A DNA stretch of 64,000 nucleotides, taken from Kiritimatiellaceae bacterium (lineage in GTDB: Bacteria > Verrucomicrobiota > Kiritimatiellia > Kiritimatiellales > Tichowtungiaceae). Where the stretch lies: the NCBI GenBank assembly GCA_013141415.1, contig JABFQY010000003.1, positions 124,001-188,000 on the forward strand. Reading direction: 5' to 3'. The notes beneath the pieces are model-generated. The model saw only the letters and a list, made by a program, of their open reading frames with translations, was not told where the DNA came from and did not search any database. Made by a program: the position numbers and the translations under genes. Of the stretch, positions 1 through 64,000 are shown one piece after another; within the stretch, counting starts at the first letter, position 1; each line of letters begins with the position of its first letter.

Positions 1-342
1 GACCTGAAATGGAATGACTTCGGCTTCGCCGAGCACTTCCATGGTTTCGGCAACCAGTTCGATTTCGCCGGTTATCAATTTCGGATTAACGGCGGAAGCA
101 TCGCGGGCAACAATCGTGCCGGTAAAACAGCAAACGGTTTCCACGCGCCAGTGTTCGATGTTTTTATAAAACGCCTTGTCTGGGCTGATTACAATCTGCG
201 TAATGCCATAGTGGTCGCGCAGGTCGATGAACAAAACGCCGCCGTGGTCACGGATGGTGTTGACCCAGCCGGAAAGGCGCACGGTCTGTCCGACGTTTTC
301 TTTGCGGAGCTGACCGCAGGTGTGTGTACGAAATTTATGCAT
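1..342 (-). CDS. aspS: Aspartyl-tRNA synthetase, N-terminal part (cut by window edge)
   Basis: Charges tRNA-Asp (or Asp/Asn non-discriminating). Only the first ~114 codons lie in the window; the gene runs off the left edge. The visible part is the OB-fold anticodon-binding domain, with the typical opening THTCGQLR, then VRLSGWVNTIRDHGG and FIDLRDHYGITQIV. I chose the ATG at 342 because a GGA lies 7 nt upstream and the family usually opens just before xCGxL. An in-frame ATG at 354 is possible but has no Shine-Dalgarno. It follows hisS on the same strand with a 44-nt gap holding a hairpin repeat, so the two synthetases are probably co-transcribed behind HU. Confidence 0.95.
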   Translation of the reverse strand, partial: MHKFRTHTCGQLRKENVGQTVRLSGWVNTIRDHGGVLFIDLRDHYGITQIVISPDKAFYKNIEHWRVETVCCFTGTIVARDASAVNPKLITGEIELVAETMEVLGEAEVIPFQV

Positions 343-366
343 AATTGATTCCATTTGTTTGTGCAG

Positions 367-389
367 GGGCGGGATGAGTCCCGCCCTTA
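367..389 (-). repeat. Palindromic repeat overlapping the hisS stop codon
   Basis: GGGCGGGA (367-374) and TCCCGCCC (379-386) form a perfect 8-bp stem with a TGAG loop. Read on the minus strand the unit begins TGTAAGGGCGGG, and its TAA is the hisS stop codon. It may act as an mRNA hairpin between hisS and aspS. No T-run follows, so a strong terminator is unlikely. It resembles the repeats at the 3' ends of phoR and the mevalonate decarboxylase gene. Confidence 0.7.
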
Positions 390-1631
390 CAGAAGTTCCA
401 TCAGTTCAGGCAATTCGACTTCCCGTTGAGAGCCGTCGGCCATGTTTTTCAAAACAAAAGTTCCTTTTTGAAGCTCGGTGTCGCCGCGAATGATCACAGC
501 TTTTGCACCGACCTTGTCGGCGCGGCGCATCTGTGCCTGAACCTTGCGCGCAGTCAGTTCCATTTCGCAGGCAATGCCGCGCTGACGGAGCATTTGGAGC
601 AGAAGTAGATTTTCATTCAAGGCTGCTTCGCCGAGCGAAACAATAAAAACCGGTTGAGGCGGTGCAAACTGTTCGGCCATGATTCCGGTGGCTTCAAGTG
701 CGGCAATAACCCGCTCGACACCCATCGCAAAGCCGACGCCATCGACAGAACGTCCGCCGACATCAATGCGGTAGCGTCCGCCGCCAGCCAGTGCATTCTG
801 TGCGCCGAGACCACCATGCACGACTTCCCAAACGGTGTGGACGTAGTAATCGAGGCCGCGAACAAGTGAAGCATCCACTTCGACATCGATTTCCAGTTTT
901 TTCAGCGTTGCAATTACCGTGTCGAGATAGGCGCGGGATTCCGCGCTCATAAACTCGATGACCGGCGGAACGCCGGCAATGACTTTTTTAACCACCTCAT
1001 CTTTGGAATCGAGCAGACGCAATACATTGGTTTCAAACCGCTGTTGCGCTTCTTCCGGTAGTTCGCTCAAGCGCGGACGAATGGCTTCGCGCAACCCGTT
1101 GACTACGGCGGCGCGATCTTCGGGAAGTCCGATGGTATTGAGGCGGATTCTGGCGCCTTTAAGTCCCCACGCGGCCAGCAAATGAACCTGCAGAGCGATG
1201 ACTTCGGCGTCGGCCAGCGGATTCGGCGCGCCGACCGCTTCGAGACCGATCTGATGAAACTGGCGTTTACGACCGGCCTGCGGGCGTTCGCAACGGAACA
1301 TAGGGCCCATGTAGAAAATACGCGCATTGGCGGTTTCTTCGCCACCGGAAGCAACATAGCGGATGGCACCGGCGGTTCCTTCGGGGCGCAACGACAGCTT
1401 GCGTCCGCCGCGATCTTCCAGCGTGTACATCTCTTTTGTTACCACATCGGTCGTGTCACCGAGCGAATGAGTAAAAAGTTCGAGTTTTTCGAGGATGGGT
1501 GTGCGAATCTCCGAAAAACGATAACGCGCGAAAATTTCGCGCGCCCGCTGTTCGATCATTTGCCAGAGTGCGATGTCCGGAGGTGCAATATCGGACATAC
1601 CCTGGATGGGTTGGTGCGATGTGGAGGCCAT
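387..1631 (-). CDS. hisS: Histidyl-tRNA synthetase
   Basis: Class II synthetase of 414 residues, close to the usual 420-430. Motif 2 is seen as GPMFRCERPQAGRKRQFHQ near residues 108-126. The histidine-specific motifs follow as VRGLDYYVHTVWE near 258 and AGGGRYRIDVGG near 283, with motif 3 GVGFAMGVERV near 300 and a C-terminal anticodon-binding domain. The second HisRS motif is a little divergent: RYRIDVGG replaces the common RYDGLVE. The ATG lies 3 nt from the stop of the HU gene, so the two are very likely co-transcribed and translationally coupled. The stop codon lies in a palindromic repeat. Confidence 0.97.
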   Translation of the reverse strand: MASTSHQPIQGMSDIAPPDIALWQMIEQRAREIFARYRFSEIRTPILEKLELFTHSLGDTTDVVTKEMYTLEDRGGRKLSLRPEGTAGAIRYVASGGEETANARIFYMGPMFRCERPQAGRKRQFHQIGLEAVGAPNPLADAEVIALQVHLLAAWGLKGARIRLNTIGLPEDRAAVVNGLREAIRPRLSELPEEAQQRFETNVLRLLDSKDEVVKKVIAGVPPVIEFMSAESRAYLDTVIATLKKLEIDVEVDASLVRGLDYYVHTVWEVVHGGLGAQNALAGGGRYRIDVGGRSVDGVGFAMGVERVIAALEATGIMAEQFAPPQPVFIVSLGEAALNENLLLLQMLRQRGIACEMELTARKVQAQMRRADKVGAKAVIIRGDTELQKGTFVLKNMADGSQREVELPELMELL

Positions 1632-1634
1632 GGT

Positions 1635-1916
1635 CTAGATGCCGGTAATCTTCTGCTTCATGATTTTGCCGGGCTTGAATTTGACGACACGACGCTCGGG
1701 AATCGTTACAACATCTTCCGGCTTATTGGGATTGCGCCCGATACGGGCTTTCCGGACATTGATTTCAAAGACACCGAAGTTGCGGAATTCAACGGTTTCG
1801 TTCTTCTGTAACGCTTCGACAATGTAGTCCAGTGATTTCTGAAGGATGGCTGCAACATCCTGCTGAATGAGCCCAGTCTCGTCTGCGATACGAACTACTA
1901 AATCTCTTTTTGTCAT
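1635..1916 (-). CDS. HU/IHF-family DNA-binding protein
   Basis: Small nucleoid protein of 93 residues that bends DNA as a dimer. It opens MTKRDLVVRIADETG and carries the family signature FRNFGVFEINVRKARIGRNP, including the proline-tipped beta-arm region. I chose the ATG at 1916, preceded by GGTGGA, over an in-frame GTG at 1925. It is the first gene of the HU-hisS-aspS unit, and an 18-bp palindrome lies about 30 nt upstream of its start. Sequence alone does not separate HU from IHF-alpha, so no symbol is given. Confidence 0.95.
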   Translation of the reverse strand: MTKRDLVVRIADETGLIQQDVAAILQKSLDYIVEALQKNETVEFRNFGVFEINVRKARIGRNPNKPEDVVTIPERRVVKFKPGKIMKQKITGI

Positions 1917-1947
1917 GGTGTCCACCGATCCCTTTCGAATTGTCTAG

Positions 1948-1965
1948 GCTGTAACAAGTTACAGC
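1948..1965. promoter_or_regulatory. 18-bp palindrome upstream of HU-hisS-aspS
   Basis: GCTGTAAC-AA-GTTACAGC is a perfect inverted repeat with 8-bp arms, in the short gap upstream of the HU gene. Its place in the promoter region suggests a dimeric repressor or activator site. There is no T-run, so it is not a terminator. The binding protein is unknown. Confidence 0.5.
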
Positions 1966-2031
1966 TTCAAACAGGCCGCCAATCTTAGTGCGGCTATGCG
2001 TACGGTCAAGCCCTATTCCGAAACGTTTTGT

Positions 2032-2628
2032 TCAACGCGCAGAAATTCCATGAAAAATCAGCGCCACGATCATTCCGAGAAAGGTCAGCAGCGCGAGCGT
2101 TTTGTTAAACAGGTAGAAGGTGTCGGTTGGTTTAACCATAAGCACAGGTACTCCCGCCTCAATGTGCGTCGAAGGCACAACCAGAATCCGGGTAACCACA
2201 CCGCGTAAAATTTCTTCGCCGTGCGTAGTGGTCCAGGTGACATCGGCGTTTTTGGCGTTACACGCCTCCAAATCAGACCGGGCTTTCATCAGGACGCTCA
2301 GCTTTTCTTCGACTGCCGCGTCTTTGGCCGCCTTAGCGGCTTCAAAAGCGGCTTCGGCTTCGGTCACTTTGGCGCGATAGCCTTCGTCGTAAAGGCTGGC
2401 CAGCGGCACCGCATTCCCTTTGATCTCATCCCCCGGCTTGACCAGAATGTCTTTTACAACGCCGGAAACTTTAAAGGGAACAGGGATTTCCAGCGGATGC
2501 CTCTTCAAAACCTTTTCGGTCGGGAACCATGCATCACGAATAGACCAGACACAGAGAAATCCGCAAAAGACGGCGGCGACCATGAAATCTTTTGTTCCTT
2601 TAACCTGACTGAATCTGCCTTTTGCCAT
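2032..2628 (-). CDS. Membrane protein with biotinyl/lipoyl-like (HlyD-type) domain
   Basis: 198 residues with a hydrophobic segment near 14-31, a central region with a short coiled coil (about 85-120, rich in Glu/Ala/Lys), and a C-terminal hydrophobic segment near 172-194. The part IPVPFKVSGVVKDILVKPGDEIKG looks like the barrel-sandwich half-motif of HlyD/biotinyl-lipoyl proteins, and a second half, EEILRGVVTRILVVPSTHIEAG, follows the coiled coil. This is the layout of a membrane-fusion protein, but it is very short and no transporter lies next to it. A strong GAGGGG site precedes the ATG. It is last in the tyrA-proS unit, 21 nt after proS. The specific role is unknown. Confidence 0.75.
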   Translation of the reverse strand: MAKGRFSQVKGTKDFMVAAVFCGFLCVWSIRDAWFPTEKVLKRHPLEIPVPFKVSGVVKDILVKPGDEIKGNAVPLASLYDEGYRAKVTEAEAAFEAAKAAKDAAVEEKLSVLMKARSDLEACNAKNADVTWTTTHGEEILRGVVTRILVVPSTHIEAGVPVLMVKPTDTFYLFNKTLALLTFLGMIVALIFHGISAR

Positions 2629-2649
2629 GTCGTGCCCCTCAGTAATGGA

Positions 2650-4152
2650 TTAATAACTTTTTGCAAAAACCACGCGGCCTAAGCTCGGACGTCCGCTAAC
2701 GACGCAGGTTCCGGCTCCGCTTTGTGCATAGTCGAACGGAATGCAACGGATCGTCACAGACAATTCGTCATTAATTTTCTGTTCGGTTTCTTCGGTTCCG
2801 TCCCAGTGCGCCAATGCAAATCCGCCGCGGCCTTTGAAAAATTCAACAAACTCGTCCCAGCTGTCAATCGTGCGGGTATTTTCCGCACGGAATGTGCAGG
2901 CCCGGTCAAAAAGATTTTTCTGCATATCGGCGAGCACATCGGCGATTGCCGCCACGAACTCGGCGCGGGGCTGTCCGTATTTTTCTTTTGCACCTTTATC
3001 ACGGCGCGCCACATACACGCCGCCGTTCTCCATATCGCGCGGGCCGATTTCCACACGCACCGGAATTCCCTTCTTAACCCACTGCCAGCCCTTTTCGCCG
3101 GCATTGATGTCGCGACCATCGACGACCACTTCAACCGGGCGTCCGTCATAGTGCTGTGCGCGGAGCATGGCGGCGGTTTCATTGCAGTACTGCATAATCT
3201 TTTCTTTGTCGGCGTCGTTACGGATGATCGGCAAAATCACTACATGCGACGGAGCCAGCCGCGGCGGCATAATCATGCCGTCATCATCGGCATGAGTCAT
3301 AATCATTCCGCCGATCAGCCGCGTTGAGACGCCCCACGATGTAGTCCATGCGGTTTCCACCTTACCTTCGCGTGACTGAAATTCGATGCCCGAAGCTTTG
3401 GCAAAATTCTGACCGAGGAAGTGGCTCGTTCCTGCCTGAAGCGCCTTGCAGTCCTGCATCAGCGCCTCAATGCAAAGTGTATTCACCGCGCCGGGAAAGC
3501 GCTCACCAGCGGTCTTTTCACCGGTCAAAACCGGCATCGCCATATAGTCTTCAGCGAACTGCTTATAGACGTTCAGCATCTTGACGGTTTCTTCCCACGC
3601 TTCTTCTTTCGTCTCGTGAACAGTGTGCCCTTCCTGCCAGAGAAATTCCGCCGTGCGCAGAAAAAGCCGCGTACGCATTTCCCAGCGAACTACGTTAGCC
3701 CATTGGTTGATCAGGATCGGCAGATCGCGGTAGCTTTGCACCCATTTAGCGTAGGTCGCGCCGATAATGGTTTCAGACGTTGGACGAACCACCAGCGGCT
3801 CCTCCAGTTCACCAGCCGGAATCAGTTTACCACTCGGACCGACTTCAAGACGATGATGCGTGACCACCGCACATTCCTTGGCAAACCCCTCGACGTGTTC
3901 GGCTTCTTTCTCCAGATAACTCAGCGGAATGAAAAGCGGGAAATAGGCATTCACATGACCGGTTGCCTTGAAATAACGATCCAGTGCTGTGCGGATATTT
4001 TCCCACAGCGCGTAGCCCCATGGTTTAATCACCATGCAACCGCGAACATCACTGTTCTCAGCCAGCTCAGCGGCACGCACCACCTGCTGATACCACTCCG
4101 GATAATTCTCTTCCCGCGTCGGGGAAATTGCTGTCTTCACCTGTTTATTCAT
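2650..4152 (-). CDS. proS: Prolyl-tRNA synthetase, archaeal/eukaryotic-type
   Basis: Charges tRNA-Pro. At 500 residues, opening near EENYPEWYQQVVRAAELAE and with VRGCMVIKPWGYALWENI, it belongs to the short ProRS type without the ~180-residue editing insertion of E. coli-type ProRS. Class II features include VVRPTSETIIGATYAKWVQ, the RTRLFLRTAEFLWQEGHT block (motif 2) and a C-terminal domain with Cys residues. The start overlaps the stop of the cmk-plsC gene by 8 nt, so translation is probably coupled. Confidence 0.97.
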   Translation of the reverse strand: MNKQVKTAISPTREENYPEWYQQVVRAAELAENSDVRGCMVIKPWGYALWENIRTALDRYFKATGHVNAYFPLFIPLSYLEKEAEHVEGFAKECAVVTHHRLEVGPSGKLIPAGELEEPLVVRPTSETIIGATYAKWVQSYRDLPILINQWANVVRWEMRTRLFLRTAEFLWQEGHTVHETKEEAWEETVKMLNVYKQFAEDYMAMPVLTGEKTAGERFPGAVNTLCIEALMQDCKALQAGTSHFLGQNFAKASGIEFQSREGKVETAWTTSWGVSTRLIGGMIMTHADDDGMIMPPRLAPSHVVILPIIRNDADKEKIMQYCNETAAMLRAQHYDGRPVEVVVDGRDINAGEKGWQWVKKGIPVRVEIGPRDMENGGVYVARRDKGAKEKYGQPRAEFVAAIADVLADMQKNLFDRACTFRAENTRTIDSWDEFVEFFKGRGGFALAHWDGTEETEQKINDELSVTIRCIPFDYAQSGAGTCVVSGRPSLGRVVFAKSY

Positions 4153-5482
4153 GAATCAGTCCCTTCTCAAAATTTTCCTTCAGATCCGCAATACGCTTCA
4201 TAATCAGCTCGCCGATCAGGCCGTAGGCATCGCGTCCTTCGCCCAGCCCGCGGATTTCTTCCTGCGTGATCAGGTTTCCGAAGATCACGGAAACTGGATT
4301 GGGCTTCCATCCCTCGCTGTGCTTAGACCATGCCTCGTAAGAGCCGTGGATATAAACAGGCACCACCGGAGCATTGCCCTTGGCAACCAAAAAACCGATT
4401 CCCGGCTTCGGCGGCTGAAGAGTTCCGTCAACCGAACGGGTTCCTTCGGGGAACAGCGCCACAGAAGCTCCATCTTTCAACAGCGCAATGGCCGTTTTCA
4501 TCGCCTTTATATCGCCCTTGTCGCGATCCAGCGGAATCACGCCGACCTTATGCAAAAACCAGTTCATGAACCCTTTTTTAAACAGCGTATCACGGGCCAT
4601 GAAATGAGTCATTCGCGTCCGGTAGGTGCAGGCTCCAACCGCCGGAGGATCGATGTAGCTGGCGTGGTTCGAGGCGATAATCACCCCGCCGGTCTTGGGC
4701 ACATTCTGCAGTCCGTAAAATTTAATCCGGTTCTTGAGCTGCAGGCAGATCAGAAAAAAATTACAGGTCATGCTGTACCAGATCGGGTTGATCATTTTAT
4801 CGTTGCGCGGCTTTTCCAGCTCCGCAATACGCCCCATCAGAATCCGGGTGACTTCTTCGATATCGTGTCCCGACGTATCAATCACATAAGCGCCAACGGC
4901 AATTTTCAGCGGAGCGGTCTTGCGCGACGAATCCTTCTGATCACGCCGCTGAAGTGATTCGAGAACTTCCTGCGCTTTCTCTGTTTCTCCGCTTGCCACC
5001 AGTTCCGCGTGACGGCGCTTGGCCCGCTCTTCCGGATTGGCATCCAGATAAAATTTGTACGGCGTTTTCGGAAATACTACCGAAGCAATGTCGCGGCCTT
5101 CCATCGCCAGCGATCCGAGCTTTTTCAGTTTACGCAGACGGGCGACCACAAATGTGCGCACCGCCGGCATCGCCGCAATATCCGAAACCGCTTCGCGTAC
5201 TTCCTTGCCGCGCAGCGCTTCACCCGGCTCAACGCCGTCAATCGTGAAAGCAACCGCACCGTTACGCACTTCAAACTTCCACTTAGACTTCAGCAGAACC
5301 GGCAGAACCAGTAGCGGGTTTTTCGTATTCACGCCTTCCTGAATCATCTTCCATGTCACACCGCGATACAACGCGCCGGAATCCACATAGATGCAGTTCA
5401 TCCGCTTCGCCACTTCCCGCGTCACCGTGGATTTTCCCGATGCCGCCGGACCGTCAATTGCAATAATCCGTTGTCTGTTCAT
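4145..5482 (-). CDS. Fused cytidylate kinase / 1-acylglycerol-3-phosphate acyltransferase
   Basis: Two enzymes in one 445-residue chain. Residues 1 to ~220 are CMP kinase: P-loop GPAASGKST at 11-19, the YVDSGALYRG substrate segment at 32-41, EGRDIASVVFP at 128-137 and the YLDANPEERAKRRHAE lid. Residues ~230-445 are a PlsC-type acyltransferase: NHASYIDP (HX4D, H273/D278), FPEGTRS at 344-350 and VPVYIHG near 374. A short linker around 221-232 joins them. The parts act in nucleotide salvage and in phosphatidic-acid synthesis at the inner membrane face. There is a 4-nt overlap with aroA upstream. aroA-cmk neighbours are common in bacteria; this cmk-plsC fusion is less so. Confidence 0.95.
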   Translation of the reverse strand: MNRQRIIAIDGPAASGKSTVTREVAKRMNCIYVDSGALYRGVTWKMIQEGVNTKNPLLVLPVLLKSKWKFEVRNGAVAFTIDGVEPGEALRGKEVREAVSDIAAMPAVRTFVVARLRKLKKLGSLAMEGRDIASVVFPKTPYKFYLDANPEERAKRRHAELVASGETEKAQEVLESLQRRDQKDSSRKTAPLKIAVGAYVIDTSGHDIEEVTRILMGRIAELEKPRNDKMINPIWYSMTCNFFLICLQLKNRIKFYGLQNVPKTGGVIIASNHASYIDPPAVGACTYRTRMTHFMARDTLFKKGFMNWFLHKVGVIPLDRDKGDIKAMKTAIALLKDGASVALFPEGTRSVDGTLQPPKPGIGFLVAKGNAPVVPVYIHGSYEAWSKHSEGWKPNPVSVIFGNLITQEEIRGLGEGRDAYGLIGELIMKRIADLKENFEKGLIHE

Positions 5483-6786
5483 TCAACCTTTCCGCCCAGC
5501 CATTCCAAATGGTTCCAAAAATCAGGATAGGATGTCGCCACGCATTCCACCTGCGCCAGTTTGACCGGAGCATTAGCGAATGTCGCCAGCATCGCCATAG
5601 ACATGGCAATCCGGTGGTCGCCGTGCGAATCCAGCGGCTCCTTCGGTGCGTGCAGTCTTGCCGGACCGTGAATCGTCATGCCATCGGCGTGTTCATCCAC
5701 TTCGACGCCGAAGGCCCGCAGATGCGCCGCCGTCACCGCAATACGATCCGACTCCTTCACCCGCAGTTCCGCTGCATCACGGATTACCGTATCGCCGCTG
5801 GCCAATGCGCCGGTTACCGCCAGCATCGGCAGTTCATCAATCAAATTAGGAATTTCATCGCCACCGGTTTCTGTGCCGTGCAGCTGTGTGCCGCGTACAA
5901 GCACCGTACCGATCGGATCGCCCTCTTCTTCAGTAATTTCAATTTCGATCAGTGCGCCCATCCGTTTCAAGACATCCAGCAGCGCTGTGCGGCGCGGATT
6001 CAGGCCGACGCCGCGCACAGTCAATTCTGCGCCGGGACGCGCCGCAACCGCCGCGATCCAGAATGCCGCGCTCGAAAAATCACCCGGCACTGTCATCCGG
6101 CGCGCCTTGATTTGCGGGCCTGCCGGACCGAACCCTTGCAAACTGATTTCCGACCCATTGATGTGTAACGGAATTTCCAATGCCTGAAAAAGTTTTTCCG
6201 TATGGTCGCGCGTCGGGCGCGGCTCGATCACCGTTGTTTTGCCTTCCGCAAAAAGTCCGGCCAGCAAGATGCAGGATTTCACCTGCGCCGAGGCCATCGG
6301 CAGTTCGTAACGAATACCGTGCAACGGCGTACCGTGAATCGTCAGCGGCAGCGTGCCCTTTTCGCCGGTCAGCTCAATTTTCGCCCCCATCAGCTCCAGC
6401 GGCGTTTTAATGCGACCCATCGGGCGGCGTGAAAGCGAAGCATCGCCGGTCATTGTTACGGTCATCTTCTGCCCCGCCAGCAGGCCGGCCAGCAAGCGGG
6501 TGCCGGTTCCGGAATTGCCCATATCAAGCGGATTGGCCGGTTCTTTGAACTTTCCGCCTGTGCCGGTAATCTTCAGAACATCGCCTTCGAACTTGGCCGA
6601 AGCACCCAGAGAGCACATCGCACTCAGTGTGCTCATGGCGTCTTCACCGCGCAGGAAGCCGTGGACTTCCGACGTGCCCTTCGCCAGTGCCGCCAGCATG
6701 GCGATGCGCTGTGAAACGCTCTTGTCGCCGGGAACGCCCAGCTCACCGCCGAATTTAGAAACAGGATAAATCGTTTTTGAATGCAT
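5479..6786 (-). CDS. aroA: 3-phosphoshikimate 1-carboxyvinyltransferase (EPSP synthase)
   Basis: Sixth step of the shikimate pathway: joins shikimate-3-phosphate and PEP. About 435 residues. It has the N-terminal LGVPGDKSVSQRIAML, the GNSGTGTRLLAGLL loop, LSRRPMGRIKTPL, RPTRDHTEKL and the C-terminal ELRVKESDRIAVTA and GDHRIAMSMAML blocks. I placed the start at the ATG at 6786 (MHSKTIYPVSKF). The in-frame GTG at 6807 lies inside the terminal repeat of the upstream cassette and is unlikely. The gene sits between the cmk-plsC fusion, with which it overlaps by 4 nt, and the GxxExxY gene. tyrA is further upstream, so aromatic amino-acid synthesis is grouped here. Confidence 0.96.
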   Translation of the reverse strand: MHSKTIYPVSKFGGELGVPGDKSVSQRIAMLAALAKGTSEVHGFLRGEDAMSTLSAMCSLGASAKFEGDVLKITGTGGKFKEPANPLDMGNSGTGTRLLAGLLAGQKMTVTMTGDASLSRRPMGRIKTPLELMGAKIELTGEKGTLPLTIHGTPLHGIRYELPMASAQVKSCILLAGLFAEGKTTVIEPRPTRDHTEKLFQALEIPLHINGSEISLQGFGPAGPQIKARRMTVPGDFSSAAFWIAAVAARPGAELTVRGVGLNPRRTALLDVLKRMGALIEIEITEEEGDPIGTVLVRGTQLHGTETGGDEIPNLIDELPMLAVTGALASGDTVIRDAAELRVKESDRIAVTAAHLRAFGVEVDEHADGMTIHGPARLHAPKEPLDSHGDHRIAMSMAMLATFANAPVKLAQVECVATSYPDFWNHLEWLGGKVE

Positions 6787-6793
6787 AATTTTA

Positions 6794-7238
6794 CCCGCAG
6801 AATACACAGAACTACACAGAACCTTTATCTTGGGTCAGAATAAATCTTTCATGTTCAAGTTTCGGATGATGCCCGAAATTGATCAAAAGACCCACTTCTA
6901 ATCCGGTTGCGTTTAAATAATTCAACGTCTGAGATCGATCCTTATTTGCTAATTGGTCAGTTGCCTTAATCTCCAGAATAATTTTGCCAAAACAGACGAA
7001 GTCGGCCTTGTAAATTTGATCCAGTGGTTGTCCCTTATAACTGAGCGGCAGGATTTTTTGCGGTTCGTGCGGGATTCCCTGAAGCTTGAATTCGATCGCC
7101 AGACACTCCTGATAAACCGCCTCTAAAAATCCGCATCCTTTTTCTTTATAGACCTCAAAGCAGGCTCCGAGAATCCGGTATGTTTCTTCTTTAAATATAA
7201 ATTCGCCCATTTCTGTGTCTTTCTGCGTGTTCTGCGGG
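6794..7238. mobile_element. GxxExxY cassette bounded by 28-bp terminal inverted repeats
   Basis: The ends are an imperfect inverted repeat. The left end begins CCCGCAGAATACACAG at 6794, and the right end, read on the other strand from 7238, begins CCCGCAGAACACGCAG. I count 24 of 28 positions identical. The segment exactly fills the tyrA-aroA gap: it ends one base before the tyrA stop triplet and begins 7 nt from the aroA ATG. The only gene inside is the GxxExxY protein. No transposase is present, so movement would need help in trans or another mechanism. Calling it mobile is an inference. Confidence 0.6.
6812..7210 (-). CDS. GxxExxY-family protein
   Basis: 132 residues, with the family motif visible as GFLEAVYQECL and later YKADFVCFGKIILEIKA, LNYLNATGLEVGLLINFG and LEHERF. 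The D..E.K arrangement (ADFVCF then LEIKA) resembles the core of PD-(D/E)XK nuclease folds; function is unproven. I start at the ATG at 7210 (MGEFIFKEETY). The upstream extension to 7315 would run into tyrA and through the terminal repeat (reading NTQKDTE). Members of this family are often found beside CACAGA/CACGGA repeats, as here. It interrupts what would otherwise be a tyrA-aroA operon. Confidence 0.9.
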   Translation of the reverse strand: MGEFIFKEETYRILGACFEVYKEKGCGFLEAVYQECLAIEFKLQGIPHEPQKILPLSYKGQPLDQIYKADFVCFGKIILEIKATDQLANKDRSQTLNYLNATGLEVGLLINFGHHPKLEHERFILTQDKGSV

Positions 7239-8075
7239 CTATTGCAACAGCTCCTTGCGTTTGTCACGGGCGGCGGCGAACCAGTTGGCCAGCTTTTCGC
7301 CATCCCCTTCATCAATCAGCGCGGAAAGAGCATCGAGCTGTCCGCGAAAAGTGGACAGCGCCGCTTTCAGCGCGGGTGTATTGGTGCGAACGATATCGCT
7401 CCAGACCTGCGGCGAGCCTTCGGCGATGCGCGTCGTATCGCGGAATCCGCTGCCGCAAAATAAACCGTTGTCGCCTGCCGAAAGCGCCAGTGCGGCCGCA
7501 ACAACGTGCGGCAGATGGCTGGTTGCCGCCAGAATGCGGTCATGCGAAACAGCATCCATAACCGTCACCAGCGACCCCGCGCTTTTCCAAAGATTGGAAA
7601 CCTTTTCAATCGACGTTTCATCCGCCAGCATCGGTGGCGTCACGACGGTCACCGCGCCTGCATATAAATCGGCATTACCCGCCTCAATGCCCTGCTGCTC
7701 CGAGCCGCAAATTGGATGAGAGCCGATAAACTCCACATTCATTCCTTCAAGCGCACCAATCATCAGGCGGTTCAGCGCCTCTTTGGTACTGCCGACATCC
7801 GTGAGAATGGCGCCGGGTTTAAGTCCGGCACGGCAGGCTTTGGCCAGTTCAGGAATGGTTAATACCGGCACACAAAGAACCACGATGTCGGCATCCCTGA
7901 CCGCTTCGGCCGGATCGGCGAAGACCGCATCCGCAATACCAAGATTCAGGGCCGCTTCACGGGTTTCCTGACGACGGGCATAGGCATGGATGCGTACCGG
8001 TACGTTGCGCTTTCTCAGCGCAAGTCCCAGCGACGAGCCCATCAGTCCGCTTCCTACTATTGCAATGGTCTGCAT
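7239..8075 (-). CDS. tyrA: Prephenate (or arogenate) dehydrogenase
   Basis: Oxidative decarboxylation of prephenate to 4-hydroxyphenylpyruvate in tyrosine synthesis, NAD(P)-dependent. 278 residues. The Rossmann motif GSGLMGSSLGLALRK is at 8-22, followed by DADIVVLCVPV, TDVGSTKE, the catalytic-region FIGSHPICGSEQQGIEAG and SHLPHVVAAAL. There is no chorismate mutase or ACT domain, so this is the monofunctional form. It is the first gene of the minus-strand unit that leads to aroA, cmk-plsC and proS. The next gene, at 8248, is divergent. Confidence 0.94.
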   Translation of the reverse strand: MQTIAIVGSGLMGSSLGLALRKRNVPVRIHAYARRQETREAALNLGIADAVFADPAEAVRDADIVVLCVPVLTIPELAKACRAGLKPGAILTDVGSTKEALNRLMIGALEGMNVEFIGSHPICGSEQQGIEAGNADLYAGAVTVVTPPMLADETSIEKVSNLWKSAGSLVTVMDAVSHDRILAATSHLPHVVAAALALSAGDNGLFCGSGFRDTTRIAEGSPQVWSDIVRTNTPALKAALSTFRGQLDALSALIDEGDGEKLANWFAAARDKRKELLQ

Positions 8076-8247
8076 ACAACGCTCCTAAGGTGAGCGGGGA
8101 ATCTACAAAACCGGACTCCGGAAACAAAGTAGAAATGCACACCGGCCCGAAAAACCCGGCACCGGAGATTGTCTTTATAATAAGTTTAGCCGGAGTTTTT
8201 AATTGTTATGCGCCGTTCAATTCCGTAGAACCGCCCGACAGTTCCGT

Positions 8248-9546
8248 ATGCAAAAGCATCTACAGCTTATCTTGACCGGTCTGGTGTGCTTACACCTTCT
8301 TCCGGCTTTCGCGCAGGAAATTCCGGCTCAACCGCTTCGCTGGATGGGCCACTGGAAAAACGAAGGTCTGCGCGAAAAGCTGGTTTTGGATGTGCTGGAT
8401 GATTTTAAGTTCCAAAATCAGGAAATCCCCGTTCAGTTCGCCTTCGCCGCCGACATCCTTCCTGAAAAGAGTCAAAAGGCCGAAGCGGAATTTCTTGCCG
8501 ACATGATCCGTTCGGGGGAAATCACCTGGGATGTCGTCTGGCTGGATGCATCAATCTATAGACATGTAGCCGTCCTCTTAAAAGATCCGGACTGGGGACG
8601 GAAACATCTGGTCGATTTTTCGGAGGTTCCCGGATTCAAGGAAACGCAGAAACCGTTTCTTGTTGAAGGGACGAACTGTCACCAGAAAACCGGCGGTGTT
8701 TTCGTAGGCCCGTATATTGAAGGTTTTTTCTATGCTCTCTGGTACAATGCCGCCGTGGCGGAAAAACTGGGTATAAAAATCCGCGAAGAGGAAATGACTG
8801 CGGAAAATCTCCTCCAGTATGTGCAGCGAGTGGACGAATATAACCGGACGGCCGTCGTCCCGATCTCAGCTTTCATTGACTTTAAGTATTCCGGCTCCTT
8901 CCCGCGTTTGGCATACAACCTCTATCTTTCTGCTCAACCGGACGGCACGGAAAAAAACGATTCGGCCATCCGGCAGGTGCTGGAAACATTTGAGAAACTC
9001 GGTCAGCTCCATCCAGTTCTGATGAATCAAACGAATATGTACTGGCGGGATGCGGCCCGCCTGCTGACGGAAGACAAGGCGCTTTTCACGATCGAACCGA
9101 CCTGGCGGTATAATGCGATTCAGAAAAACTATCCGCAACTCCTCTCCAAAATGCGGCTGGCTCAACTGCCGGGTTTCCAAAAACAGCAGTATTATGCAGG
9201 CGGCTTCATACCGGTCTGGGCCGTTATGAAAAACAGTCCCAACCGGGATGCCGCGATCCGGCTTATGCAGTTCTGGAGCCGTCCGGAAATTGCCGAGAAA
9301 TGGGTTCGTTACACAAAAAGCCCGACCGGACTTGCCGGCAATCTTTACAATCCGGAATACGGGCAGGATATTTTCGCCGAGTATCAGCGCAAACTGTCAT
9401 CCACCCGCACCATGAAACCCGATATTTTCACGCTCAAGCAGGATGAATCTCCAGCCTATCTGCTGTTTGATCATCTTGATTCACTACTGCAAGGCAGGTT
9501 GACAGCCGCAGAGGCCTACCGCAAAATCATGAAAATACCGGAATGA
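8248..9546 (+). CDS. Extracellular solute-binding protein (sugar-type, family 1)
   Basis: 432 residues from the ATG at 8248, with a signal peptide [23 protein letters not shown] cleaved near AFA-QE. The body looks like a periplasmic oligosaccharide-binding protein: WDVVWLDAS, a [22 protein letters not shown] hinge block, [14 protein letters not shown] and [19 protein letters not shown]. No ABC permease or ATPase lies nearby. Instead the stop codon overlaps the start of a hybrid histidine kinase (ATGA), so it probably delivers a ligand signal to that kinase rather than to a transporter. The ligand is unknown. No clear Shine-Dalgarno precedes the ATG; an upstream in-frame start at 8203 would spoil the signal peptide. 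Confidence 0.85.
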
Positions 9547-11471
9547 AAAACACCTCTACTTCTCTGGCGTTCAAACTCGGACTGGCGATTTTTATGGTCG
9601 CCTCCATCAGCTTTTCCGGTCTGGGAATTTACTATACAAAGCTTTTTTCGCAACAGATCGACCAGCAGCTGTTTGCACAGGCCCGGATTCCAGGGCGGCT
9701 CATGAACCAGCAAACTCTTCCGTACAATACGGCCCGCGATCTGTCGGCGCTGTCCGGACTGATCGGTGAAAATGTCATTTATGCCGCCGTCAGCCGGCGC
9801 GATCACCGCATCTATTACTGTTCCGAACCGGCGCACGAAGGCAACTACACCGACATTTCAAAAAAACCGAACTCCGGTGCTGTAACCGAAACCATAACCG
9901 CTATTTCCCCTGAAACCGGCACAGCATACCTCGCCATTTCGATACCGCTGTTTTCCGACGGCAAGTATCTGGGCAATCTTTATCAGGAAATTGATACCGG
10001 AAACACGGTCATGGAAAAGAAACGGATCGCCGCCCTCTTTTTCTTCGGCGGTCTGCTTTGCATTATATTGACCACTTTAGTCGGAGCGTTTCTGATCCGG
10101 AAACTGACTATGCCTCGCATCACTGCCTCAATTGAGTGTCTGCGAACGGTCGCTACCGGAAACTACAGCGCACGAATCACAGACATCAAATCGCTGGACG
10201 AGCTTGGGATGCTCGAGCGCGGGATTAATCACATGATTCAGCGGCTCGACGAACGGCAGGCCGAAGATACCCGCCTGCATGCCGAGCTTAAAATCTCTAA
10301 AGAAGCCGCCGAAAGTGCCAGCCGGAGTAAAAGTGAATTTCTGGCCAATATGTCGCACGAGATCCGGACCCCCATGAACGGCATCATCGGAATGGCCCAG
10401 CTCATGGAAGACACCAGCCTGACGCCGGAACAGCTTGACTACATCCAGACCATCTCTGACTCCGCAAAAAACCTGATGGTCATCGTCAACGATATTTTGG
10501 ATCTTTCACGCATAGAAATAGGAAAATTCTCCCTGAAAGAAGAAACCGTTTACGTCCCCGTCATGCTCCGCGAACTGCATAAATTTTTCACACCGGCAGT
10601 CAGCAGCAAAGGGCTTGATCTCCACATTGACTGCGGAGACGACGTGCCGGAGGCCGTTATCACCGACGAAGGCTGTCTGCGGCAGGTTCTGATCAACCTG
10701 ATGGCCAATGCGCTTAAGTTTACTCACAAAGGACATGTGAAAGTCTCCGTTCACTGTGTTGAAAAAACCGGCGCAGACTGCACCCTTGATTTCCACGTTC
10801 AGGACACCGGCATCGGAATTTCCAAGGAGGCCCAGAAAATTATTTTCCGCGAATTTACGCAGGCCGACGGATCACACACCCGCAAATACGGCGGCACCGG
10901 CCTCGGTCTGGCCATCTCGCGCCGGATTGTCGAAAAAATGGGCGGAACGCTCAGCGTCTCCAGCGAACCGGATAACGGTGCCGTATTTTCCTTCCGCGTC
11001 ACCGTTCCGCTGGCTGTCATCGCGCCTGCCGAACAGAATTCCGGCAAAGGAAATCTATCAGCCCCCGCCAACTATGCGCTTACCCGTCCCCTTCGTGTAC
11101 TGCTGGTCGAAGATAATCTGCTGAACCAGAAAGTGGTTTTAAAAATTCTCGAAAAAGAAGGCTATCGGATCGATGTTGCAGGCAACGGACAGGATGCTGT
11201 TGAAAAACTCCGGTTAACCGATCCGCCGGAACAGCGTCCCGCCTATGACATCATTCTAATGGACGTCCAGATGCCAATCATGGATGGATTGCAGGCGACC
11301 GCCGCCATCCGCCTGCACAATAAAACGATTCCGATCGTCGCGCTCACTGCACACGCCATGAAAGGCGATCGGGAAAAATTCATCCGGGCAGGCATGACCG
11401 ATTATCTGGCCAAGCCGATTCACCGTGAAGAATTACAGGCCGTCCTGAACCGTTACACACCGTGCGCCTGA
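9543..11471 (+). CDS. Hybrid sensor histidine kinase with C-terminal receiver
   Basis: 642 residues. Order: transmembrane helix ~10-30, periplasmic sensor ~31-160, second helix ~163-187 ([20 protein letters not shown]), HAMP ~188-240, coiled coil, HisKA with [15 protein letters not shown] (His272), an HATPase domain ([37 protein letters not shown]) and a receiver from ~517 with VLLVEDN and phospho-acceptor Asp574 in [12 protein letters not shown]. It overlaps the solute-binding protein gene by 4 nt. No separate response regulator or Hpt gene is adjacent, so the output partner is elsewhere. It converges on clpC with a 4-nt gap. Confidence 0.93.
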
Positions 11472-11475
11472 ACGA

Positions 11476-13935
11476 TCAGATCTGAACAAAGGTCAGCTTG
11501 TCGTCAACCAGACCGACCGCCACCGGTTTATCGCTTGTAACTTCACCGCGCAGAATCGCTTCAGCCAGCGGATCTTCCAGATTGCGTTCGACCGAACGGC
11601 GCAACTGCCGCGCACCGTACGCCTTGTCGAATCCTTTTTTGATCAGGAACTGCTTGGCCTCTTCCGACAGATTGATCGTGATCTTGCGGCCTGAAACCCG
11701 TTCCTGAACCCGGGCGATTTCGAGACCGAGGATGATCTCGATATCTTTTTCGTTGAGCTGACGGAAAACGATGATGTCATCGAGACGGTTGACCAGTTCC
11801 GGCTTAAAGGTTTCCTTGCAGGCGGCCATCATAACGGCTTTCAGCTTCTCGTAATCGTTCTCTTCGCGTTCCGGCGCAAAACCCAGCCCGCCTTTGGAAA
11901 TGTGGCTGGCGCCGACGTTGGAGGTCATGATGACGATCGTATTGCGGAAGTCCACACTGCGTCCGAGACTGTCGGTCAGGCGGCCCTCTTCCAGAATCTG
12001 CAACAGCATGTGCATGACATCCGGATGCGCTTTTTCAACTTCGTCGAAAAGTACAACGGAGTAAGGACGACGCCGCACGCGTTCCGTGAGCTGTCCGCCC
12101 TCATCGTGCCCGACGTAACCGGGCGGCGAACCGACAAGACGTGATGAAGAGAATTTTTCCATGTACTCGGACATGTCGATCTGAATCAGTGCATTAGGGT
12201 CGTCAAACATGAAGCGCGCCAGTTCTTTGGCGAGCATCGTTTTGCCGACGCCGGTCGGGCCGAGGAAAGCAAATGAACCGATCGGACGGCGCGGATCTTT
12301 CAGTTCGGCGCGCGAACGGCGCAATGCGCGGCTGATCGCCGAGACCGCTTCGTTCTGTCCGACAACGCTCTTTTCAATCTGCGCTTCCATCTGGAGAAGT
12401 TTGGCGAGCGCCTGCTCGCCCATTTTATCAACCGGTACGCCGGTCCACTTGGAAACGATGATTCGGATTTCCTCCTCATCAACCGTCGAAAGGTTTTCTT
12501 TCTGCGTCGATTCCCATGCTTTCATGGCGGCATCGAATTCTTCCTTGGCCTTGCGTTCAGCATCGCGCATCGCGGCGGCTTCTTCGAACTTCTGTTCGCG
12601 GATGGCCGCGTCTTTTTTATGCTGTGCCTCAGTCAGCCGCTGACGGATTTCCTGAAACTCCGGCGGCTTGACCATATTGGCGATATGACTGCGCGCACCG
12701 GCTTCGTCGATCAGATCAATCGCCTTATCCGGCAGGAACCGGTCGGGCAGATAGCGGGCGGAAAGCTTGGCGGCGGCATCGAGTGCGGCGTCGCTGATTT
12801 TGGTGTGGTGATGCTCTTCGTATTTCGGACGAAGCCCTTTGAGAATCTGTACGGTCTCTTCAATGGTCGGCTCATTCACCATCACCGTTTGAAACCGGCG
12901 TTCGAGCGCGGCATCTTTTTCAATCGACTTGCGGTATTCGTTCAGTGTCGTAGCACCGATGCATTGCAGTTCGCCGCGCGACAGCGCCGGTTTGATAATG
13001 TTGGCGGCATCCATCGTTCCTTCGGCGGAACCGGCGCCGACGATCGTATGCAGCTCATCAAGGAACAAAAGCGTGTTTTTCGTTTTGCGGATTTCATCCA
13101 TGACCGCTTTGATGCGCTCTTCAAACTGTCCGCGGTATTTGGTTCCGGCCACCATCAGTGCCAGGTCGAGCGTGATCACTTTTTTATCGGCCAGCAGTTG
13201 CGGAACCGTGCCGTCAGCGATGGATTGCGCCAGTCCTTCGGCGATGGCGGTTTTACCGACGCCCGCTTCGCCGAGCAGCACCGGATTGTTTTTGGTGCGG
13301 CGGCAGAGAATCTGAATGACGCGTTCGATTTCGTTTTTCCGGCCGATTACCGGATCAAGCTCACCCTTCTTTGCCATTTCGGTGAGATCGCGCCCGAAGG
13401 CGTTAAGCGCAGGTGTTTTGATTGCCTGACCGTCAGCGGCTTTGGGCTGTGTACCGTATGCCGGAGCTTCTTCTTCGTTCACCTCCATCGAGCCGTCATA
13501 GTCCGGATCGAGCATGGCCATAATTTCTTCACGGGCTTCTTCTAAATCCACGCCCATGTTTTCGAGCACACGGGCGGCGATGCCCTCGCCTTCGCGGAGC
13601 AGGCCAAGGAGAATATGTTCGGTGCCGACGTAGCTGTGGTTGAGCGAGCGGGCCTCGCTGGTCGCCAGCGCCAGTACTTTTTTGGCGCGCGGCGTAAACG
13701 GAATATTGCCGGCCGTTTTGGTGTCGGTTCCGGTGCCGACCGCTTTTTCAACTTCAAGGCGGAGCGACTGCAAATCGACGCCCATCGATTGTAGCGCACT
13801 GACCGCCACGCCGCTGCCAAGCGCGACGAGGCCGAGCAGGATGTGCTCCGTGCCGACATAGTTATGGTTAAACTGCTCGGCTTCCTTGCGGGCCAGATGC
13901 AGAACACGCTGAGCTCTGGGAGTAAAGTTTTCCAT
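11476..13935 (-). CDS. clpC: ATP-dependent Clp protease ATPase subunit ClpC
   Basis: Hsp100 unfoldase of 819 residues that feeds substrates to ClpP. It has two N-terminal Clp-N repeats ([20 protein letters not shown] and [20 protein letters not shown]), AAA1 with Walker [14 protein letters not shown], and a middle region with a UVR-like stretch ([19 protein letters not shown]). AAA2 has [15 protein letters not shown], and the C-terminal D2-small domain follows. The repeated [11 protein letters not shown] motif is typical of ClpC rather than ClpB or ClpA. Transcribed alone, convergent with the hybrid kinase gene; no mcsA/mcsB/ctsR neighbours are seen. Confidence 0.96.
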
Positions 13936-13997
13936 AGGTGCTGTCCTTATTAAAGTCGGGCGATTATTCCAGAACGCGCCTTGAATTCAAGCTATGT

Positions 13998-15605
13998 TCA
14001 CCGATGAGCGCGAAACCATTGGATCAGCTTGTTGGTGGAGCTGTCGTGCTTGAGTTTCGCGTCGCTTTCCAGCTCCGGAAGAATCGCCGACGCGAGAACT
14101 TTACCGAGCTGCACGCCCCACTGGTCGAAGGAGAAAATATCCCAGATCATACCCTGCGCGAAAATTTTGTGTTCGTAGAGCGCGATGAGCTGGCCGAGCA
14201 CTTCCGGCGTCAGTTTTTCCGCCATGATGGTATTCGTCGGACGGTTGCCTTCGAAGGTTTTGTGCGGAATCAGTTCCGCCGGAGTCTTTTCGGCTTTCAG
14301 TTCTTCGGCGGTTTTACCAAACGCCAGAGCTTCCGTCTGCGCGAAGAAGTTGGCCATCAGTTTGGCGTGGTGGTTGCCGAGCGGATTGTGCGATTTCGCG
14401 AAGCCGATGAAGTCGCACGGGATCAGCTTGGTGCCCTGATGAATCAGCTGATAGAAGGCGTGCTGGCCGTTGGTTCCGGGCTCGCCCCAGATGACCGGGC
14501 CGGTCTGCCACTCAACGCGCTTGCCGTCCTGCGTGATGTACTTGCCGTTCGATTCCATATCGCCCTGCTGGAAGTAGGCGGCGAAGCGGCTCAGGTACTG
14601 GTCATACGGCAGGATCGCCTGCGTCTCGGCGTTGAAGAAGTTGTTGTACCAGATGCCGAGCAGAGCAAGGATCACCGGCATATTTTCTTCAAACGGAGCT
14701 GTACGGAAGTGACAGTCCATCGCATGAAAACCGGCGAGCATCTTGCGGAAGTTTTCCGGGCCGACGGCAATCATCACCGGCAGGCCGATTGCCGAGCAGA
14801 GCGAATAGCGTCCGCCAACCCAGTCCCAGAAGCCGAACATGTTGGCGGTGTCGATGCCGAACTTGGAAACTTCTGCGGCGTTGGTGGAAAGCGCCACAAA
14901 ATGTTTGGCGACGGCGGCTTTATCTTTCAGCGATTCCAGCAACCAGGTCCGCGCCGTTTCGGCGTTGGTCATGGTTTCCTGCGTGGTGAATGTCTTGGAC
15001 GCAACGATGAAAAGGGTTTCGTCGGCATTCAGATCGCGCACGGCCTCGGCGATATGCGTTCCGTCCACGTTGGAAACAAACCGGAACGTCAGGTTGCGCT
15101 GAGTGTACGGCTTCAGCGCTTCGTAGGCCATGACGGGGCCGAGATCGGAACCGCCGATGCCGATATTGACGATATTTTTGATCGGCTTGCCGGTATACCC
15201 TTTCCACTCGCCGGAGCGGACACGGTTGGAGAACACCTCCATCTGATCGAGCACCTCATGGATGCCGGGCATGACATTTTCGCCGTTCATCAGCACCTCT
15301 GTGTCACGCGGGGCGCGCAGTGCGGTGTGCAGCACGGCGCGATCCTCGGTGCGATTAATTTTCGCGCCGGTAAACATCGCTTCAATTTTCCGGCGCAGTC
15401 CGGTCACTTCGGCCAGATCAACCAGCAGGCAAAGCGTTTCGTCAGTGATGCGGTTTTTGGAATAATCCAAAAGCAGGTCGCAGGCATTCAGCGAAAACGT
15501 TTCGGCGCGCTGCGGGTCGGCGGCAAACAGGTCGCGCAGGTGTTGCGATTCAGTTTTTTTCCAGTGTTTGGAAAGCTCTTTCCATTCGGCGGATTTTGTC
15601 AGCAT
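13998..15605 (-). CDS. pgi: Glucose-6-phosphate isomerase
   Basis: Interconverts glucose-6-phosphate and fructose-6-phosphate. 535 residues, in the range of the long bacterial/eukaryotic type. Visible blocks are [21 protein letters not shown], the sugar-phosphate site [16 protein letters not shown], the [12 protein letters not shown] segment, and the classical signature [19 protein letters not shown] near 375-395, with [10 protein letters not shown] near the C-terminus. Monocistronic, with a 62-nt gap to clpC. A divergent protease gene lies upstream. Confidence 0.97.
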
Positions 15606-15732
15606 GTTTTTCTCCGGTTAAATCAGGCCGCAGAGAGTAGCGGGTGAAGGCGGACGGATAAACCCAAAAATACAGTAAAGTCAGCGAACGTGCGCTTGTT
15701 TCAGCGGGCGTTTGTGATACAAGGGACAGGTT

Positions 15733-17838
15733 ATGCGTAAATACCCGCTCTACCTGCTGCTGCTCGCCGCCGCCCTGACCGGATGCGGCAAGCCCGAGGC
15801 TTCCGCCGGTGCAACCAATGCACCGCCGCAGGATGCGCTTCCGTCCGGACGAATTGCCACCCGCGTAGCTGACCGCCTGCCCCATATTCATTTGAACCGT
15901 GATAATTTTAACGACGCGATTGCCACCAACGCGCTGAGCCTTTTCATTGACTCACTCGACTACGACCATACTTTTTTTCTCGCTTCCGACATTGCCGGAT
16001 TTCAGTTGCAGGCAACCAATCTGGATAATCAGGTCGCCGCCGGAGACACTTCCTTTGCACAGGTTGTTTTCGACATTTTCAAGGAGCGGGTAACCAACCG
16101 CGTGGCCTACGCCAATCAACTGCTTGATAAGGGATTAGATACCGACACACAGGAAACCTACCGCTGGAAACGCGAAACCGCCCCCTGGCCCGTCGATCAG
16201 GCGGAATGGGATGATCTCTGGCGCAAAAAGGTTAAGAACGACTATGTGGCCCGGCTGGCGGCCATTGAATCCGGAGAGAATGATGAAAAAGCCGAGGGCA
16301 CCAACGTCGTTGCCAAGACCGCTAAAATTCTATCGCCGGTCGAATTCGTCCGCGAACGCTACAAGCAGTATCAACTGCTGATCGAAAGCAACCTCGACAA
16401 CGAAGCTCTGTTGCAACGCTACCTGAGCGCCTTCACTCACAGCTACGACCCGCACAGCGACTACCTCTCTCCGCGCGGCGTAGAAGATTTTGATATCAAC
16501 ATGAGCCTTTCGCTGGTCGGTATCGGTGCAACCCTGCGCAGCGAAGACGGTATGGCTAAAATTATGCAGCTCATTGCGGGCGGCCCGGCGGAACAGGACG
16601 GGCGGCTTCAGGCGGGCGATAAAATTATTGCTGTCGCGCAAGGCGATAAGGAACCGGTCAGTATTCTCTACTGGCCGCTCAGCAAAGCCGTCCGCATCAT
16701 TCGCGGAGAAAAAGGAACCAAAGTCGTTCTGACTGTTATTCCCGCCGACGACGCCACCGGTACGCGCACCAAGATCATTGATATCGTCCGCGACGAAGTG
16801 AAACTGGAAGCACAGGCCGCCAAGGGCACAGTACGGGAATTCAAGGAACCCAACGGCGCGTCTTACCGCGTCGGCGTGCTCACCCTGCCCGAATTTTACG
16901 CCGACTTTGAAGCGGCCCGCAACGGCGATGCAACCGCAAGGAGATCCTCCACGGATGTACACCGCATTCTCAATGAATTTGCAACCAACCATCTCGACGG
17001 CGTCATTCTGGATCTGCGCAATAATGGCGGCGGATCACTGACGGAAGCCATTGATATTGCCGGCCTTTTCATTTCGACCGGCCCCATCGTTCAGGTGCGC
17101 GAACAGCGCGGTGTCTCCGTTCTGCCCGACGGCGACCCGGATATCGTATACAGCGGCCCGCTCGTTGTACTGGTTAACCGGCTCAGCGCCTCGGCCTCAG
17201 AAATTGTGGCGGCGGCGCTGCAGGACTATGGCCGCGCTGTAATTGTCGGCGACAGCAAGACGCATGGCAAGGGCACCGTGCAAACCGTCTATCCGCTTTC
17301 CAAACTCACGGAAGACCTCGGCTCGCTCAAAGTAACCACAGCCAGCTTTTACCGCATTGCCGGAGGCTCCACACAGCTCAAAGGCGTTGTCCCCGACGTG
17401 ATTCTTCCATCGCTCTACGATGCGCTGGAAATCGGCGAAGAATATCTGCCGCACACCCTGCCCTGGTCGCAGGTGCGCAGCGCCTACTACCGTCCTTGGG
17501 CCGAATCTGTCAAACCGGTCATTCCCGGTCTGCAGAAAAACTCCGCGGCACGTATGACCGGAAACCCGACGTTTGCCACATTTCTTGCCCGCCGTGACCA
17601 GATTCGCAAACGGATGGAAAACCCGGAAGTTTCACTGAAGGTTTCCGACCGCGTCGGCGAAATCGTCAGCGAAAAGGAACTGGAAAAACTTCAGGACGAG
17701 ACCATGGATAGCAAGAAGGCGGATAAAGACGATCCGATCCTTGCCGAGACGCTCAACATTCTTGCCGATCTGGTGGATGTCAATTCGAGCAAAACGGTGG
17801 TCACTCAGACACAGTCAGGAAAGCCCGCTCTTCCTTGA
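15733..17838 (+). CDS. Carboxy-terminal (tail-specific) protease, lipoprotein
   Basis: Prc/CtpA-type S41 serine protease, 701 residues, exported. The signal peptide ends in the lipobox LTGC (Cys18), so it should be lipid-anchored. After an alpha-helical N-terminal region comes a PDZ domain (SLVGIGATLRSEDG to LQAGDKIIAVAQG), then the protease core DGVILDLRNNGGGSLTEAI. By comparison with E. coli Prc the catalytic set is Ser487 (NRLSASASE), Asp498 (QDYGRA) and Lys513 (THGKGTVQ). The C-terminal part matches the Prc tail domain. AAGGGACAGG precedes the ATG. It converges on mscS with abutting stop codons. Confidence 0.94.
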   Translation: MRKYPLYLLLLAAALTGCGKPEASAGATNAPPQDALPSGRIATRVADRLPHIHLNRDNFNDAIATNALSLFIDSLDYDHTFFLASDIAGFQLQATNLDNQVAAGDTSFAQVVFDIFKERVTNRVAYANQLLDKGLDTDTQETYRWKRETAPWPVDQAEWDDLWRKKVKNDYVARLAAIESGENDEKAEGTNVVAKTAKILSPVEFVRERYKQYQLLIESNLDNEALLQRYLSAFTHSYDPHSDYLSPRGVEDFDINMSLSLVGIGATLRSEDGMAKIMQLIAGGPAEQDGRLQAGDKIIAVAQGDKEPVSILYWPLSKAVRIIRGEKGTKVVLTVIPADDATGTRTKIIDIVRDEVKLEAQAAKGTVREFKEPNGASYRVGVLTLPEFYADFEAARNGDATARRSSTDVHRILNEFATNHLDGVILDLRNNGGGSLTEAIDIAGLFISTGPIVQVREQRGVSVLPDGDPDIVYSGPLVVLVNRLSASASEIVAAALQDYGRAVIVGDSKTHGKGTVQTVYPLSKLTEDLGSLKVTTASFYRIAGGSTQLKGVVPDVILPSLYDALEIGEEYLPHTLPWSQVRSAYYRPWAESVKPVIPGLQKNSAARMTGNPTFATFLARRDQIRKRMENPEVSLKVSDRVGEIVSEKELEKLQDETMDSKKADKDDPILAETLNILADLVDVNSSKTVVTQTQSGKPALP

Positions 17839-18912
17839 TTAGTTTGCGCGGGGTTGCAACCGGCCCGGAAATGCAAATTCGATTCCCTCTTCATTAAACC
17901 GGCTCAGCACAGCCAGATTAAACGACTGATCAAATTCCATAAACGCCCAGTAGTCGGAAGCCGGAACAAACCAGTAGATCACTTGAATATTCAGCGAAGC
18001 CGAATTGAATTCGTTAAAATGAACGCGCGGCGGCATATCCGGATGCATCTTCTGATTGGCGCGATTCAACTCTTCTTTGATGATCGTCAGTGCCCGCTCC
18101 ATTTTTCCCGGCGGCGTATCACAAGCAACGGCGATATTGGCCAGACGTTTGATATAAGGACGCCGGGTGATATTACGAATGCTCTTATTGGCCAGCTCGC
18201 CGTTCGGAATCGTCACCAGATGGCCGTCAACTGTGCGCAAGCGGGTCGAACGCATTCCGACTTCTTCCACCGTGCCTTCGGTGCTATCCACGCTGACAGA
18301 GTCGCCCATCTGAAACGGACGGTCGGCAAAAATCACCAGCGAGCCGAAAAAGTTTTTGATCGTATCCTGCGCCGCCAGTGCAACGGCCAGGCCGCCGACG
18401 CCGAGGCCGGCGAGAATTGAAGTGATCGGTTTATCGCTCAACTGCTGGGCAATTTGCACCAGGCCGAGAATCACCGTCACGGTACGCAGTGTTTTTCGTA
18501 CCACCGGCTCCATCATATCGTCCAGCGCCGTCCGCGTTTTTGCTCTCAGATGGCGCACCCACCAGCCGGAAAGTTCCGCCATTTGGTAAACCACATACGT
18601 CACGACGATCGTGATCAGCACCGCCGTTACATCGCCGCGCAGTGAGCTTTTGACGGCCAATAGCCGCAGGGCCAGACAAATACCGATGGCCGTCGCCGGA
18701 AACGTCGTCGAACGTGCCGACAGCTCCAGCACCGTCCGGCGCAGACTGCTCTGGCCGAGCGGAGTTTTCCGGATGGCCTGCTCGCAGAAATATTTCATAA
18801 ACCGTCCGGCCAGAAAACCGGACAGCACCAGCAGAATCATCAGCAGGAAATCCCAGAAGCTGTTTGTTTGCGCCGCCTGCTGTACAACCGTTGTAACCGT
18901 CGCCGTTTCCAT
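17839..18912 (-). CDS. MscS-family mechanosensitive channel
   Basis: 357 residues. Several hydrophobic helices lie in the first ~190 residues (near 20-38, 62-80, 95-115, 145-185). The pore-helix block ILAGLGVGGLAVALAAQDTIKNFFG is followed by IFADRPFQMGDSV, the beta-domain EGTVEEVGMRSTRLRT and VTIPNGELANKSI, all typical of MscS. It releases solutes on hypo-osmotic shock from the inner membrane. It follows malQ with a 1-nt gap on the same strand, so the two are probably one transcript. Confidence 0.93.
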   Translation of the reverse strand: METATVTTVVQQAAQTNSFWDFLLMILLVLSGFLAGRFMKYFCEQAIRKTPLGQSSLRRTVLELSARSTTFPATAIGICLALRLLAVKSSLRGDVTAVLITIVVTYVVYQMAELSGWWVRHLRAKTRTALDDMMEPVVRKTLRTVTVILGLVQIAQQLSDKPITSILAGLGVGGLAVALAAQDTIKNFFGSLVIFADRPFQMGDSVSVDSTEGTVEEVGMRSTRLRTVDGHLVTIPNGELANKSIRNITRRPYIKRLANIAVACDTPPGKMERALTIIKEELNRANQKMHPDMPPRVHFNEFNSASLNIQVIYWFVPASDYWAFMEFDQSFNLAVLSRFNEEGIEFAFPGRLQPRAN

Positions 18913-18913
18913 T

Positions 18914-20446
18914 TTACTCCACTCCTAATCGTCCGTTTCGCTGTACCGCATCATGCAGCCAGCGGATTGTTTCAGGGCTTACCATATCCTCCGAAAACCG
19001 CCAATCCCAATTCCCCTGCGTCGTGCCCGGCATATTCATCCGCGCCGCGCCGCCCAGCCCCAGCACATCCTGAAGCGGCAGAACCGACCACTTTGCCGGC
19101 GCGCGCAGTGCCAGCTCCATCAAGTCGCGGTGCGTTGCTATACCATCTGTTTGCAGGTAATCGTGAACACGACTGCGTTCCAAACCATCAATCTGCTCCA
19201 GCCAGCTTTGCGTTGTATCGTTATCGTGCGTGCCGGTATAAACCGCCCAGTTTTTCTCGGTTCCTTCAGGACAATAGCCCGGACGGCCCATTGGTTCCGC
19301 GCCGAACCGGAACTGGAGAATCCACATGCCGGGGAAACCGCATGCCTCGCGCAACGCTTCCACTTCGTCCGTAATGATCCCGAGATTTTCGGCAATCACA
19401 TGCTCATCTAACCGGAACTTCTTTCCGAGGCCTGGGGAAAATTCTGTGCCGCAACGCAGTTGCTTTTCCAGCATCTGAAAGAGTTCGAGCCCCGGCCCTT
19501 TCACCCAGCGACCATGAATCGCTGTCGGTTCATTCGCCGGAATTTCCCAGTAGTCCTCAAAGCCGCGAAAATGGTCGATACGAACGATGTCCGTCATATT
19601 CAGAATGTGGCACATCCGGCGGGTCCACCACGCATAGTTCGTTTCGCGGTGCGCCGCCCAGTCGTAAAGCGGATTGCCCCAGCGCTGGCCGGTCGCAGAA
19701 AAATAATCCGGCGGAACACCGGCAACAACCGACGGCGTGCCGTCAGCGTGCAGAAAAAACAGATTGCGGTTTGCCCAGACATCGGCGGAATCACCGGCGA
19801 CAAAAATCGGAATATCGCCGACAACCGAAATATCCAGCGTCCGGAAAAACTCCGCCGTCCTTTCCCAATGAGTGGAAAACAAATATTGAAGCACTGCGTG
19901 GCGGCGAATCCGTCTGGCCAGCTTGCGCCGTGCTTTTTCCAGCGCCTTGGAATCGCGATCGCGCAGTTCGGCAGGCCATTCCGTCCACGGACGGTTGCCG
20001 TGTGTTTCACGAATTGCCATGAAAAGCGTATAATCGTCCAACCAATCCGCCTCGCGTTCACAGAATTCCGCAAAGCTGGCATTCGGTTCAAACCGGTCGG
20101 CGACGCGGAATAGAATTTTTTCGCGGGCTTCGATCACCGCCGGAAAATCAATCTGGTTAGAATTAAACTGCGGAAAAATTTTCAGCCGTTTTTCCGTCAG
20201 CAGCCCATCTTCGATCAATTCGTCAAAACTGATCAGCAAATGGTTTCCGGCAAAAGCCGACAGTGACGAATACGGCGAATACCCGTAACCGACCGGCCCC
20301 GTTGGAAGAATCTGCCATAGCTTTTGTCCGGCTGCGGCAAGAACATGACCGAAGGCTCGCGCCTGCGGGCCAAGTTCGCCCAACCCCCAGCGCCCCGGCA
20401 GTGAGGTGATGTGGAGTAAAATTCCGCTTTTGCGTTTAAAATTCAT
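18914..20446 (-). CDS. malQ: 4-alpha-glucanotransferase (amylomaltase)
   Basis: GH77 enzyme of 510 residues that transfers alpha-1,4-glucan segments in maltodextrin/glycogen metabolism. It opens KRKSGILLHITSLPGRWGLGELG. Key blocks are GDIPIFVAGDSADVWAN, YDWAAHRETNYAWW, the nucleophile block VRIDHFRGFEDYWEIP, the acid/base block VIAENLGIITDEVEAL, and YTGTHDNDTTQSW. It has the standard short bacterial length with no N-terminal CBM. First gene of a two-gene unit with mscS. Confidence 0.96.
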   Translation of the reverse strand: MNFKRKSGILLHITSLPGRWGLGELGPQARAFGHVLAAAGQKLWQILPTGPVGYGYSPYSSLSAFAGNHLLISFDELIEDGLLTEKRLKIFPQFNSNQIDFPAVIEAREKILFRVADRFEPNASFAEFCEREADWLDDYTLFMAIRETHGNRPWTEWPAELRDRDSKALEKARRKLARRIRRHAVLQYLFSTHWERTAEFFRTLDISVVGDIPIFVAGDSADVWANRNLFFLHADGTPSVVAGVPPDYFSATGQRWGNPLYDWAAHRETNYAWWTRRMCHILNMTDIVRIDHFRGFEDYWEIPANEPTAIHGRWVKGPGLELFQMLEKQLRCGTEFSPGLGKKFRLDEHVIAENLGIITDEVEALREACGFPGMWILQFRFGAEPMGRPGYCPEGTEKNWAVYTGTHDNDTTQSWLEQIDGLERSRVHDYLQTDGIATHRDLMELALRAPAKWSVLPLQDVLGLGGAARMNMPGTTQGNWDWRFSEDMVSPETIRWLHDAVQRNGRLGVE

Positions 20447-20501
20447 GCGCCGCAGGATACGAAGAAGAATCGGAGAAGCAAACTTCTAATTGGCTAAGCA
20501 C

Positions 20502-20534
20502 AAAAAAACCCGCCCCGAATGCGGGACGGGTTTT
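20502..20534 (-). terminator. Rho-independent terminator of the envelope lipoprotein operon
   Basis: On the minus strand, AAAACCCGTCCCGC and GGGGCGGGTTTTTTT form a GC-rich stem with one mismatch, followed by a run of seven T. It lies about 20 nt after the stop of the lpoB-like gene. Confidence 0.85.
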
Positions 20535-20552
20535 GATGGCCGCATGAACGCC

Positions 20553-21161
20553 TTACCAGTTGATAACCGGCTTGGTGCTGGCCTTACGGATTTCCTGTTC
20601 GTCCGCCCAGACAATTTCCCCGGTTTTCAGATCTTTCAGGATCATGGAAAACTTGTAGTACTGATCGGTCGTCCGCCCTGTCGTATTCTTAATTTCCGAC
20701 AGCGTGCCGGTCAGGTACATGTCCAAAGCCGTCTGCTGTCCGGCTTTAACCGCCTTGGATGCGTCAACCAGGCCCAACTGGTTTTCCTGATTGATTCGCT
20801 CGACGTCGTTGGCCGCTGTTCCAGTGGATGAACGATCCACAAAGCGGAAGACTCCGGAACGCAGCAGCTGCATGCGCACCGATTCGGTCAGGCTGACCAT
20901 GTCGATATGCTGTGACGTGCGGTTTTGCATCGGCTCGACATCCAGAACAGGACGGCGGTTGCTGACAAATTCCTTCACGCCGGGAGCAACCAACAGAGAC
21001 TCCACCATTTTCTCAACCGTGCGGCGAATATCCTGCGGTTCAATTTTTGTGGTGGCAGCGGTGCGGTCGAGCGGCACTTCTTTGACTTTAGTGGCACATC
21101 CGGCAAGAAGCACCGCGCAACAGGTGAGACACAGAGAGAAATATACTTTTTTCATATTCAT
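20553..21161 (-). CDS. lpoB: LpoB-like penicillin-binding-protein activator lipoprotein
   Basis: 202 residues with a lipoprotein signal (lipobox LLAGC, Cys22 of the longest form). The body has the LpoB/CsgG-like pattern: IRRTVEKMVESLL, RPVLDVEPMQNRTSQHIDM, LTESVRMQLLRSGVFRFVD, DMYLTGTLSEI and FSMILKDLKTGEIVWADEQEIRK. In enterobacteria LpoB is an outer-membrane lipoprotein that stimulates PBP1b. Here it is last in an operon directly after a YcfL-like gene, the same neighbour as in E. coli (ycfL-lpoB). An ATG two codons in (21155) has better spacing to GGA. Confidence 0.85.
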   Translation of the reverse strand: MNMKKVYFSLCLTCCAVLLAGCATKVKEVPLDRTAATTKIEPQDIRRTVEKMVESLLVAPGVKEFVSNRRPVLDVEPMQNRTSQHIDMVSLTESVRMQLLRSGVFRFVDRSSTGTAANDVERINQENQLGLVDASKAVKAGQQTALDMYLTGTLSEIKNTTGRTTDQYYKFSMILKDLKTGEIVWADEQEIRKASTKPVINW

Positions 21162-21173
21162 TGTTCCTTTCGT

Positions 21174-21596
21174 TTATTCAGCTTGAGATGTTTCGCGAAC
21201 GCGCAATTTGGAAGAAACGGCTGCGGGCGAATTGGCGACGCCGGTCACCGTGACCGCATCGCGTCCTTCAAGAATCAGATTCCGGTAGGTCTTCGTCTGG
21301 GGATCGAGTTCCATACCGTTGGCATCAAACCAGCAGATACGATAGTCAACACGGAGCCGTTTATTGCGATCAGATGTCAGTGTGATGTGAACCCGTTTCA
21401 GGCCGTTGACCTCATCGTAGGTTGCGCTGGCTACCTCTACGCGATGTGCCAGCCGGGCGTTTTCTGTGATAATCATGGACGATCCGGTCAAATGATCGGT
21501 TTTAACGATTGTTCCGGAAGTGTTTCTGCAGCCGCTAAGACCGGCCAGACCTGTTGCCAAGACGGCAACAGCGATGATGCGTTTTGATGTTTTCAT
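21174..21596 (-). CDS. YcfL-like (DUF1425) lipoprotein
   Basis: 140 residues with a signal peptide and lipobox LSGC near residue 23. The rest is a small beta-rich domain: RLAHRVEVASATYDEVNGLK, VHITLTSDRNKRLRVDYRICWFDANGMELD and a final VTGVANSPAAVSSKLRVRE. It matches the YcfL/DUF1425 pattern in which a periplasmic domain follows a lipid anchor. Function is not known, but YcfL is a constant neighbour of LpoB. It lies 12 nt upstream of the lpoB-like gene. Confidence 0.85.
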   Translation of the reverse strand: MKTSKRIIAVAVLATGLAGLSGCRNTSGTIVKTDHLTGSSMIITENARLAHRVEVASATYDEVNGLKRVHITLTSDRNKRLRVDYRICWFDANGMELDPQTKTYRNLILEGRDAVTVTGVANSPAAVSSKLRVRETSQAE

Positions 21597-21623
21597 AACA
21601 AGTCTCCTTACTCTCCCCGCTGG

Positions 21624-23153
21624 TTACTGACTCACGCCCGGAGTTACCGCCGCAGTTGTGCAACCTGAAACCCCGTTCGTGTTGAAAGGATTATTAAACT
21701 GCTGATAGGTTGGGGGCAACCCTTTCCCGGACAGGGAAGCCGTCGCCGCAACTGTAATTCCACCGGTATCAGCAATCCAGATCAGCCGGGTTTCCCCTTC
21801 GGCAACCGTTACCGGAATGGTGATGGTGTTTCCGCTGACCGGACTGCGGCATTCCAGCGTGTGCGTTCCCGCTGAAATGGAACCGCGGTAAAGTTGTGTC
21901 GCCATCGGTATCGAATACCATGCGCGGGTGTCGGAAGTGGAAGCCAGCGACGAAACCGCATTGAACGCCATCATGCCGAGTTTCATCATGTCATCGTTCT
22001 GATTATTCACCACCTGCTGGGCCGCCACTTTGGTCACAGCGCGAGTGACATTACGCACCACGATGCCGGTCATTTTCTCCTTCAGGTCACGATAGGCCAG
22101 CGACTGGAGATAAACGACCGGCGTCGCGACACCAAGTTCCGTTCCGTTATCGGTAATCGTGAACGGCAACGGTGTATAGGCGGAATCGCTGTAAAACGGG
22201 AAATCAATCGAGATCAGCGTGATCGCGCCGCGGAAGTCCGGAATCGGGAGCGGAATTTTTTCTGCATGGCGCTGCGAAATCATCGAGTCCTCAACCAGCA
22301 CGATAATTTCAGTTGAACCGCGCGTCAGGCTTTTCACATCCATGTTGTTCTGGAGAACCAGATCAAGAAATGCCTGCCGATCCTGCGTCTGCAGGAGGCG
22401 GATAAAATCTTTTACAATGTCCGGGTTCTGCGGCGACAGTTCCCACGCCTTGCGGTAACAAAGCGTCGCATTGGCGGTATCGCCCTGTTTTTCAAAAATC
22501 AGTCCGCAAAAATACCAGGCCAGACCGTTTTCATGTGAACTGCGCGTACGTTCCAGTGCCGGGCCCATCGTCGCCATCTTCGCGTTGACCGCATCCATCG
22601 CCTTAGCCTTCGTGGCATCGGACTGCGTCTGTGCGTCGGCGACTTCCTTGGAATATTTTTCCGCGATAGCATCCTGTGCAAACACCGTACGCCGCATTTC
22701 AACACTGGCACCGTCCGAATCGCCGCAGAACAGATAGTTCAGCGTCTGGTAATGAAGCAGCTGGATAATTTCGTACGGCGAAAGTTCGTAGTTGCGGATT
22801 GTGTCGTCGGCAACTGTCGAAGCAGCCACGGTTGAACCGACCGAACTGACTTTAATCACCGGGCCGTTTTCGGTCGTCTCAAGAACCTTATCAATGGCCG
22901 TCGCAAAGTCGGCACGACTGCCTGTGAAATCGCCTTCCAGCATCTTGATACGACCGCTTTCGAGATAACCGAGATCCTTACTGAATAGACTGGTCTTCAG
23001 TTTTTCAGACCATTGCAAAGCTGACGCGGTATCGCCGGATCTGAGCCGGTTGATTGCCATTCCGGCATTCTGGCTGTGCGTCGCACAGCCAGCCATTAGC
23101 AAAACCAGTCCTGCAAACAACAAGCTTCGGTACATCTTGATTCGCGTCATCAA
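21624..23153 (-). CDS. COG3014-family lipoprotein with TPR-like repeats
   Basis: 509 residues, lipobox LMAGC near residue 22. The N-terminal half has TPR-like helices (LRSGDTASALQWSEKLK, LGYLESGRIKMLEGDFTGS, GLAWYFCGLIFEKQGDTANA, YRKAWELSPQNPDIVKDFIR). The C-terminal half is beta-rich and ends with a Gly/Thr/Asn-rich tail. This is the layout of COG3014 proteins, which in other bacteria occur with YcfL and LpoB. Predicted outer-membrane or periplasmic lipoprotein; the activity is not known. The fixed order with its neighbours suggests one envelope complex. Confidence 0.8.
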   Translation of the reverse strand: MMTRIKMYRSLLFAGLVLLMAGCATHSQNAGMAINRLRSGDTASALQWSEKLKTSLFSKDLGYLESGRIKMLEGDFTGSRADFATAIDKVLETTENGPVIKVSSVGSTVAASTVADDTIRNYELSPYEIIQLLHYQTLNYLFCGDSDGASVEMRRTVFAQDAIAEKYSKEVADAQTQSDATKAKAMDAVNAKMATMGPALERTRSSHENGLAWYFCGLIFEKQGDTANATLCYRKAWELSPQNPDIVKDFIRLLQTQDRQAFLDLVLQNNMDVKSLTRGSTEIIVLVEDSMISQRHAEKIPLPIPDFRGAITLISIDFPFYSDSAYTPLPFTITDNGTELGVATPVVYLQSLAYRDLKEKMTGIVVRNVTRAVTKVAAQQVVNNQNDDMMKLGMMAFNAVSSLASTSDTRAWYSIPMATQLYRGSISAGTHTLECRSPVSGNTITIPVTVAEGETRLIWIADTGGITVAATASLSGKGLPPTYQQFNNPFNTNGVSGCTTAAVTPGVSQ

Positions 23154-23162
23154 TGCACCTCG

Positions 23163-24395
23163 TTATTGACCAACAGCATTAATCAGCCCGTTCTGACGAA
23201 GTTCGTTCTTCTCCATGTTGATCTCGTTTCCTTTATTGCCGACAGAAACATCGCGCCATCCGGCCGTGTCAAAATTAACTTTCACGCCTTTGAGCGCCAT
23301 CGCTTCGGCATAATCCTTGGCAATCTGCGCTCTCATTTTTTCCAACGACTGGAACTTCGCCAGTCCGGCGTCGGAAAGTTCCAACCCGATCTTAAAACTG
23401 CTTCCGTTCTGAATGTTAACAGTTTGCTGCCAGTCTTTCATCCACTGACGCGAAACTTTCATCTGATGCAGCCCTGGAACAACCTGATAGGTTCCCGGCG
23501 ACGAACCGACTGCGGCGCCGTCAATCTGAACCGTTGCTCCGCCGATTACGTGGCGCATTTCGTTGAGCAGTTCATTCGGAGCGCGCACGCCGGATTCCAA
23601 GCCTTGAATCAACTCGTCGATCGTTGTGCTGACGGAAAAGCTGACCAGTTGAACCGGAGCCGCTTCGACACGACGCCACGTTTTGGATTTATCGGCAATC
23701 TTTGCGCCGGTTTCACTGGCCCATGTGTCCAGCAGATCGTTGTAATAAACGCTGGCGTCCGTACCGGCGGCACTGTCGCCCGGAACCGGAACTTTACGCG
23801 TCCAGTTGTCGCCATAAACTGAGGAACCTTGTACGGCCTCATTGACTTTAACCGTCATGCGAAGCGTATAAGTGACCATCGGTTTTCCGCCGACGGTAAG
23901 GGCCGCGCGATCCGCCGCAATAATGGAAGCCACCATGACATAGTCTGCGCCGAGCATCTGGCCGACGCGCACCGTTGAGCCGCCGGTAAATACGCCTTCG
24001 ATCAGTCCGGCGCGTTCTTCGGCGGTCGTTACTTTGAACCGGTTGAAACCGGAAGCGATTTCCGCCTGATCCATAACCACCATTCCTGCTCCGGCCAGTT
24101 CGGCGGAAATACGGTCGCGAACGCCGTCCACCATGTCGTCCATCCCGGCAACCTTGGTCTGGTTTTTGACAAAGATAGCGATTTTAGGATTCGGCACCGA
24201 AACCAGTGTGGCTTCGCGCACTGCGCCGACAGATACAACTTTCATATCTGGATTAGCGGCCTGAACCTGATTTTTGAACGCCTGAAGTTCTGCGGAACTC
24301 GCAGGATTAACCGGTTGAGAAACGGTCGCGGCAGTCTGCGCAAAAGCAACTGCGCCGGTGAGACAAACAGCGGTAAGGATCGTTTTTATATTCAT
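23163..24395 (-). CDS. Exported CsgG/LpoB-like protein with C-terminal PEGA-like domain
   Basis: 410 residues with a cleavable signal peptide (cut near AFA-QTAA), not a lipoprotein. Residues ~70-190 have the CsgG-type fold pattern (KIAIFVKNQTKVAGMDDMVD, DRISAELAGAGMVVMDQAEI, VGQMLGADYVMVASIIAA). Residues ~285-345 look like a PEGA domain (ATVQIDGAAVGSSPGTYQVVPGLHQMKVS). A short helical tail follows. It lies 9 nt upstream of the COG3014 gene in the same operon. A role as an envelope assembly or scaffold protein is inferred from the fold and context. Confidence 0.75.
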   Translation of the reverse strand: MNIKTILTAVCLTGAVAFAQTAATVSQPVNPASSAELQAFKNQVQAANPDMKVVSVGAVREATLVSVPNPKIAIFVKNQTKVAGMDDMVDGVRDRISAELAGAGMVVMDQAEIASGFNRFKVTTAEERAGLIEGVFTGGSTVRVGQMLGADYVMVASIIAADRAALTVGGKPMVTYTLRMTVKVNEAVQGSSVYGDNWTRKVPVPGDSAAGTDASVYYNDLLDTWASETGAKIADKSKTWRRVEAAPVQLVSFSVSTTIDELIQGLESGVRAPNELLNEMRHVIGGATVQIDGAAVGSSPGTYQVVPGLHQMKVSRQWMKDWQQTVNIQNGSSFKIGLELSDAGLAKFQSLEKMRAQIAKDYAEAMALKGVKVNFDTAGWRDVSVGNKGNEINMEKNELRQNGLINAVGQ

Positions 24396-24409
24396 GGTGC
24401 TCCTTTAGA

Positions 24410-24895
24410 TTAGAAGAAAAAGTTAATGATCGGCAGAAACGGCAGGTCGTTATTTTCAATCACATTAATCACGCCGATCTGCACGCCTCGCATAAGACGA
24501 GTATGGTTGATCACGCCGATTTGGAAGCCGGACACATCGTCCGCTTCGTTATAGACGCCAAACTGCAAAGCCGACGAACGGTCGGCAACATTCACCACGC
24601 CAAATTGAAGCCCGGTGAATTTTTCTTCGACGATGTTTACCACACCGACGGCCAGACCGACTTCTTTACCAACGGTATGATTCACCAGACCAACGTCCAG
24701 ACCGTACAGGTTTTGACAGCGGCCATAGAGAAGATCAATGCGCAGACCTTTGACGTTCCACTCCGGCGACGGTGCCTGCGCGGGAGTCATCAGGCTGATC
24801 ATGACGGGTGTCATGGGTATGTCTTTAGCGGAAACGTTTTGCACGCCGACAGCCAGAGTCAGCGCAACAGCGATCATCAAACACAACCTTCTCAT
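24410..24895 (-). CDS. LA_2272-type surface repeat protein
   Basis: 161 residues from the ATG at 24895, which has a strong GGAGGAAAAAGT site; a longer in-frame start at 24970 is unlikely. A signal peptide is followed by at least five ~22-residue repeats of the pattern GLxxGxVN: LDVGLVNHTV, LAVGVVNIVE, LQFGVVNVAD, LQFGVYNEAD, FQIGVINHTR and VQIGVINVIE. The strictly periodic Gly/Val/Asn pattern predicts a solenoid or beta-structure at the cell surface. First gene of the five-gene envelope operon, 14 nt before the CsgG-like gene. Confidence 0.85.
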   Translation of the reverse strand: MRRLCLMIAVALTLAVGVQNVSAKDIPMTPVMISLMTPAQAPSPEWNVKGLRIDLLYGRCQNLYGLDVGLVNHTVGKEVGLAVGVVNIVEEKFTGLQFGVVNVADRSSALQFGVYNEADDVSGFQIGVINHTRLMRGVQIGVINVIENNDLPFLPIINFFF

Positions 24896-24994
24896 ACTTT
24901 TTCCTCCGGAGTTATCAGCGGCTTCACCAGCCCGAATTTCGTGCGCATTCTGAGAACACCCACCCAGCAAAACAAGAAGAAAACCTGTTTCTGT

Positions 24995-25015
24995 TTTTTA
25001 AGATATCCTTAAAAA
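24995..25015. promoter_or_regulatory. AT-rich inverted repeat upstream of the envelope operon
   Basis: TTTTTAAG (24995-25002) and CTTAAAAA (25008-25015) form 8-bp arms around ATATC, about 100 nt before the first gene of the operon. It could be an operator or a weak promoter element. There is no supporting copy elsewhere in the window. Confidence 0.35.
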
Positions 25016-25147
25016 TTATGCGTGAATTATCGGGACACAACTATTGGAAAGCATAAATGTCGGGTTTTGATTTGCTAACCACAGAATGGCTTATTAGATT
25101 GCCTGTGAGAAGGGAGAGTTAAACCAACTCCCGACAAGGAGATCCCA

Positions 25148-25441
25148 ATGAAAAGATTCATTCCCACCCTGCTCATCGCCAGCATTCTGCTCACCGGATG
25201 CACCGGCCCGTTCCAACTCACCAAAAACCTGCATAAATGGCAGAGGAATGTTTCTGAAGACCGCTGGGCCGAAGAAGTTGTATTTATTGGCTGCGCAATC
25301 ATCGCCTATCCGATAACTACATTGGGTGATGCCCTGATCTTCAACAGCATCGAATTCTGGGGCGGCGAAAATCCAATCCAAAAAGCCTCGGCTCCGGTTG
25401 GTAACGAAATGTGCCTGCGCAGTGTCGCTGAGCAGATGTAA
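25148..25441 (+). CDS. DUF3332-family small lipoprotein
   Basis: 97 residues with a lipobox LLTGC (Cys18) and the family look: GPFQLTKNLHKWQRNV, a hydrophobic stretch VVFIGCAIIAYPITTLGDALIF and IEFWGGENPI. It is shorter than typical DUF3332 proteins (~160-180), stopping soon after the FWGG motif. AAGGAGATCCC precedes the ATG. Stands alone and ends at a perfect bidirectional terminator. Confidence 0.8.
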   Translation: MKRFIPTLLIASILLTGCTGPFQLTKNLHKWQRNVSEDRWAEEVVFIGCAIIAYPITTLGDALIFNSIEFWGGENPIQKASAPVGNEMCLRSVAEQM

Positions 25442-25462
25442 TTCAGTTAAAAAAAAACAGTG

Positions 25463-25492
25463 AAAGCCGTTCCGGAATTCCGGAACGGCTTT
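25463..25492. terminator. Perfect 30-bp palindromic bidirectional terminator
   Basis: AAAGCCGTTCCGGAA followed at once by its reverse complement, with an A-run before and T-rich DNA after. It lies between convergent genes (DUF3332 and the SHOCT lipoprotein) and can serve both. It shares its core with the terminators at 26190 and 53750. Confidence 0.9.
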
Positions 25493-25515
25493 TACCTTTG
25501 TTGCAATTTTGAACG

Positions 25516-26058
25516 TTACAGTTGACCAACAAGCTCCTTGCGCTTGGTTTCGTATTCCTGCTCGGTCAGCAATCCTGCGTCCTTCAGCTCTTTAAGTTTC
25601 TGTAATTGGGCAGACGTATCAGGCTTTTGGGCCGCTACGACTGGCACGGATTGTGGTTTTTGTTCCACGACAACCGGTGCGACTATTGGTTTAGCCATGA
25701 TATTTCCAGACAGTCCAGAATCAATCAACGGCGTTCCTTCTACAACAAAGGAACTCTGTCCATAGATATAAGGTATCCACCAAAGTTTCTGATAAACAAC
25801 GCCATCTACAAGGGCCACACAACCCGGCTTAGATTCAATAGCCTGATCGATAGCCTCTTTCATATTAGGAATTCCGGTCGGAATAAACACGATGATATGA
25901 ACGACATCTTTTCCTTCAACCCGAACTGGCGCTCTGCTGAAAGTTGCAGCTCTTGACCAATCAACGTTCTTGGTAGAGATCGTTGTGAAGTCAACCAGCC
26001 GGGTGGTGCAACCAACACTTATTAAACCGATTAAACCAAATATTAACCCTTTGTGCAT
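25516..26058 (-). CDS. Lipoprotein with C-terminal SHOCT-type domain
   Basis: 180 residues, lipobox ISVGC (Cys17). Residues ~20-115 form an unrecognised domain with KDVVHIIVFIPTGIPNMKEAID and a hydrophobic VYQKLWWIPYIYGQSSFVV. A Pro/Val-rich linker follows, and the last ~32 residues are a short helical pair (LQKLKELKDAGLLTEQEYE) typical of SHOCT, an oligomerisation-type domain. The first domain resembles small lipoproteins found in multi-copy sets in many Gram-negative genomes, but I cannot name it. Base composition is lower in GC than its neighbours. Confidence 0.8.
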   Translation of the reverse strand: MHKGLIFGLIGLISVGCTTRLVDFTTISTKNVDWSRAATFSRAPVRVEGKDVVHIIVFIPTGIPNMKEAIDQAIESKPGCVALVDGVVYQKLWWIPYIYGQSSFVVEGTPLIDSGLSGNIMAKPIVAPVVVEQKPQSVPVVAAQKPDTSAQLQKLKELKDAGLLTEQEYETKRKELVGQL

Positions 26059-26189
26059 GAGCGTACTTCCTTAGTTTATTATTAGCTTCAATCAGAGCTA
26101 CCGCGAACTGCGGACAGCCTAACAGGTCTTTTTGACTTTCAAAGGGGAAAATTGGATGCGCTGAACGGATGTAATTCTGTGATGATGGC

Positions 26190-26221
26190 AAAAGCCGCTC
26201 CGGATTCCGGAGCGGCTTTTT
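26190..26221. terminator. Palindromic terminator at the 3' end of the propeller gene
   Basis: AAAAGCCGCTCCGGA and TCCGGAGCGGCTTTTT flank a single T. It lies 18 nt beyond the stop of the large minus-strand gene and can also stop plus-strand transcription. Same family as the terminators at 25463 and 53750. Confidence 0.85.
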
Positions 26222-26238
26222 ACTTTTCAGCGCAGAGC

Positions 26239-29200
26239 TTATTTGCCGAGGTAGAAGTCGTCCACTGCGATGAACTCATCTGTTCCGGCTGCGATCCCGT
26301 CGCTCCAGACAAGTACAAGATAGTAATCGTAGCCGGTTGAGAAGTCCACGGCTCCTAAAAAAGTCTGCCAGTCAAACTCTGTGGCCGCAACATTGCCGCT
26401 GTCGTAAAGCAGCGTGCCGCTGGCGGTTTCAGTTGTCATCGCATAGCTAAAGCTCGTTCCGCCGTAAACTTTCACCTTTAATGTGTCGCTGGTTCCTTGA
26501 TGAGTGGCGCGGAACCGGATGATTCCGGCTCCTTTTACTTTTTTCGAGTCTGCAATAGACTGTGCCATCGCCGGATGTGTTACTTGAGAAACTCCGCAAA
26601 AAGGAAAGCTCCACTCATTCGCCCGGTCCCACTGCCAGGAACGTTTTATTCCAACACACCAGCCGAGATTAGCGGTTGTGCCATCTACGGCACTCACCTC
26701 GGTATGCGCATGTTCCATCAGCGGGTCGACAACCAAATTGACACTTGCTCCGACGTGCACGGTCACCGTTGCCGATGCGATTGCGCCAAGTGTGTCGCTG
26801 ACGGTATAAGTGAATGTATCCGTTCCGCCCGTCCAGCTGGACTGCGGCGTATAAACAACATTTGTGGTGGTGAACAAAACCGTTCCGTGCGCACCTTGCG
26901 TTACACCCGTCACAACCAGCGACTGGAAGTCCGGATCAGTATCGTTATCCAGTACGCTCACAGTGACCGCCTTGTTCGTTACCGTGAAGACCTCGTCATC
27001 GCGCACAACCGGCGCGGCATTCGGCGGCGGAAGCGGGATGTTCTGCGTCACCTGTAACCGGTAGAAATACGTCCCGTTATGGGTGGATACATCTGTGAAC
27101 GTGTTGACTGGCGGTGTCGCCGCAATGTGATGCGCCACCAGTTCTGTAAGACCGCCAGCCAGATTGGTGGAACCCCAAATGGAATAGCTTCTATTCGAGA
27201 CGCTGTCCCACGTGATCTGCAACCGGTTGCCGCTCAGCGGCTGTCCGCTGAGCTGCAAGATTGAATCCGCATTGGCCGGATCGGTTCCAGCTATGATTTC
27301 CAGATTATCGGCAAGGCCGTCGGAGTCGGTATCTTTGGCGGACGGATTCGTTCCATAGGCGTATTCTTGCAGGTCGGTCAGACCGTCACCATCGGTATCA
27401 CTCGTCGCGTTCATCGCCGTGAGATTTCCAGCCTGAGCCGTTTCCCACGTGTCAGGCAGTCCGTCGCTGTCGCTGTCTGTACCCGGTGAAGTAACGGATA
27501 GCGCCTTCGTATCAAACCCTTTCATTCCGTCGTTATCCCGCACGGTCAACTGAACGGTGCGTCCGCCGGTCGTTCCAAACGACGTGGTGTAGATTGCATT
27601 GGTCGAAACCACTGCACCGTTGACCCGCCATTCATAGGCGACAATCTGTCCGTCCAGATCCTGACTGCCGGTTCCATCGAAGGTGAATACCGTCGAGGTC
27701 GTTCCGGACGCAGGCGTGACGGTTGCTTTTGCCGCCGGAGCGCTTTCGGGTTGCCCGAAGCAGGCCACGCTGCCGTCCATGGCAGAAATATAAAGCGCGT
27801 TATTGGCGGCGGCCATGCCGTCATATACCGGCGGCGAGCTCAGCGTACACTCCGATACACGTTCACCGTTGGTCGGCGACACCGTCCAGAGCGATCCGCC
27901 CGCACGGCCTTCAAACGCGGCAAACGGATCGGCGCGGTTAAACACATCCGGCTGACCGGCTACAAACAGATAATCGCCAGCCCGCACCATCGCCTGAACC
28001 CGCAGAGGAACCCTCCGCCACCACGTGTACTGAGTCAACGGATGGGGGCGCAGTTCATTTTCCACACCGGCTTCAGCCAAAGCCGTGGTGCCTTTCACAT
28101 TAACGTCCTGCGCAAACAGAATGTATCCCGACCCAGGCAGATAGGTGACTGAGAAATCTTTCTGTATGGTGTAAGCCTTAATGCCATAGGCTTTGGTTCC
28201 ATCAACACAGAGCTGCTGAGCAAAAACGTTATTAAAGGCCCAGTCCTGCCGATGGTGCCACGAAGGATCTACAATCCGATTTCCATTGGAACGGAAATGG
28301 TCAGTACGACTGGATGCAGTCGCTTCAAGGTTGGTGGTGAAAACAGCTTCCCTCACAAACAGATTTGCGCCATCGCTGACGAACAGATCATTTTTCAACC
28401 CTTCATCATCTGTTCCGCCCTCATTGGTCGGCGCGGGAACTGCCGGCGATACATTCTCGATGCGGTTCGTGGCAAGAACCGCTCCGGTAAGCGCATTCAG
28501 TTTATAAAACCAAATGCCGCCATCCAGCCGCGATGAGTGACCGGCAGAACAGTAAACACTGCCATTATCAACCAGTACACTGCCCGGTACCGGCCAGACT
28601 GAAGAAACCTCTTCGAGTTGCATATTCCGGCAGTCCCGCGGGGCTGCCTGAAACCGCCAGACGAGTGCTCCGTCACTGGCGCGCAGACAATAAACCCGTC
28701 CGTCGCTGCAACCAAAAATCACACAGTCGCCCCAGACAGAAGGTGCGCTGTCCGCCGAGCCTCCCGCAGCATATTTCCAAAGAACCGCACCGGTCGTCGC
28801 ATCCAGCGCACAAATTGTATGATCCGTTTTGTTTGCCACAAATAGACGTCCGCCGGCTATTACGGGCGGCGTCAGTTGCGCATTGGTTGCGACCGTTGTG
28901 CCCCATATCTTCTGCTGTTGTTTCGGAACAGACATCGTTGTGGCACTCAGGCGCTGTGTATTATACCGGTAAAGCGGCCAGTCATTGGATGAGGCCGTAC
29001 TGCCGTTTACCGCGCCGAAAGCCGATCCAGTTGTCAGACGATTTGTACTGCTGAACGTGCGTCCGGCATCGGCCGCTGGGCCGGCATAACTGTAAAATCC
29101 ATGCAGCATCGCACTGTAAACACAGGCACAGGCCGCCGGAGGAACATACATCAATCCATTGGCCGGAACCGGCCCCATGTTACACGTCCCGCGCGTCCAG

Positions 29201-30750
29201 TTGTTGAGCATATTGGTTGCACCGGTCAATGAGATAAATTCGACACCTTCCTGCGCGGCAATGATAAAACGATCCGTTGCCTTATCATCATGGCAGCGGT
29301 GATGATGACTGGCGTAATAGACATTCGACGCGTTAACAATAGACTGCTCAGCACCCGTCATCGGGTTGAGACCGGCGAGAATCATATCGGTTTTAAACGT
29401 CCAGATAAGATTCGTTGTCGCGAAAAGCTGGCTGGGTCTAGCAGTTACCCCGGTAGGACGGGTGTTCGCGGCAAACGGATACGACCACAGGAATTGGCCG
29501 TCCGAAGTGCTATAAGCAACCCAGCGACTGGATGCCCCTGCCTTCGTGACCACAACCGAACCGTTGTGAACGACAAACCCGCCGGGGGTAGAAGGTTTTG
29601 TTCCGTTTGATATCCACTGTTCTGTAAGCGTGGTCATGTCAAAACCATGAACACCATCGCTCCTCACCACACAAAGCTGATTACTGGAAATCGCTATGCA
29701 AAGCGGATTATAGCTTGAGTCCGACCACAGAAGAGTTCCGGTGTCCGGATCAAATATCATCAGCTTAGGATCTACAGACCGGAAAACGATCAGCTTCCCG
29801 TCACTGATGTAGGTTTCCTTGGTTGACTCAGTCCCGGTGAAGGTTCGTATGATTTCTCCGGTTGTGGCATCGAGTGCCACAATCGGCCCATCATAACTGA
29901 GCGTGCCGTAAAGCCGGTTTCCATCCACTACAAACCGGCGCTGTTGCGGGGAATCCACGGCCGGATTCATATCTGAACTTTCGAAGAATCCAAAAGGATG
30001 GTAGGGTGCCGCTCCCCACAATCCCATCGGTTTGCGCCACAAAATTTTTCCGTTAAACGCATCGCGGGCCATCAACGCCCATTTTTCCGGAAACCCGCCG
30101 CCGCCTGTAGAGGTTGGTGATTCATCTACCACATAGAAAATCTTCCCCCCTCCTGAGAGGACAAAGTGTACTGCCGGACTGCCGAAGTGGTATTTTGTCC
30201 AGAATGGCCAGACAAACCACTGCATACGGCGCAACGGAGCCCCTATCAGTTGATCATGAGAAACCCGAGTATTGCCCGGAGAATAACTATAGTGGGTCCA
30301 GTCATCCATCTCCGCCGGACGCGGCTTTATTTCGGCAACCCAATTTGTTCCCTGCAACCGGTAGGCTTTACCATTCGGCACCAGCACCCGCGCCACTTCC
30401 GCAGAACTCACATTGCACAGATTCTCCAGAATCAGCGCGTTCACAAAGTTGTTAATGAATGGCAGATCGGTTCCGTTCCATTCGTCCACCAGAACCTGAC
30501 CGCTGTAGCCCTCGCTACGCAACGCCGTTCGTAAGATCGCCACGTTCGCTGTATTGGTATCCAGACCGATTGCGAAAAATGATTCGTTAGTCCCGAACTG
30601 ACGCAACAGCGACCCGCCACCAACTTGAACCAGCACTCCGCCGGACAAGCCGGACAGGTTCGGTTCCAATGCAAAACTCTGAGCGAAAAGAAAAAGCAGA
30701 CAAGCACCAGCCAAAGTCGCTCCACGCTTAAATGGCGGGGAAGTATCCAT
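26239..30750 (-). CDS. Large secreted PQQ-like propeller protein with PKD and Ca-binding repeats
   Basis: 1503 residues from the ATG at 30750 (GGAGAA upstream; the TTG at 30765 is less likely). A signal peptide ends near SFA-LEPN. Residues ~50-135 look like a degenerate Rossmann/methyltransferase remnant (LVPNGKAYRL). Residues ~140-1000 carry PQQ-type beta-propeller blades such as PIVALDATTGEIIRTF and TICALDATTGAVLWKY. Next come a PKD domain (~1010-1085), thrombospondin-3-like Ca repeats (~1090-1158; DSDSDGLPDTWE, SDTDGDGLTDLQEYAYGTNP), an Ig/cadherin-like domain (~1247-1333) and a C-terminal lectin-like region. No PEP-CTERM or LPXTG sorting tail is seen. Probably cell-surface or released; substrate unknown. 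Monocistronic. Confidence 0.85.
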   Translation of the reverse strand: MDTSPPFKRGATLAGACLLFLFAQSFALEPNLSGLSGGVLVQVGGGSLLRQFGTNESFFAIGLDTNTANVAILRTALRSEGYSGQVLVDEWNGTDLPFINNFVNALILENLCNVSSAEVARVLVPNGKAYRLQGTNWVAEIKPRPAEMDDWTHYSYSPGNTRVSHDQLIGAPLRRMQWFVWPFWTKYHFGSPAVHFVLSGGGKIFYVVDESPTSTGGGGFPEKWALMARDAFNGKILWRKPMGLWGAAPYHPFGFFESSDMNPAVDSPQQRRFVVDGNRLYGTLSYDGPIVALDATTGEIIRTFTGTESTKETYISDGKLIVFRSVDPKLMIFDPDTGTLLWSDSSYNPLCIAISSNQLCVVRSDGVHGFDMTTLTEQWISNGTKPSTPGGFVVHNGSVVVTKAGASSRWVAYSTSDGQFLWSYPFAANTRPTGVTARPSQLFATTNLIWTFKTDMILAGLNPMTGAEQSIVNASNVYYASHHHRCHDDKATDRFIIAAQEGVEFISLTGATNMLNNWTRGTCNMGPVPANGLMYVPPAACACVYSAMLHGFYSYAGPAADAGRTFSSTNRLTTGSAFGAVNGSTASSNDWPLYRYNTQRLSATTMSVPKQQQKIWGTTVATNAQLTPPVIAGGRLFVANKTDHTICALDATTGAVLWKYAAGGSADSAPSVWGDCVIFGCSDGRVYCLRASDGALVWRFQAAPRDCRNMQLEEVSSVWPVPGSVLVDNGSVYCSAGHSSRLDGGIWFYKLNALTGAVLATNRIENVSPAVPAPTNEGGTDDEGLKNDLFVSDGANLFVREAVFTTNLEATASSRTDHFRSNGNRIVDPSWHHRQDWAFNNVFAQQLCVDGTKAYGIKAYTIQKDFSVTYLPGSGYILFAQDVNVKGTTALAEAGVENELRPHPLTQYTWWRRVPLRVQAMVRAGDYLFVAGQPDVFNRADPFAAFEGRAGGSLWTVSPTNGERVSECTLSSPPVYDGMAAANNALYISAMDGSVACFGQPESAPAAKATVTPASGTTSTVFTFDGTGSQDLDGQIVAYEWRVNGAVVSTNAIYTTSFGTTGGRTVQLTVRDNDGMKGFDTKALSVTSPGTDSDSDGLPDTWETAQAGNLTAMNATSDTDGDGLTDLQEYAYGTNPSAKDTDSDGLADNLEIIAGTDPANADSILQLSGQPLSGNRLQITWDSVSNRSYSIWGSTNLAGGLTELVAHHIAATPPVNTFTDVSTHNGTYFYRLQVTQNIPLPPPNAAPVVRDDEVFTVTNKAVTVSVLDNDTDPDFQSLVVTGVTQGAHGTVLFTTTNVVYTPQSSWTGGTDTFTYTVSDTLGAIASATVTVHVGASVNLVVDPLMEHAHTEVSAVDGTTANLGWCVGIKRSWQWDRANEWSFPFCGVSQVTHPAMAQSIADSKKVKGAGIIRFRATHQGTSDTLKVKVYGGTSFSYAMTTETASGTLLYDSGNVAATEFDWQTFLGAVDFSTGYDYYLVLVWSDGIAAGTDEFIAVDDFYLGK

Positions 30751-30842
30751 AACAACATTCTCCAATGTGAACCCGACCTGTTCCTTTCATAGTACAGAAA
30801 AATGGAAAAAAATGCCAGCGACGATTCTTTTTGCTTTCGCCC

Positions 30843-31586
30843 TCAGTAATCAACGCGCCAAAGAAATAGTCCATGAGGCCGGACGGTCAGCACTTCGTTC
30901 GTACGAATTCCGGTTTTTAGAAGCCGCTCCGCATCTTCCGGCTGTAATTCACCGATGCCAACCCGCAGGAGAAAGCCGGTGATACTGCGAACCATTTTAT
31001 AGAGAAAACCTTCACCGACGACGCAGATGGTCATATCCCCTTCCCGCGTACGACTGACGGTCACTTTTGTGATCGTTTTTACAGTGCCTTCGATTTCGCG
31101 GTGAGGATTGGCAGTGAAGGCCGCGAAGTCGTGTTTGCCAACGAGATGTTCGGCCGCTTCGCGCATCGCCGCGATGTTCAGCTTGCGCCGTTCGTGTAAA
31201 CGGTAAAGCCGAAGTTCCGGCGGAACCGCGTGGCCGTTCCAGATGAAGTAACGGTATTCTTTGCTCACTGCATCGTAGCGGGCGTTGAAATCCGGACGGA
31301 CTTTTTCCATCTTCATGATACGGATGTCGTAATCCAAATGGGCGTTCAGCCCGTTCATAAATCGTCCAGTATCCACCGGCTCTTTCAGGTCAAAGTGTGC
31401 CACCTGCCCTTTGGCGTGAACTCCGGAATCCGTTCGTCCGGAATGGTGAATGCGGATGTGTTTACCGGTCATATGCTCAGTGGCACGTTCGACCTCTCCC
31501 TGCACGGTCGTCTTGCCCGGCTGAACCTGCCAGCCGGCATAGTTTGTACCGTCGTAAGCGATTGTCAGTTTGTAGCGTTGCATCAT
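30843..31586 (-). CDS. truA: tRNA pseudouridine(38-40) synthase
   Basis: 247 residues. Modifies U38-U40 in the anticodon arm. Catalytic Asp53 lies in HHSGRTDSGVHAKGQVAHF. Other blocks are YDGTNYAGWQVQP, EYRYFIWNG, HDFAAFTAN and FLYKMVRSITGFLLRVG. The gene opens with two ATG codons in tandem behind AGGA; either may be used. It stands alone, with an inverted-repeat element 26 nt upstream of its start and the propeller gene downstream. Confidence 0.97.
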   Translation of the reverse strand: MMQRYKLTIAYDGTNYAGWQVQPGKTTVQGEVERATEHMTGKHIRIHHSGRTDSGVHAKGQVAHFDLKEPVDTGRFMNGLNAHLDYDIRIMKMEKVRPDFNARYDAVSKEYRYFIWNGHAVPPELRLYRLHERRKLNIAAMREAAEHLVGKHDFAAFTANPHREIEGTVKTITKVTVSRTREGDMTICVVGEGFLYKMVRSITGFLLRVGIGELQPEDAERLLKTGIRTNEVLTVRPHGLFLWRVDY

Positions 31587-31611
31587 GGGATCCTATTTAC
31601 CAAATGGTTTG

Positions 31612-31686
31612 ACCACAGAATACACAGAAAACACGGAAGCAGGCATTCTGTTTTCCGGTTTCTGTGTTTTCTGTGTGTTCCGTGGT
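31612..31686. repeat. 75-bp inverted-repeat element, CACAGA family
   Basis: The left arm begins ACCACAGAATACACAG at 31612. The right arm, read from 31686 on the other strand, begins ACCACGGAACACACAG; 24 of 28 positions match. Only ~19 bp separate the arms. It resembles the ends of the GxxExxY cassette at 6794-7238 but holds no gene, as a small non-autonomous derivative would. It lies between truA and rlmL and could be read as a false N-terminal extension of RlmL. Confidence 0.65.
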
Positions 31687-31749
31687 GAAAAATTCCTTTT
31701 CCAACATTCCTCTATTCCAACACTCCATCTCTCTGCTACGCTGTTTCGC

Positions 31750-32931
31750 ATGTTCCAATACCAACAACGAAACCAGTATTTCGCCCAGATCGCCACCGGG
31801 TTCGAAGAAATCGCCAAAGCCGAGCTTGAAAGCCTCGGCGCAACGAACATCATCGAAGCCTACCGCGGGTTGCATTTTGAAGCCTCCCACGAGGTGCTTT
31901 GCCGCATCAACTACACATCGAGGCTCGTCGTCCGCGTCCTCGCACCGCTGGTGACCTTCGACTGTCACAGCGACAACTACCTCCACCAGACTGCACTGAA
32001 GCAGGATTGGAGTCAGTTCATGACGGTCAACGACACCTTCGCGGTGCATGCCGTCACGTCCAATACGCCGTCGCTGACTCACTCGCAGTACGCCGCGCTG
32101 AAAGTCAAAGACGCCATCTGCGACTTTTTCCGCAATAAAGAAGGCGGCCGACCCAACGTAGATGTCCAGAACCCGGATATTGGCATTCATCTGTTCATCC
32201 GCAACAGCCGCGCCACAATCAGCATCGATGTCTCCGGCGGCTCGCTCCACAAGCGCGGCTACCGCACCGTTTCGGTCGAAGCACCGATGCAGGAAACGCT
32301 GGCCGCCGCCATCATCCGGCTTTCCGGCTGGGACGGTGAACGTCCGCTGATTGATCCGATGTGCGGCGCCGGAACGTTGCTCTGCGAAGCCGCCATGCAC
32401 TATTGCCGCATTCCCGCCGGAACCCTGCGCAAACAGCGCTGGGGTTTTGAACGGTTGCCGGACTTTGATTCCAAGGTCTGGAAAAAAGTGAAGACGGAAG
32501 CCGACGGCTTGATGCGCCCCCTGCCCGCCGGACTGCTGATTGGCAGTGACATGAATCGCGACGCGGTTCGCGCAACCCGCGCCAATCTCAACAATCTGCC
32601 GGGCTGCAAAGACCGGTTCCAGTGTTCAGAAAAACGATTTGAGGACTACCCGAAAATTGAAAATTCCACTCTCGTCGTCAATCCGCCCTACGGCGTGCGG
32701 CTTGGCGACCGCGAGTCCGCCGAAGCGCTGATGAAAGATTTCGGTGACTTCCTCAAGCAGCGTTGCACCGGCTGTACCGCCTACGTTTACGCTGGCGACC
32801 GTCAGCTGCTGAAAAAAGTCGGCCTTAAACCCGAGTGGAAAAAAGAACTCAACAACGGCGGACTGGAAGGCATGCTCGGAAAAATCGACCTCTACGCTTC
32901 GCCGAAAATAGAGAAATCAGCAAAGATTTAG
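31750..32931 (+). CDS. THUMP-domain 23S rRNA guanine-N2 methyltransferase (RlmL/YpsC-like)
   Basis: 393 residues from the ATG at 31750. The longer in-frame start at 31585 reads through the CACAGA repeat and is rejected. Residues ~5-165 hold a ferredoxin-like/THUMP region (YFAQIATGFEEIAKAELESL, PDIGIHLFIRNSRATISID). Residues ~170-385 are a Rossmann methyltransferase with PLIDPMCGAGTLLCEAA and the catalytic NPPYG motif. It has the RlmL half only, without the RlmK domain of the E. coli fusion. No Shine-Dalgarno is seen. Confidence 0.92.
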   Translation: MFQYQQRNQYFAQIATGFEEIAKAELESLGATNIIEAYRGLHFEASHEVLCRINYTSRLVVRVLAPLVTFDCHSDNYLHQTALKQDWSQFMTVNDTFAVHAVTSNTPSLTHSQYAALKVKDAICDFFRNKEGGRPNVDVQNPDIGIHLFIRNSRATISIDVSGGSLHKRGYRTVSVEAPMQETLAAAIIRLSGWDGERPLIDPMCGAGTLLCEAAMHYCRIPAGTLRKQRWGFERLPDFDSKVWKKVKTEADGLMRPLPAGLLIGSDMNRDAVRATRANLNNLPGCKDRFQCSEKRFEDYPKIENSTLVVNPPYGVRLGDRESAEALMKDFGDFLKQRCTGCTAYVYAGDRQLLKKVGLKPEWKKELNNGGLEGMLGKIDLYASPKIEKSAKI

Positions 32932-32976
32932 CCCACGAATCATACGAATCTACACAAATACAAAACTGTGGAGTTA

Positions 32977-33212
32977 ACCACAGAATACACAGAACACACA
33001 GAAGCTGGAGAAAACGAAACATGCCGGAAGAAAACAGAAACAGAAAATCCGTTTTCATTTTCTGTTTTATCCCGGCATAAGTTCCACATAGCGGAACGGC
33101 GGCAAAAGCCGCATTGGTTTTCTCGTTGTACTCTGCGGTCTCTGTGCCCTCTAGTGAACGAAGTGAACGGGTGGTGAAAATATTTTTCCGTGTTTTCTGT
33201 GTATTCTGTGGT
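32977..33212. repeat. 236-bp inverted-repeat element, CACAGA family; fills the 325-bp gap
   Basis: The left arm begins ACCACAGAATACACAG at 32977; the right arm, read from 33212, begins with the same 18 bases and matches at 25 of 27 positions. The right arm is identical over 27 bases to the left arm of the element at 31612. Inside are smaller palindromes (ATGCCGG near 33020 with CCGGCAT near 33074, and a GTGAACGAAGTGAAC stretch) but no credible gene. The rest of the 32932-33256 gap shows nothing else. Confidence 0.65.
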
Positions 33213-33256
33213 GAAAATTCTTCATCTCAATTTTTGACGGTTCGTGGGCGATAAAA

Positions 33257-33745
33257 ATGAAAAAAGTTTCTGAGGTTGACTGGGAAAACTGGAACCCGAA
33301 AGAGCGCGCCACGCTGATGTTTATTCTGCAGAATGGCCGGATGCTTTTGATCCACAAAAAGCGCGGCTTCGGCGCAGGCTATTTCAACGCACCAGGCGGA
33401 CGGCTGGAGCCGGGCGAAACTCCGCTGGAATGCGCCGTACGCGAAACGCAGGAAGAGCTTTGCATCACGCCACTCAATCCGGTCCACGCCGGAACGCTGA
33501 TGTTCCAGTTCATCGACGGACACAGCATTCACGGCGAAGTGTTCACCGCCACTGAATTTACGGGCACGCCGACCGAAACCGACGAAGCGATTCCGCACTG
33601 GTTTCCGGTCGATGCGTTGCCGTGGGAAAACATGTGGGCCGACGATCCGGTCTGGTATCCGAAACTGCTCGCCGGAGAAAAATTTACCGGCCGATTCACC
33701 TTTGACCACAAAATGATGCTCGACCACGAGCTGATCGGATGCTGA
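33257..33745 (+). CDS. Nudix hydrolase (8-oxo-dGTP diphosphatase-like)
   Basis: 162 residues with a complete Nudix box, GX5EX7REXXEEX: it begins GGRLEPGETPLECAV and continues RETQEEL. The start TLMFILQNGRMLLIHKKRGFGAGYFNAPGG and the later FTATEFTGTPTETDEAIPHWF resemble MutT/NUDT1-like enzymes that clean oxidised purine nucleotides. The stop codon abuts the GTG start of the pseudouridine synthase gene, so the two are translationally coupled. Confidence 0.92.
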   Translation: MKKVSEVDWENWNPKERATLMFILQNGRMLLIHKKRGFGAGYFNAPGGRLEPGETPLECAVRETQEELCITPLNPVHAGTLMFQFIDGHSIHGEVFTATEFTGTPTETDEAIPHWFPVDALPWENMWADDPVWYPKLLAGEKFTGRFTFDHKMMLDHELIGC

Positions 33746-34483
33746 GTGCAGGAAAAACAAAAGACCTTTAAAAACCCCTATAAAAAATTCGAGCCGAAGG
33801 GGCTGACGATTCTCTACGAGGATCGCGATATTCTGGTCGCGGACAAAGTAAGCGGCCTGCTGACCATGAGCGACGGCAAAGCGCCCGGCAGTACGGCACA
33901 TGAACTGTTGAACAACTATGTCCGCCGGGGAAATCCGAAATCCAAAAACCGGATTTATATCGTGCATCGTCTGGATCGCGAAACCTCCGGAGTGCTGGTG
34001 TTTGCCAAGACGGAAGCGGCCAAGCAATACCTTCAGGATGAGTGGCAGGAATTCCAGAAGAAGTACTACGCCATCGTCTGCGGAACTCTGGCAGAGAAGG
34101 AAGGCGTCATCACCTCCTATCTGGCGGAAAACAGCGCCTTTAAGATGTATTCGGTCTCCGATCCGAAAAAAGGCAAGCTGGCCAAAACCGGCTACCAAGT
34201 ATTGAAAGAATCGCCGGGCTTCAGTCTGCTGGAGATCGAGCTTTTCACCGGCAGAAAAAACCAGATTCGCGTCCACCTCGCGGACAAAGGCTGTCCGGTG
34301 GCTGGCGACGCGAAGTACGGCGCAAAAGAAAAAAGCTTCAAAAAGCTCACGCTCCACTCAGCTTCACTGACTCTCACTCATCCGTTTTCAAAAGAGAAAA
34401 TGACGTTCACCGCGCTGGTACCCGCTTACTTTGAATCGCTGGTGAAAGGCGCACAGAAAATCTGTAACGCGGAACTGAAATAA
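33746..34483 (+). CDS. RluA-family pseudouridine synthase
   Basis: 245 residues from a GTG directly after the Nudix stop codon. The catalytic Asp lies in VHRLDRETSGVLVFAKT. Other family blocks are ILYEDRDILVADKVSGLLTM, KYYAIVCGTL, KTGYQVL, LIEIELFTGRKNQIRVHL-like (LLEIELFTGRKNQIRVHL) and HSASLTLTHPF. There is no S4 domain. Whether it acts on rRNA or tRNA cannot be told from the sequence. Confidence 0.93.
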   Translation: MQEKQKTFKNPYKKFEPKGLTILYEDRDILVADKVSGLLTMSDGKAPGSTAHELLNNYVRRGNPKSKNRIYIVHRLDRETSGVLVFAKTEAAKQYLQDEWQEFQKKYYAIVCGTLAEKEGVITSYLAENSAFKMYSVSDPKKGKLAKTGYQVLKESPGFSLLEIELFTGRKNQIRVHLADKGCPVAGDAKYGAKEKSFKKLTLHSASLTLTHPFSKEKMTFTALVPAYFESLVKGAQKICNAELK

Positions 34484-34492
34484 AGAATTCTA

Positions 34493-34541
34493 TGGAGTGC
34501 GCAGGCTTGCCTGCGCTTTATTCACCGAAGCTTGCTTCGGC
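34493..34541. repeat. Palindromic repeat, TGGAGTGC family
   Basis: TGGAGTGC is followed by GCAGGC-TT-GCCTGC (34501-34514) and CCGAAGC-TT-GCTTCGG (34525-34540), two short hairpins in the leader of the DUF1456 gene. The TGGAGTGC head also begins the repeat at 56257. Confidence 0.6.
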
Positions 34542-34563
34542 TGATTTAAAAAAGGACAACATA

Positions 34564-35028
34564 ATGAGAAACAACGATATCTTACGCCGCCTCCGCTACA
34601 CCTTCGACTTGAAGGATTCAAAAGTAATCGCCCTGTTCGCCTTGGCGGAACTTCCGGCAACGTGGGAACAGATCAACGCCTGGCTGAAAAAAGACGATGA
34701 TCCGGCCTATCAGGAATGCAGCGATACTCAGCTGGCGGCTTTCCTGAACGGATTCATCATTGATAAACGCGGCAAAAAAGACGGGCCACAGCCCGCGCCG
34801 GAAACGGTTCTGACCAACAACGTCATCTTGATGAAACTGCGCATCGCATTAACCCTGAAAGCCGAAGACGTGCTGGAAATCATGGGTCTGGCCGACATGC
34901 CGATCAGCAAACATGAACTCAGTGCGTTCTCCCGCAAGCCGGATCACAAACACTACCGCGACTGCAAAGACCAGATGCTGCGCAATTTCCTGAAAGGCGT
35001 GCAGATTAAATACTGCTCCGCACTGTAG
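34564..35028 (+). CDS. DUF1456 (YehS-like) protein
   Basis: 154 residues from the ATG at 34564 behind AAAGGA. Two tandem copies of a ~68-residue unit are visible: NNDILRRLRYTFDLKDSKVI with FLNGFIIDKRG, then NNVILMKLRIALTLKAEDVL with FLKGVQIKYC. This duplication is the DUF1456/YehS layout. Function is unknown. An upstream in-frame start at 34492 would read through the palindromic repeat and is rejected. Confidence 0.9.
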   Translation: MRNNDILRRLRYTFDLKDSKVIALFALAELPATWEQINAWLKKDDDPAYQECSDTQLAAFLNGFIIDKRGKKDGPQPAPETVLTNNVILMKLRIALTLKAEDVLEIMGLADMPISKHELSAFSRKPDHKHYRDCKDQMLRNFLKGVQIKYCSAL

Positions 35029-35037
35029 AAACCTCGT

Positions 35038-35092
35038 TGTAGCCGAGGTCCCTGACCTCGGATTTCGGCGGGGTCACGGCCCCCGCCCTACA
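35038..35092. repeat. Palindromic repeat overlapping the phoR stop codon
   Basis: It begins TGTAG at 35038 and ends CTACA at 35092. Inside are CCGAGGTCCCTGACCTCGG and CGGGGTCACGGCCCCCG, two hairpins. The terminal CTACA on the plus strand supplies the TAG that ends phoR. It may also stabilise the 3' end of the pst-phoBR transcript. Confidence 0.7.
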
Positions 35093-36863
35093 CCGCCGGA
35101 AGGAAAACGGAAAAAGTTGAACCTTCTCCGTAGCGGCTCTGGACGGAAACCGTTCCGCCGTGCGCCTGAGCGATGTGTTTCACAATGGAAAGGCCCAGAC
35201 CGGTTCCGCCTTCCTGCCGACTGCGACCTTTATCCACACGGTAGAAGCGTTCAAAAAGCCGTTCGAGATGTTCTTTTTCAATTCCGTAGCCCTGGTCTTT
35301 TACGGACAGCACAACACCGCCGTTTTCAGAGTGCGCGCTGACGACAACGTTCTTGCCGTCGGCACTGTACTTGACGGCGTTGCCGATCAGATTAATAAGC
35401 GCCTGCTCGACGAGCGGTGGATTGACGACGGAAGTTAATTCTTCGGGGCACTCGACGCAGATGGTGATATTCTTTTCAGCGGCGCGCCGGGCGCAGACTT
35501 CGACGGCGGAATTCATGAGTCCGCAGAGTCCGGCTTTCTGCATTTCCATCCCCTCCTTGCCGCCCTGTTCGAGGCGCGAGAGCATAAGCAGGTCTTCAAT
35601 GATCGCGTTGAGCCGGTCGGCGTGTTTGGCGACAATTTTCAGGAAGCGCTCGGCTTCAACCGAATCGTTGATTGCGCCGTCCAACAGAGTTTCTACAAAT
35701 CCTTTGATGGTGGTGATCGGCGTTTTCAACTCGTGCGAAACGTTGGCGACGAAGTCGCGCCGCAAGTTTTCAAGCCGGCGCAGGCGGGAGACGTCGTTAA
35801 AGACCACGACGGCACCTATACGCCGGTTTTGCGCTCCGAGCAGATTGGTTCCGCACGCCTGGAGGTAATAGGCCTGATGGTTCTGGATAGCCAGTTCGCA
35901 CTCGCGGGTCTCCTGTCCTTCAAGAACTTCGGCGACAAACCGCTGCAATTTGACGTTCCGGAAAACTTCTTCAATACTTCGGCCTGCTGCGGTTTCAGGC
36001 TGAAACACATTAAAGAACTGTGCGGCGGCTTTATTCAGACTGATGATGTGTCCGTCGGTGTCCACCGCCAGCACGCCCTCGACCATACTGGAAAGCACGG
36101 CTTCGCGCTGGTTGCGCTCGTTACTGACCGTTTGCAGACGTTCTTCAAGCTGTTCCGCCATCTGATTCATCGTTTCGGCCAAAGCGCCGACTTCAGCAGA
36201 TCCGAGCACGCGAAGCCGGTACGAGAAATCGCCTGCGGCAAACCGCTCAGCGCCCTGTCTGATATTTTCAAGCGGCTTTGAGATGCGGCGCGAAACAAAC
36301 AGGCTCAGGAGCGCCGCCAGAAGAAGAACTACGATACAACCCCACAGCAGACTGCGCTCGATCCCGCTAAGCACTTCATTCATCCGGAGCAGCGGCATCG
36401 CCATGCGAACCACGCCGACCAGCGTATTGTCGCGATAGACAGGCACCGCAACATAGAGCATGGATTTACGGACACTGCTGCTGAACCGCGTCGACTGTCC
36501 GGTACGGCCTTCTTCAATCGCAGTCTTCACTTCCGGGCGGTCGCGGTGATTTTCCATCTGCTCGCGCGACTTGGCCGACTCGCCGGCGACCGTTCCGTCC
36601 GGAAGAATCAGCGTGACGCGCGCTGACGATTTGGCGCCGAGTTTAACCGCCGTGTCGTTGAGATAATCCAGGTTGTTTGCATCGAGGCGGTCGCGCACCT
36701 GTTCGGCAGAGAACAAAGCCAATGACTCCAGATTCTCCGCGACCTGCTTGCGGTAGAAGCGCTCCAGAGCGGACGTGAAAACGGCAAAACAGACCAGCAG
36801 CGCAAAAAAAGTGATAATGAGGTGGCCGGGATAAATCTGCCAGAAGATGCGCCGCGTCTGCAT
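35088..36863 (-). CDS. phoR: Phosphate-regulon sensor histidine kinase PhoR
   Basis: 591 residues: N-terminal helix ~13-32, periplasmic sensor ~33-165, second helix ~168-190, HAMP (RISKPLENIRQGAERFAAGDF), a coiled coil, and a PAS domain (REAVLSSMVEGVLAVDTDG). HisKA follows with NVSHELKTPITTIKGF (His377), then HATPase with LINLIGNAVKYS, VKDQGYGIEKEHL and GGTGLGLSIVKHIAQAHGG. It is last in the pst operon, 2 nt after phoB. The identity rests on both domain order and position. The stop codon belongs to a palindromic repeat. Confidence 0.94.
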   Translation of the reverse strand: MQTRRIFWQIYPGHLIITFFALLVCFAVFTSALERFYRKQVAENLESLALFSAEQVRDRLDANNLDYLNDTAVKLGAKSSARVTLILPDGTVAGESAKSREQMENHRDRPEVKTAIEEGRTGQSTRFSSSVRKSMLYVAVPVYRDNTLVGVVRMAMPLLRMNEVLSGIERSLLWGCIVVLLLAALLSLFVSRRISKPLENIRQGAERFAAGDFSYRLRVLGSAEVGALAETMNQMAEQLEERLQTVSNERNQREAVLSSMVEGVLAVDTDGHIISLNKAAAQFFNVFQPETAAGRSIEEVFRNVKLQRFVAEVLEGQETRECELAIQNHQAYYLQACGTNLLGAQNRRIGAVVVFNDVSRLRRLENLRRDFVANVSHELKTPITTIKGFVETLLDGAINDSVEAERFLKIVAKHADRLNAIIEDLLMLSRLEQGGKEGMEMQKAGLCGLMNSAVEVCARRAAEKNITICVECPEELTSVVNPPLVEQALINLIGNAVKYSADGKNVVVSAHSENGGVVLSVKDQGYGIEKEHLERLFERFYRVDKGRSRQEGGTGLGLSIVKHIAQAHGGTVSVQSRYGEGSTFSVFLPAV

Positions 36864-36865
36864 AG

Positions 36866-37567
36866 CTATTCCTCATCCTTGAAGCGATAGCCGATGCCGC
36901 GCACGGTTTCGATGTAGTCGCCTGCCTTTTTCAGTTTTTTGCGCAGGCCGACAATCTGCACATCAACCGAACGTTCGGTGACAGGATAGTCTTCGCCATG
37001 TACCGCATCCACGATCTGATAACGGGTAAAAACCCAGCCCGGACGGCGGGCCAGAAAATGAACAATTCCGAATTCGCTGGCGGTCAGATCAACCGGTTTC
37101 CCGCCGACCGTTACTTCGTGACGGCCCGGATGAATAACCAGATCGTAAATGCGTAGTACGCCTTCCGCATCCGGCGTCGCTGGGGCAGCTTTCCGCCGCA
37201 AGACAGCTTTTACGCGCGCCACCAGAACTTTCGGGCTGAACGGTTTCACGACATAGTCTTCCGCGCCGAGTTCGAGACCGGCAACGATGTCGCTCTCTTC
37301 GCCGCGGGCCGTCATCATGACGACCGGAATATCGCGGCTGTCGGCGTTCTGCTTCAGTTCGCGGCATATCTGCAAGCCGTCTTTGCCGGGCAGCATGAGA
37401 TCAAGCAGAATCATATCCGGTCTTTTCTGCGCGACGGCCTTCAGACCGGCTTCGCCGGATTCCGCCTCAGTCACGGCAAAGCCTTCGCGCTCCAGATTGT
37501 AGCGCACCAGTTCGCGGATATCCTCTTCGTCTTCGACAATCAGAATTTGTGTTTTTGCAACTGCCAT
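36866..37567 (-). CDS. phoB: Phosphate-regulon response regulator PhoB
   Basis: 233 residues. The receiver domain has ILIVEDEEDIREL, phospho-acceptor Asp56 in MILLDLMLPGKDG, MMTARGEESD and the switch Lys in YVVKPFSPK. Residues ~135-230 are an OmpR/PhoB winged helix (LTASEFGIVHFLARRPGWVFTR, ERSVDVQIVGLRKKL, GIGYRFKDEE). It lies between phoU and phoR in the pst operon and is the likely reader of the 11-bp-spaced boxes at 44580 and 46790. Confidence 0.95.
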   Translation of the reverse strand: MAVAKTQILIVEDEEDIRELVRYNLEREGFAVTEAESGEAGLKAVAQKRPDMILLDLMLPGKDGLQICRELKQNADSRDIPVVMMTARGEESDIVAGLELGAEDYVVKPFSPKVLVARVKAVLRRKAAPATPDAEGVLRIYDLVIHPGRHEVTVGGKPVDLTASEFGIVHFLARRPGWVFTRYQIVDAVHGEDYPVTERSVDVQIVGLRKKLKKAGDYIETVRGIGYRFKDEE

Positions 37568-37618
37568 ACGAACGAACCTTTTCTCCGCATTCCTGCGGGC
37601 AAAACCGCCTGTAAGATT

Positions 37619-38284
37619 TTAGATGGTCGCTTCGGGACGGTGGCGCACGATGGTTCCTTCAACCAGATAAATAACGTCTTCTGAAATATTGGTGGCGTGA
37701 TCCCCAATCCGCTCGATATTGCGTGATACCAGCAGCATGTCGAGATAACAGCTGATTCGGGCAGGATACTGCAAAATCTGCGCTTCCACAAAACGGCGGA
37801 CCTGACTGCAAAGGCGATCCACCTCATCATCCGACCCGCAAACCGCTTTGGCCAGCCCGGCATCAAAATTCACAAAAGAATTCAAACAGTCGCGCACCAT
37901 ATCGCGAGCCCGCGTTGCCGCATGTCCAAGTTCATCCGGCATCGTCAGCGCCGGTTCTTTACACATTTTGACAGCACGTCTGGCAATATTGGTCGCCAGA
38001 TCGCCGATCCGTTCCAGATCGTTATTGATCTTGAGCACCGCCGTCAGGAAACGGAGGTCGGCCGCCACGGGCTGATAAAGCGCCAGAATCTTCAACGCTT
38101 CTTCCTCGACCTCGACCTCAACCTGATCGACGTCGAAGTCGCCGCGAATGACCTGCTGAGCAAGCTGTTCATCGCGAGTTAACAGCGCCTTGACTGAAAG
38201 AATGAGACTCTCCTCAACCTGTGCACTCATCATCAGAATTTGTTTTTTCAGTTTTTCGACTTCGTTAATAAAAACCTGAGACAT
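37619..38284 (-). CDS. phoU: Phosphate-signalling protein PhoU (first copy)
   Basis: 221 residues from the ATG at 38284, behind AAGGAG. It has two PhoU helical repeats, each with a metal-binding-type E(D)xxD signature: INNDLERIGDLATNIARRAV and LVSRNIERIGDHATNISEDV. It represses PhoR signalling when phosphate is plentiful by linking it to the Pst transporter. The start sits 11 nt after pstB. Confidence 0.95.
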   Translation of the reverse strand: MSQVFINEVEKLKKQILMMSAQVEESLILSVKALLTRDEQLAQQVIRGDFDVDQVEVEVEEEALKILALYQPVAADLRFLTAVLKINNDLERIGDLATNIARRAVKMCKEPALTMPDELGHAATRARDMVRDCLNSFVNFDAGLAKAVCGSDDEVDRLCSQVRRFVEAQILQYPARISCYLDMLLVSRNIERIGDHATNISEDVIYLVEGTIVRHRPEATI

Positions 38285-38294
38285 AAGTTTCTCC

Positions 38295-39149
38295 TTATCC
38301 AAACCGTCCGGTCACATAATCCTGCGTTTCCCGCAGGTGCGGATTTTGAAAAATCGTACTGGTCGGGCCGAACTCAATCAGCCGTCCGAGATACATAAAA
38401 GCGGTATAATCACTCACCCGCGCCGCCTGTTGCATATTGTGTGTCACGATCACAATCGTATACTCACCGCGCAGATCGGCAATCAGATCCTCAATTTTAT
38501 TTGTGGCAATCGGGTCGAGCGCCGAACAGGGTTCATCCATCAAAAGCACTTCCGGCTCGGCGGCAATGGCCCGGGCGATACATAGACGCTGTTGCTGTCC
38601 GCCGGACATGCCGAGAGCACTTTCGTTCAGGCGATCCTTGGTCTCTTCCCAGATCGCCGCGCCGCGCAGACTGCGCTCGCACACTTCGTCGAGCACCGCT
38701 TTGTTACGTTCGCCGTCGATCCGGAGCGGATAAATGACGTTTTCGTAAACGCTCATCGGAAACGGATTGGGTTTCTGAAAAACCATCCCCATCCGCTTGC
38801 GCAGCTCGATGACATCTACGGACGGCGCATAGACCGGTTCGCCGTTCAGCGTCATTTCGCCGTTAATCCGCACGGTGCTGAGCAGATCGTTAATCCGGTT
38901 GATGGAGCGCAGCAACGTGGACTTGCCGCAGCCGGACGGGCCGACCAGCGCAGTGACTTTCCCCTTCGGGATAATCATGTTGATATCGAAAAGCGCCTGT
39001 TTTGCGCCATACGAAAGATTGAAGTTCGACACCTCAAGCAGTGCCGTCTCGTTTTTCAGCACATCGTGCGTTTCGGTCGGAAACGTTTTTCCGGCGGCAA
39101 TCTCCGCGAGGCGGTTTGATTTCTTTTTCGACAGGCTTTGCACATCCAT
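38295..39149 (-). CDS. pstB: Phosphate ABC transporter ATPase PstB (canonical copy)
   Basis: 284 residues from the ATG at 39149 with GGAG upstream. All ATPase motifs are intact: Walker [11 protein letters not shown]-loop [10 protein letters not shown], signature [13 protein letters not shown], Walker [14 protein letters not shown] and switch [15 protein letters not shown]. It has an unusual Lys-rich N-terminal extension of about 35 residues before the ATPase core. It should work as a homodimer with the PstC-PstA permease encoded upstream, and it is the reference against which the two altered copies at 49463 and 50245 stand out. Confidence 0.96.
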
Positions 39150-39163
39150 AAAACGCTCCTTCA

Positions 39164-40846
39164 CTAAAATGCAGAGGAAACAAACTTACGGCGCAGGCGG
39201 GTCCGCAAACGGACCGCCAGCAGGTTCAGGAAAAAAATCAGCACAATCAGCAGCAGCGTGGTGGTGAAAACCATCGGCTTGGCGGCCTCGCTGTTCTGGC
39301 TCTGGAACCCGAGGTCGTAGATATGGAATCCGAGATGCATGAAACTGCGCTCGGCATGCACAAACGGCGCCACGCTGTCCACCGGCAGTTCCGGCGCCAG
39401 CTTCACCGCGCCGACGAGCATCAGCGGCGCCACCTCGCCCGCGCCGCGGGCCATGGCCAGAATCATACCGGTCATAATGCCGGGCAAAGCGCGCGGCAGA
39501 ACAATCCGTTTGATCGTCTGCCATTTACTTCCGCCGCAGGCATAGGAACCTTCGCGCATGGAATTCGGTACGGCCGCCAGAGCCTCTTCGGTGGCGACGA
39601 TCACCACCGGAAGCGTCAGCAGTGCCAGCGTCAGTGACGCCCAGAGAATACCGCCCTTCCCGAAGGTTGGATTCGGCAACGACGAAGCGAAGAAAAGTTC
39701 GTCAATCGAAGCACCGATCAGGTAACAGAAAAAGCCGAGGCCGAACACGCCGAAAACAATACTCGGAACACCGGCGAGATTATTGATCGAAATACGTACC
39801 GCGCTCACAACAAATCCCGGCCTGGCGTATTCGCGCAGATAAAGCGCCGCCATCACGCCGAACGGAACCACCGCCAGCGACATCAGCAGCGTCATAATCA
39901 CGGTGCCGAAGATCGCCGGGAACACGCCGCCTTCGCTGTTGGCTTCGCGCGGCTCTTCAAAAAGAAATTCGTGCCAGCGGCTGAAATAGATTCCGGTCTT
40001 TCCGGCGATTGAAAGCTGATTGGCCGGATAAGCGCGGACAATGTTTTCAAGCGGCATCGCCACCGCTTTGCCCTGAGCGGTTTTTAGATTCAGTACATAG
40101 CGGCTGTTTTCGGCGCGCAACCGGCTGATCTCTTCCTGAAGCTGTTTGAATTCCGTCGTGCCGATTTTTTCCGTTTCGAGAAATTCCGCGTTTTCCGTCT
40201 GCCAATCGGTGCTGCCAGCGCCTTTGCTCAACTCTACGGAACGCAACGCCAGTCGTGCTTTTTCAAGCCGCCGATTGACGCGGCCGACTTCTTTCGTTTC
40301 AAGTTCGCGGATTTTTGCGCGCCGGTCGGTGATTGCGCTGTGATACTCGTTAAACTTTTTCCACGCGGATTCCGGCGTCAATGCGACTGTTTCGCCGCCC
40401 AGCGTGAAGCTTTCCGGAAATCCGTAGAAACGGCCCCATGCCGTGCGCTCAATCACCAGCGCCCACTCCGGACGAGTTTCTGTTTTCACGTCGTGATCGT
40501 TAAGCCAAGTGAAATGTTCGCCGGAAATTTCAAAGTTTCCGGTGCGCACCAGTTTGCGTTGCAGCACACGCACCTTTTCGTCGTTGGTGCGGAAACTTTC
40601 GGAGCGGGTGATTTCACCCATGAACACCGAGCCGTCCGACGTTTGGAACTGCTGTACCGGTGCCGGCCATAGTGTGGCAATCCCGTTACATAAAATCAGC
40701 GCGAGCAGCCCGATAATCATGCACAGCGCAATGGCGAGTCCGCCGCCGGTCAGCCAGATCATCGGCTCGCCTTGAGCAAACAGCGAAACCCGCGAACGGC
40801 GGCGGCGCGGCTTGACGGATTTTTCTTCCGGCGTTTGAAAACTCAT
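39164..40846 (-). CDS. pstA: Phosphate ABC transporter permease PstA, enlarged
   Basis: 560 residues, about twice the usual ~290. A first helix at ~28-53 is followed by a ~250-residue insert with no membrane segments and a predicted coiled coil ([39 protein letters not shown]). The normal permease then runs from ~310: [42 protein letters not shown] and the ATPase-contact loop [20 protein letters not shown]. The insert should lie in the periplasm. It overlaps pstC by 4 nt. Confidence 0.93.
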
Positions 40847-43419
40847 AAATCCACCGCCTTTTTACGGAAGCGCATACGAACCAGCTCCGCGATGGTGTTC
40901 AAAATAAAAGTGATCACAAACAGTGCCAGCGCGGCGAGAAACAGCGTGCGGTAGTGTGTACTGTTACGCACGGCTTCCGGCAGTTCGACGGCGATATTGG
41001 CTGAGAGCGTGCGGAAGCCGTTAAATATATTCCACTCCATCACCGGCGTATTTCCGGCGGCCATCAGCACGATCATCGTTTCGCCGACGGCACGTCCGAG
41101 GCCGATCATGATGGCGGAAAAAAGTCCGCTCATCGCCGTCGGAATAATGATGCGTACTGCCGTCTGCCACGGCGTGGCCCCTGCCCCGAGCGACGCCGAG
41201 CGCAGATGATCCGGTACGGAGGAAAGAGCATCTTCTGAAATGGTGTAGATGATCGGAATGATGGCGAAGCCCATCACAAACCCGACGACCAGCGCGTTGC
41301 GCTGAACGTAGGTGCCGAACAGTCCGCCACGCGGATCAAAGCCGAGCGCCTGCAACAGCGCGGCGGCGGCAATCGCCAGTACCAGCGCGGCGGCGAGGCC
41401 AAACAGGAATTTAAACAGATCAAACAGAGCGCACTGCATCCGTGACCAGTTCATGGAAAGGGGGCGGAGGCGTGGATCCACTACGACGCTGAACAGCCAC
41501 GCAATCAGCAGACAGCTCACCGGCATAATCAACAGCACCCAGCCGCCAAAGGCCTGACCGATCTGACCGTCGAGCCAGCGCATAATATCGCCGGCAAAAC
41601 ACAGCCGCTCAATCAGCGGACTAATTAGATGCGCCATGCCTACGCCAGCCGGAACCGTCAGCAGTAAAAAGATCAGGCGGAACCGCGCCAGCAGAAGCGT
41701 CCAGCGTTGCGGAAGAAGCTGCCAGATGTAGGCACCGAGCAGAAAGGCCGCCGGAACAGTGATAAAGACCGTCATAAACACCGTGAGCAGTTTCGCGACA
41801 ATCGGCGCCAGCACCAGTGCGGCGATGAAGCCCAGTACGACGCTCGGTAGTCCGGCCATCATTTCAACGGCGGGTTTGATATGCAGTTTGGCGCGCGGCG
41901 AAAGAAACTCGCTGGTGAAAATCGCGGCCAGCAACGCGATCGGCACGCCGAACATCATGGAAAAAAGCGTCGCCTTGAGCGTTCCGAAAATCAGCGGCAT
42001 CAAACCGAACTTCGGCTCGAAGTCATCGGTGCCGGACGACGATTGCCAGACATATTCCGGTTTGGCGGCGCCTTCGTACCAGACCGGCGTGAAGAGCGCG
42101 GCCGGGGTAATTTCCGGATGCCGGGGATCAATGTTCCACTGCACAAGGTGCTTGGGCGTCAGCGCCAGTATTCCGTCGTCTTTGGGCGACAGAGCGACGG
42201 ACTGTACCGGCGAGTCGCCAGCGTTCAGATGGGCCAGCTGTTTCTGACTGGTGATGTGAAACAGATCCACCGTGCCGTCGGCATAGCCCGCCGCGACCAT
42301 GCGGATGCGCGACGACGAAGCCAGCGCGGTGACGGCGGTCGAACCTTGAAAGGTGTGCGCCTGTGTCAGAAAAGTCTGCGACGGATTGTTCGGTGAAAAT
42401 GCGGGGAACCACGCTTGAATGCGGCCGGAAGAATCGCCCGCCAGCAGCGTGGTGCGGCCCAGTAGCGGCTGAAGCGAAGTCAGTTTGCGATCCGGTTCCG
42501 GGACAAGATCAATCCGCTCGATCAGCGACGGACTGGTGAAATTGCGGGTATCGAAACGCAGCAGTGTGCCGTCGCGCCAGACGGCGCAGACGGTATCGCC
42601 CAGTCCGGAAAGAATAACCCACGCCGGCGGCTCGCGGCGTTCCTGCGCTTTGTATGGAATCATAGCGACGGTGCGGCGGATCGTCACTTTGCCGGTCATG
42701 ATGTTTTCGCGTTTGGTGAAGCGGAGAAGAGAAAGAGTTCCTTCGTCATTCAGCATCACGGAAATCTGCCCGGCCGGACTGGTGGTCTGATCGAGCAGGC
42801 GTACCGCCGAGGACGTTTCGCCGAAAATCGGTTCGTCAAAAATGGCGGAAAGCCGGATTGACCGGAACTGTTCGCCGGAAATCCGCTGAATCAGCGCGCC
42901 GTTCCATTCGCCGATTCCGTTTTCACCTAGTGCCTGCAATTCCGGCGGCAGTTCTTTGTCGGCGACATACGAGGTTTGAAAACTGATACGGCCCATCCGG
43001 ATCGAGCCGTCGGCGAAACCGCAAAGCGCCTCGGAAGTCGTACCCTCGAGGGTAAACGCCGTCAGCGCCGCGTTGGTGAAAAGCATCTGTTCAGAAAGTA
43101 AGGCACCGGTATCGAGCCGGGTGCAGACGAGACGTCCGGAGCCGTAGAGAACACGGTTCATCAGTCCGTATTCGTCGGACTGAATCGAAAGCGGCTGTGC
43201 GCTATCGGCGGCGGGCCGGTTCAGCGTTTCGCTGCCGGCAATGCGTGCCGGACGGAAAAGCGGAATGGCGACGTAGAGCAGATAAAAGAAAACGGTGGAG
43301 ACGGCGAGGATGGTGCCGATTCCGCCGACGGTGATCAGCGATTTGGAGAGACGATCCGACGCACGCACACTCCAGTGCGTTTTTTTCCGCCGTGCCCGAC
43401 CTGTAAAACTTTTCGTCAT
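40843..43419 (-). CDS. pstC: Phosphate ABC transporter permease PstC with large periplasmic domain
   Basis: 858 residues from the ATG at 43419; usual PstC is ~320. After one helix (~35-57), about 400 residues show repeated short beta-strands and WD/propeller-like phrases (FTLEGTTSEALCGFADGSI, ALASSSRIRMVAAGYADGTV, SVALSPKDDGILAL). The permease begins near residue 480 (LIFGTLKATLFSMMFGVPIALLAAIF, VEMMAGLPSVVLGFIAALVL). The coupling loop is SEDALSSVPDHLRSASLGAGAT. The extra domain may bind PstS or a ligand. The Shine-Dalgarno GGAGG lies in the 3' arm of a 12-bp hairpin. Confidence 0.9.
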   Translation of the reverse strand: MTKSFTGRARRKKTHWSVRASDRLSKSLITVGGIGTILAVSTVFFYLLYVAIPLFRPARIAGSETLNRPAADSAQPLSIQSDEYGLMNRVLYGSGRLVCTRLDTGALLSEQMLFTNAALTAFTLEGTTSEALCGFADGSIRMGRISFQTSYVADKELPPELQALGENGIGEWNGALIQRISGEQFRSIRLSAIFDEPIFGETSSAVRLLDQTTSPAGQISVMLNDEGTLSLLRFTKRENIMTGKVTIRRTVAMIPYKAQERREPPAWVILSGLGDTVCAVWRDGTLLRFDTRNFTSPSLIERIDLVPEPDRKLTSLQPLLGRTTLLAGDSSGRIQAWFPAFSPNNPSQTFLTQAHTFQGSTAVTALASSSRIRMVAAGYADGTVDLFHITSQKQLAHLNAGDSPVQSVALSPKDDGILALTPKHLVQWNIDPRHPEITPAALFTPVWYEGAAKPEYVWQSSSGTDDFEPKFGLMPLIFGTLKATLFSMMFGVPIALLAAIFTSEFLSPRAKLHIKPAVEMMAGLPSVVLGFIAALVLAPIVAKLLTVFMTVFITVPAAFLLGAYIWQLLPQRWTLLLARFRLIFLLLTVPAGVGMAHLISPLIERLCFAGDIMRWLDGQIGQAFGGWVLLIMPVSCLLIAWLFSVVVDPRLRPLSMNWSRMQCALFDLFKFLFGLAAALVLAIAAAALLQALGFDPRGGLFGTYVQRNALVVGFVMGFAIIPIIYTISEDALSSVPDHLRSASLGAGATPWQTAVRIIIPTAMSGLFSAIMIGLGRAVGETMIVLMAAGNTPVMEWNIFNGFRTLSANIAVELPEAVRNSTHYRTLFLAALALFVITFILNTIAELVRMRFRKKAVDL

Positions 43420-43429
43420 ATTCCAGAAC

Positions 43430-43463
43430 AACCTCCGGACGTGTTTAAACTCGTCCGGAGGTT
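43430..43463 (-). promoter_or_regulatory. pstS-pstC intergenic hairpin burying the pstC Shine-Dalgarno
   Basis: A perfect 12-bp stem (AACCTCCGGACG with CGTCCGGAGGTT) closes a 10-nt loop between pstS and pstC. On the mRNA the downstream arm contains GGAGG, the only Shine-Dalgarno for pstC. The structure could stabilise the pstS 3' end, partly terminate transcription, and lower pstC translation, giving more binding protein than permease. Confidence 0.7.
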
Positions 43464-43481
43464 TCGTTCCACCTTATTTGA

Positions 43482-44459
43482 TTAGAACCCTGCTTTGATT
43501 CCTGCCGATTCAAGCGTCTTGCGGGCTACATTGGCAGGCACCGGGAAATAACCGTCTTTGAGCACGTCCGTCTGCCCCTGCTTGCTGAAGATATACTTGA
43601 TGAACTCGCGGCGGAGCGGATCGAGCTCGCTGCCAGGTTTGAAGTTCACGTAGAGATACAAATAGCGGGCGAGCGGATATTCGCCGGTGTAGGCGTTTTC
43701 CGGAGTCGCTTCTACAGGGTATGAATACGCGTCGCGGGCCAGCGGAAGAGCGCGAACGTCGGCGGTCTTGTAGCCGATACCACTGTAGCCGATGGCGCCT
43801 TTGTCGGTGGCAACACCCTGCACCACGGCGGAGCTGCCGGGCTGTTCTTTCACGGAATCCTTGTAGTCGCCTTTGCCAAGCGCGTTTTCTTTGAAATAGC
43901 CGTAGGTGCCGGAAGCGGCGTTACGACCGTAAAGGCTGATCGGCAGGTTGGCCCATTCGCCTTTGAGTCCAAGCTGGCCCCAGCCAGTGATGTCTTCCGA
44001 GTTGCCGAGCTTGCGGTTCTTGGAGAAAATCGCGTCAACCTGAGTCAGCGACAGCGCTTTGATCGGATTGTCTTTGTGAACATAGACAGCCAGCATGTCG
44101 ATACTGGTCGGAAGTTCGGTCGGCTTGTAGCCGTACTTGCCGACAAATCCGTCGAGTTCCAGCTGTTTCATCGGTCGGCTCATTGAACCAAAGGTCGCGG
44201 TGCCTTCGATCAGCGCGGGCGGCGCAGTGGAAGAACCTTTGCCTTCAATTTCGACCTGAACATTCGGATAGATTTTTTTGAATCCTTCCGCCCAGAGCGT
44301 CATCATGTTGTTCATCGTGTCGGAACCGATCCCTTTGATCGTGCCGGAAACGCCTTGAACGGCTTTGTAATCCGGAAGACCGGCATCAACCTGTACCTGA
44401 GCCTGCGCCGACCAAACGGCCGCCGCGATCAGGGCTGCACTTACTGCTGCTTTTTTCAT
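43482..44459 (-). CDS. pstS: Phosphate-binding protein PstS (first system)
   Basis: 325 residues from the ATG at 44459, behind GGAGAA. A signal peptide (MKKAAVSAALIAAAVWSAQA-QV) exports it to the periplasm. The phosphate-binding blocks are visible: KGIGSDTMNNMM, EGKGSSTAPPALIEGTATFG, SRPMK, and YGRNAASGTYGYFKENAL for the second lobe. It is the first gene of the operon pstS-pstC-pstA-pstB-phoU-phoB-phoR and has a candidate Pho box about 120 nt upstream. Confidence 0.95.
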   Translation of the reverse strand: MKKAAVSAALIAAAVWSAQAQVQVDAGLPDYKAVQGVSGTIKGIGSDTMNNMMTLWAEGFKKIYPNVQVEIEGKGSSTAPPALIEGTATFGSMSRPMKQLELDGFVGKYGYKPTELPTSIDMLAVYVHKDNPIKALSLTQVDAIFSKNRKLGNSEDITGWGQLGLKGEWANLPISLYGRNAASGTYGYFKENALGKGDYKDSVKEQPGSSAVVQGVATDKGAIGYSGIGYKTADVRALPLARDAYSYPVEATPENAYTGEYPLARYLYLYVNFKPGSELDPLRREFIKYIFSKQGQTDVLKDGYFPVPANVARKTLESAGIKAGF

Positions 44460-44563
44460 ATAGAGTTTCTCCTGTTTCCACTCGTTAGTTGGTTCGGCAG
44501 TCACCGGACAGGAAGGTCTTTCCTTTCGCCTTCTCTTTCCGGCGGCCGCCTCATACGGGAAGA

Positions 44564-44606
44564 AATATGAGCGAACTCTATTAGAGAATTGTTAGGGTTT
44601 GATTAG
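44564..44606 (-). promoter_or_regulatory. Candidate Pho box and -10 for the first pst operon
   Basis: ATTAG (44580), GTTAG (44591) and ATTAG (44602) recur at exactly 11-bp spacing. On the minus strand they read CTAAT, CTAAC, CTAAT toward pstS, with a -10-like CATATT (44564-44569) about 15 nt after the start of the last half-site. E. coli PhoB boxes have the same 11-bp period. Assignment to PhoB is inferred from geometry and position. Confidence 0.65.
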
Positions 44607-44675
44607 AACGCTGTGAAAATTAACGAAACGCCGGAAACGCTGGAGCAATAGCTGTCGAGATGCTAAACAGGGATT

Positions 44676-44858
44676 ATGAAATTACAACAGGGGCAAATCT
44701 GGAAAAAGGGTGACGAATTCCTGCGTATCGTCGAATGCGAGCGGCTTGCCGTCAAATACAAGACGATGGAACATCCATTTTCCAAAGAAGGCGAAATGCA
44801 TCAGGTCACAAAAAAAGAATTCTGCCGCATGCTCAAGGATGCAAAGCTTCTGCCATAG
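44676..44858 (+). CDS. Small conserved-looking protein, 60 aa
   Basis: 60 residues, basic and Lys/Glu-rich: it opens MKLQQGQIWKKGDEFLRIVE and ends KEFCRMLKDAKLLP. The opening has the look of a small beta-barrel (G-xx-W-xx-G-x-EFLRIV). A weak AGGG precedes the ATG. I do not recognise a named family. It is transcribed divergently from pstS and converges on the NFACT-R gene with a 17-nt gap. It could share the nearby Pho box region, but there is no direct evidence of that. Confidence 0.55.
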   Translation: MKLQQGQIWKKGDEFLRIVECERLAVKYKTMEHPFSKEGEMHQVTKKEFCRMLKDAKLLP

Positions 44859-44875
44859 GTGTGGAATACTGAAAA

Positions 44876-45253
44876 CTACGGCAAGGCCGGACGGACTTTG
44901 ATGGTTTTCTCGCGCTTAATGGTGACGGTTCCGGGCTTAGCACCGCGCGGTTTGGATACATTTTTTGCTTCGGCGCAGGAAACCGGAACGATTCCGGCAT
45001 TGCGCGCTTTGCTGTGCCACGCGGCAATCGACGCCGCCTGTTTGATGGTGGCACTGTCAGCGGTCTCACCTTCGGGGCCACGCAGAATCACATGACTGCC
45101 GGGCAGTCCGTGGACATGAAACCAGAGATCGTTCGCCTTTGCCGTCCGCAAACTGAGCAGATCGTTGTCGGCATCGGTCTTACCGGCCAGCACTTCCCAG
45201 CCTCCGGCAAGCGCGTATTTCCAGACATCGGGTTCTGTGATTCTCTCTTTCAT
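44876..45253 (-). CDS. Standalone NFACT-R (DUF814) RNA-binding domain protein
   Basis: 125 residues from the ATG at 45253. The NFACT-R pattern is clear: WKYALAGGWEVLAGKTDADND, LSLRTAKANDLWFHVHGLPG, SHVILRG, AASIAAWHSKARNAGIVPV and VSKPRGAKPGTVTI. In RqcH/NEMF this domain binds tRNA or the ribosome in ribosome quality control; here it stands alone without the NFACT-N or coiled-coil parts. It lies in the phosphate island with no translation genes beside it. Confidence 0.85.
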   Translation of the reverse strand: MKERITEPDVWKYALAGGWEVLAGKTDADNDLLSLRTAKANDLWFHVHGLPGSHVILRGPEGETADSATIKQAASIAAWHSKARNAGIVPVSCAEAKNVSKPRGAKPGTVTIKREKTIKVRPALP

Positions 45254-45300
45254 CGTGCAAAACCTATCAGAAAACGCCCGCTCCGCCATAAGGAGATTTC

Positions 45301-45338
45301 ATAAAAGGTGCAGGCCTCCGGAGTTACCGGAGGCCTGC
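45301..45338 (-). terminator. Terminator of the porin gene
   Basis: GCAGGCCTCCGG (45310-45321) and CCGGAGGCCTGC (45327-45338) form a perfect 12-bp stem with a 5-nt loop; on the minus strand ACCTTTTAT follows. It lies 44 nt after the porin stop codon. A second small stem (GATCCGC/GCGGATC) precedes it. Confidence 0.75.
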
Positions 45339-45381
45339 GGGGTTCGATCCGCTCACGCGGATCAGAGGCTTTGAACAGAGC

Positions 45382-46659
45382 CTAAAATTTAAAGTTCAGG
45401 TCAGCCTGCAGGGTATTTGCGTCCTGATTTTTGTAATCCGTACTCAGGATATAAGCCCCGTCAAGCGACAGATTTTTTGCGATCTGGTATTTGCCTCTGA
45501 ACACATGTCCGGAGCAGTCGGTCCAGGTTTCTCCGGCGAAGTCAGAGTCATTGAGACCGGCAACGACGGCGTCTTTTTGAATGTCGCGGTAGTTGTAGCC
45601 GATTTCCCAGCTGCCTTTGTCTTTGGCTTTTCCGATAGTAATACCGGCAAGATACGCCGTATCCTCGTTGCTGTTTTTGGCCTCGATATTAACAACATAC
45701 TGCGCATTCAGCAGAACCGGAACTTTGAATACATCGAACCCATATGAGCCAAAGCCTTCCACCAGATTAAACTCCGTTCTGGGGGTGTTACGACTGCCGC
45801 TGGTATTAACCAGATTGGTCGATGAGTTTGCGTTTCCGAAATAATAATCACTTATACCCAGTGTCAGTGTGTGGGTACCGAATATCTTCTTCTCAACCGC
45901 CACCTGTGCGCTACTGAGCTGGATATCAGGATTGGCACCGTTTTCCTTCATAACAAACGTTCCTGCATTCGCCATCAGCTTGGCCGGGAGAAACTGCTTT
46001 TCATAGGTCACGGCAGCACCTTCCGGATTCAGGTCGGTATCCCAGATCAGTCCAGTATTGTAGGTTATCCAGGGTTGAGGCATTTTGCCAAGGAACAGGT
46101 GCGCACCGCCCATCATCTCGGGGTGCATGTCCACATACGCCTGATCCAGATAGATCGACTTCATGCCAGCACTGTCATCAAGGTCTGCATTAGACGATGT
46201 GCGCGATCCGCCAGTAGCTAAGCGCACACCGAAATCGGTAAAGTCGTTCACCTTGCCATACGCACCAACCCGTAAGCGTATCCGCTGACGGTCTTTAGTG
46301 GTATTGTCTGCCACCTGCCGGTTTTCATACCGTGCGCGGACATCGCCCTTCAGTTTAATGTCGTTAGCCCAAGCCCCGGCCATATTCTTCTTTCCTTCGG
46401 CCTGAAGCTGTTCAAGCGACCACGTCTTTTTGGCGTTGTCTTGCTCGATCTGAGCGATTTTAGCGGCATTCGCGTTTTCAACCTGCGCGGTTTTTTCAAC
46501 CTGCGCGGCCTTTTCCGCGTTAGCTTTCTCAAGCTGGGCGATCTTCGCCGACAGCTCGTTAAGCTGCTTCTGCAGTGCGGACAGCTCTTCAGAGCCTTGC
46601 GCCTGCACGCTGAACACGGCCATCACCGCAACAGCTGCTATCATAAGTATTTTCTTCAT
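45382..46659 (-). CDS. Putative outer-membrane porin with N-terminal coiled coil
   Basis: 425 residues. A signal peptide (cut near VQA-QGS) is followed by a coiled coil at ~22-75 (LSALQKQLNELSAKIAQLEK and three AAQVEK/AKIAQIE repeats). A beta-barrel then runs from ~95 with alternating strands (VRARYENRQ, RQRIRLRVGAYGKVNDFTDFGVRL) and ends in LQADLNFKF, a terminal Phe typical of porins. The coiled coil could be trimeric and periplasmic. A Pho-box-like element lies 130 nt upstream in the same orientation as that of pstS, so a phosphate-starvation role is inferred. Confidence 0.85.
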   Translation of the reverse strand: MKKILMIAAVAVMAVFSVQAQGSEELSALQKQLNELSAKIAQLEKANAEKAAQVEKTAQVENANAAKIAQIEQDNAKKTWSLEQLQAEGKKNMAGAWANDIKLKGDVRARYENRQVADNTTKDRQRIRLRVGAYGKVNDFTDFGVRLATGGSRTSSNADLDDSAGMKSIYLDQAYVDMHPEMMGGAHLFLGKMPQPWITYNTGLIWDTDLNPEGAAVTYEKQFLPAKLMANAGTFVMKENGANPDIQLSSAQVAVEKKIFGTHTLTLGISDYYFGNANSSTNLVNTSGSRNTPRTEFNLVEGFGSYGFDVFKVPVLLNAQYVVNIEAKNSNEDTAYLAGITIGKAKDKGSWEIGYNYRDIQKDAVVAGLNDSDFAGETWTDCSGHVFRGKYQIAKNLSLDGAYILSTDYKNQDANTLQADLNFKF

Positions 46660-46778
46660 AGTCTCCCCTTCTCTCTGTTCAGGTTCGCACCGCCGGTTTT
46701 CCTTAGTCCCGCGCGGCTTGTTCTCACGGGCGTGTGACCACTTCTATTTGCGGCCCGTTAAAAATCTGCACACAAGCT

Positions 46779-46822
46779 ATTGTACCGATGTTAGGATTTT
46801 GTTAGGCATGTATTAGTTTTTT
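46779..46822. promoter_or_regulatory. Candidate Pho box between the porin and pstS2
   Basis: GTTAG (46790), GTTAG (46801) and ATTAG (46812) recur at exactly 11-bp spacing, the same pattern as at 44580. The minus strand reads CTAAT, CTAAC, CTAAC toward the porin gene, with TACAAT (46779-46784) as a possible -10. On the plus strand GATACT at 46841 could serve pstS2. Confidence 0.6.
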
Positions 46823-46885
46823 GTGTCGTGTCGGTTTCGAGATACTGTGTGGCGGTTTAATTTCGATGAAAATGGAGTTACTATA

Positions 46886-47677
46886 ATGAAACAGATGTTA
46901 CGAATATTGGTATGCGGTCTTATTCTTACAGCAGGCAGTGGATGCGGTAAGCAGCGGACGGCAGTCACAGCGGCAGGATCAACAGCCTTCCAGCCGTTTG
47001 CTGAAAAACTGGCCGAGCAGTTCATGGTTGAGCGGACGGATATCGCAGTAACTGTACAAGGCGGAGGCTCGGCGCTTGGTGTTCAGGCAGCCCTCTCCGG
47101 TGCCGCCCAGATCGGCATGGCTGACCTCGTTCAACTGCCGCCGGAAGCTCAGGAGCTGACCGCCGTTATCGTTGCTCGCGACGGCATCGCGGTGGTCGTG
47201 AACAACAAAAACCTGATCAAAGACCTGACCATGGAACAGATTCGCAACATTTTCTCCGGAAAAATCAGCAACTGGAAAGAACTGGGCGGTGTGAACCACG
47301 AAATCACCGTCGTTTCCCGCGAAGCCGGCTCCGGTACACGTTCCTCATTCGAAAAAATCGTTAAAGATGTCACGCTCACCAAAGATGCCATCATTCAGGA
47401 CTCAAACGGCACGATTCGCGAAACCGTCGCCATGGACGAAAACGCCGTCGGATACCTCTCCCACGGATTGCTGAACGAAAAAATTAAAGCAGTAACCGTT
47501 CATGGCACGGCCTGCACAACGGAAGAAGTCGTCGCGGGCCGTTACCCCATCGTGCGGCCTGTTTATCTGCTGACCAAGGGTGAACCGACCGGCGCCTGCA
47601 AAGCTTTCATTGATTATGTCTGCTCCGCCGAAGGGCAGAAAACAATCCAAGAGAGCGGCCTGATTCCTGCCAAGTAA
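46886..47677 (+). CDS. Phosphate-binding lipoprotein PstS2 (second system)
   Basis: 263 residues from the ATG at 46886 with TGGAG upstream. The signal peptide ends in a lipobox-like AGSGC, so it should be lipid-anchored, unlike the soluble PstS of the other operon. Phosphate-binding blocks: TAAGSTAFQPFAEKLAEQF, GGGSALGVQAALSG, ARDGIAVVVNNKN, the LTMEQIRNIFSGKISNWKEL loop and SREAGSGTRSSFE. First gene of pstS2-pstC2-pstA2-pstB2-pstB3-phoU2. Confidence 0.93.
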   Translation: MKQMLRILVCGLILTAGSGCGKQRTAVTAAGSTAFQPFAEKLAEQFMVERTDIAVTVQGGGSALGVQAALSGAAQIGMADLVQLPPEAQELTAVIVARDGIAVVVNNKNLIKDLTMEQIRNIFSGKISNWKELGGVNHEITVVSREAGSGTRSSFEKIVKDVTLTKDAIIQDSNGTIRETVAMDENAVGYLSHGLLNEKIKAVTVHGTACTTEEVVAGRYPIVRPVYLLTKGEPTGACKAFIDYVCSAEGQKTIQESGLIPAK

Positions 47678-47703
47678 AACACCGTTTTCAGGACTGAATT
47701 TAA

Positions 47704-48624
47704 ATGCAGGACATCCCGAACACTCCGGAACATCCGAAGCGTCCCGCCCAGCGGGTCTCGGGTGCAGTTGCGATCTGGTGCAGTGACCATCTGGCGCGCT
47801 ACATTTTCATGGCTGTGGCCTTTTCGGCCACGGTCAGTCTGCTGCTGATTGCCCTTTTCATTCTGAAAGAAGGCGTACCGTTTATCGTTAAAATCGGGTT
47901 CAAGGATTTCCTGTTTGCCTCGGAATGGGATCCGTCCGCCGGCAAGTTCGGCATCTATCCGATGATTATTTCGTCGTTGTGGGTCACACTGGGCGCCATG
48001 CTGATCGGCGCACCGCTGGGCGTAGCCGGAGCCATTTTCCTGACCCAGTTTGTACCGAAGTCAGTCATGCGGATTATCAAGCCGATGATTGAACTGCTGG
48101 CCGGCATTCCATCGGTTCTGTACGGATTCATCGGCGTGATGGTGCTGGCACCGTTCATCCGCAACCATTTCGGCGGGCCGGGGCTGTCCCTGCTGGCCGC
48201 ATCAATCATTCTCGGCATCATGGTGCTGCCCACCGTAATCAGCATTTCCATCGATACCATCAACGCCGTGCCGCGCACCTACCTTGAAGGCGCGCTGGCA
48301 CTGGGAGCCACCCGCTGGCAAAGCGTGCATATGGTAATTCTGAAAGCGGCGCGTTCGGGAATTATCGCCAGCATCATTCTGGCGATGGGCCGGGCCGTCG
48401 GCGAAACCATGGCGGTCATCATGGTAGCCGGTAACGCCGTCAAAATCCCCCACTCCGCGCTCGACTCCGTACGAACACTGACGGCGAACATCGCGCTGGA
48501 AATGGGCTATGCGACCGGGCTGCACCGGCAGGCGCTGTTCGCCACCGGCGTGGTACTGTTTGTGGTCGTCATGATCCTGAACTCGCTGGCGATGGCCGCG
48601 ATGAAACGAAAGACGGGGAGTTGA
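47704..48624 (+). CDS. Phosphate ABC transporter permease PstC2
   Basis: 306 residues, normal PstC size. Six helices are expected. Visible blocks: FMAVAFSATVSLLLIALFIL (helix 1), GIYPMIISSLWVTLGAMLIG, IELLAGIPSVLYGFIGVMVL and the ATPase-contact loop DTINAVPRTYLEGALALGAT, followed by GRAVGETMAVIMVAG. It lacks the large periplasmic domain of the first PstC. The start is an ATG 26 nt after pstS2. Confidence 0.94.
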   Translation: MQDIPNTPEHPKRPAQRVSGAVAIWCSDHLARYIFMAVAFSATVSLLLIALFILKEGVPFIVKIGFKDFLFASEWDPSAGKFGIYPMIISSLWVTLGAMLIGAPLGVAGAIFLTQFVPKSVMRIIKPMIELLAGIPSVLYGFIGVMVLAPFIRNHFGGPGLSLLAASIILGIMVLPTVISISIDTINAVPRTYLEGALALGATRWQSVHMVILKAARSGIIASIILAMGRAVGETMAVIMVAGNAVKIPHSALDSVRTLTANIALEMGYATGLHRQALFATGVVLFVVVMILNSLAMAAMKRKTGS

Positions 48625-48626
48625 TC

Positions 48627-49466
48627 GTGCGGATATCTCCAAAATTTACACAGGCTCTGGCTGTCATCCTTCTGGGCGCTGCCACACTCATCACCGTCGT
48701 CGTGCTTGTGATGATCATTGCGTTCGTGCTCAAGCGCGGCGTTCCGGAAATTTCGTGGGAGTTCCTCTCAACCAAGCCGAGGGAAATGGGCAAAGCAGGC
48801 GGTATTCTGCCGACCGTTGTCGGCACCGTACTTCTGCCGCTGCTCGCGATTGCGATCGCTTTGCCGATGGGCGTCGGCACCGCCGTGTACCTTTCGGAAT
48901 ACACCCGCGAAAACCGCATCACAAAAATCATCCGCTTCGGCACCGACTGTCTGGCTGGCATTCCATCGATTATCTTCGGCCTGTTCGGCTATATCTTTTT
49001 CGTAACCATACTGGGCATGGGCTGGTCCATGATCTCCGGCGGACTGACACTGGCTATCATGATTCTGCCGACCATCATCCGGACATCGGAAGAAGCGATC
49101 CGCGCCGTGCCGCAGGCATACCGTGAAGTAAGCTGCTCGCTGGCCGCCACGAACTGGGAAACCGTTTACAAAGTGGTTCTGCCGAACGCCCTGCCGGGAA
49201 TCATGACCGGCGTTATGCTGGGCATCGGCCGCTCCATTGGCGAAACGGCGGCTGTCATTTTCACCGCTGGTTCTTCGCTGATGATGCCGAACTCTCTGAA
49301 CGACTCGGTGCGGACGATGTCGGTGCATTTTTACCTGCTGGCTCGCGAAGGAATTTCCAATGAGAAAGCTTATGCGACGGCGGCGGTGCTTGTTTTTGCT
49401 GTGTTGTTCGTGAATCTGACGGCTTACTGGATGATGAACCGGTTTATCGCGAAACGGTCGCGGTGA
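48627..49466 (+). CDS. Phosphate ABC transporter permease PstA2
   Basis: About 279 residues, normal PstA size. Blocks: GILPTVVGTVLLPLLAIAIA, LPMGVGTAVYLSEYTREN, DCLAGIPSIIFGLFGYIFFV, the coupling loop RTSEEAIRAVPQAYREVSC, and GIMTGVMLGIGRSIGETAAV. I chose GTG at 48627, 6 nt after GGGGAG; a TTG at 48621 overlapping the pstC2 stop is the alternative. Its partner PstC2 has a similar contact loop, so each permease should hold one ATPase of a PstB2-PstB3 pair. Confidence 0.93.
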   Translation: MRISPKFTQALAVILLGAATLITVVVLVMIIAFVLKRGVPEISWEFLSTKPREMGKAGGILPTVVGTVLLPLLAIAIALPMGVGTAVYLSEYTRENRITKIIRFGTDCLAGIPSIIFGLFGYIFFVTILGMGWSMISGGLTLAIMILPTIIRTSEEAIRAVPQAYREVSCSLAATNWETVYKVVLPNALPGIMTGVMLGIGRSIGETAAVIFTAGSSLMMPNSLNDSVRTMSVHFYLLAREGISNEKAYATAAVLVFAVLFVNLTAYWMMNRFIAKRSR

Positions 49467-50245
49467 TTATGGAAAGGGTGCGCGTGGAACGTGAGGTCAA
49501 AATTTCGGTGCAGAACCTGAGTGTCTTTTTCGGACGCCATCAGGCGTTGCGCAATCTGACATTGAACGTGGCGGCAAACCGCATCCTCGGCATCATCGGC
49601 CCGGCCAGTTCCGGTAAAACAACCTTCCTGCGGACGCTGAACCGGATGAACGACCTCGACCCGGAAAGCCGCGCCGAAGGACGTGTGCTGATGGACGGCT
49701 CAGACATTTATCATCCTTCGCAAAGCGCTGTGCAGTTGCGTAAGCGCGTCGGCATGGTCTTCGCTCTGCCCATGCCGCTGCCGATGAGCATCTACGACAA
49801 CGTCGTTTACGGCCCGCGTCTTTCCGGCATACGCAACCGTGCAGAGCTGGATGAAATTGTCGAGCGGACGCTGACGGCGGCTTTCCTGTGGGACGAAGTG
49901 AAAGACCGTCTGGATCTGCTGGCACTGCGTCTTTCCGGCGGACAACAGCAGCGCCTCTGTCTGGCCAGAACGCTGGCGATGGATCCCGAAGTTGTTCTGC
50001 TGGACGAGCCCTGCTCCGGACTCGACCCGATTTCCACCGCCCGGATTGAGGACGCCCTGTCCGTTCTGAAAGCGCGCTACACGATCGTTCTTGTCACCAA
50101 CAACACCAAACAGGCTTCACGCGTGGCCGACGAAACCGCTTTCTTCCTGATGGGCGAACTGGTTGAAATGGGCGAAACGGCTCAGGTCTTCACGGTGCCG
50201 AAAGACCAGCGCACCAGCGACTACGTTACCGGGAGGTTCGGCTGA
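49463..50245 (+). CDS. PstB2: PstB paralogue with lost Q-loop Gln and switch His
   Basis: 260 residues from a GTG overlapping the pstA2 stop (an ATG two codons on, at 49469, is possible). Clearly PstB-like overall, but altered at key sites. Walker A is GPASSGKT (46-53), still with the Lys. The Q-loop reads [10 protein letters not shown], with Ala101 where PstB has Gln. The switch reads VTNNTKQ, with Asn213 where His is expected. The signature LSGGQQQR (157-164) and Walker B VVLLDEP with Glu182 are intact. It can probably bind ATP and supply LSGGQ to a partner, but its own site should hydrolyse poorly. The start codon of pstB3 overlaps its stop. Confidence 0.93.
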
Positions 50246-51018
50246 TGAATGCACCGACTTCAAATCCCCTGCGCATGACCGTCCGCAATCTGGATCTTTT
50301 CTACGGAGATTTTCAGGCACTGAAAAAAGTCGATCTGCTTGTGCAGGCCAACCGGATCACCGCGCTGATCGGGCCGTCCGGTTGCGGTAAATCCACTCTG
50401 CTGCGCTGTCTGAACCGCATGAACGATCTCATTCCCGGCGTGAAAGTGACTGGCGAGGTTCGACTCGACGACCAGTCCATCTACGGTTCCGGCACGGATG
50501 TCTGCCTGTTGCGCAAACGTGTCGGCATGGTCTTCCAGCGTCCCAATCCGTTCCCGCTGTCGGTCTGGGACAACGTAACTTTTGGACTGCGCGTGGCAGG
50601 CATGTTCCGCAAAAATCAGCTTCAGGAAGTTGTCGAGCGCAGTCTGCGCGCCGCCTGGCTGTGGGATCAGCTGAAGGATCGGCTGGACAGCCCCGCCCTG
50701 AGCCTGCCTATGGATCAGCAGCAGCGGCTTTGCGTAGCGCGCCTGCTGGCCGTCGAACCGGAAGTGATTCTTATGGACGAGCCCTGCTCGGCGCTCGACC
50801 CCATTTCCACCGGCAAAATCGAAGACCTGATGCTGGAACTGCGGGAACAGTACACCATCGTCATTGTGACCCATAACATGCAGCAGGCGGCGCGCATCTC
50901 TGACTTTTCGGGCTACATGCTGCTCGGTGACATGATCGAGTTCGGCCCGACCGGCAATATTTTTACAAACCCGACGGATAAACGAACACAGGATTACATC
51001 AGCGGACGATACGGCTAG
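50245..51018 (+). CDS. PstB3: PstB paralogue with lost LSGGQ signature
   Basis: 257 residues with GGGAGG upstream, overlapping pstB2 by 1 nt. Walker [10 protein letters not shown] (43-51), Q-loop [10 protein letters not shown] (Gln98), Walker B VILMDEP (Glu179) and the switch VTHNMQQA (His210) are all canonical. The ABC signature reads LPMDQQQR at 154-161, with Ser-Gly-Gly replaced by Pro-Met-Asp. Its defect is the exact complement of PstB2: paired with PstB2 it would form one complete site (own Walker motifs plus PstB2's LSGGQ) and one degenerate site. Confidence 0.94.
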
Positions 51019-51031
51019 GAGCGGTATAGAT

Positions 51032-51691
51032 ATGGAACGGCATTTTGACGAACAACTAACGGCTCTGAAGCACACTCTTATCAAAATGAGTGCGCTCAGT
51101 GAGGCCATGATCTCCGACTCAATTCAAGTTTTGTGCAAACGCGATACCTCCGCCGTTCCGCGCATTCGCGAACACGAAGAAGAAGTTAACCGTCTGCAGA
51201 TTGAAATCGACGGGATCTGTCTGCGACTGATCGCCCTCTACCAGCCCACAGCGGGCGACCTGCGTTTCATCCTTGGCGCCGTAAAGACCAATGGCGATTT
51301 GGAACGGATGGCGGACCTCGCCATCAACATCTGCGACAAGGCCGAACGGTTGCTGGAAGAACCGCCGCTGGCGCCGTTGGCCACCAGCCTGCCGGATATG
51401 GCGGCTCTGGCCAGCCAGATGGTCAAGGAAAGTCTGCATGCCTACGTCAACCGCGCGGCGGACAAGGCCCGTATTGTATTGCTGCGCGATGACCAGCTCG
51501 ACGATATGAACCGTCGCATCACCACCGACCTGCTTGCGCTGATGCAGAAAGATTCCGGCATGATTAAGCGGGCGCTGAATCTCCTCCTGATTGCCAGGAA
51601 TCTGGAACGGATCGGCGACCACGCCACCAACATCGCGGAAAACGCGATCTTCGTGGTCAAAGGGCTGGACGTCCGGCATCACCACGAATAA
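51032..51691 (+). CDS. PhoU-family phosphate-signalling protein (second copy)
   Basis: 219 residues with AGGAGCGG upstream of the ATG. Two PhoU repeats with metal-site motifs: VKTNGDLERMADLAINICDK and LLIARNLERIGDHATNIAEN. It is last in the second pst operon, 13 nt after pstB3. The first repeat has RMADLAIN where the other copy has RIGDLATN. No second PhoB/PhoR pair lies nearby, so both PhoU copies may report to the single PhoBR. Confidence 0.94.
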   Translation: MERHFDEQLTALKHTLIKMSALSEAMISDSIQVLCKRDTSAVPRIREHEEEVNRLQIEIDGICLRLIALYQPTAGDLRFILGAVKTNGDLERMADLAINICDKAERLLEEPPLAPLATSLPDMAALASQMVKESLHAYVNRAADKARIVLLRDDQLDDMNRRITTDLLALMQKDSGMIKRALNLLLIARNLERIGDHATNIAENAIFVVKGLDVRHHHE

Positions 51692-51739
51692 AGACCGCCA
51701 TTCGGCGGAATATTCAATGCTCATTATTCCAAAAGCCGC

Positions 51740-51878
51740 TTGCCAAAGCGGATGCCCCTACGTATAACCTCCCCCCTTAATAGCTTCCGCATGGAGCGGG
51801 GCTGAAGCGAGTGCTGTCCGGTTGCCCCCGGAAAGCCAAAGCGGATTGTTCAAAATGAACTAGAGAAAGGGGCTTGTT
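51740..51878 (+). promoter_or_regulatory. rpsB-tsf promoter and ~100-nt leader
   Basis: TTGCCA (51740-51745) and TATAAC (51763-51768) stand 17 bp apart, a good sigma70-type promoter. It leaves a leader of about 100 nt with short GC-rich stems (CCGC/GCGG near 51788-51799; CCGG/CCGG near 51819-51832) and ends with AAAGGGG before the ATG. The length and structure suit autogenous control by S2, which is known for rpsB in other bacteria. Confidence 0.7.
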
Positions 51879-52871
51879 ATGTCAGAAAAGACAGTGACGA
51901 TTCAGGAACTGCTGGACGCAGGTTTACACTTCGGTCATCAGACCAAACGCTGGAATCCCAAAATGAAGCGCTTCATTCACGGCGCAAAAGGCGGGATCTA
52001 TGTCATCGACCTCCAGAAAACCCTCGTACAGCTCAAGCTGGCGCAGGAATTCCTGGCCGGTGTTGTCGGCAACGGACGCAAAATTCTTTTCGTCGGCACC
52101 AAAAAACAGGCCCGCACTGTTTTTCAGGAAGCCGCAGAAAAAGCCGGTCAGCCGTATGTCATCTATCGCTGGCTTGGCGGTATGCTCACCAACAACCAGA
52201 CCATCCGCAAGAGCGTCAAACGCATGGAAGATCTTCAGGCACTCTTCGCTGACGAAGCGAAGCTAAAAGCCTTCACGAAACAGGAACAATCCGTTCTGCG
52301 TCGTGAACTCGTTAAACTCGAACGCAACCTTACCGGCGTAAAAGATATGACCTCTCTGCCGGGCGCACTGCTCGTCGTCGATATCTGCCGCGAAAAACTG
52401 GCCATTGCCGAAGCTCAGCGTCTGGGCATTCCGGTTGTCGCGCTGGTTGACACCAACGCCGATCCGGATCTGGTTGATTATCCGATTCCCGGTAACGACG
52501 ACTCCATCCGTTCGCTCACCCTGATTGCCCAAATCCTCGGTGGCACCATCGCCGAAGCCCACGACGCCTGCGTCAAAGCCAAAGCCGCTGAAGACAAGCG
52601 CCGCAAAGAAAAAGACGACGCCGACAAAGCCGTCGCCGACGCTGCCCGTGAAGAGCGCAAAGCCAAAGAAGACGAAGAGAAAAAGAAACGCGCCAAGGTT
52701 CTCGATAAGCTGAAAAAAGAAAAAGCCGCCGCCGATAAAGAAAAAAAGAAAGAAGCTGATAAAGCCGCTTTCAAGGCAAAAGAAGACGCAGAAGCTAAAG
52801 CCGCCGCTGAAGTAAAAGTGGAAGCAACTCCGGTTGTCGAAGCCGCTGCAGAAGAACCCAAGGCTGAGTAA
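51879..52871 (+). CDS. rpsB: 30S ribosomal protein S2 with long charged C-terminal extension
   Basis: 330 residues; S2 is usually 230-260. The core opens VTIQELLDAGLHFGHQTKRW, with MKRFIHGAKGGIYVIDLQKT, LGGMLTNNQTIRKS and VALVDTNADPDLVDYPIPGN. From residue ~236 on, about 95 residues are almost only Lys, Glu, Ala and Asp (KRRKEKDDADKAVADAAREE and similar), predicted as one long helix ending in a Glu/Ala/Pro tail. Followed 22 nt later by tsf, the standard pair. Confidence 0.97.
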   Translation: MSEKTVTIQELLDAGLHFGHQTKRWNPKMKRFIHGAKGGIYVIDLQKTLVQLKLAQEFLAGVVGNGRKILFVGTKKQARTVFQEAAEKAGQPYVIYRWLGGMLTNNQTIRKSVKRMEDLQALFADEAKLKAFTKQEQSVLRRELVKLERNLTGVKDMTSLPGALLVVDICREKLAIAEAQRLGIPVVALVDTNADPDLVDYPIPGNDDSIRSLTLIAQILGGTIAEAHDACVKAKAAEDKRRKEKDDADKAVADAAREERKAKEDEEKKKRAKVLDKLKKEKAAADKEKKKEADKAAFKAKEDAEAKAAAEVKVEATPVVEAAAEEPKAE

Positions 52872-52893
52872 TCTTAATTGAGAGGATCTAACA

Positions 52894-53730
52894 ATGGCTG
52901 AAATTACAGCAAGCATGGTCAAAGAACTGCGCGACGCCACCAACGTCAGCATGATGGAGTGCAAACGCGCACTCCAGGAAGCCAACGGCGACAAAGAAAA
53001 AGCCTTCAAACTGCTGCGTGAACGCGGCATGGCCGTGGCCGCCAAAAAAGCGGATCGCGTCGCCAAGAACGGCAAAATCTCCGCCAAGGTTTCCGCTGAC
53101 GGCAAAACCGGCGTCATGATCGAAGTGAACTGCGAGACCGACTTCGTGACCCGCAACGAAATCTTCCAGAAGTTCGTGGTGGATATGACCGATAAAGCGA
53201 TGGACTGCTCCGGTGACCCCGCCGAAGCGTTCAAAGCCGACATCGTCGCCAAGGTCGCTGAAATCGGTGAAAACATCGTTCTGCGCAAGAGCGAAAAATT
53301 CACCGCCGCCAACGGCGCAATCGCCAGCTACATCCACATGGGCGGCACCTGCGGCGTACTGGCTGAACTCGCGTTCAGCAAAGCCGACACCGTCAACAAC
53401 GCAGTCTTCAAAGAACTGGCTCTGGATATCTGCCTGCACATCGCGGCGGCCCGTCCGGCATCACTGGATCGCTCCGGTGTTCCGGCCCAGCTCGTTGAAG
53501 ACGAAAAAGCCCTCTTCCTGAAACAGGTCGAAGGCAAACCGGCCAACATCGTCGAAGGCATCCTGAAAGGTAAACTCAACAAGTTCTACTCACAGATCTG
53601 CCTGATCGAACAGCCGTTCGTCAAAGAAGACAAAATCAGCATCACGCAGCTGCTCGAAGCGAAAAGCAAAGAGATCGGTGACACCGTCACCATCAAACGC
53701 TACACCCGCTGGCAGCTCGGCGACGCGTAA
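52894..53730 (+). CDS. tsf: Translation elongation factor Ts
   Basis: 278 residues; nucleotide exchange factor for EF-Tu. The N-terminal UBA-like block MVKELRDATNVSMMECKRAL and the signature EVNCETDFVTRNEIFQKFV are clear, with the dimerisation-core blocks ALDICLHIAAARP and IVEGILKGKLNKFYSQICLIEQPFV following. It sits directly after rpsB and ends at a strong terminator, so rpsB-tsf forms a complete operon. Confidence 0.97.
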   Translation: MAEITASMVKELRDATNVSMMECKRALQEANGDKEKAFKLLRERGMAVAAKKADRVAKNGKISAKVSADGKTGVMIEVNCETDFVTRNEIFQKFVVDMTDKAMDCSGDPAEAFKADIVAKVAEIGENIVLRKSEKFTAANGAIASYIHMGGTCGVLAELAFSKADTVNNAVFKELALDICLHIAAARPASLDRSGVPAQLVEDEKALFLKQVEGKPANIVEGILKGKLNKFYSQICLIEQPFVKEDKISITQLLEAKSKEIGDTVTIKRYTRWQLGDA

Positions 53731-53749
53731 GCGTTTCGCCCATATGCAC

Positions 53750-53782
53750 AAAAGCCGTTCCGCACTCCGGAACGGCTTTTTT
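53750..53782 (+). terminator. Terminator of the rpsB-tsf operon
   Basis: AAAAGCCGTTCCG and CGGAACGGCTTTTTT form a 13-bp stem around CACTC, followed by TTG. It starts 20 nt after the tsf stop codon. Its core matches the terminators at 25463 and 26190. Confidence 0.9.
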
Positions 53783-53816
53783 GTTTATAAATCATCACTG
53801 ATTTAAAAATAAGACG

Positions 53817-54197
53817 TTATTTGGAATCGTCTCTGGCAAATTGCTGAAACTTTTTGCTTCGCCATTTTTTGTACAACCAGATACAAAAAATCCAAGCTAA
53901 AGTGCTTTGAATGCCTACTATCCAGCCAAGCAGCACCATGAAGAATTTCGCCAGAAACGCACCAGTTTCTGGATCTGGCTGATTCTCAAGTTGAGCAACT
54001 TTAAGCAAGATAGGATCGTGTATAAAAAAATGATAGAGAATCAAAAGCACCCACACAGCAATTACGCTAACAAAGAATCGTGCTTTTCCTGACATTCTTC
54101 GAGTCGCAGGAATTACGCCAGTAAGTACTAAGCCTGGCACACCAAGCCAAATAACATACCATACGATCATCGATATTTTAGAAAGCAGGTAATACAT
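53817..54197 (-). CDS. Small membrane protein, unrecognised
   Basis: 126 residues with three hydrophobic helices: ~8-28 (MIVWYVIWLGVPGLVLTGVI), ~39-60 (ARFFVSVIAVWVLLILYHFF) and ~86-108 (KFFMVLLGWIVGIQSTLAWI), then a basic tail (YKKWRSKKFQQF). The Shine-Dalgarno GGAGAGATAGAG lies close upstream. Its base composition is clearly more AT-rich than that of neighbouring genes, a sign of possible recent transfer. No family or function can be named. Confidence 0.7.
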   Translation of the reverse strand: MYYLLSKISMIVWYVIWLGVPGLVLTGVIPATRRMSGKARFFVSVIAVWVLLILYHFFIHDPILLKVAQLENQPDPETGAFLAKFFMVLLGWIVGIQSTLAWIFCIWLYKKWRSKKFQQFARDDSK

Positions 54198-54259
54198 TCT
54201 CTATCTCTCCTTGAAATACTCTGCAAACTAGCGACTTTCTTATATCGAATAAAGCCTAT

Positions 54260-55147
54260 TCATTTCTGGCAGTGAGGACAAAAAACGGTGGTGCGCTGGA
54301 CGATCTGGGTTTTGTGAAGCGGCTGGCCGCAGACAACGCAGGGCTGTCCGGCGCGGCCATAGACTTTGACTTTTTCGCGATGGCCGCCAGCTTCGCCATT
54401 GAGATCGACATAGTTGCCCTGCCCATCACCGAGCGACGTTCCTTTGTTGCGCACACCGGCTTTGATCACCTTCGTCACCGCTTTATAAAGCGCCAGCTTT
54501 TCGGCGTCACTCAATGTCCCGGACTTCCGGCACGGATCGAGCCGCGCTTCAAACAATGCTTCGTCGGCATAAATGTTGCCGACACCCGCCACGAATGACT
54601 GGTCGAGCAAGAGCGCCTTCAGCACTTTGTTCTGATTCTCTAGCGCTTTACGAAACTGTTTCTGTGTCACCGTCAGCGCGTCCGGCCCGAGGCCTGCAAT
54701 TCTGGAGGGCGGACTTCGACGAGCTCTGTCGAGTCGCGCTCCGTCGCCGCCGGAAACGGTTTCGACGGAGCGAAACCCTCCCGGAACGAGCCGCCAGCGA
54801 CCGAATTTGCGCGGATCGCGGAAGTGCAGATTCAGTCCACCGCTCAGCTGAAGAATCGCGCGGTCGTGTTTCCCTTTTTTCAGCGCGCCCTGCGTCAGAT
54901 AAAATCCACCGGTCATCCGCAGATGCACCAGCAGGTTTTCTTTTCCATCCAATCGGAAAACCAGCCACTTTCCGTGGCGATCAATCTTTTGCAGCGTGCG
55001 GCCTTGAATCTGTTTGCAGAAAGCGGACGGCGTCAGCGGCTCAACGGTACGCGGCCATTCGATATACACCTTTTCGATGGTTCGCCCTTCCACACCGGCG
55101 GCGCAGAGCTGGCGACGAATGGTTTCAACTTCTGGTAACTCTGGCAT
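54260..55147 (-). CDS. mutM: Formamidopyrimidine-DNA glycosylase with in-frame repeat insertion
   Basis: 295 residues; typical Fpg is ~270. It opens MPELPEVETIRRQL, giving the catalytic Pro2/Glu3. LLVHLRMTGGF, LHFRDPRKFGRW, the DQSFVAGVGNIYADEALF helix-two-turn-helix and a C-terminal zinc finger (CVVCGQPL, then CPHC) are present. It excises 8-oxoguanine and formamidopyrimidines. Residues 123-148 (between RWRLVP and SRIAGLGPDAL) have no counterpart in the family and are encoded by a 78-bp palindromic element. Removing them restores a normal 269-residue enzyme. Confidence 0.95.
   Translation of the reverse strand: MPELPEVETIRRQLCAAGVEGRTIEKVYIEWPRTVEPLTPSAFCKQIQGRTLQKIDRHGKWLVFRLDGKENLLVHLRMTGGFYLTQGALKKGKHDRAILQLSGGLNLHFRDPRKFGRWRLVPGGFRSVETVSGGDGARLDRARRSPPSRIAGLGPDALTVTQKQFRKALENQNKVLKALLLDQSFVAGVGNIYADEALFEARLDPCRKSGTLSDAEKLALYKAVTKVIKAGVRNKGTSLGDGQGNYVDLNGEAGGHREKVKVYGRAGQPCVVCGQPLHKTQIVQRTTVFCPHCQK
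54704..54781. repeat. 78-bp palindromic element inserted in frame in mutM
   Basis: The ends are GGAGGG (54704-54709) and CCCTCC (54776-54781). Inside, GACTTCGAC pairs with the imperfect GTCGAGTC, and CGCTCCGTCG pairs with CGACGGAGCG. The length is exactly 26 codons, and mutM stays open across it. It replaces nothing recognisable, so it is an insertion that is translated as part of the protein. Confidence 0.75.
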
Positions 55148-55170
55148 CTGAAAATTCCACTTTCAGAAAT

Positions 55171-55218
55171 GTAGGACAGGCATCTTGCCTGTCTAGACAG
55201 GCTGGAAGCCTGTCCTAC
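55171..55218. repeat. 48-bp palindromic repeat overlapping the mevalonate decarboxylase stop
   Basis: It begins GTAGGACAGGC at 55171 and ends GCCTGTCCTAC at 55218, with an inner GCCTGTC-TA-GACAGGC palindrome. The final CTAC supplies the TAG stop of the minus-strand gene. It lies between that gene and mutM, both on the minus strand. Confidence 0.75.
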
Positions 55219-56198
55219 GTTAAAAACGGGTTGACGATTTGGGCGTTAGGAAAAATCTTCTTCACGGCGCGGGTGTCTTTTTCAAGGAAGAGCAGTTTCA
55301 GATTCGGGCCGGCATCCATGGTGAAATAAACCTCAAGGCCGTCTTCGCGCGCCTGCCAGACTTTCTGCATCAGCGCGACCGACTGCGGTTTCCAGTAGCA
55401 GAGCGGCGGCCACGCCGCCAGCATAGTGGCGTGCATCGCCAACGCGTTATTCTCGGCGGTTTTGCCGAGCATGGAGAAATCCTGCGCGGCAATCGCAGTA
55501 CGCAATTCGTCAAAGTCACAGTCGGCCTGCGCGGGCCACGCTTCATAAAGTTCCGACGTTTCAACCGTGCGGTTCATGCCGTCGGTCGAACCGGTTTTCT
55601 TCTTGGACTTGGAAACTTCGAGGACGCCAATCCGCAACTCTTTCCATTCTGCGGAAATCGGTTCGGCGTAGCTGTCCATGCCGTCGGCGCGCACACCGGC
55701 ATGCCAGACGGCAAAACCGTCGTAGAGCGAACGGGCCGCACTGCCGCTACCGAGCCGTGCCAGCATGGAAAGTTCGCGCGGATTAAATCCCCAGCCGAAC
55801 AGCTGATCGAGCGCTTTGACCAAGGCGGCGAAGCCGGAGGCCGACGATGCCAGTCCGGCGGCGGTCGGAATATTGTTTTTGGTTCGGACTTCGAAGAATT
55901 GTCCTTCGGCGCGGAACAGGTTGAGATATTTCGAGAGCCGGTCGGCGAAATCCGCCGGAGCCGGTTTGCCGTTCAGAAAAATCCGGTCGGCGGTTTTGGC
56001 GAACTTCACCACGGTGTGCGTGCCGAGTTTACCAAGCGAAATGGAGAGGCTCGAATTAACCGGCAGGTTGAGCTCGGCGTCACGCTTGCCCCAATATTTG
56101 CAGAGCGCGATGTTGGCGGGCGCAAACTCCTCGCCGCGTGTTACTGGCTTTCCGGAAGCCCGCTTGAGCATTAACTTAACGAATTGTTGGCGTGTCAT
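55215..56198 (-). CDS. mvaD: Diphosphomevalonate decarboxylase
   Basis: 327 residues; makes isopentenyl diphosphate from mevalonate diphosphate. GHMP-type features: FAPANIALCKYWGKRDAELNLPVNSSLSISL, the ATP loop TKNNIPTAAGLASSASGFAAL, LARLGSGSAARSLYDGFAVW and the C-terminal VYFTMDAGPNLKLLF. It implies a mevalonate route to isoprenoids, seen in a minority of bacteria; the other pathway genes are not in this window. The N-terminus has a ~20-residue extension before the core. The stop codon lies in a palindromic repeat. Confidence 0.93.
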   Translation of the reverse strand: MTRQQFVKLMLKRASGKPVTRGEEFAPANIALCKYWGKRDAELNLPVNSSLSISLGKLGTHTVVKFAKTADRIFLNGKPAPADFADRLSKYLNLFRAEGQFFEVRTKNNIPTAAGLASSASGFAALVKALDQLFGWGFNPRELSMLARLGSGSAARSLYDGFAVWHAGVRADGMDSYAEPISAEWKELRIGVLEVSKSKKKTGSTDGMNRTVETSELYEAWPAQADCDFDELRTAIAAQDFSMLGKTAENNALAMHATMLAAWPPLCYWKPQSVALMQKVWQAREDGLEVYFTMDAGPNLKLLFLEKDTRAVKKIFPNAQIVNPFLT

Positions 56199-56256
56199 AT
56201 CCCGAAATTACTATTTTCTGACCGGATGAACAGGATAAACAAGATGAGGTCTATTC

Positions 56257-56355
56257 TGGAGTGCTCCGGCAAACAAAGTGCGACGGAGCTTTTCCCTTCA
56301 AAGGAACGTCGCAACAAAAAAAGCGGCCTCGCGCTTCGCTTGCGTCCGCACTCCA
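56257..56355. repeat. 99-bp palindromic repeat, TGGAGTGC family
   Basis: The ends are TGGAGTGC (56257-56264) and GCACTCCA (56348-56355), a perfect 8-bp inverted repeat. Smaller inverted parts inside include GCTCCG/CGGAGC. It lies 21 nt before the nth start codon and creates a false N-terminal extension of that gene. Confidence 0.65.
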
Positions 56356-56375
56356 AATCAATTAAATCCCTTTAC

Positions 56376-57002
56376 ATGAGTACGAAAAAGGAACGGGCAG
56401 AATTTATCGGCGGTCGGCTGGACAAACTTTATCCAGCCGTCGAAGTACCGCTGAAGCACACCGACTCCTATACCCTGCTCGTCGCTGTGATTCTTTCCGC
56501 GCAATGTACCGATAAGCGAGTCAATCTGGTGACGCCCGCGCTGTTTGCCAAAGCGGACACGCCGGTGAAAATGGTTAAACTCGGCCAGGAAAAAATCCGC
56601 AAACTGATCGAAACCTGTGGACTGGCGAACACGAAATCAAAATCGATTTTTGAAATGTCAAAGATGCTGGTCGCCGAACACAACGGCAAAGTGCCGGACA
56701 GTTTTGATGAATTGGAAAAACTCCCCGGCGTCGGCCATAAGACCGCATCAGTCATCATGGCGCAGGCGTTCGGCGTTCCGGCATTTCCGGTGGATACGCA
56801 TATTCACCGTCTGGCGCAACGCTGGAAGCTGACCAGCGGAACGAACGTCGTCCAGACCGAAGCTGATTTGAAAAAGCTGTTTCCGCCGGAACGGTGGAAT
56901 AAGCTACACATCCAACTGATCCTCTACGGACGCGAACACTGTTCCGCACGCAGCTGTGACGGTACGAAATGCGAAATATGCCGGACGCTCAACTGCGGAT
57001 AA
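56376..57002 (+). CDS. nth: Endonuclease III
   Basis: 208 residues from the ATG at 56376; an in-frame start at 56184 reads through a repeat and is rejected. It removes oxidised pyrimidines. The helix-hairpin-helix with catalytic Lys is LPGVGHKTASVIMAQAF, and the catalytic Asp is in FPVDTHIHRL. The C-terminal Fe-S region has CSARSC, KCEIC and NC: Cys spacing differs from the usual C-X6-C-X2-C-X5-C (here C-X9-C-X2-C-X4-C, or C-X4-C-X2-C-X4-C), so cluster binding is uncertain in detail. Confidence 0.93.
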   Translation: MSTKKERAEFIGGRLDKLYPAVEVPLKHTDSYTLLVAVILSAQCTDKRVNLVTPALFAKADTPVKMVKLGQEKIRKLIETCGLANTKSKSIFEMSKMLVAEHNGKVPDSFDELEKLPGVGHKTASVIMAQAFGVPAFPVDTHIHRLAQRWKLTSGTNVVQTEADLKKLFPPERWNKLHIQLILYGREHCSARSCDGTKCEICRTLNCG

Positions 57003-57058
57003 TAAAAACCCGCCGGTTTCTAAACGACAAATCGGATCGGATCGGATATAAAAACCCA

Positions 57059-58171
57059 ATGACTCCGGAACAGATTGCCCAACAGTTTGATCTGCACGGA
57101 CGGCTGGCAAGCATCCGTCCAACAACCAGCGGAAATGTGAACGACACCTATATTGCTGTGTTTCGAACTCACTTTTCCGAGGAACGCGTTATTATTCAGC
57201 GCGTCAATCACCATGTTTTCGTCCGCCCAGACTGGATCATGGAGAACATGCGGATTCTTACTCAACACTGTCACGAACAGTTACTGCGAGAAAGCGAAGA
57301 CGCCGACCGCATCTGGCAACTACCGAGAATTATTCCCTCTAAAGCCGGAGAAGATCTTTTCAAAGACGAAGACGGAAATTTCTGGCGCGCCATGACGCTG
57401 ATTGCTTCCGCATCGACTTTTGATATTGCTCAAAGCGAGGAACACGCCTACGAAACCGGCGTTGTGCTGGGCCAGTTTCACCGGCTGATTTCCGGAATCG
57501 ATCCAGCCCGTCTGCACGACACACTGCCGGGTTACCACGAAACCCCGAAGTATCTGGAAAAATACGACCAAACCATTGCCTCGGCAAAAGCCCGCGAACT
57601 GATGCGCGGTTCTGAACAGGTACGAAGCCTGCATAAATTTATTGAGGCTCGGCGAGATTTTATTCCGGTTCTGCAGAATGCGCTGAGTGCCGGTGAAATA
57701 AAAACCCGGCTGATCCACGGCGACCCGAAGGTTAGCAATTTTATGATCGACGACGACACCGGCAAAGGCACGGCGATGATTGATCTTGATACGGTGAAGC
57801 CGGGACTGATTCATTATGACTTTGGCGACGCTCTGCGCTCGCTGTGCAACCGTGAGGGCGAAGAAACACAGGATTTGTCCGGCGTGGCGTTCGATTTGGA
57901 TTTCTGCGATGCGTTTATTCGCGGGTATACCGCTCATGCCAAAGGATTTCTGACCGCAAACGACCGGAAGTATCTTTATGATTCCATCCGGCTCATCGCT
58001 CTGGAACTGGGTCTGCGTTTCTTTCAGGATCATCTGGCCGGAAATGTTTATTTCAAAATCCGACTTCCGGAACAGAATCTTCACCGCGCCAATGTGCAGT
58101 TCCGCCTTTGTGAAAGCATTGAGATCCGTAAACGGCAGATTGTCAAAATACTGGACGAAGCATTCGCATAA
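57059..58171 (+). CDS. Phosphotransferase similar to N-acetylhexosamine 1-kinase (NahK)
   Basis: 371 residues from the ATG at 57059. APH-fold kinase with catalytic loop LIHGDPKVSNFM and metal motif MIDLDTVKPG. Several stretches follow the NahK pattern: VIIQRVNHHVF, FDFGD-like HYDFGDALRSL, GLRFFQDHLAGNVYF and RANVQFRLCESIE. NahK phosphorylates GlcNAc/GalNAc at C1. Substrate here is inferred from those shared blocks only; a related sugar or amino-sugar is possible. It converges on prfC with a 5-nt gap. Confidence 0.82.
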   Translation: MTPEQIAQQFDLHGRLASIRPTTSGNVNDTYIAVFRTHFSEERVIIQRVNHHVFVRPDWIMENMRILTQHCHEQLLRESEDADRIWQLPRIIPSKAGEDLFKDEDGNFWRAMTLIASASTFDIAQSEEHAYETGVVLGQFHRLISGIDPARLHDTLPGYHETPKYLEKYDQTIASAKARELMRGSEQVRSLHKFIEARRDFIPVLQNALSAGEIKTRLIHGDPKVSNFMIDDDTGKGTAMIDLDTVKPGLIHYDFGDALRSLCNREGEETQDLSGVAFDLDFCDAFIRGYTAHAKGFLTANDRKYLYDSIRLIALELGLRFFQDHLAGNVYFKIRLPEQNLHRANVQFRLCESIEIRKRQIVKILDEAFA

Positions 58172-58176
58172 GCCGC

Positions 58177-59790
58177 CTATGAACGCTTAATAGCGGCGGG
58201 CAGACTCAGCAGGCGGACGTCCGGATTGCGTTCGCAGAAAAATTTCACAATCCATTCGGAATCAAACAGCATCACTTTTCGATCCGATGAATCCAGCAAA
58301 AGACGGCAGCTCGGCGGCAGCATGGATTCGGTTACGACCGATGCCGCTCCGCCCGATTCGTCCACCCAGCGGATAATTTTGTACGGTGCCGGTTCGAGCC
58401 GGGCCGTCGCGCCGTATTCGTGTTCCAGCCGGTATTTGAACACTTCAAACTGCAACACGCCGACCGCGCCCAGCAACGGCGCGTTCTGTGCCTGATCCGG
58501 AAAGTGGAACGACTGCAACGCACCTTCCTGTAAAAGGTGCTTCACGCCAGCCTGAAAGCGTTTGTACTGCGCGGGAACCGGATTGTAGAGCATCGCAAAA
58601 CACTCCGGCGCAAACTGCGGCATTTCATGGTACACAATCGCCGGGTCTTCCGTCAGCGTGTCGCCGATACCGAAGCCGGTGTGCCCTACCAGTCCAATCA
58701 CATCGCCGGGATAAGCGATATCCACCGTTTCCCGTTCTTTCGCAAAAACCCGGTGCGAACTGGAAAGCCGTACCAGTTCGCCGGTCCGCGAATGGGTCAC
58801 GCGCATGTCGCGGGTGAAACATCCGGAACAGATGCGCAGGAAGGCGATCTGGTCGCGATGCTTGGGATCCATGTTCGACTGAATCTTGAAAATAAAGCCG
58901 GAAAATTTCGGATTCTCCGGTTTAATTTTTTCCGCGCCGGAAAAGCGCGGCTGCGGCGCAGGCGCATAATCGACAATCGCGTCGAGCATCAGCTGAACGC
59001 CAAAATTATTGATGGCACTGCCGAAAAACACCGGACTGAGTTCGCCGGCCTGAACCTCCGGGAGGTTGAAAACTTCGCCGGCAGTATCCAGTACGTCCAG
59101 CTCGTTGATCAGCGCTTCATAGACATTTTCCGGCATCCGGTCGCGCACCTGCGAGTCGGTTACCGCGTGAAGTGCCACCGGTGCGCGATATGCGCCGTGC
59201 GCGGTGCGTTCAAAAAAGTGCGCCTGCTTGGCTTGCCGGTCATAGACACCTTGAAAATCAGAACCGTTGCCCAGCGGCCAGTTCATCGCGCAGACGCGCA
59301 GTTGCAGAGTCTGCTCCAGTTCGTCGATCAGAACCAGCGCATCGCGTGACGGCCGGTCGAGCTTGTTCATGAACGTGAAAATCGGAATGCCGCGCATCCG
59401 GCAGATTTCAAACAGCTTGCGGGTCTGGCTTTCAATCCCCTTCGCCGCGTCGATCACCATCACCACCGAATCCACCGCCATCAGTACGCGGTACGTATCT
59501 TCTGAAAAGTCACGGTGACCGGGTGTATCGAGCAGGTTGACGCAAACTCCGCGATATTCAAATTGAAGCACGGTCGAGGTGACGGAAATTCCGCGCTGAC
59601 GTTCCAGCTCCATCCAGTCGGACGTTGTCGCCCGCTGGGTTTTGCGCGCGGTCACCGAACCAGCCAGCTGAAGCGCGCCGCCGTAGAGCAGCAGCTTTTC
59701 CGTCAGCGTTGTCTTACCGGCGTCCGGGTGCGAAATAATCGCAATCGTGCGCCGTTTGGCGATTTCCTGCTCAAAACTCATAGCCGTCAT
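58177..59790 (-). CDS. prfC: Peptide chain release factor 3
   Basis: 537 residues; the GTPase that recycles RF1/RF2 after termination. The G-domain has SHPDAGKTTLTEKLL, RQRGISVTSTVLQF, DTPGHRDFSEDTYRVL and FMNKLDRPSRD. The C-terminal part has the RF3 blocks VGVLQFEVFKYRLEHEYGA-like (GAVGVLQFEVFKYRLEHEYG) and KVMLFDSEWIVKFFCERNP. The start is either ATG 59790 or ATG 59781; the latter matches the usual spacing to AKRR better. Confidence 0.96.
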   Translation of the reverse strand: MTAMSFEQEIAKRRTIAIISHPDAGKTTLTEKLLLYGGALQLAGSVTARKTQRATTSDWMELERQRGISVTSTVLQFEYRGVCVNLLDTPGHRDFSEDTYRVLMAVDSVVMVIDAAKGIESQTRKLFEICRMRGIPIFTFMNKLDRPSRDALVLIDELEQTLQLRVCAMNWPLGNGSDFQGVYDRQAKQAHFFERTAHGAYRAPVALHAVTDSQVRDRMPENVYEALINELDVLDTAGEVFNLPEVQAGELSPVFFGSAINNFGVQLMLDAIVDYAPAPQPRFSGAEKIKPENPKFSGFIFKIQSNMDPKHRDQIAFLRICSGCFTRDMRVTHSRTGELVRLSSSHRVFAKERETVDIAYPGDVIGLVGHTGFGIGDTLTEDPAIVYHEMPQFAPECFAMLYNPVPAQYKRFQAGVKHLLQEGALQSFHFPDQAQNAPLLGAVGVLQFEVFKYRLEHEYGATARLEPAPYKIIRWVDESGGAASVVTESMLPPSCRLLLDSSDRKVMLFDSEWIVKFFCERNPDVRLLSLPAAIKRS

Positions 59791-59841
59791 CCGGGATCAA
59801 AGTAGCTGGAACTTTCAGCGGCGACCCGCCGCGAAAGCGAG

Positions 59842-59918
59842 TGGTGGGCGATTGGAGACTCGAACTCCAGACCTCTTCCATGTCAAGGAAGCGCTCTAAC
59901 CAACTGAGCTAAACGCCC
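59842..59918 (-). tRNA. tRNA-Val (anticodon GAC), CCA encoded
   Basis: A 77-nt cloverleaf. The acceptor stem opens GGGCGTT and the D arm is GCTCAGTTGGTTAGAGC. The anticodon stem CTTCC/GGAAG carries loop TTGACAT, so the anticodon is GAC for Val. The T arm is TGGAG-TTCGAGT-CTCCA, and the 3' end is A-CCA. Pair 6-67 of the acceptor stem is U-U, a mismatch. It lies upstream of prfC and next to a transposase relic. Confidence 0.93.
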
Positions 59919-59961
59919 GAAAAGTGAACCGAGAAAGTATAGAACTCGCCTAGGTGTGTCA

Positions 59962-60117
59962 ATGCGCGGAAATGGTTTTTATCAAAACTGTCGCAGAATA
60001 ACCCAGCGAACCCTTTCCGATGCGCAGGAGCTGCGCCTTCAGCAGCTCATTTATGAAAATCGGACTGAACAGCTGAAAAAGAATTTTGCCCTGTGGACTC
60101 GCGGTGCAGTCAGATAA
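59962..60117 (+). pseudogene. IS630-type transposase fragment
   Basis: A 51-codon open stretch whose last two thirds reads RTLSDAQELRLQQLIYEN then QLKKNFALWTRGAVR. This matches the helix-turn-helix part of IS630-family transposases, where LKLPFALWTRxAVR is a hallmark. Everything before and after is gone; a TAA follows AVR directly. No terminal repeats or TA duplication are evident. It lies just beside tRNA-Val, so it is probably the remains of an old insertion. Confidence 0.7.
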
Positions 60118-60125
60118 AACAAAAA

Positions 60126-60623
60126 TCAGAGACTGAAAAGATCGTCAGTGAGAATGGCAGATTCAAAAGCTACGTCAGCGGGCAGGTCTTTCAATTGCGA
60201 CGCCTCGACCGCCAGCACATCACACCGTTCATTTTCGGGATGACCGGCGTGACCTTTGACCCAGTGGAATTTGACGGCGTGTTCGGCACACAGATCGAGG
60301 AGCTGTTTCCAGAGATCTGAATTTTTAGCCAATTTACCCGGAGAGAGCTTCCACCCATTGGAACGCCACCGTTTAGCCCAGCCCTTTTCTATGGCATTCA
60401 CCACATAGCTGGAATCGCTGGTCAGCTCGACGATGCAAGGCCGCTTTAACGAGCGCAGCCCTTCGATACAGGCCATCATTTCCATGCGGTTATTGGTGGT
60501 TTTACGGAATCCGCCGGAAAGCTCTTTCCGGCGTTCGCCGGACAAAAGAACCGCGCCGTAACCGCCCGGCCCGGGATTTCCCTTGCACGCGCCATCCGTA
60601 TAAATTTTTACAGGTTCATCCAT
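60126..60623 (-). CDS. rnhA: Ribonuclease HI
   Basis: 165 residues; degrades RNA in RNA-DNA hybrids. The catalytic carboxylates are all present: Asp10 in IYTDGACKGNPGPGGYG, Glu48 in NNRMEMMACIEGL, Asp70 in LTSDSSYVVNAIEKGW and Asp135 in NERCDVLAVE, with the catalytic-loop His in VKGHAGHPENE. The last ~20 residues extend past the usual end. Divergent from eno. Confidence 0.96.
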   Translation of the reverse strand: MDEPVKIYTDGACKGNPGPGGYGAVLLSGERRKELSGGFRKTTNNRMEMMACIEGLRSLKRPCIVELTSDSSYVVNAIEKGWAKRWRSNGWKLSPGKLAKNSDLWKQLLDLCAEHAVKFHWVKGHAGHPENERCDVLAVEASQLKDLPADVAFESAILTDDLFSL

Positions 60624-60702
60624 AAATCGGAACGCACGGTAGTTGATTTCCCCAACCCTTGAAAACTTAAAGGATGGCTGTGTTTTTCCCTCCGTTTTCA
60701 GG

Positions 60703-60731
60703 TTGCGGGGGTGCGGGTGCGTCCGTATAGT
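60703..60731 (+). promoter_or_regulatory. Promoter of eno
   Basis: TTGCGG (60703-60708) and TATAGT (60726-60731) with a 17-bp spacer, about 50 nt before the start codon. An AAGGAG site lies 6 nt before the ATG. Confidence 0.65.
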
Positions 60732-60758
60732 TCCGGCTCATTTTTCAGAGCGCTTTAG

Positions 60759-62057
<1,299 letters not shown>

Positions 62058-62088
62058 GTTTCATGGATAAAAAACCATGAAGACTGAT

Positions 62089-62118
62089 CGCCCCGGAGTT
62101 TCTCCGGGGCGGTTTTTT
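62089..62118 (+). terminator. Terminator of eno
   Basis: CGCCCCGGAG and CTCCGGGGCG form a 10-bp stem around TTT, followed by GTTTTTT. It lies 32 nt beyond the eno stop codon. Confidence 0.92.
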
Positions 62119-62156
62119 GTACTGAATCCTTCTTTTTCATATTTCATATTTCCTAC

Positions 62157-62185
62157 TTCATAATTCATCCCCCTCCCCCTATACT
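62157..62185 (+). promoter_or_regulatory. Candidate promoter placing the start of transcription at the divIC start codon
   Basis: TTCATA (62157-62162) and TATACT (62180-62185) have a 17-bp spacer. Transcription would begin near 62191-62193, where the GTG of the next gene begins. No Shine-Dalgarno precedes that GTG, which fits a leaderless transcript. Confidence 0.45.
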
Positions 62186-62192
62186 GCGCGCC

Positions 62193-62531
62193 GTGAGTCC
62201 TCAGAAATACTGGAATGTTGTTTACCGCTATGTTGCGATTGCCGTGATTGGTCTCGCGCTGACCGGCGTCGTTTTCGCCTTTCTGCCGAAGGTGGCTCAG
62301 TTCCGCAGTTATCAGGAAACCAAGAACGTGCTGGAAGCTGATATCCGCGCCAAGGAGGAATCCATCAAAGAACTGCGCATCAAGCAGGAGCGCTTCGGTT
62401 CCGATAAATATTTTGTTCAGCAAATCGCCCACGAAACCGGTTACGCCCACGATGGCGAAACCATCTATCAGTTCAACGATAAGACCGTCAGCAATCCGCC
62501 GCCGGTCGCAACCGGAGCGACCAACCCATGA
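62193..62531 (+). CDS. FtsB/DivIC-type septum initiator protein
   Basis: 112 residues from a GTG. One helix at ~12-31 (YVAIAVIGLALTGVVFAFL) is followed by a coiled coil at ~37-72 (QETKNVLEADIRAKEESIKE) and a short FtsB-like end (IAHETGYAHDGETIYQF). This is the layout of FtsB/DivIC, a small divisome protein with the coiled coil in the periplasm. In many bacteria, E. coli among them, ftsB follows eno, as here. A Pro-rich tail ends it. It overlaps thiD by 4 nt. Confidence 0.85.
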   Translation: MSPQKYWNVVYRYVAIAVIGLALTGVVFAFLPKVAQFRSYQETKNVLEADIRAKEESIKELRIKQERFGSDKYFVQQIAHETGYAHDGETIYQFNDKTVSNPPPVATGATNP

Positions 62532-63406
62532 AAAAACCGATTGTTTGGACCATCGCAGGTGCGGATTCCGGTGGCGGAGCCGGTATCCAAGCTGACATCA
62601 AAGTCATCAACCTGCTCGGTGCGCACGACTGTTCGGCGATTACAGCACTGACAGCCCAAAATACCATCGGCACGGGCCGCCTTGAATGGGTCGCGCCGGA
62701 TATGCTCTCCGCCCAGCTTGAAGCGCTCAAGGCCGATCTGCCGCCTGCCGCCGTTAAACTCGGTATGCTCGGCACCGCTGCCTCCGTCGAAATCGTCGCG
62801 GCTTTTCTTAAAACAGTTAAAGCGCCTTTCACAGTTTGTGATCCGGTTCTCATTTCATCCAGCGGCGCATTTCTGCTCGAGGCCTCTGCATGGAAAATTC
62901 TCACCGAAAAACTTTTTCCGGTCGTTGATTTAATCACGCCGAACATTCCCGAAGCCGAACACCTGCTCGGCATGGAAATCGCCACGCCCGCCGACATCGA
63001 AGCCGCCGCTCAAAAGGCGCTCGCTTCCGGTGTCAAAGAGGTTCTGATTAAAGGCGGTCACGGATTCCACGACATGGAGCTTTCAAGCGATTACTGGAGC
63101 AACGGGAAAGATCACGCCTGGCTTTCCAGTCCGCGTATCGACACGAAGCACTCGCATGGAACAGGCTGCGTACTTTCGTCTGCGGTCGCAACGGCCCGCG
63201 CACTGGGTTACCGCCCGCTTGACAGCATCATCGTTGCCAAAGCTTACCTGAATCAGGGACTGCGTCTGGCACCGGGACTTGGCAGCGGCTTCGGCCCGCT
63301 TGCCTTCAACCCGTGGGAAAAGGCGGAACAGGATTTTCCGTTCGTCGCTCAGAAAATCGGCGGGCCGGGATCACGCGCCGCGCTTCCAACCTGCGGAAAT
63401 ACTTAG
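62528..63406 (+). CDS. thiD: Hydroxymethylpyrimidine/phosphomethylpyrimidine kinase
   Basis: 292 residues; phosphorylates HMP and HMP-P in thiamine synthesis. The PfkB/ribokinase-like fold shows WTIAGADSGGGAGIQADIK, AITALTAQNT, VCDPVLISSSGAFLL, LITPNIPEAEHLLG, VLIKGGHG and the anion-hole block HSHGTGCVLSSAVATA. It is about 20-25 residues longer than usual at the C-terminus (LAFNPWEKAEQDFPF...). Starts on an ATGA overlap with the DivIC-like gene; its stop overlaps that of the convergent reductase gene. Confidence 0.95.
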   Translation: MKKPIVWTIAGADSGGGAGIQADIKVINLLGAHDCSAITALTAQNTIGTGRLEWVAPDMLSAQLEALKADLPPAAVKLGMLGTAASVEIVAAFLKTVKAPFTVCDPVLISSSGAFLLEASAWKILTEKLFPVVDLITPNIPEAEHLLGMEIATPADIEAAAQKALASGVKEVLIKGGHGFHDMELSSDYWSNGKDHAWLSSPRIDTKHSHGTGCVLSSAVATARALGYRPLDSIIVAKAYLNQGLRLAPGLGSGFGPLAFNPWEKAEQDFPFVAQKIGGPGSRAALPTCGNT

Positions 63407-64000
63407 CCGAGCGCGGCGTGTGTTTCTTTCAGGCGTTCGATGATGGGAATCTTCTGCGGGCATTTTTCCAAACAGGCGCCGCATTCGATACAGTGCGACG
63501 CATCTTTACCTTTGGCGATCCACGGCTTGCCGAATTGCGCGTACTGGTTGCGGGCGTGTTCCGTCAGACCATAAACGCGGTGATAATTCATAAACTCAAA
63601 GCATTTCGGAATGTTGACGTCCTGCGGACACGGCAGGCAATAAGCACAGCCGGTGCAATAGAGCGATGCCAGCTGCTTCAGGTCGTCGGCGGTCTTTTCA
63701 ATCGCTGCTTTTTCATCCGTGCTGAGCGGCGTTTCATCCGAAGCGGCAACCACATTCTCTTCCACCATCTGGATGGTTTCCATGCCGGAAAGCGCGCAAT
63801 CCACGTTCGGATTAGATAAGACAAACCGTAAAGCCAGTTCAGGTGTCTTGATCTGCTTGTTCCCGATCGCTTTCTTAAACGCTTCGGACGGGTACTTGAG
63901 ACGTCCGCCCGCCACCGGTCCCATAATGACCACGCCCAGCCCTTTGCTTTTGGCATAGGCAATGGACTCTTCGTTGGCGCGATCGAGAAGGTTGTACTGG
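63403..64000 (-). CDS. Aldo/keto reductase with C-terminal 4Fe-4S domain (start beyond window)
   Basis: About 199 C-terminal residues are visible. The first part (QYNLLDRANEESIAYAKSKG, VIMGPVAGGRLKYP, TPELALRFVLSNPNVDCALS) is the end of an aldo/keto reductase barrel. After it comes an Fe-S region with CTGCAYCLPCPQDVNIP and CIECGACLEKCPQKIPI. The second holds CX2CX2CX3CP, a complete 4Fe-4S motif; the first is similar. This fusion is found in many anaerobes. Substrate unknown; the N-terminus and catalytic Tyr lie outside the window. Confidence 0.9.
   Translation of the reverse strand, partial: QYNLLDRANEESIAYAKSKGLGVVIMGPVAGGRLKYPSEAFKKAIGNKQIKTPELALRFVLSNPNVDCALSGMETIQMVEENVVAASDETPLSTDEKAAIEKTADDLKQLASLYCTGCAYCLPCPQDVNIPKCFEFMNYHRVYGLTEHARNQYAQFGKPWIAKGKDASHCIECGACLEKCPQKIPIIERLKETHAALG

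Follow-up and report, generated by a model that had tools for sequence, protein, structure and literature searches.

By what route did a 78-bp palindrome come to lie within the reading frame of a DNA repair gene, and what became of the gene that carries it? The window analyzed here (the whole stretch of 64,000 nucleotides) belongs to a Pontiella-like bacterium and harbors a mutM (fpg) gene, whose 295-aa open reading frame (ORF) scores 257 bits against the MutM/Fpg profile NF002211 of NCBIfam (cut-off 212) and contains all three Pfam domains of MutM. It is the one full MutM found in the genome, a second match being a REPIN copy on contig C6. The original prediction had placed a palindromic element at positions 54704-54781, within mutM, and both its exact location and its fold statistics bear this out. 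The features of the locus, in window positions, are as follows:

54260..55147, minus strand: mutM (fpg), 295 aa, from ORF call and profile matches
54704..54781, no strand assigned: 78-bp REPIN insertion encoding MutM residues 123-148; GGFRSVETVSGGDGARLDRARRSPPS
54704..54751, plus strand: REP 1, GGAGGGCG...GCGCTCCGTCGCCGCC, interrupted by the inner hairpin
54712..54735, plus strand: extra 24-bp imperfect palindrome, GACTTCGACGAGCTCTGTCGAGTC; missing from the 54-bp copies
54752..54757, plus strand: 6-nt spacer GGAAAC between the REPs, read from the sequence
54758..54781, minus strand: REP 2, GGAGGGTTTCGCTCCGTCGAAACC, with GGAG tag, 7-bp stem, and CTCCGT loop (equal to G000:C3:178758-178781 in genome coordinates)

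Folded as DNA, the 78-bp element reaches z = -4.1 and none of 200 shuffles folds equally well, and as RNA it reaches z = -4.05, so that the palindrome is not a product of chance; in its fold, an outer GGAGGG/CCCTCC stem closes two inner hairpins. The palindromic insert is free of stop codons in the mutM reading frame, and the predicted addition of 26 in-frame residues holds (residues 123-148), the proposed boundary being off by one Ser. We considered a stop-free design as a special adaptation of the repeat and rejected it: the element is open in all six frames, as are 64% of the shuffles of this GC-rich sequence, and over the 78-bp and 54-bp copies 64-77% of shuffles are equally open.

The mutM element is a REPIN made of two inverted GGAG-tagged REPs (24+6+24 bp), one arm of which holds an extra 24-bp hairpin. 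The REP unit measures 24 nt and consists of a GGAG tag, a 7-bp stem, and a CTCYGT loop (pattern GGAGGGNNNCGCTCYGTCGNNNCC), such that an inverted pair with its 6-nt spacer amounts to 54 bp, versions of 48 bp being devoid of the spacer. Inverted pairs of REP hairpins at short distance, dispersed in multiple copies, are what defines a REPIN and what is found here; every copy starts with GGAGGG instead of bearing the GTAG tetranucleotide, and the family is therefore not filed under GTAG REPs. Across relatives, 40 distinct REPs display 24 different 5' arms, and if tag and loop are held constant, 26 of these 40 have variable arms that pair completely vs. 0.16 expected by chance: the REP hairpin is kept by compensatory changes. 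The inner 24-bp palindrome likewise differs between the two 78-bp copies by a compensatory A-T to G-C change. A REPIN of another family, GTAGG, lies at window positions 55168-55221, in the gap that separates mutM from its upstream neighbor, roughly 20 bp ahead of the start of mutM.

The genome search for further copies returned a second 78-bp copy located between genes (94% identity over 79 bp, E 7e-29) as well as three copies of 54 bp, the family thus being both in-gene and intergenic. The pattern of a single REP half matches 15 times in the genome, against 0 matches of the reversed control, and is present in 29 of 58 relatives with control matches of about zero. In two of these relatives (G048 and G049), GGAG REPs are mostly extragenic, and of some 40 copies that could be placed about 3 fall within coding sequence; G049 alone carries about 84 of them (L311-L330), mostly extragenic, many at contig ends and in a longer composite repeat. 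One in-frame copy, of 48 bp and itself enclosed by another palindrome, is found in an AddB-like nuclease of the window genome; another, in G013, lies in a NERD/zinc-ribbon protein named from its sequence alone. At the AddB-like gene (L006, G000:C5:90755-90864), the GGAGGG REPIN sits inside a GTAGA REPIN, both in frame, and the gene carries three further REPINs. The proposed relationship to the repeats at 34493 and 56257, on the other hand, did not survive, since neither was recovered by searching with the element (E up to 10) or by the REP pattern, and only the GGAG tag is common to them. These repeats (34493-34545 and 56257-56355) are GGAG-tagged palindromes with GGAGTGC heads, otherwise unrelated in sequence to the mutM element.

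Comparison with the MutM of sister species, mostly known from metagenome assemblies in this genus, exposes a clean insertion. Between the strand that follows DPRKFGRW and GLGPDAL, the same-genus relatives L071, L073, L074, and L075, among others, have a five-residue loop (15 nt) and no insert. Here the loop flanks around the insert measure 6+9 nt, which matches the 15 nt of each empty site, and the insertion is thus exactly +78 bp without target duplication. Together with the copies between genes, this clean empty site upholds the idea that an intergenic repeat family entered a coding region in frame. In the MutM comparison, relatives and distant bacteria lack the insert, one near relative excepted. 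With other copies of the element present as well, neither of the outcomes that the original prediction had named as refuting it came about.

This exception, Pontiellaceae Prado239 (L072), is the sole other carrier found and holds the 54-bp form at the same mutM site. With the inner 24 bp left out of the comparison, the two inserts are identical at 53 of 54 positions, when the mutM genes of the two genomes are 74.7% identical (p about 3e-6 if the insert had diverged like the gene), and the mutM site of the nearest relative, L071, is empty. The tree leans toward grouping L072 with L073 (82/96), and holding the window genome and L072 together is not rejected by the AU test, either without the long branch L076 (p 0.145) or with it (p 0.26 for DNA, 0.12 for protein). 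A large adhesin-like protein of the window proved useless as a species marker. The common 6-nt spacer and the similar right flank favor a single origin of the mutM inserts, whereas the 53/54 vs. 74.7% identity and the empty nearest relative favor two origins or a later homogenization. The same-site insert of Prado239 does not fit a simple one-off insertion, and its near-identity may stem from repeated insertion at the same site, from one old unchanged insertion, or from local exchange. No match to a RAYT (REP-associated tyrosine transposase) was found in the Prado239 assembly, which is incomplete.

In the window genome, the Pfam domain Y1_Tnp occurs at 11 places. One gene, at C6:123614-124069, is a RAYT according to profile NF047646 (91.9 bits vs. 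a cut-off of 80), its Pfam score falling just below the cut-off (22.1 vs. 23), and it is bordered on both sides by the GGAG REP, at 123549(-), 123586(+), 124080(-), and 124118(+), where three of the four REPs have up to two mismatches to the pattern. Relatives of this RAYT in G018, G014, and G047 adjoin REPs of the same GGAG pattern. Because the C6 RAYT is flanked on both sides by the same REP, RAYT-driven dispersal is the likely origin of the mutM element, and the C6 gene is presumably the transposase that moved it. Some RAYTs of relatives (L188 in G008, L200 in G025, L195 in G047) themselves hold in-frame REPIN-like inserts, all at one position just before WQRDFWDTQ, and at L194 (G024), L197 (G017), and L200 (G025) the RAYT reads as the C-terminal portion of a longer ORF, which is ThiD-like in two genomes and otherwise CobQ-like.

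We consider it very probable that a RAYT-moved REPIN occupies the mutM loop and is translated into 26 extra, flexible residues. The REPIN would have entered mutM as a DNA copy, its cognate RAYT (a Y1 HUH transposase, G000:C6:123614-124069) most likely cutting and joining a hairpin intermediate of single-stranded DNA, and the copy would have landed in the loop before the H2TH domain of MutM. There it would have persisted because of this site, of a length divisible by three, and of the absence of an in-frame stop, the repair enzyme being translated with the 26 additional residues. The GGAG tag counts against the involvement of a RAYT, the RAYT-linked REPs described so far bearing GTAG, and this difference, together with the terminal inverted repeats GGAGGG/CCCTCC, could instead suggest a MITE of another (DDE-type) insertion sequence. 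Such an origin appears very unlikely in view of the missing target-site duplication and the exact gain of 78 bp over empty sites of constant length, of the make-up of each half as a hairpin with conserved loop and tag, and of the REPs found on both sides of a RAYT and next to its relatives in other genomes too.

What the enzyme does with these residues can be approached through its predicted structure. The AlphaFold2 model of the insert-bearing MutM (mean pLDDT 88.7, below 50 only at residues 128-148) depicts an intact MutM fold in which the insert is a low-confidence loop predicted to be unstructured, and the nearest PDB folds are MutM-DNA complexes (1r2y, TM 0.83/0.90). Residues P2, E3, K60, and R285 and the zinc cysteines are intact. 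The 26 added residues are probably floppy, the loop is presumably exposed at the surface, and the protein presumably still works, the insert itself being probably neutral parasitic DNA. Could selection rather have kept it, as a part of MutM that offers a new surface for binding or as an RNA hairpin that adjusts the expression of mutM? That a second species retains a near-identical copy at this very position would speak for selection; we nonetheless judge it very unlikely, since L071 and others do without the insert, its peptide is the mere translation of a repeat found in unrelated proteins as well, and the loop is predicted to be disordered. Ordinary length variation of a MutM loop, which does vary across bacteria, is refuted to near certainty by the 94% identical intergenic copy and the 15 REP matches vs. 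0 in the control; an assembly or binning artifact, conceivable for a genus known here mostly from metagenome assemblies, is just as negligible given an assembly of seven contigs (95.5% complete, 0.21% contaminated) and the insert at the same site of the independent Prado239 assembly.

The RAYT-moved REPIN of mutM can be set against known systems. It resembles REPIN/REP-RAYT systems (Nunvar 2010, PMC2817692; Bertels and Rainey 2011, PMC3116915) in its inverted pairs of short tagged hairpins, its many dispersed copies, and a RAYT flanked by the same REP, but differs by its GGAG instead of GTAG tag, by its extra 24-bp hairpin, and by being translated within a gene when REPINs were described as extragenic. 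In-frame REPs have a precedent, Di Nocera 2013 (PMC3733652) describing them in genes of several species, many of them repair genes, with most of the GTAG cases in Opitutus terrae (Verrucomicrobiota), REP dimers that add 20-30 aa, and a same-site case in Xanthomonas recB. Hence, in-frame REPs are of a kind already known from that source, with which the mutM dimer shares its in-frame position, a repair gene as host, and the Verrucomicrobiota, and from which it departs by its GGAG tag, by one more hairpin, and by the series of empty, 54-bp, and 78-bp versions at one site; in the section of PMC3733652 consulted, mutM is not among the genes named. The original prediction also likened the element to Rickettsia palindromic elements (RPEs) in an unrelated lineage, and this likeness is borne out by a palindromic repeat that lies in frame here and also occurs between genes of the genome. 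RPEs (reviewed in Delihas 2007, PMC2229807, which reports that the Rickettsia guanylate kinase Gmk carrying one is active) are also palindromic, stop-free, and in frame in conserved proteins, but they are longer (105-146 bp) and have no dedicated transposase known, and the RPE families re-examined in PMC3733652 carry a CGTC tag vs. GGAG here. REP/REPIN plus RAYT is the better parallel.

The GGAG family is not alone in entering host proteins. Two further REPIN families of the window genome, GTAGAYGCGACGCC (68 REPs) and GTAGGACAGGC (44 REPs), each with its own RAYT flanked by that family's REP, are in frame in coaBC, tilS (twice), prmC (twice), metG, and a Mur ligase, and also in a photolyase, a HAD hydrolase, a lipoate ligase, and the AddB-like protein; Pfam domains span the insert in coaBC, tilS, the HAD hydrolase, and the AddB-like protein. 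In a non-exhaustive survey of 77 REP groups with a codon-usage score, no clear frame-breaking case was seen.

Transposase genes themselves are translated inside host genes of this genome:

G000:C3:504538-507657 (L308): PriA::RAYT, ORF of 1040 aa, complete RAYT in frame with family-A REPs
G000:C3:517196-519136 (L309): XseA::RAYT, ORF of 647 aa, RAYT with GTAGG REPs
G000:C7:47786-49939 (L310): B12-binding radical-SAM::RAYT, 718 aa, RAYT in frame

In all three ORFs, Pfam places Y1_Tnp between domains of the host protein, and each RAYT is edged by REP-like sequence of its own family, the border in the radical-SAM protein being read only from a repeated border peptide on a longer stretch. The radical-SAM borders look like a fourth REP family. 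PriA::RAYT occurs in 8 genomes of two families (L308, L363-L368, L375, L378), when the PriA of several relatives has no RAYT, and XseA::RAYT occurs in 3 genomes, including G012 and G007 (L309, L384, L385), when the XseA of other relatives lacks it. Where synonymous change is unsaturated, the dN/dS of the RAYT part is 0.04-0.19, and the HUH motif is kept in all RAYT parts compared. In the PriA::RAYT of G003 (L365), the tyrosine of YIxxNP reads His (KFQQHIEDNP), and this transposase is possibly inactive. We found no description of RAYTs translated inside host genes in the open-access literature searched, and the parts of PMC3733652 consulted report no RAYT gene inside another ORF; in Quentin 2018 (PMC6006769), unexpectedly long members were discarded as fusions or annotation errors.

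The mutM insertion is thus a variant of known in-frame REPs, to which this lineage adds RAYTs inside essential genes. It allows one to trace how a REPIN invaded a repair gene in frame, with a probable transposase in hand, in a deep-branching lineage, and the same MutM site in its empty, 54-bp, and 78-bp versions makes a testable set. More broadly, there is about an even chance that the interior of essential genes serves REP/RAYT systems of Kiritimatiellia as a stable home, with RAYT domains under purifying selection in PriA (8 species, two families) and XseA (3), and with REPINs spreading in frame, from there or from free copies, into MutM and other proteins. If true, neither a frameshift nor a careless deletion could remove a transposase inside an essential protein without harm to the host. 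Transposase genes housed in PriA and XseA across species would then be a new persistence route for a bacterial selfish element, and they bear on why RAYTs of low copy number endure for such a long time.
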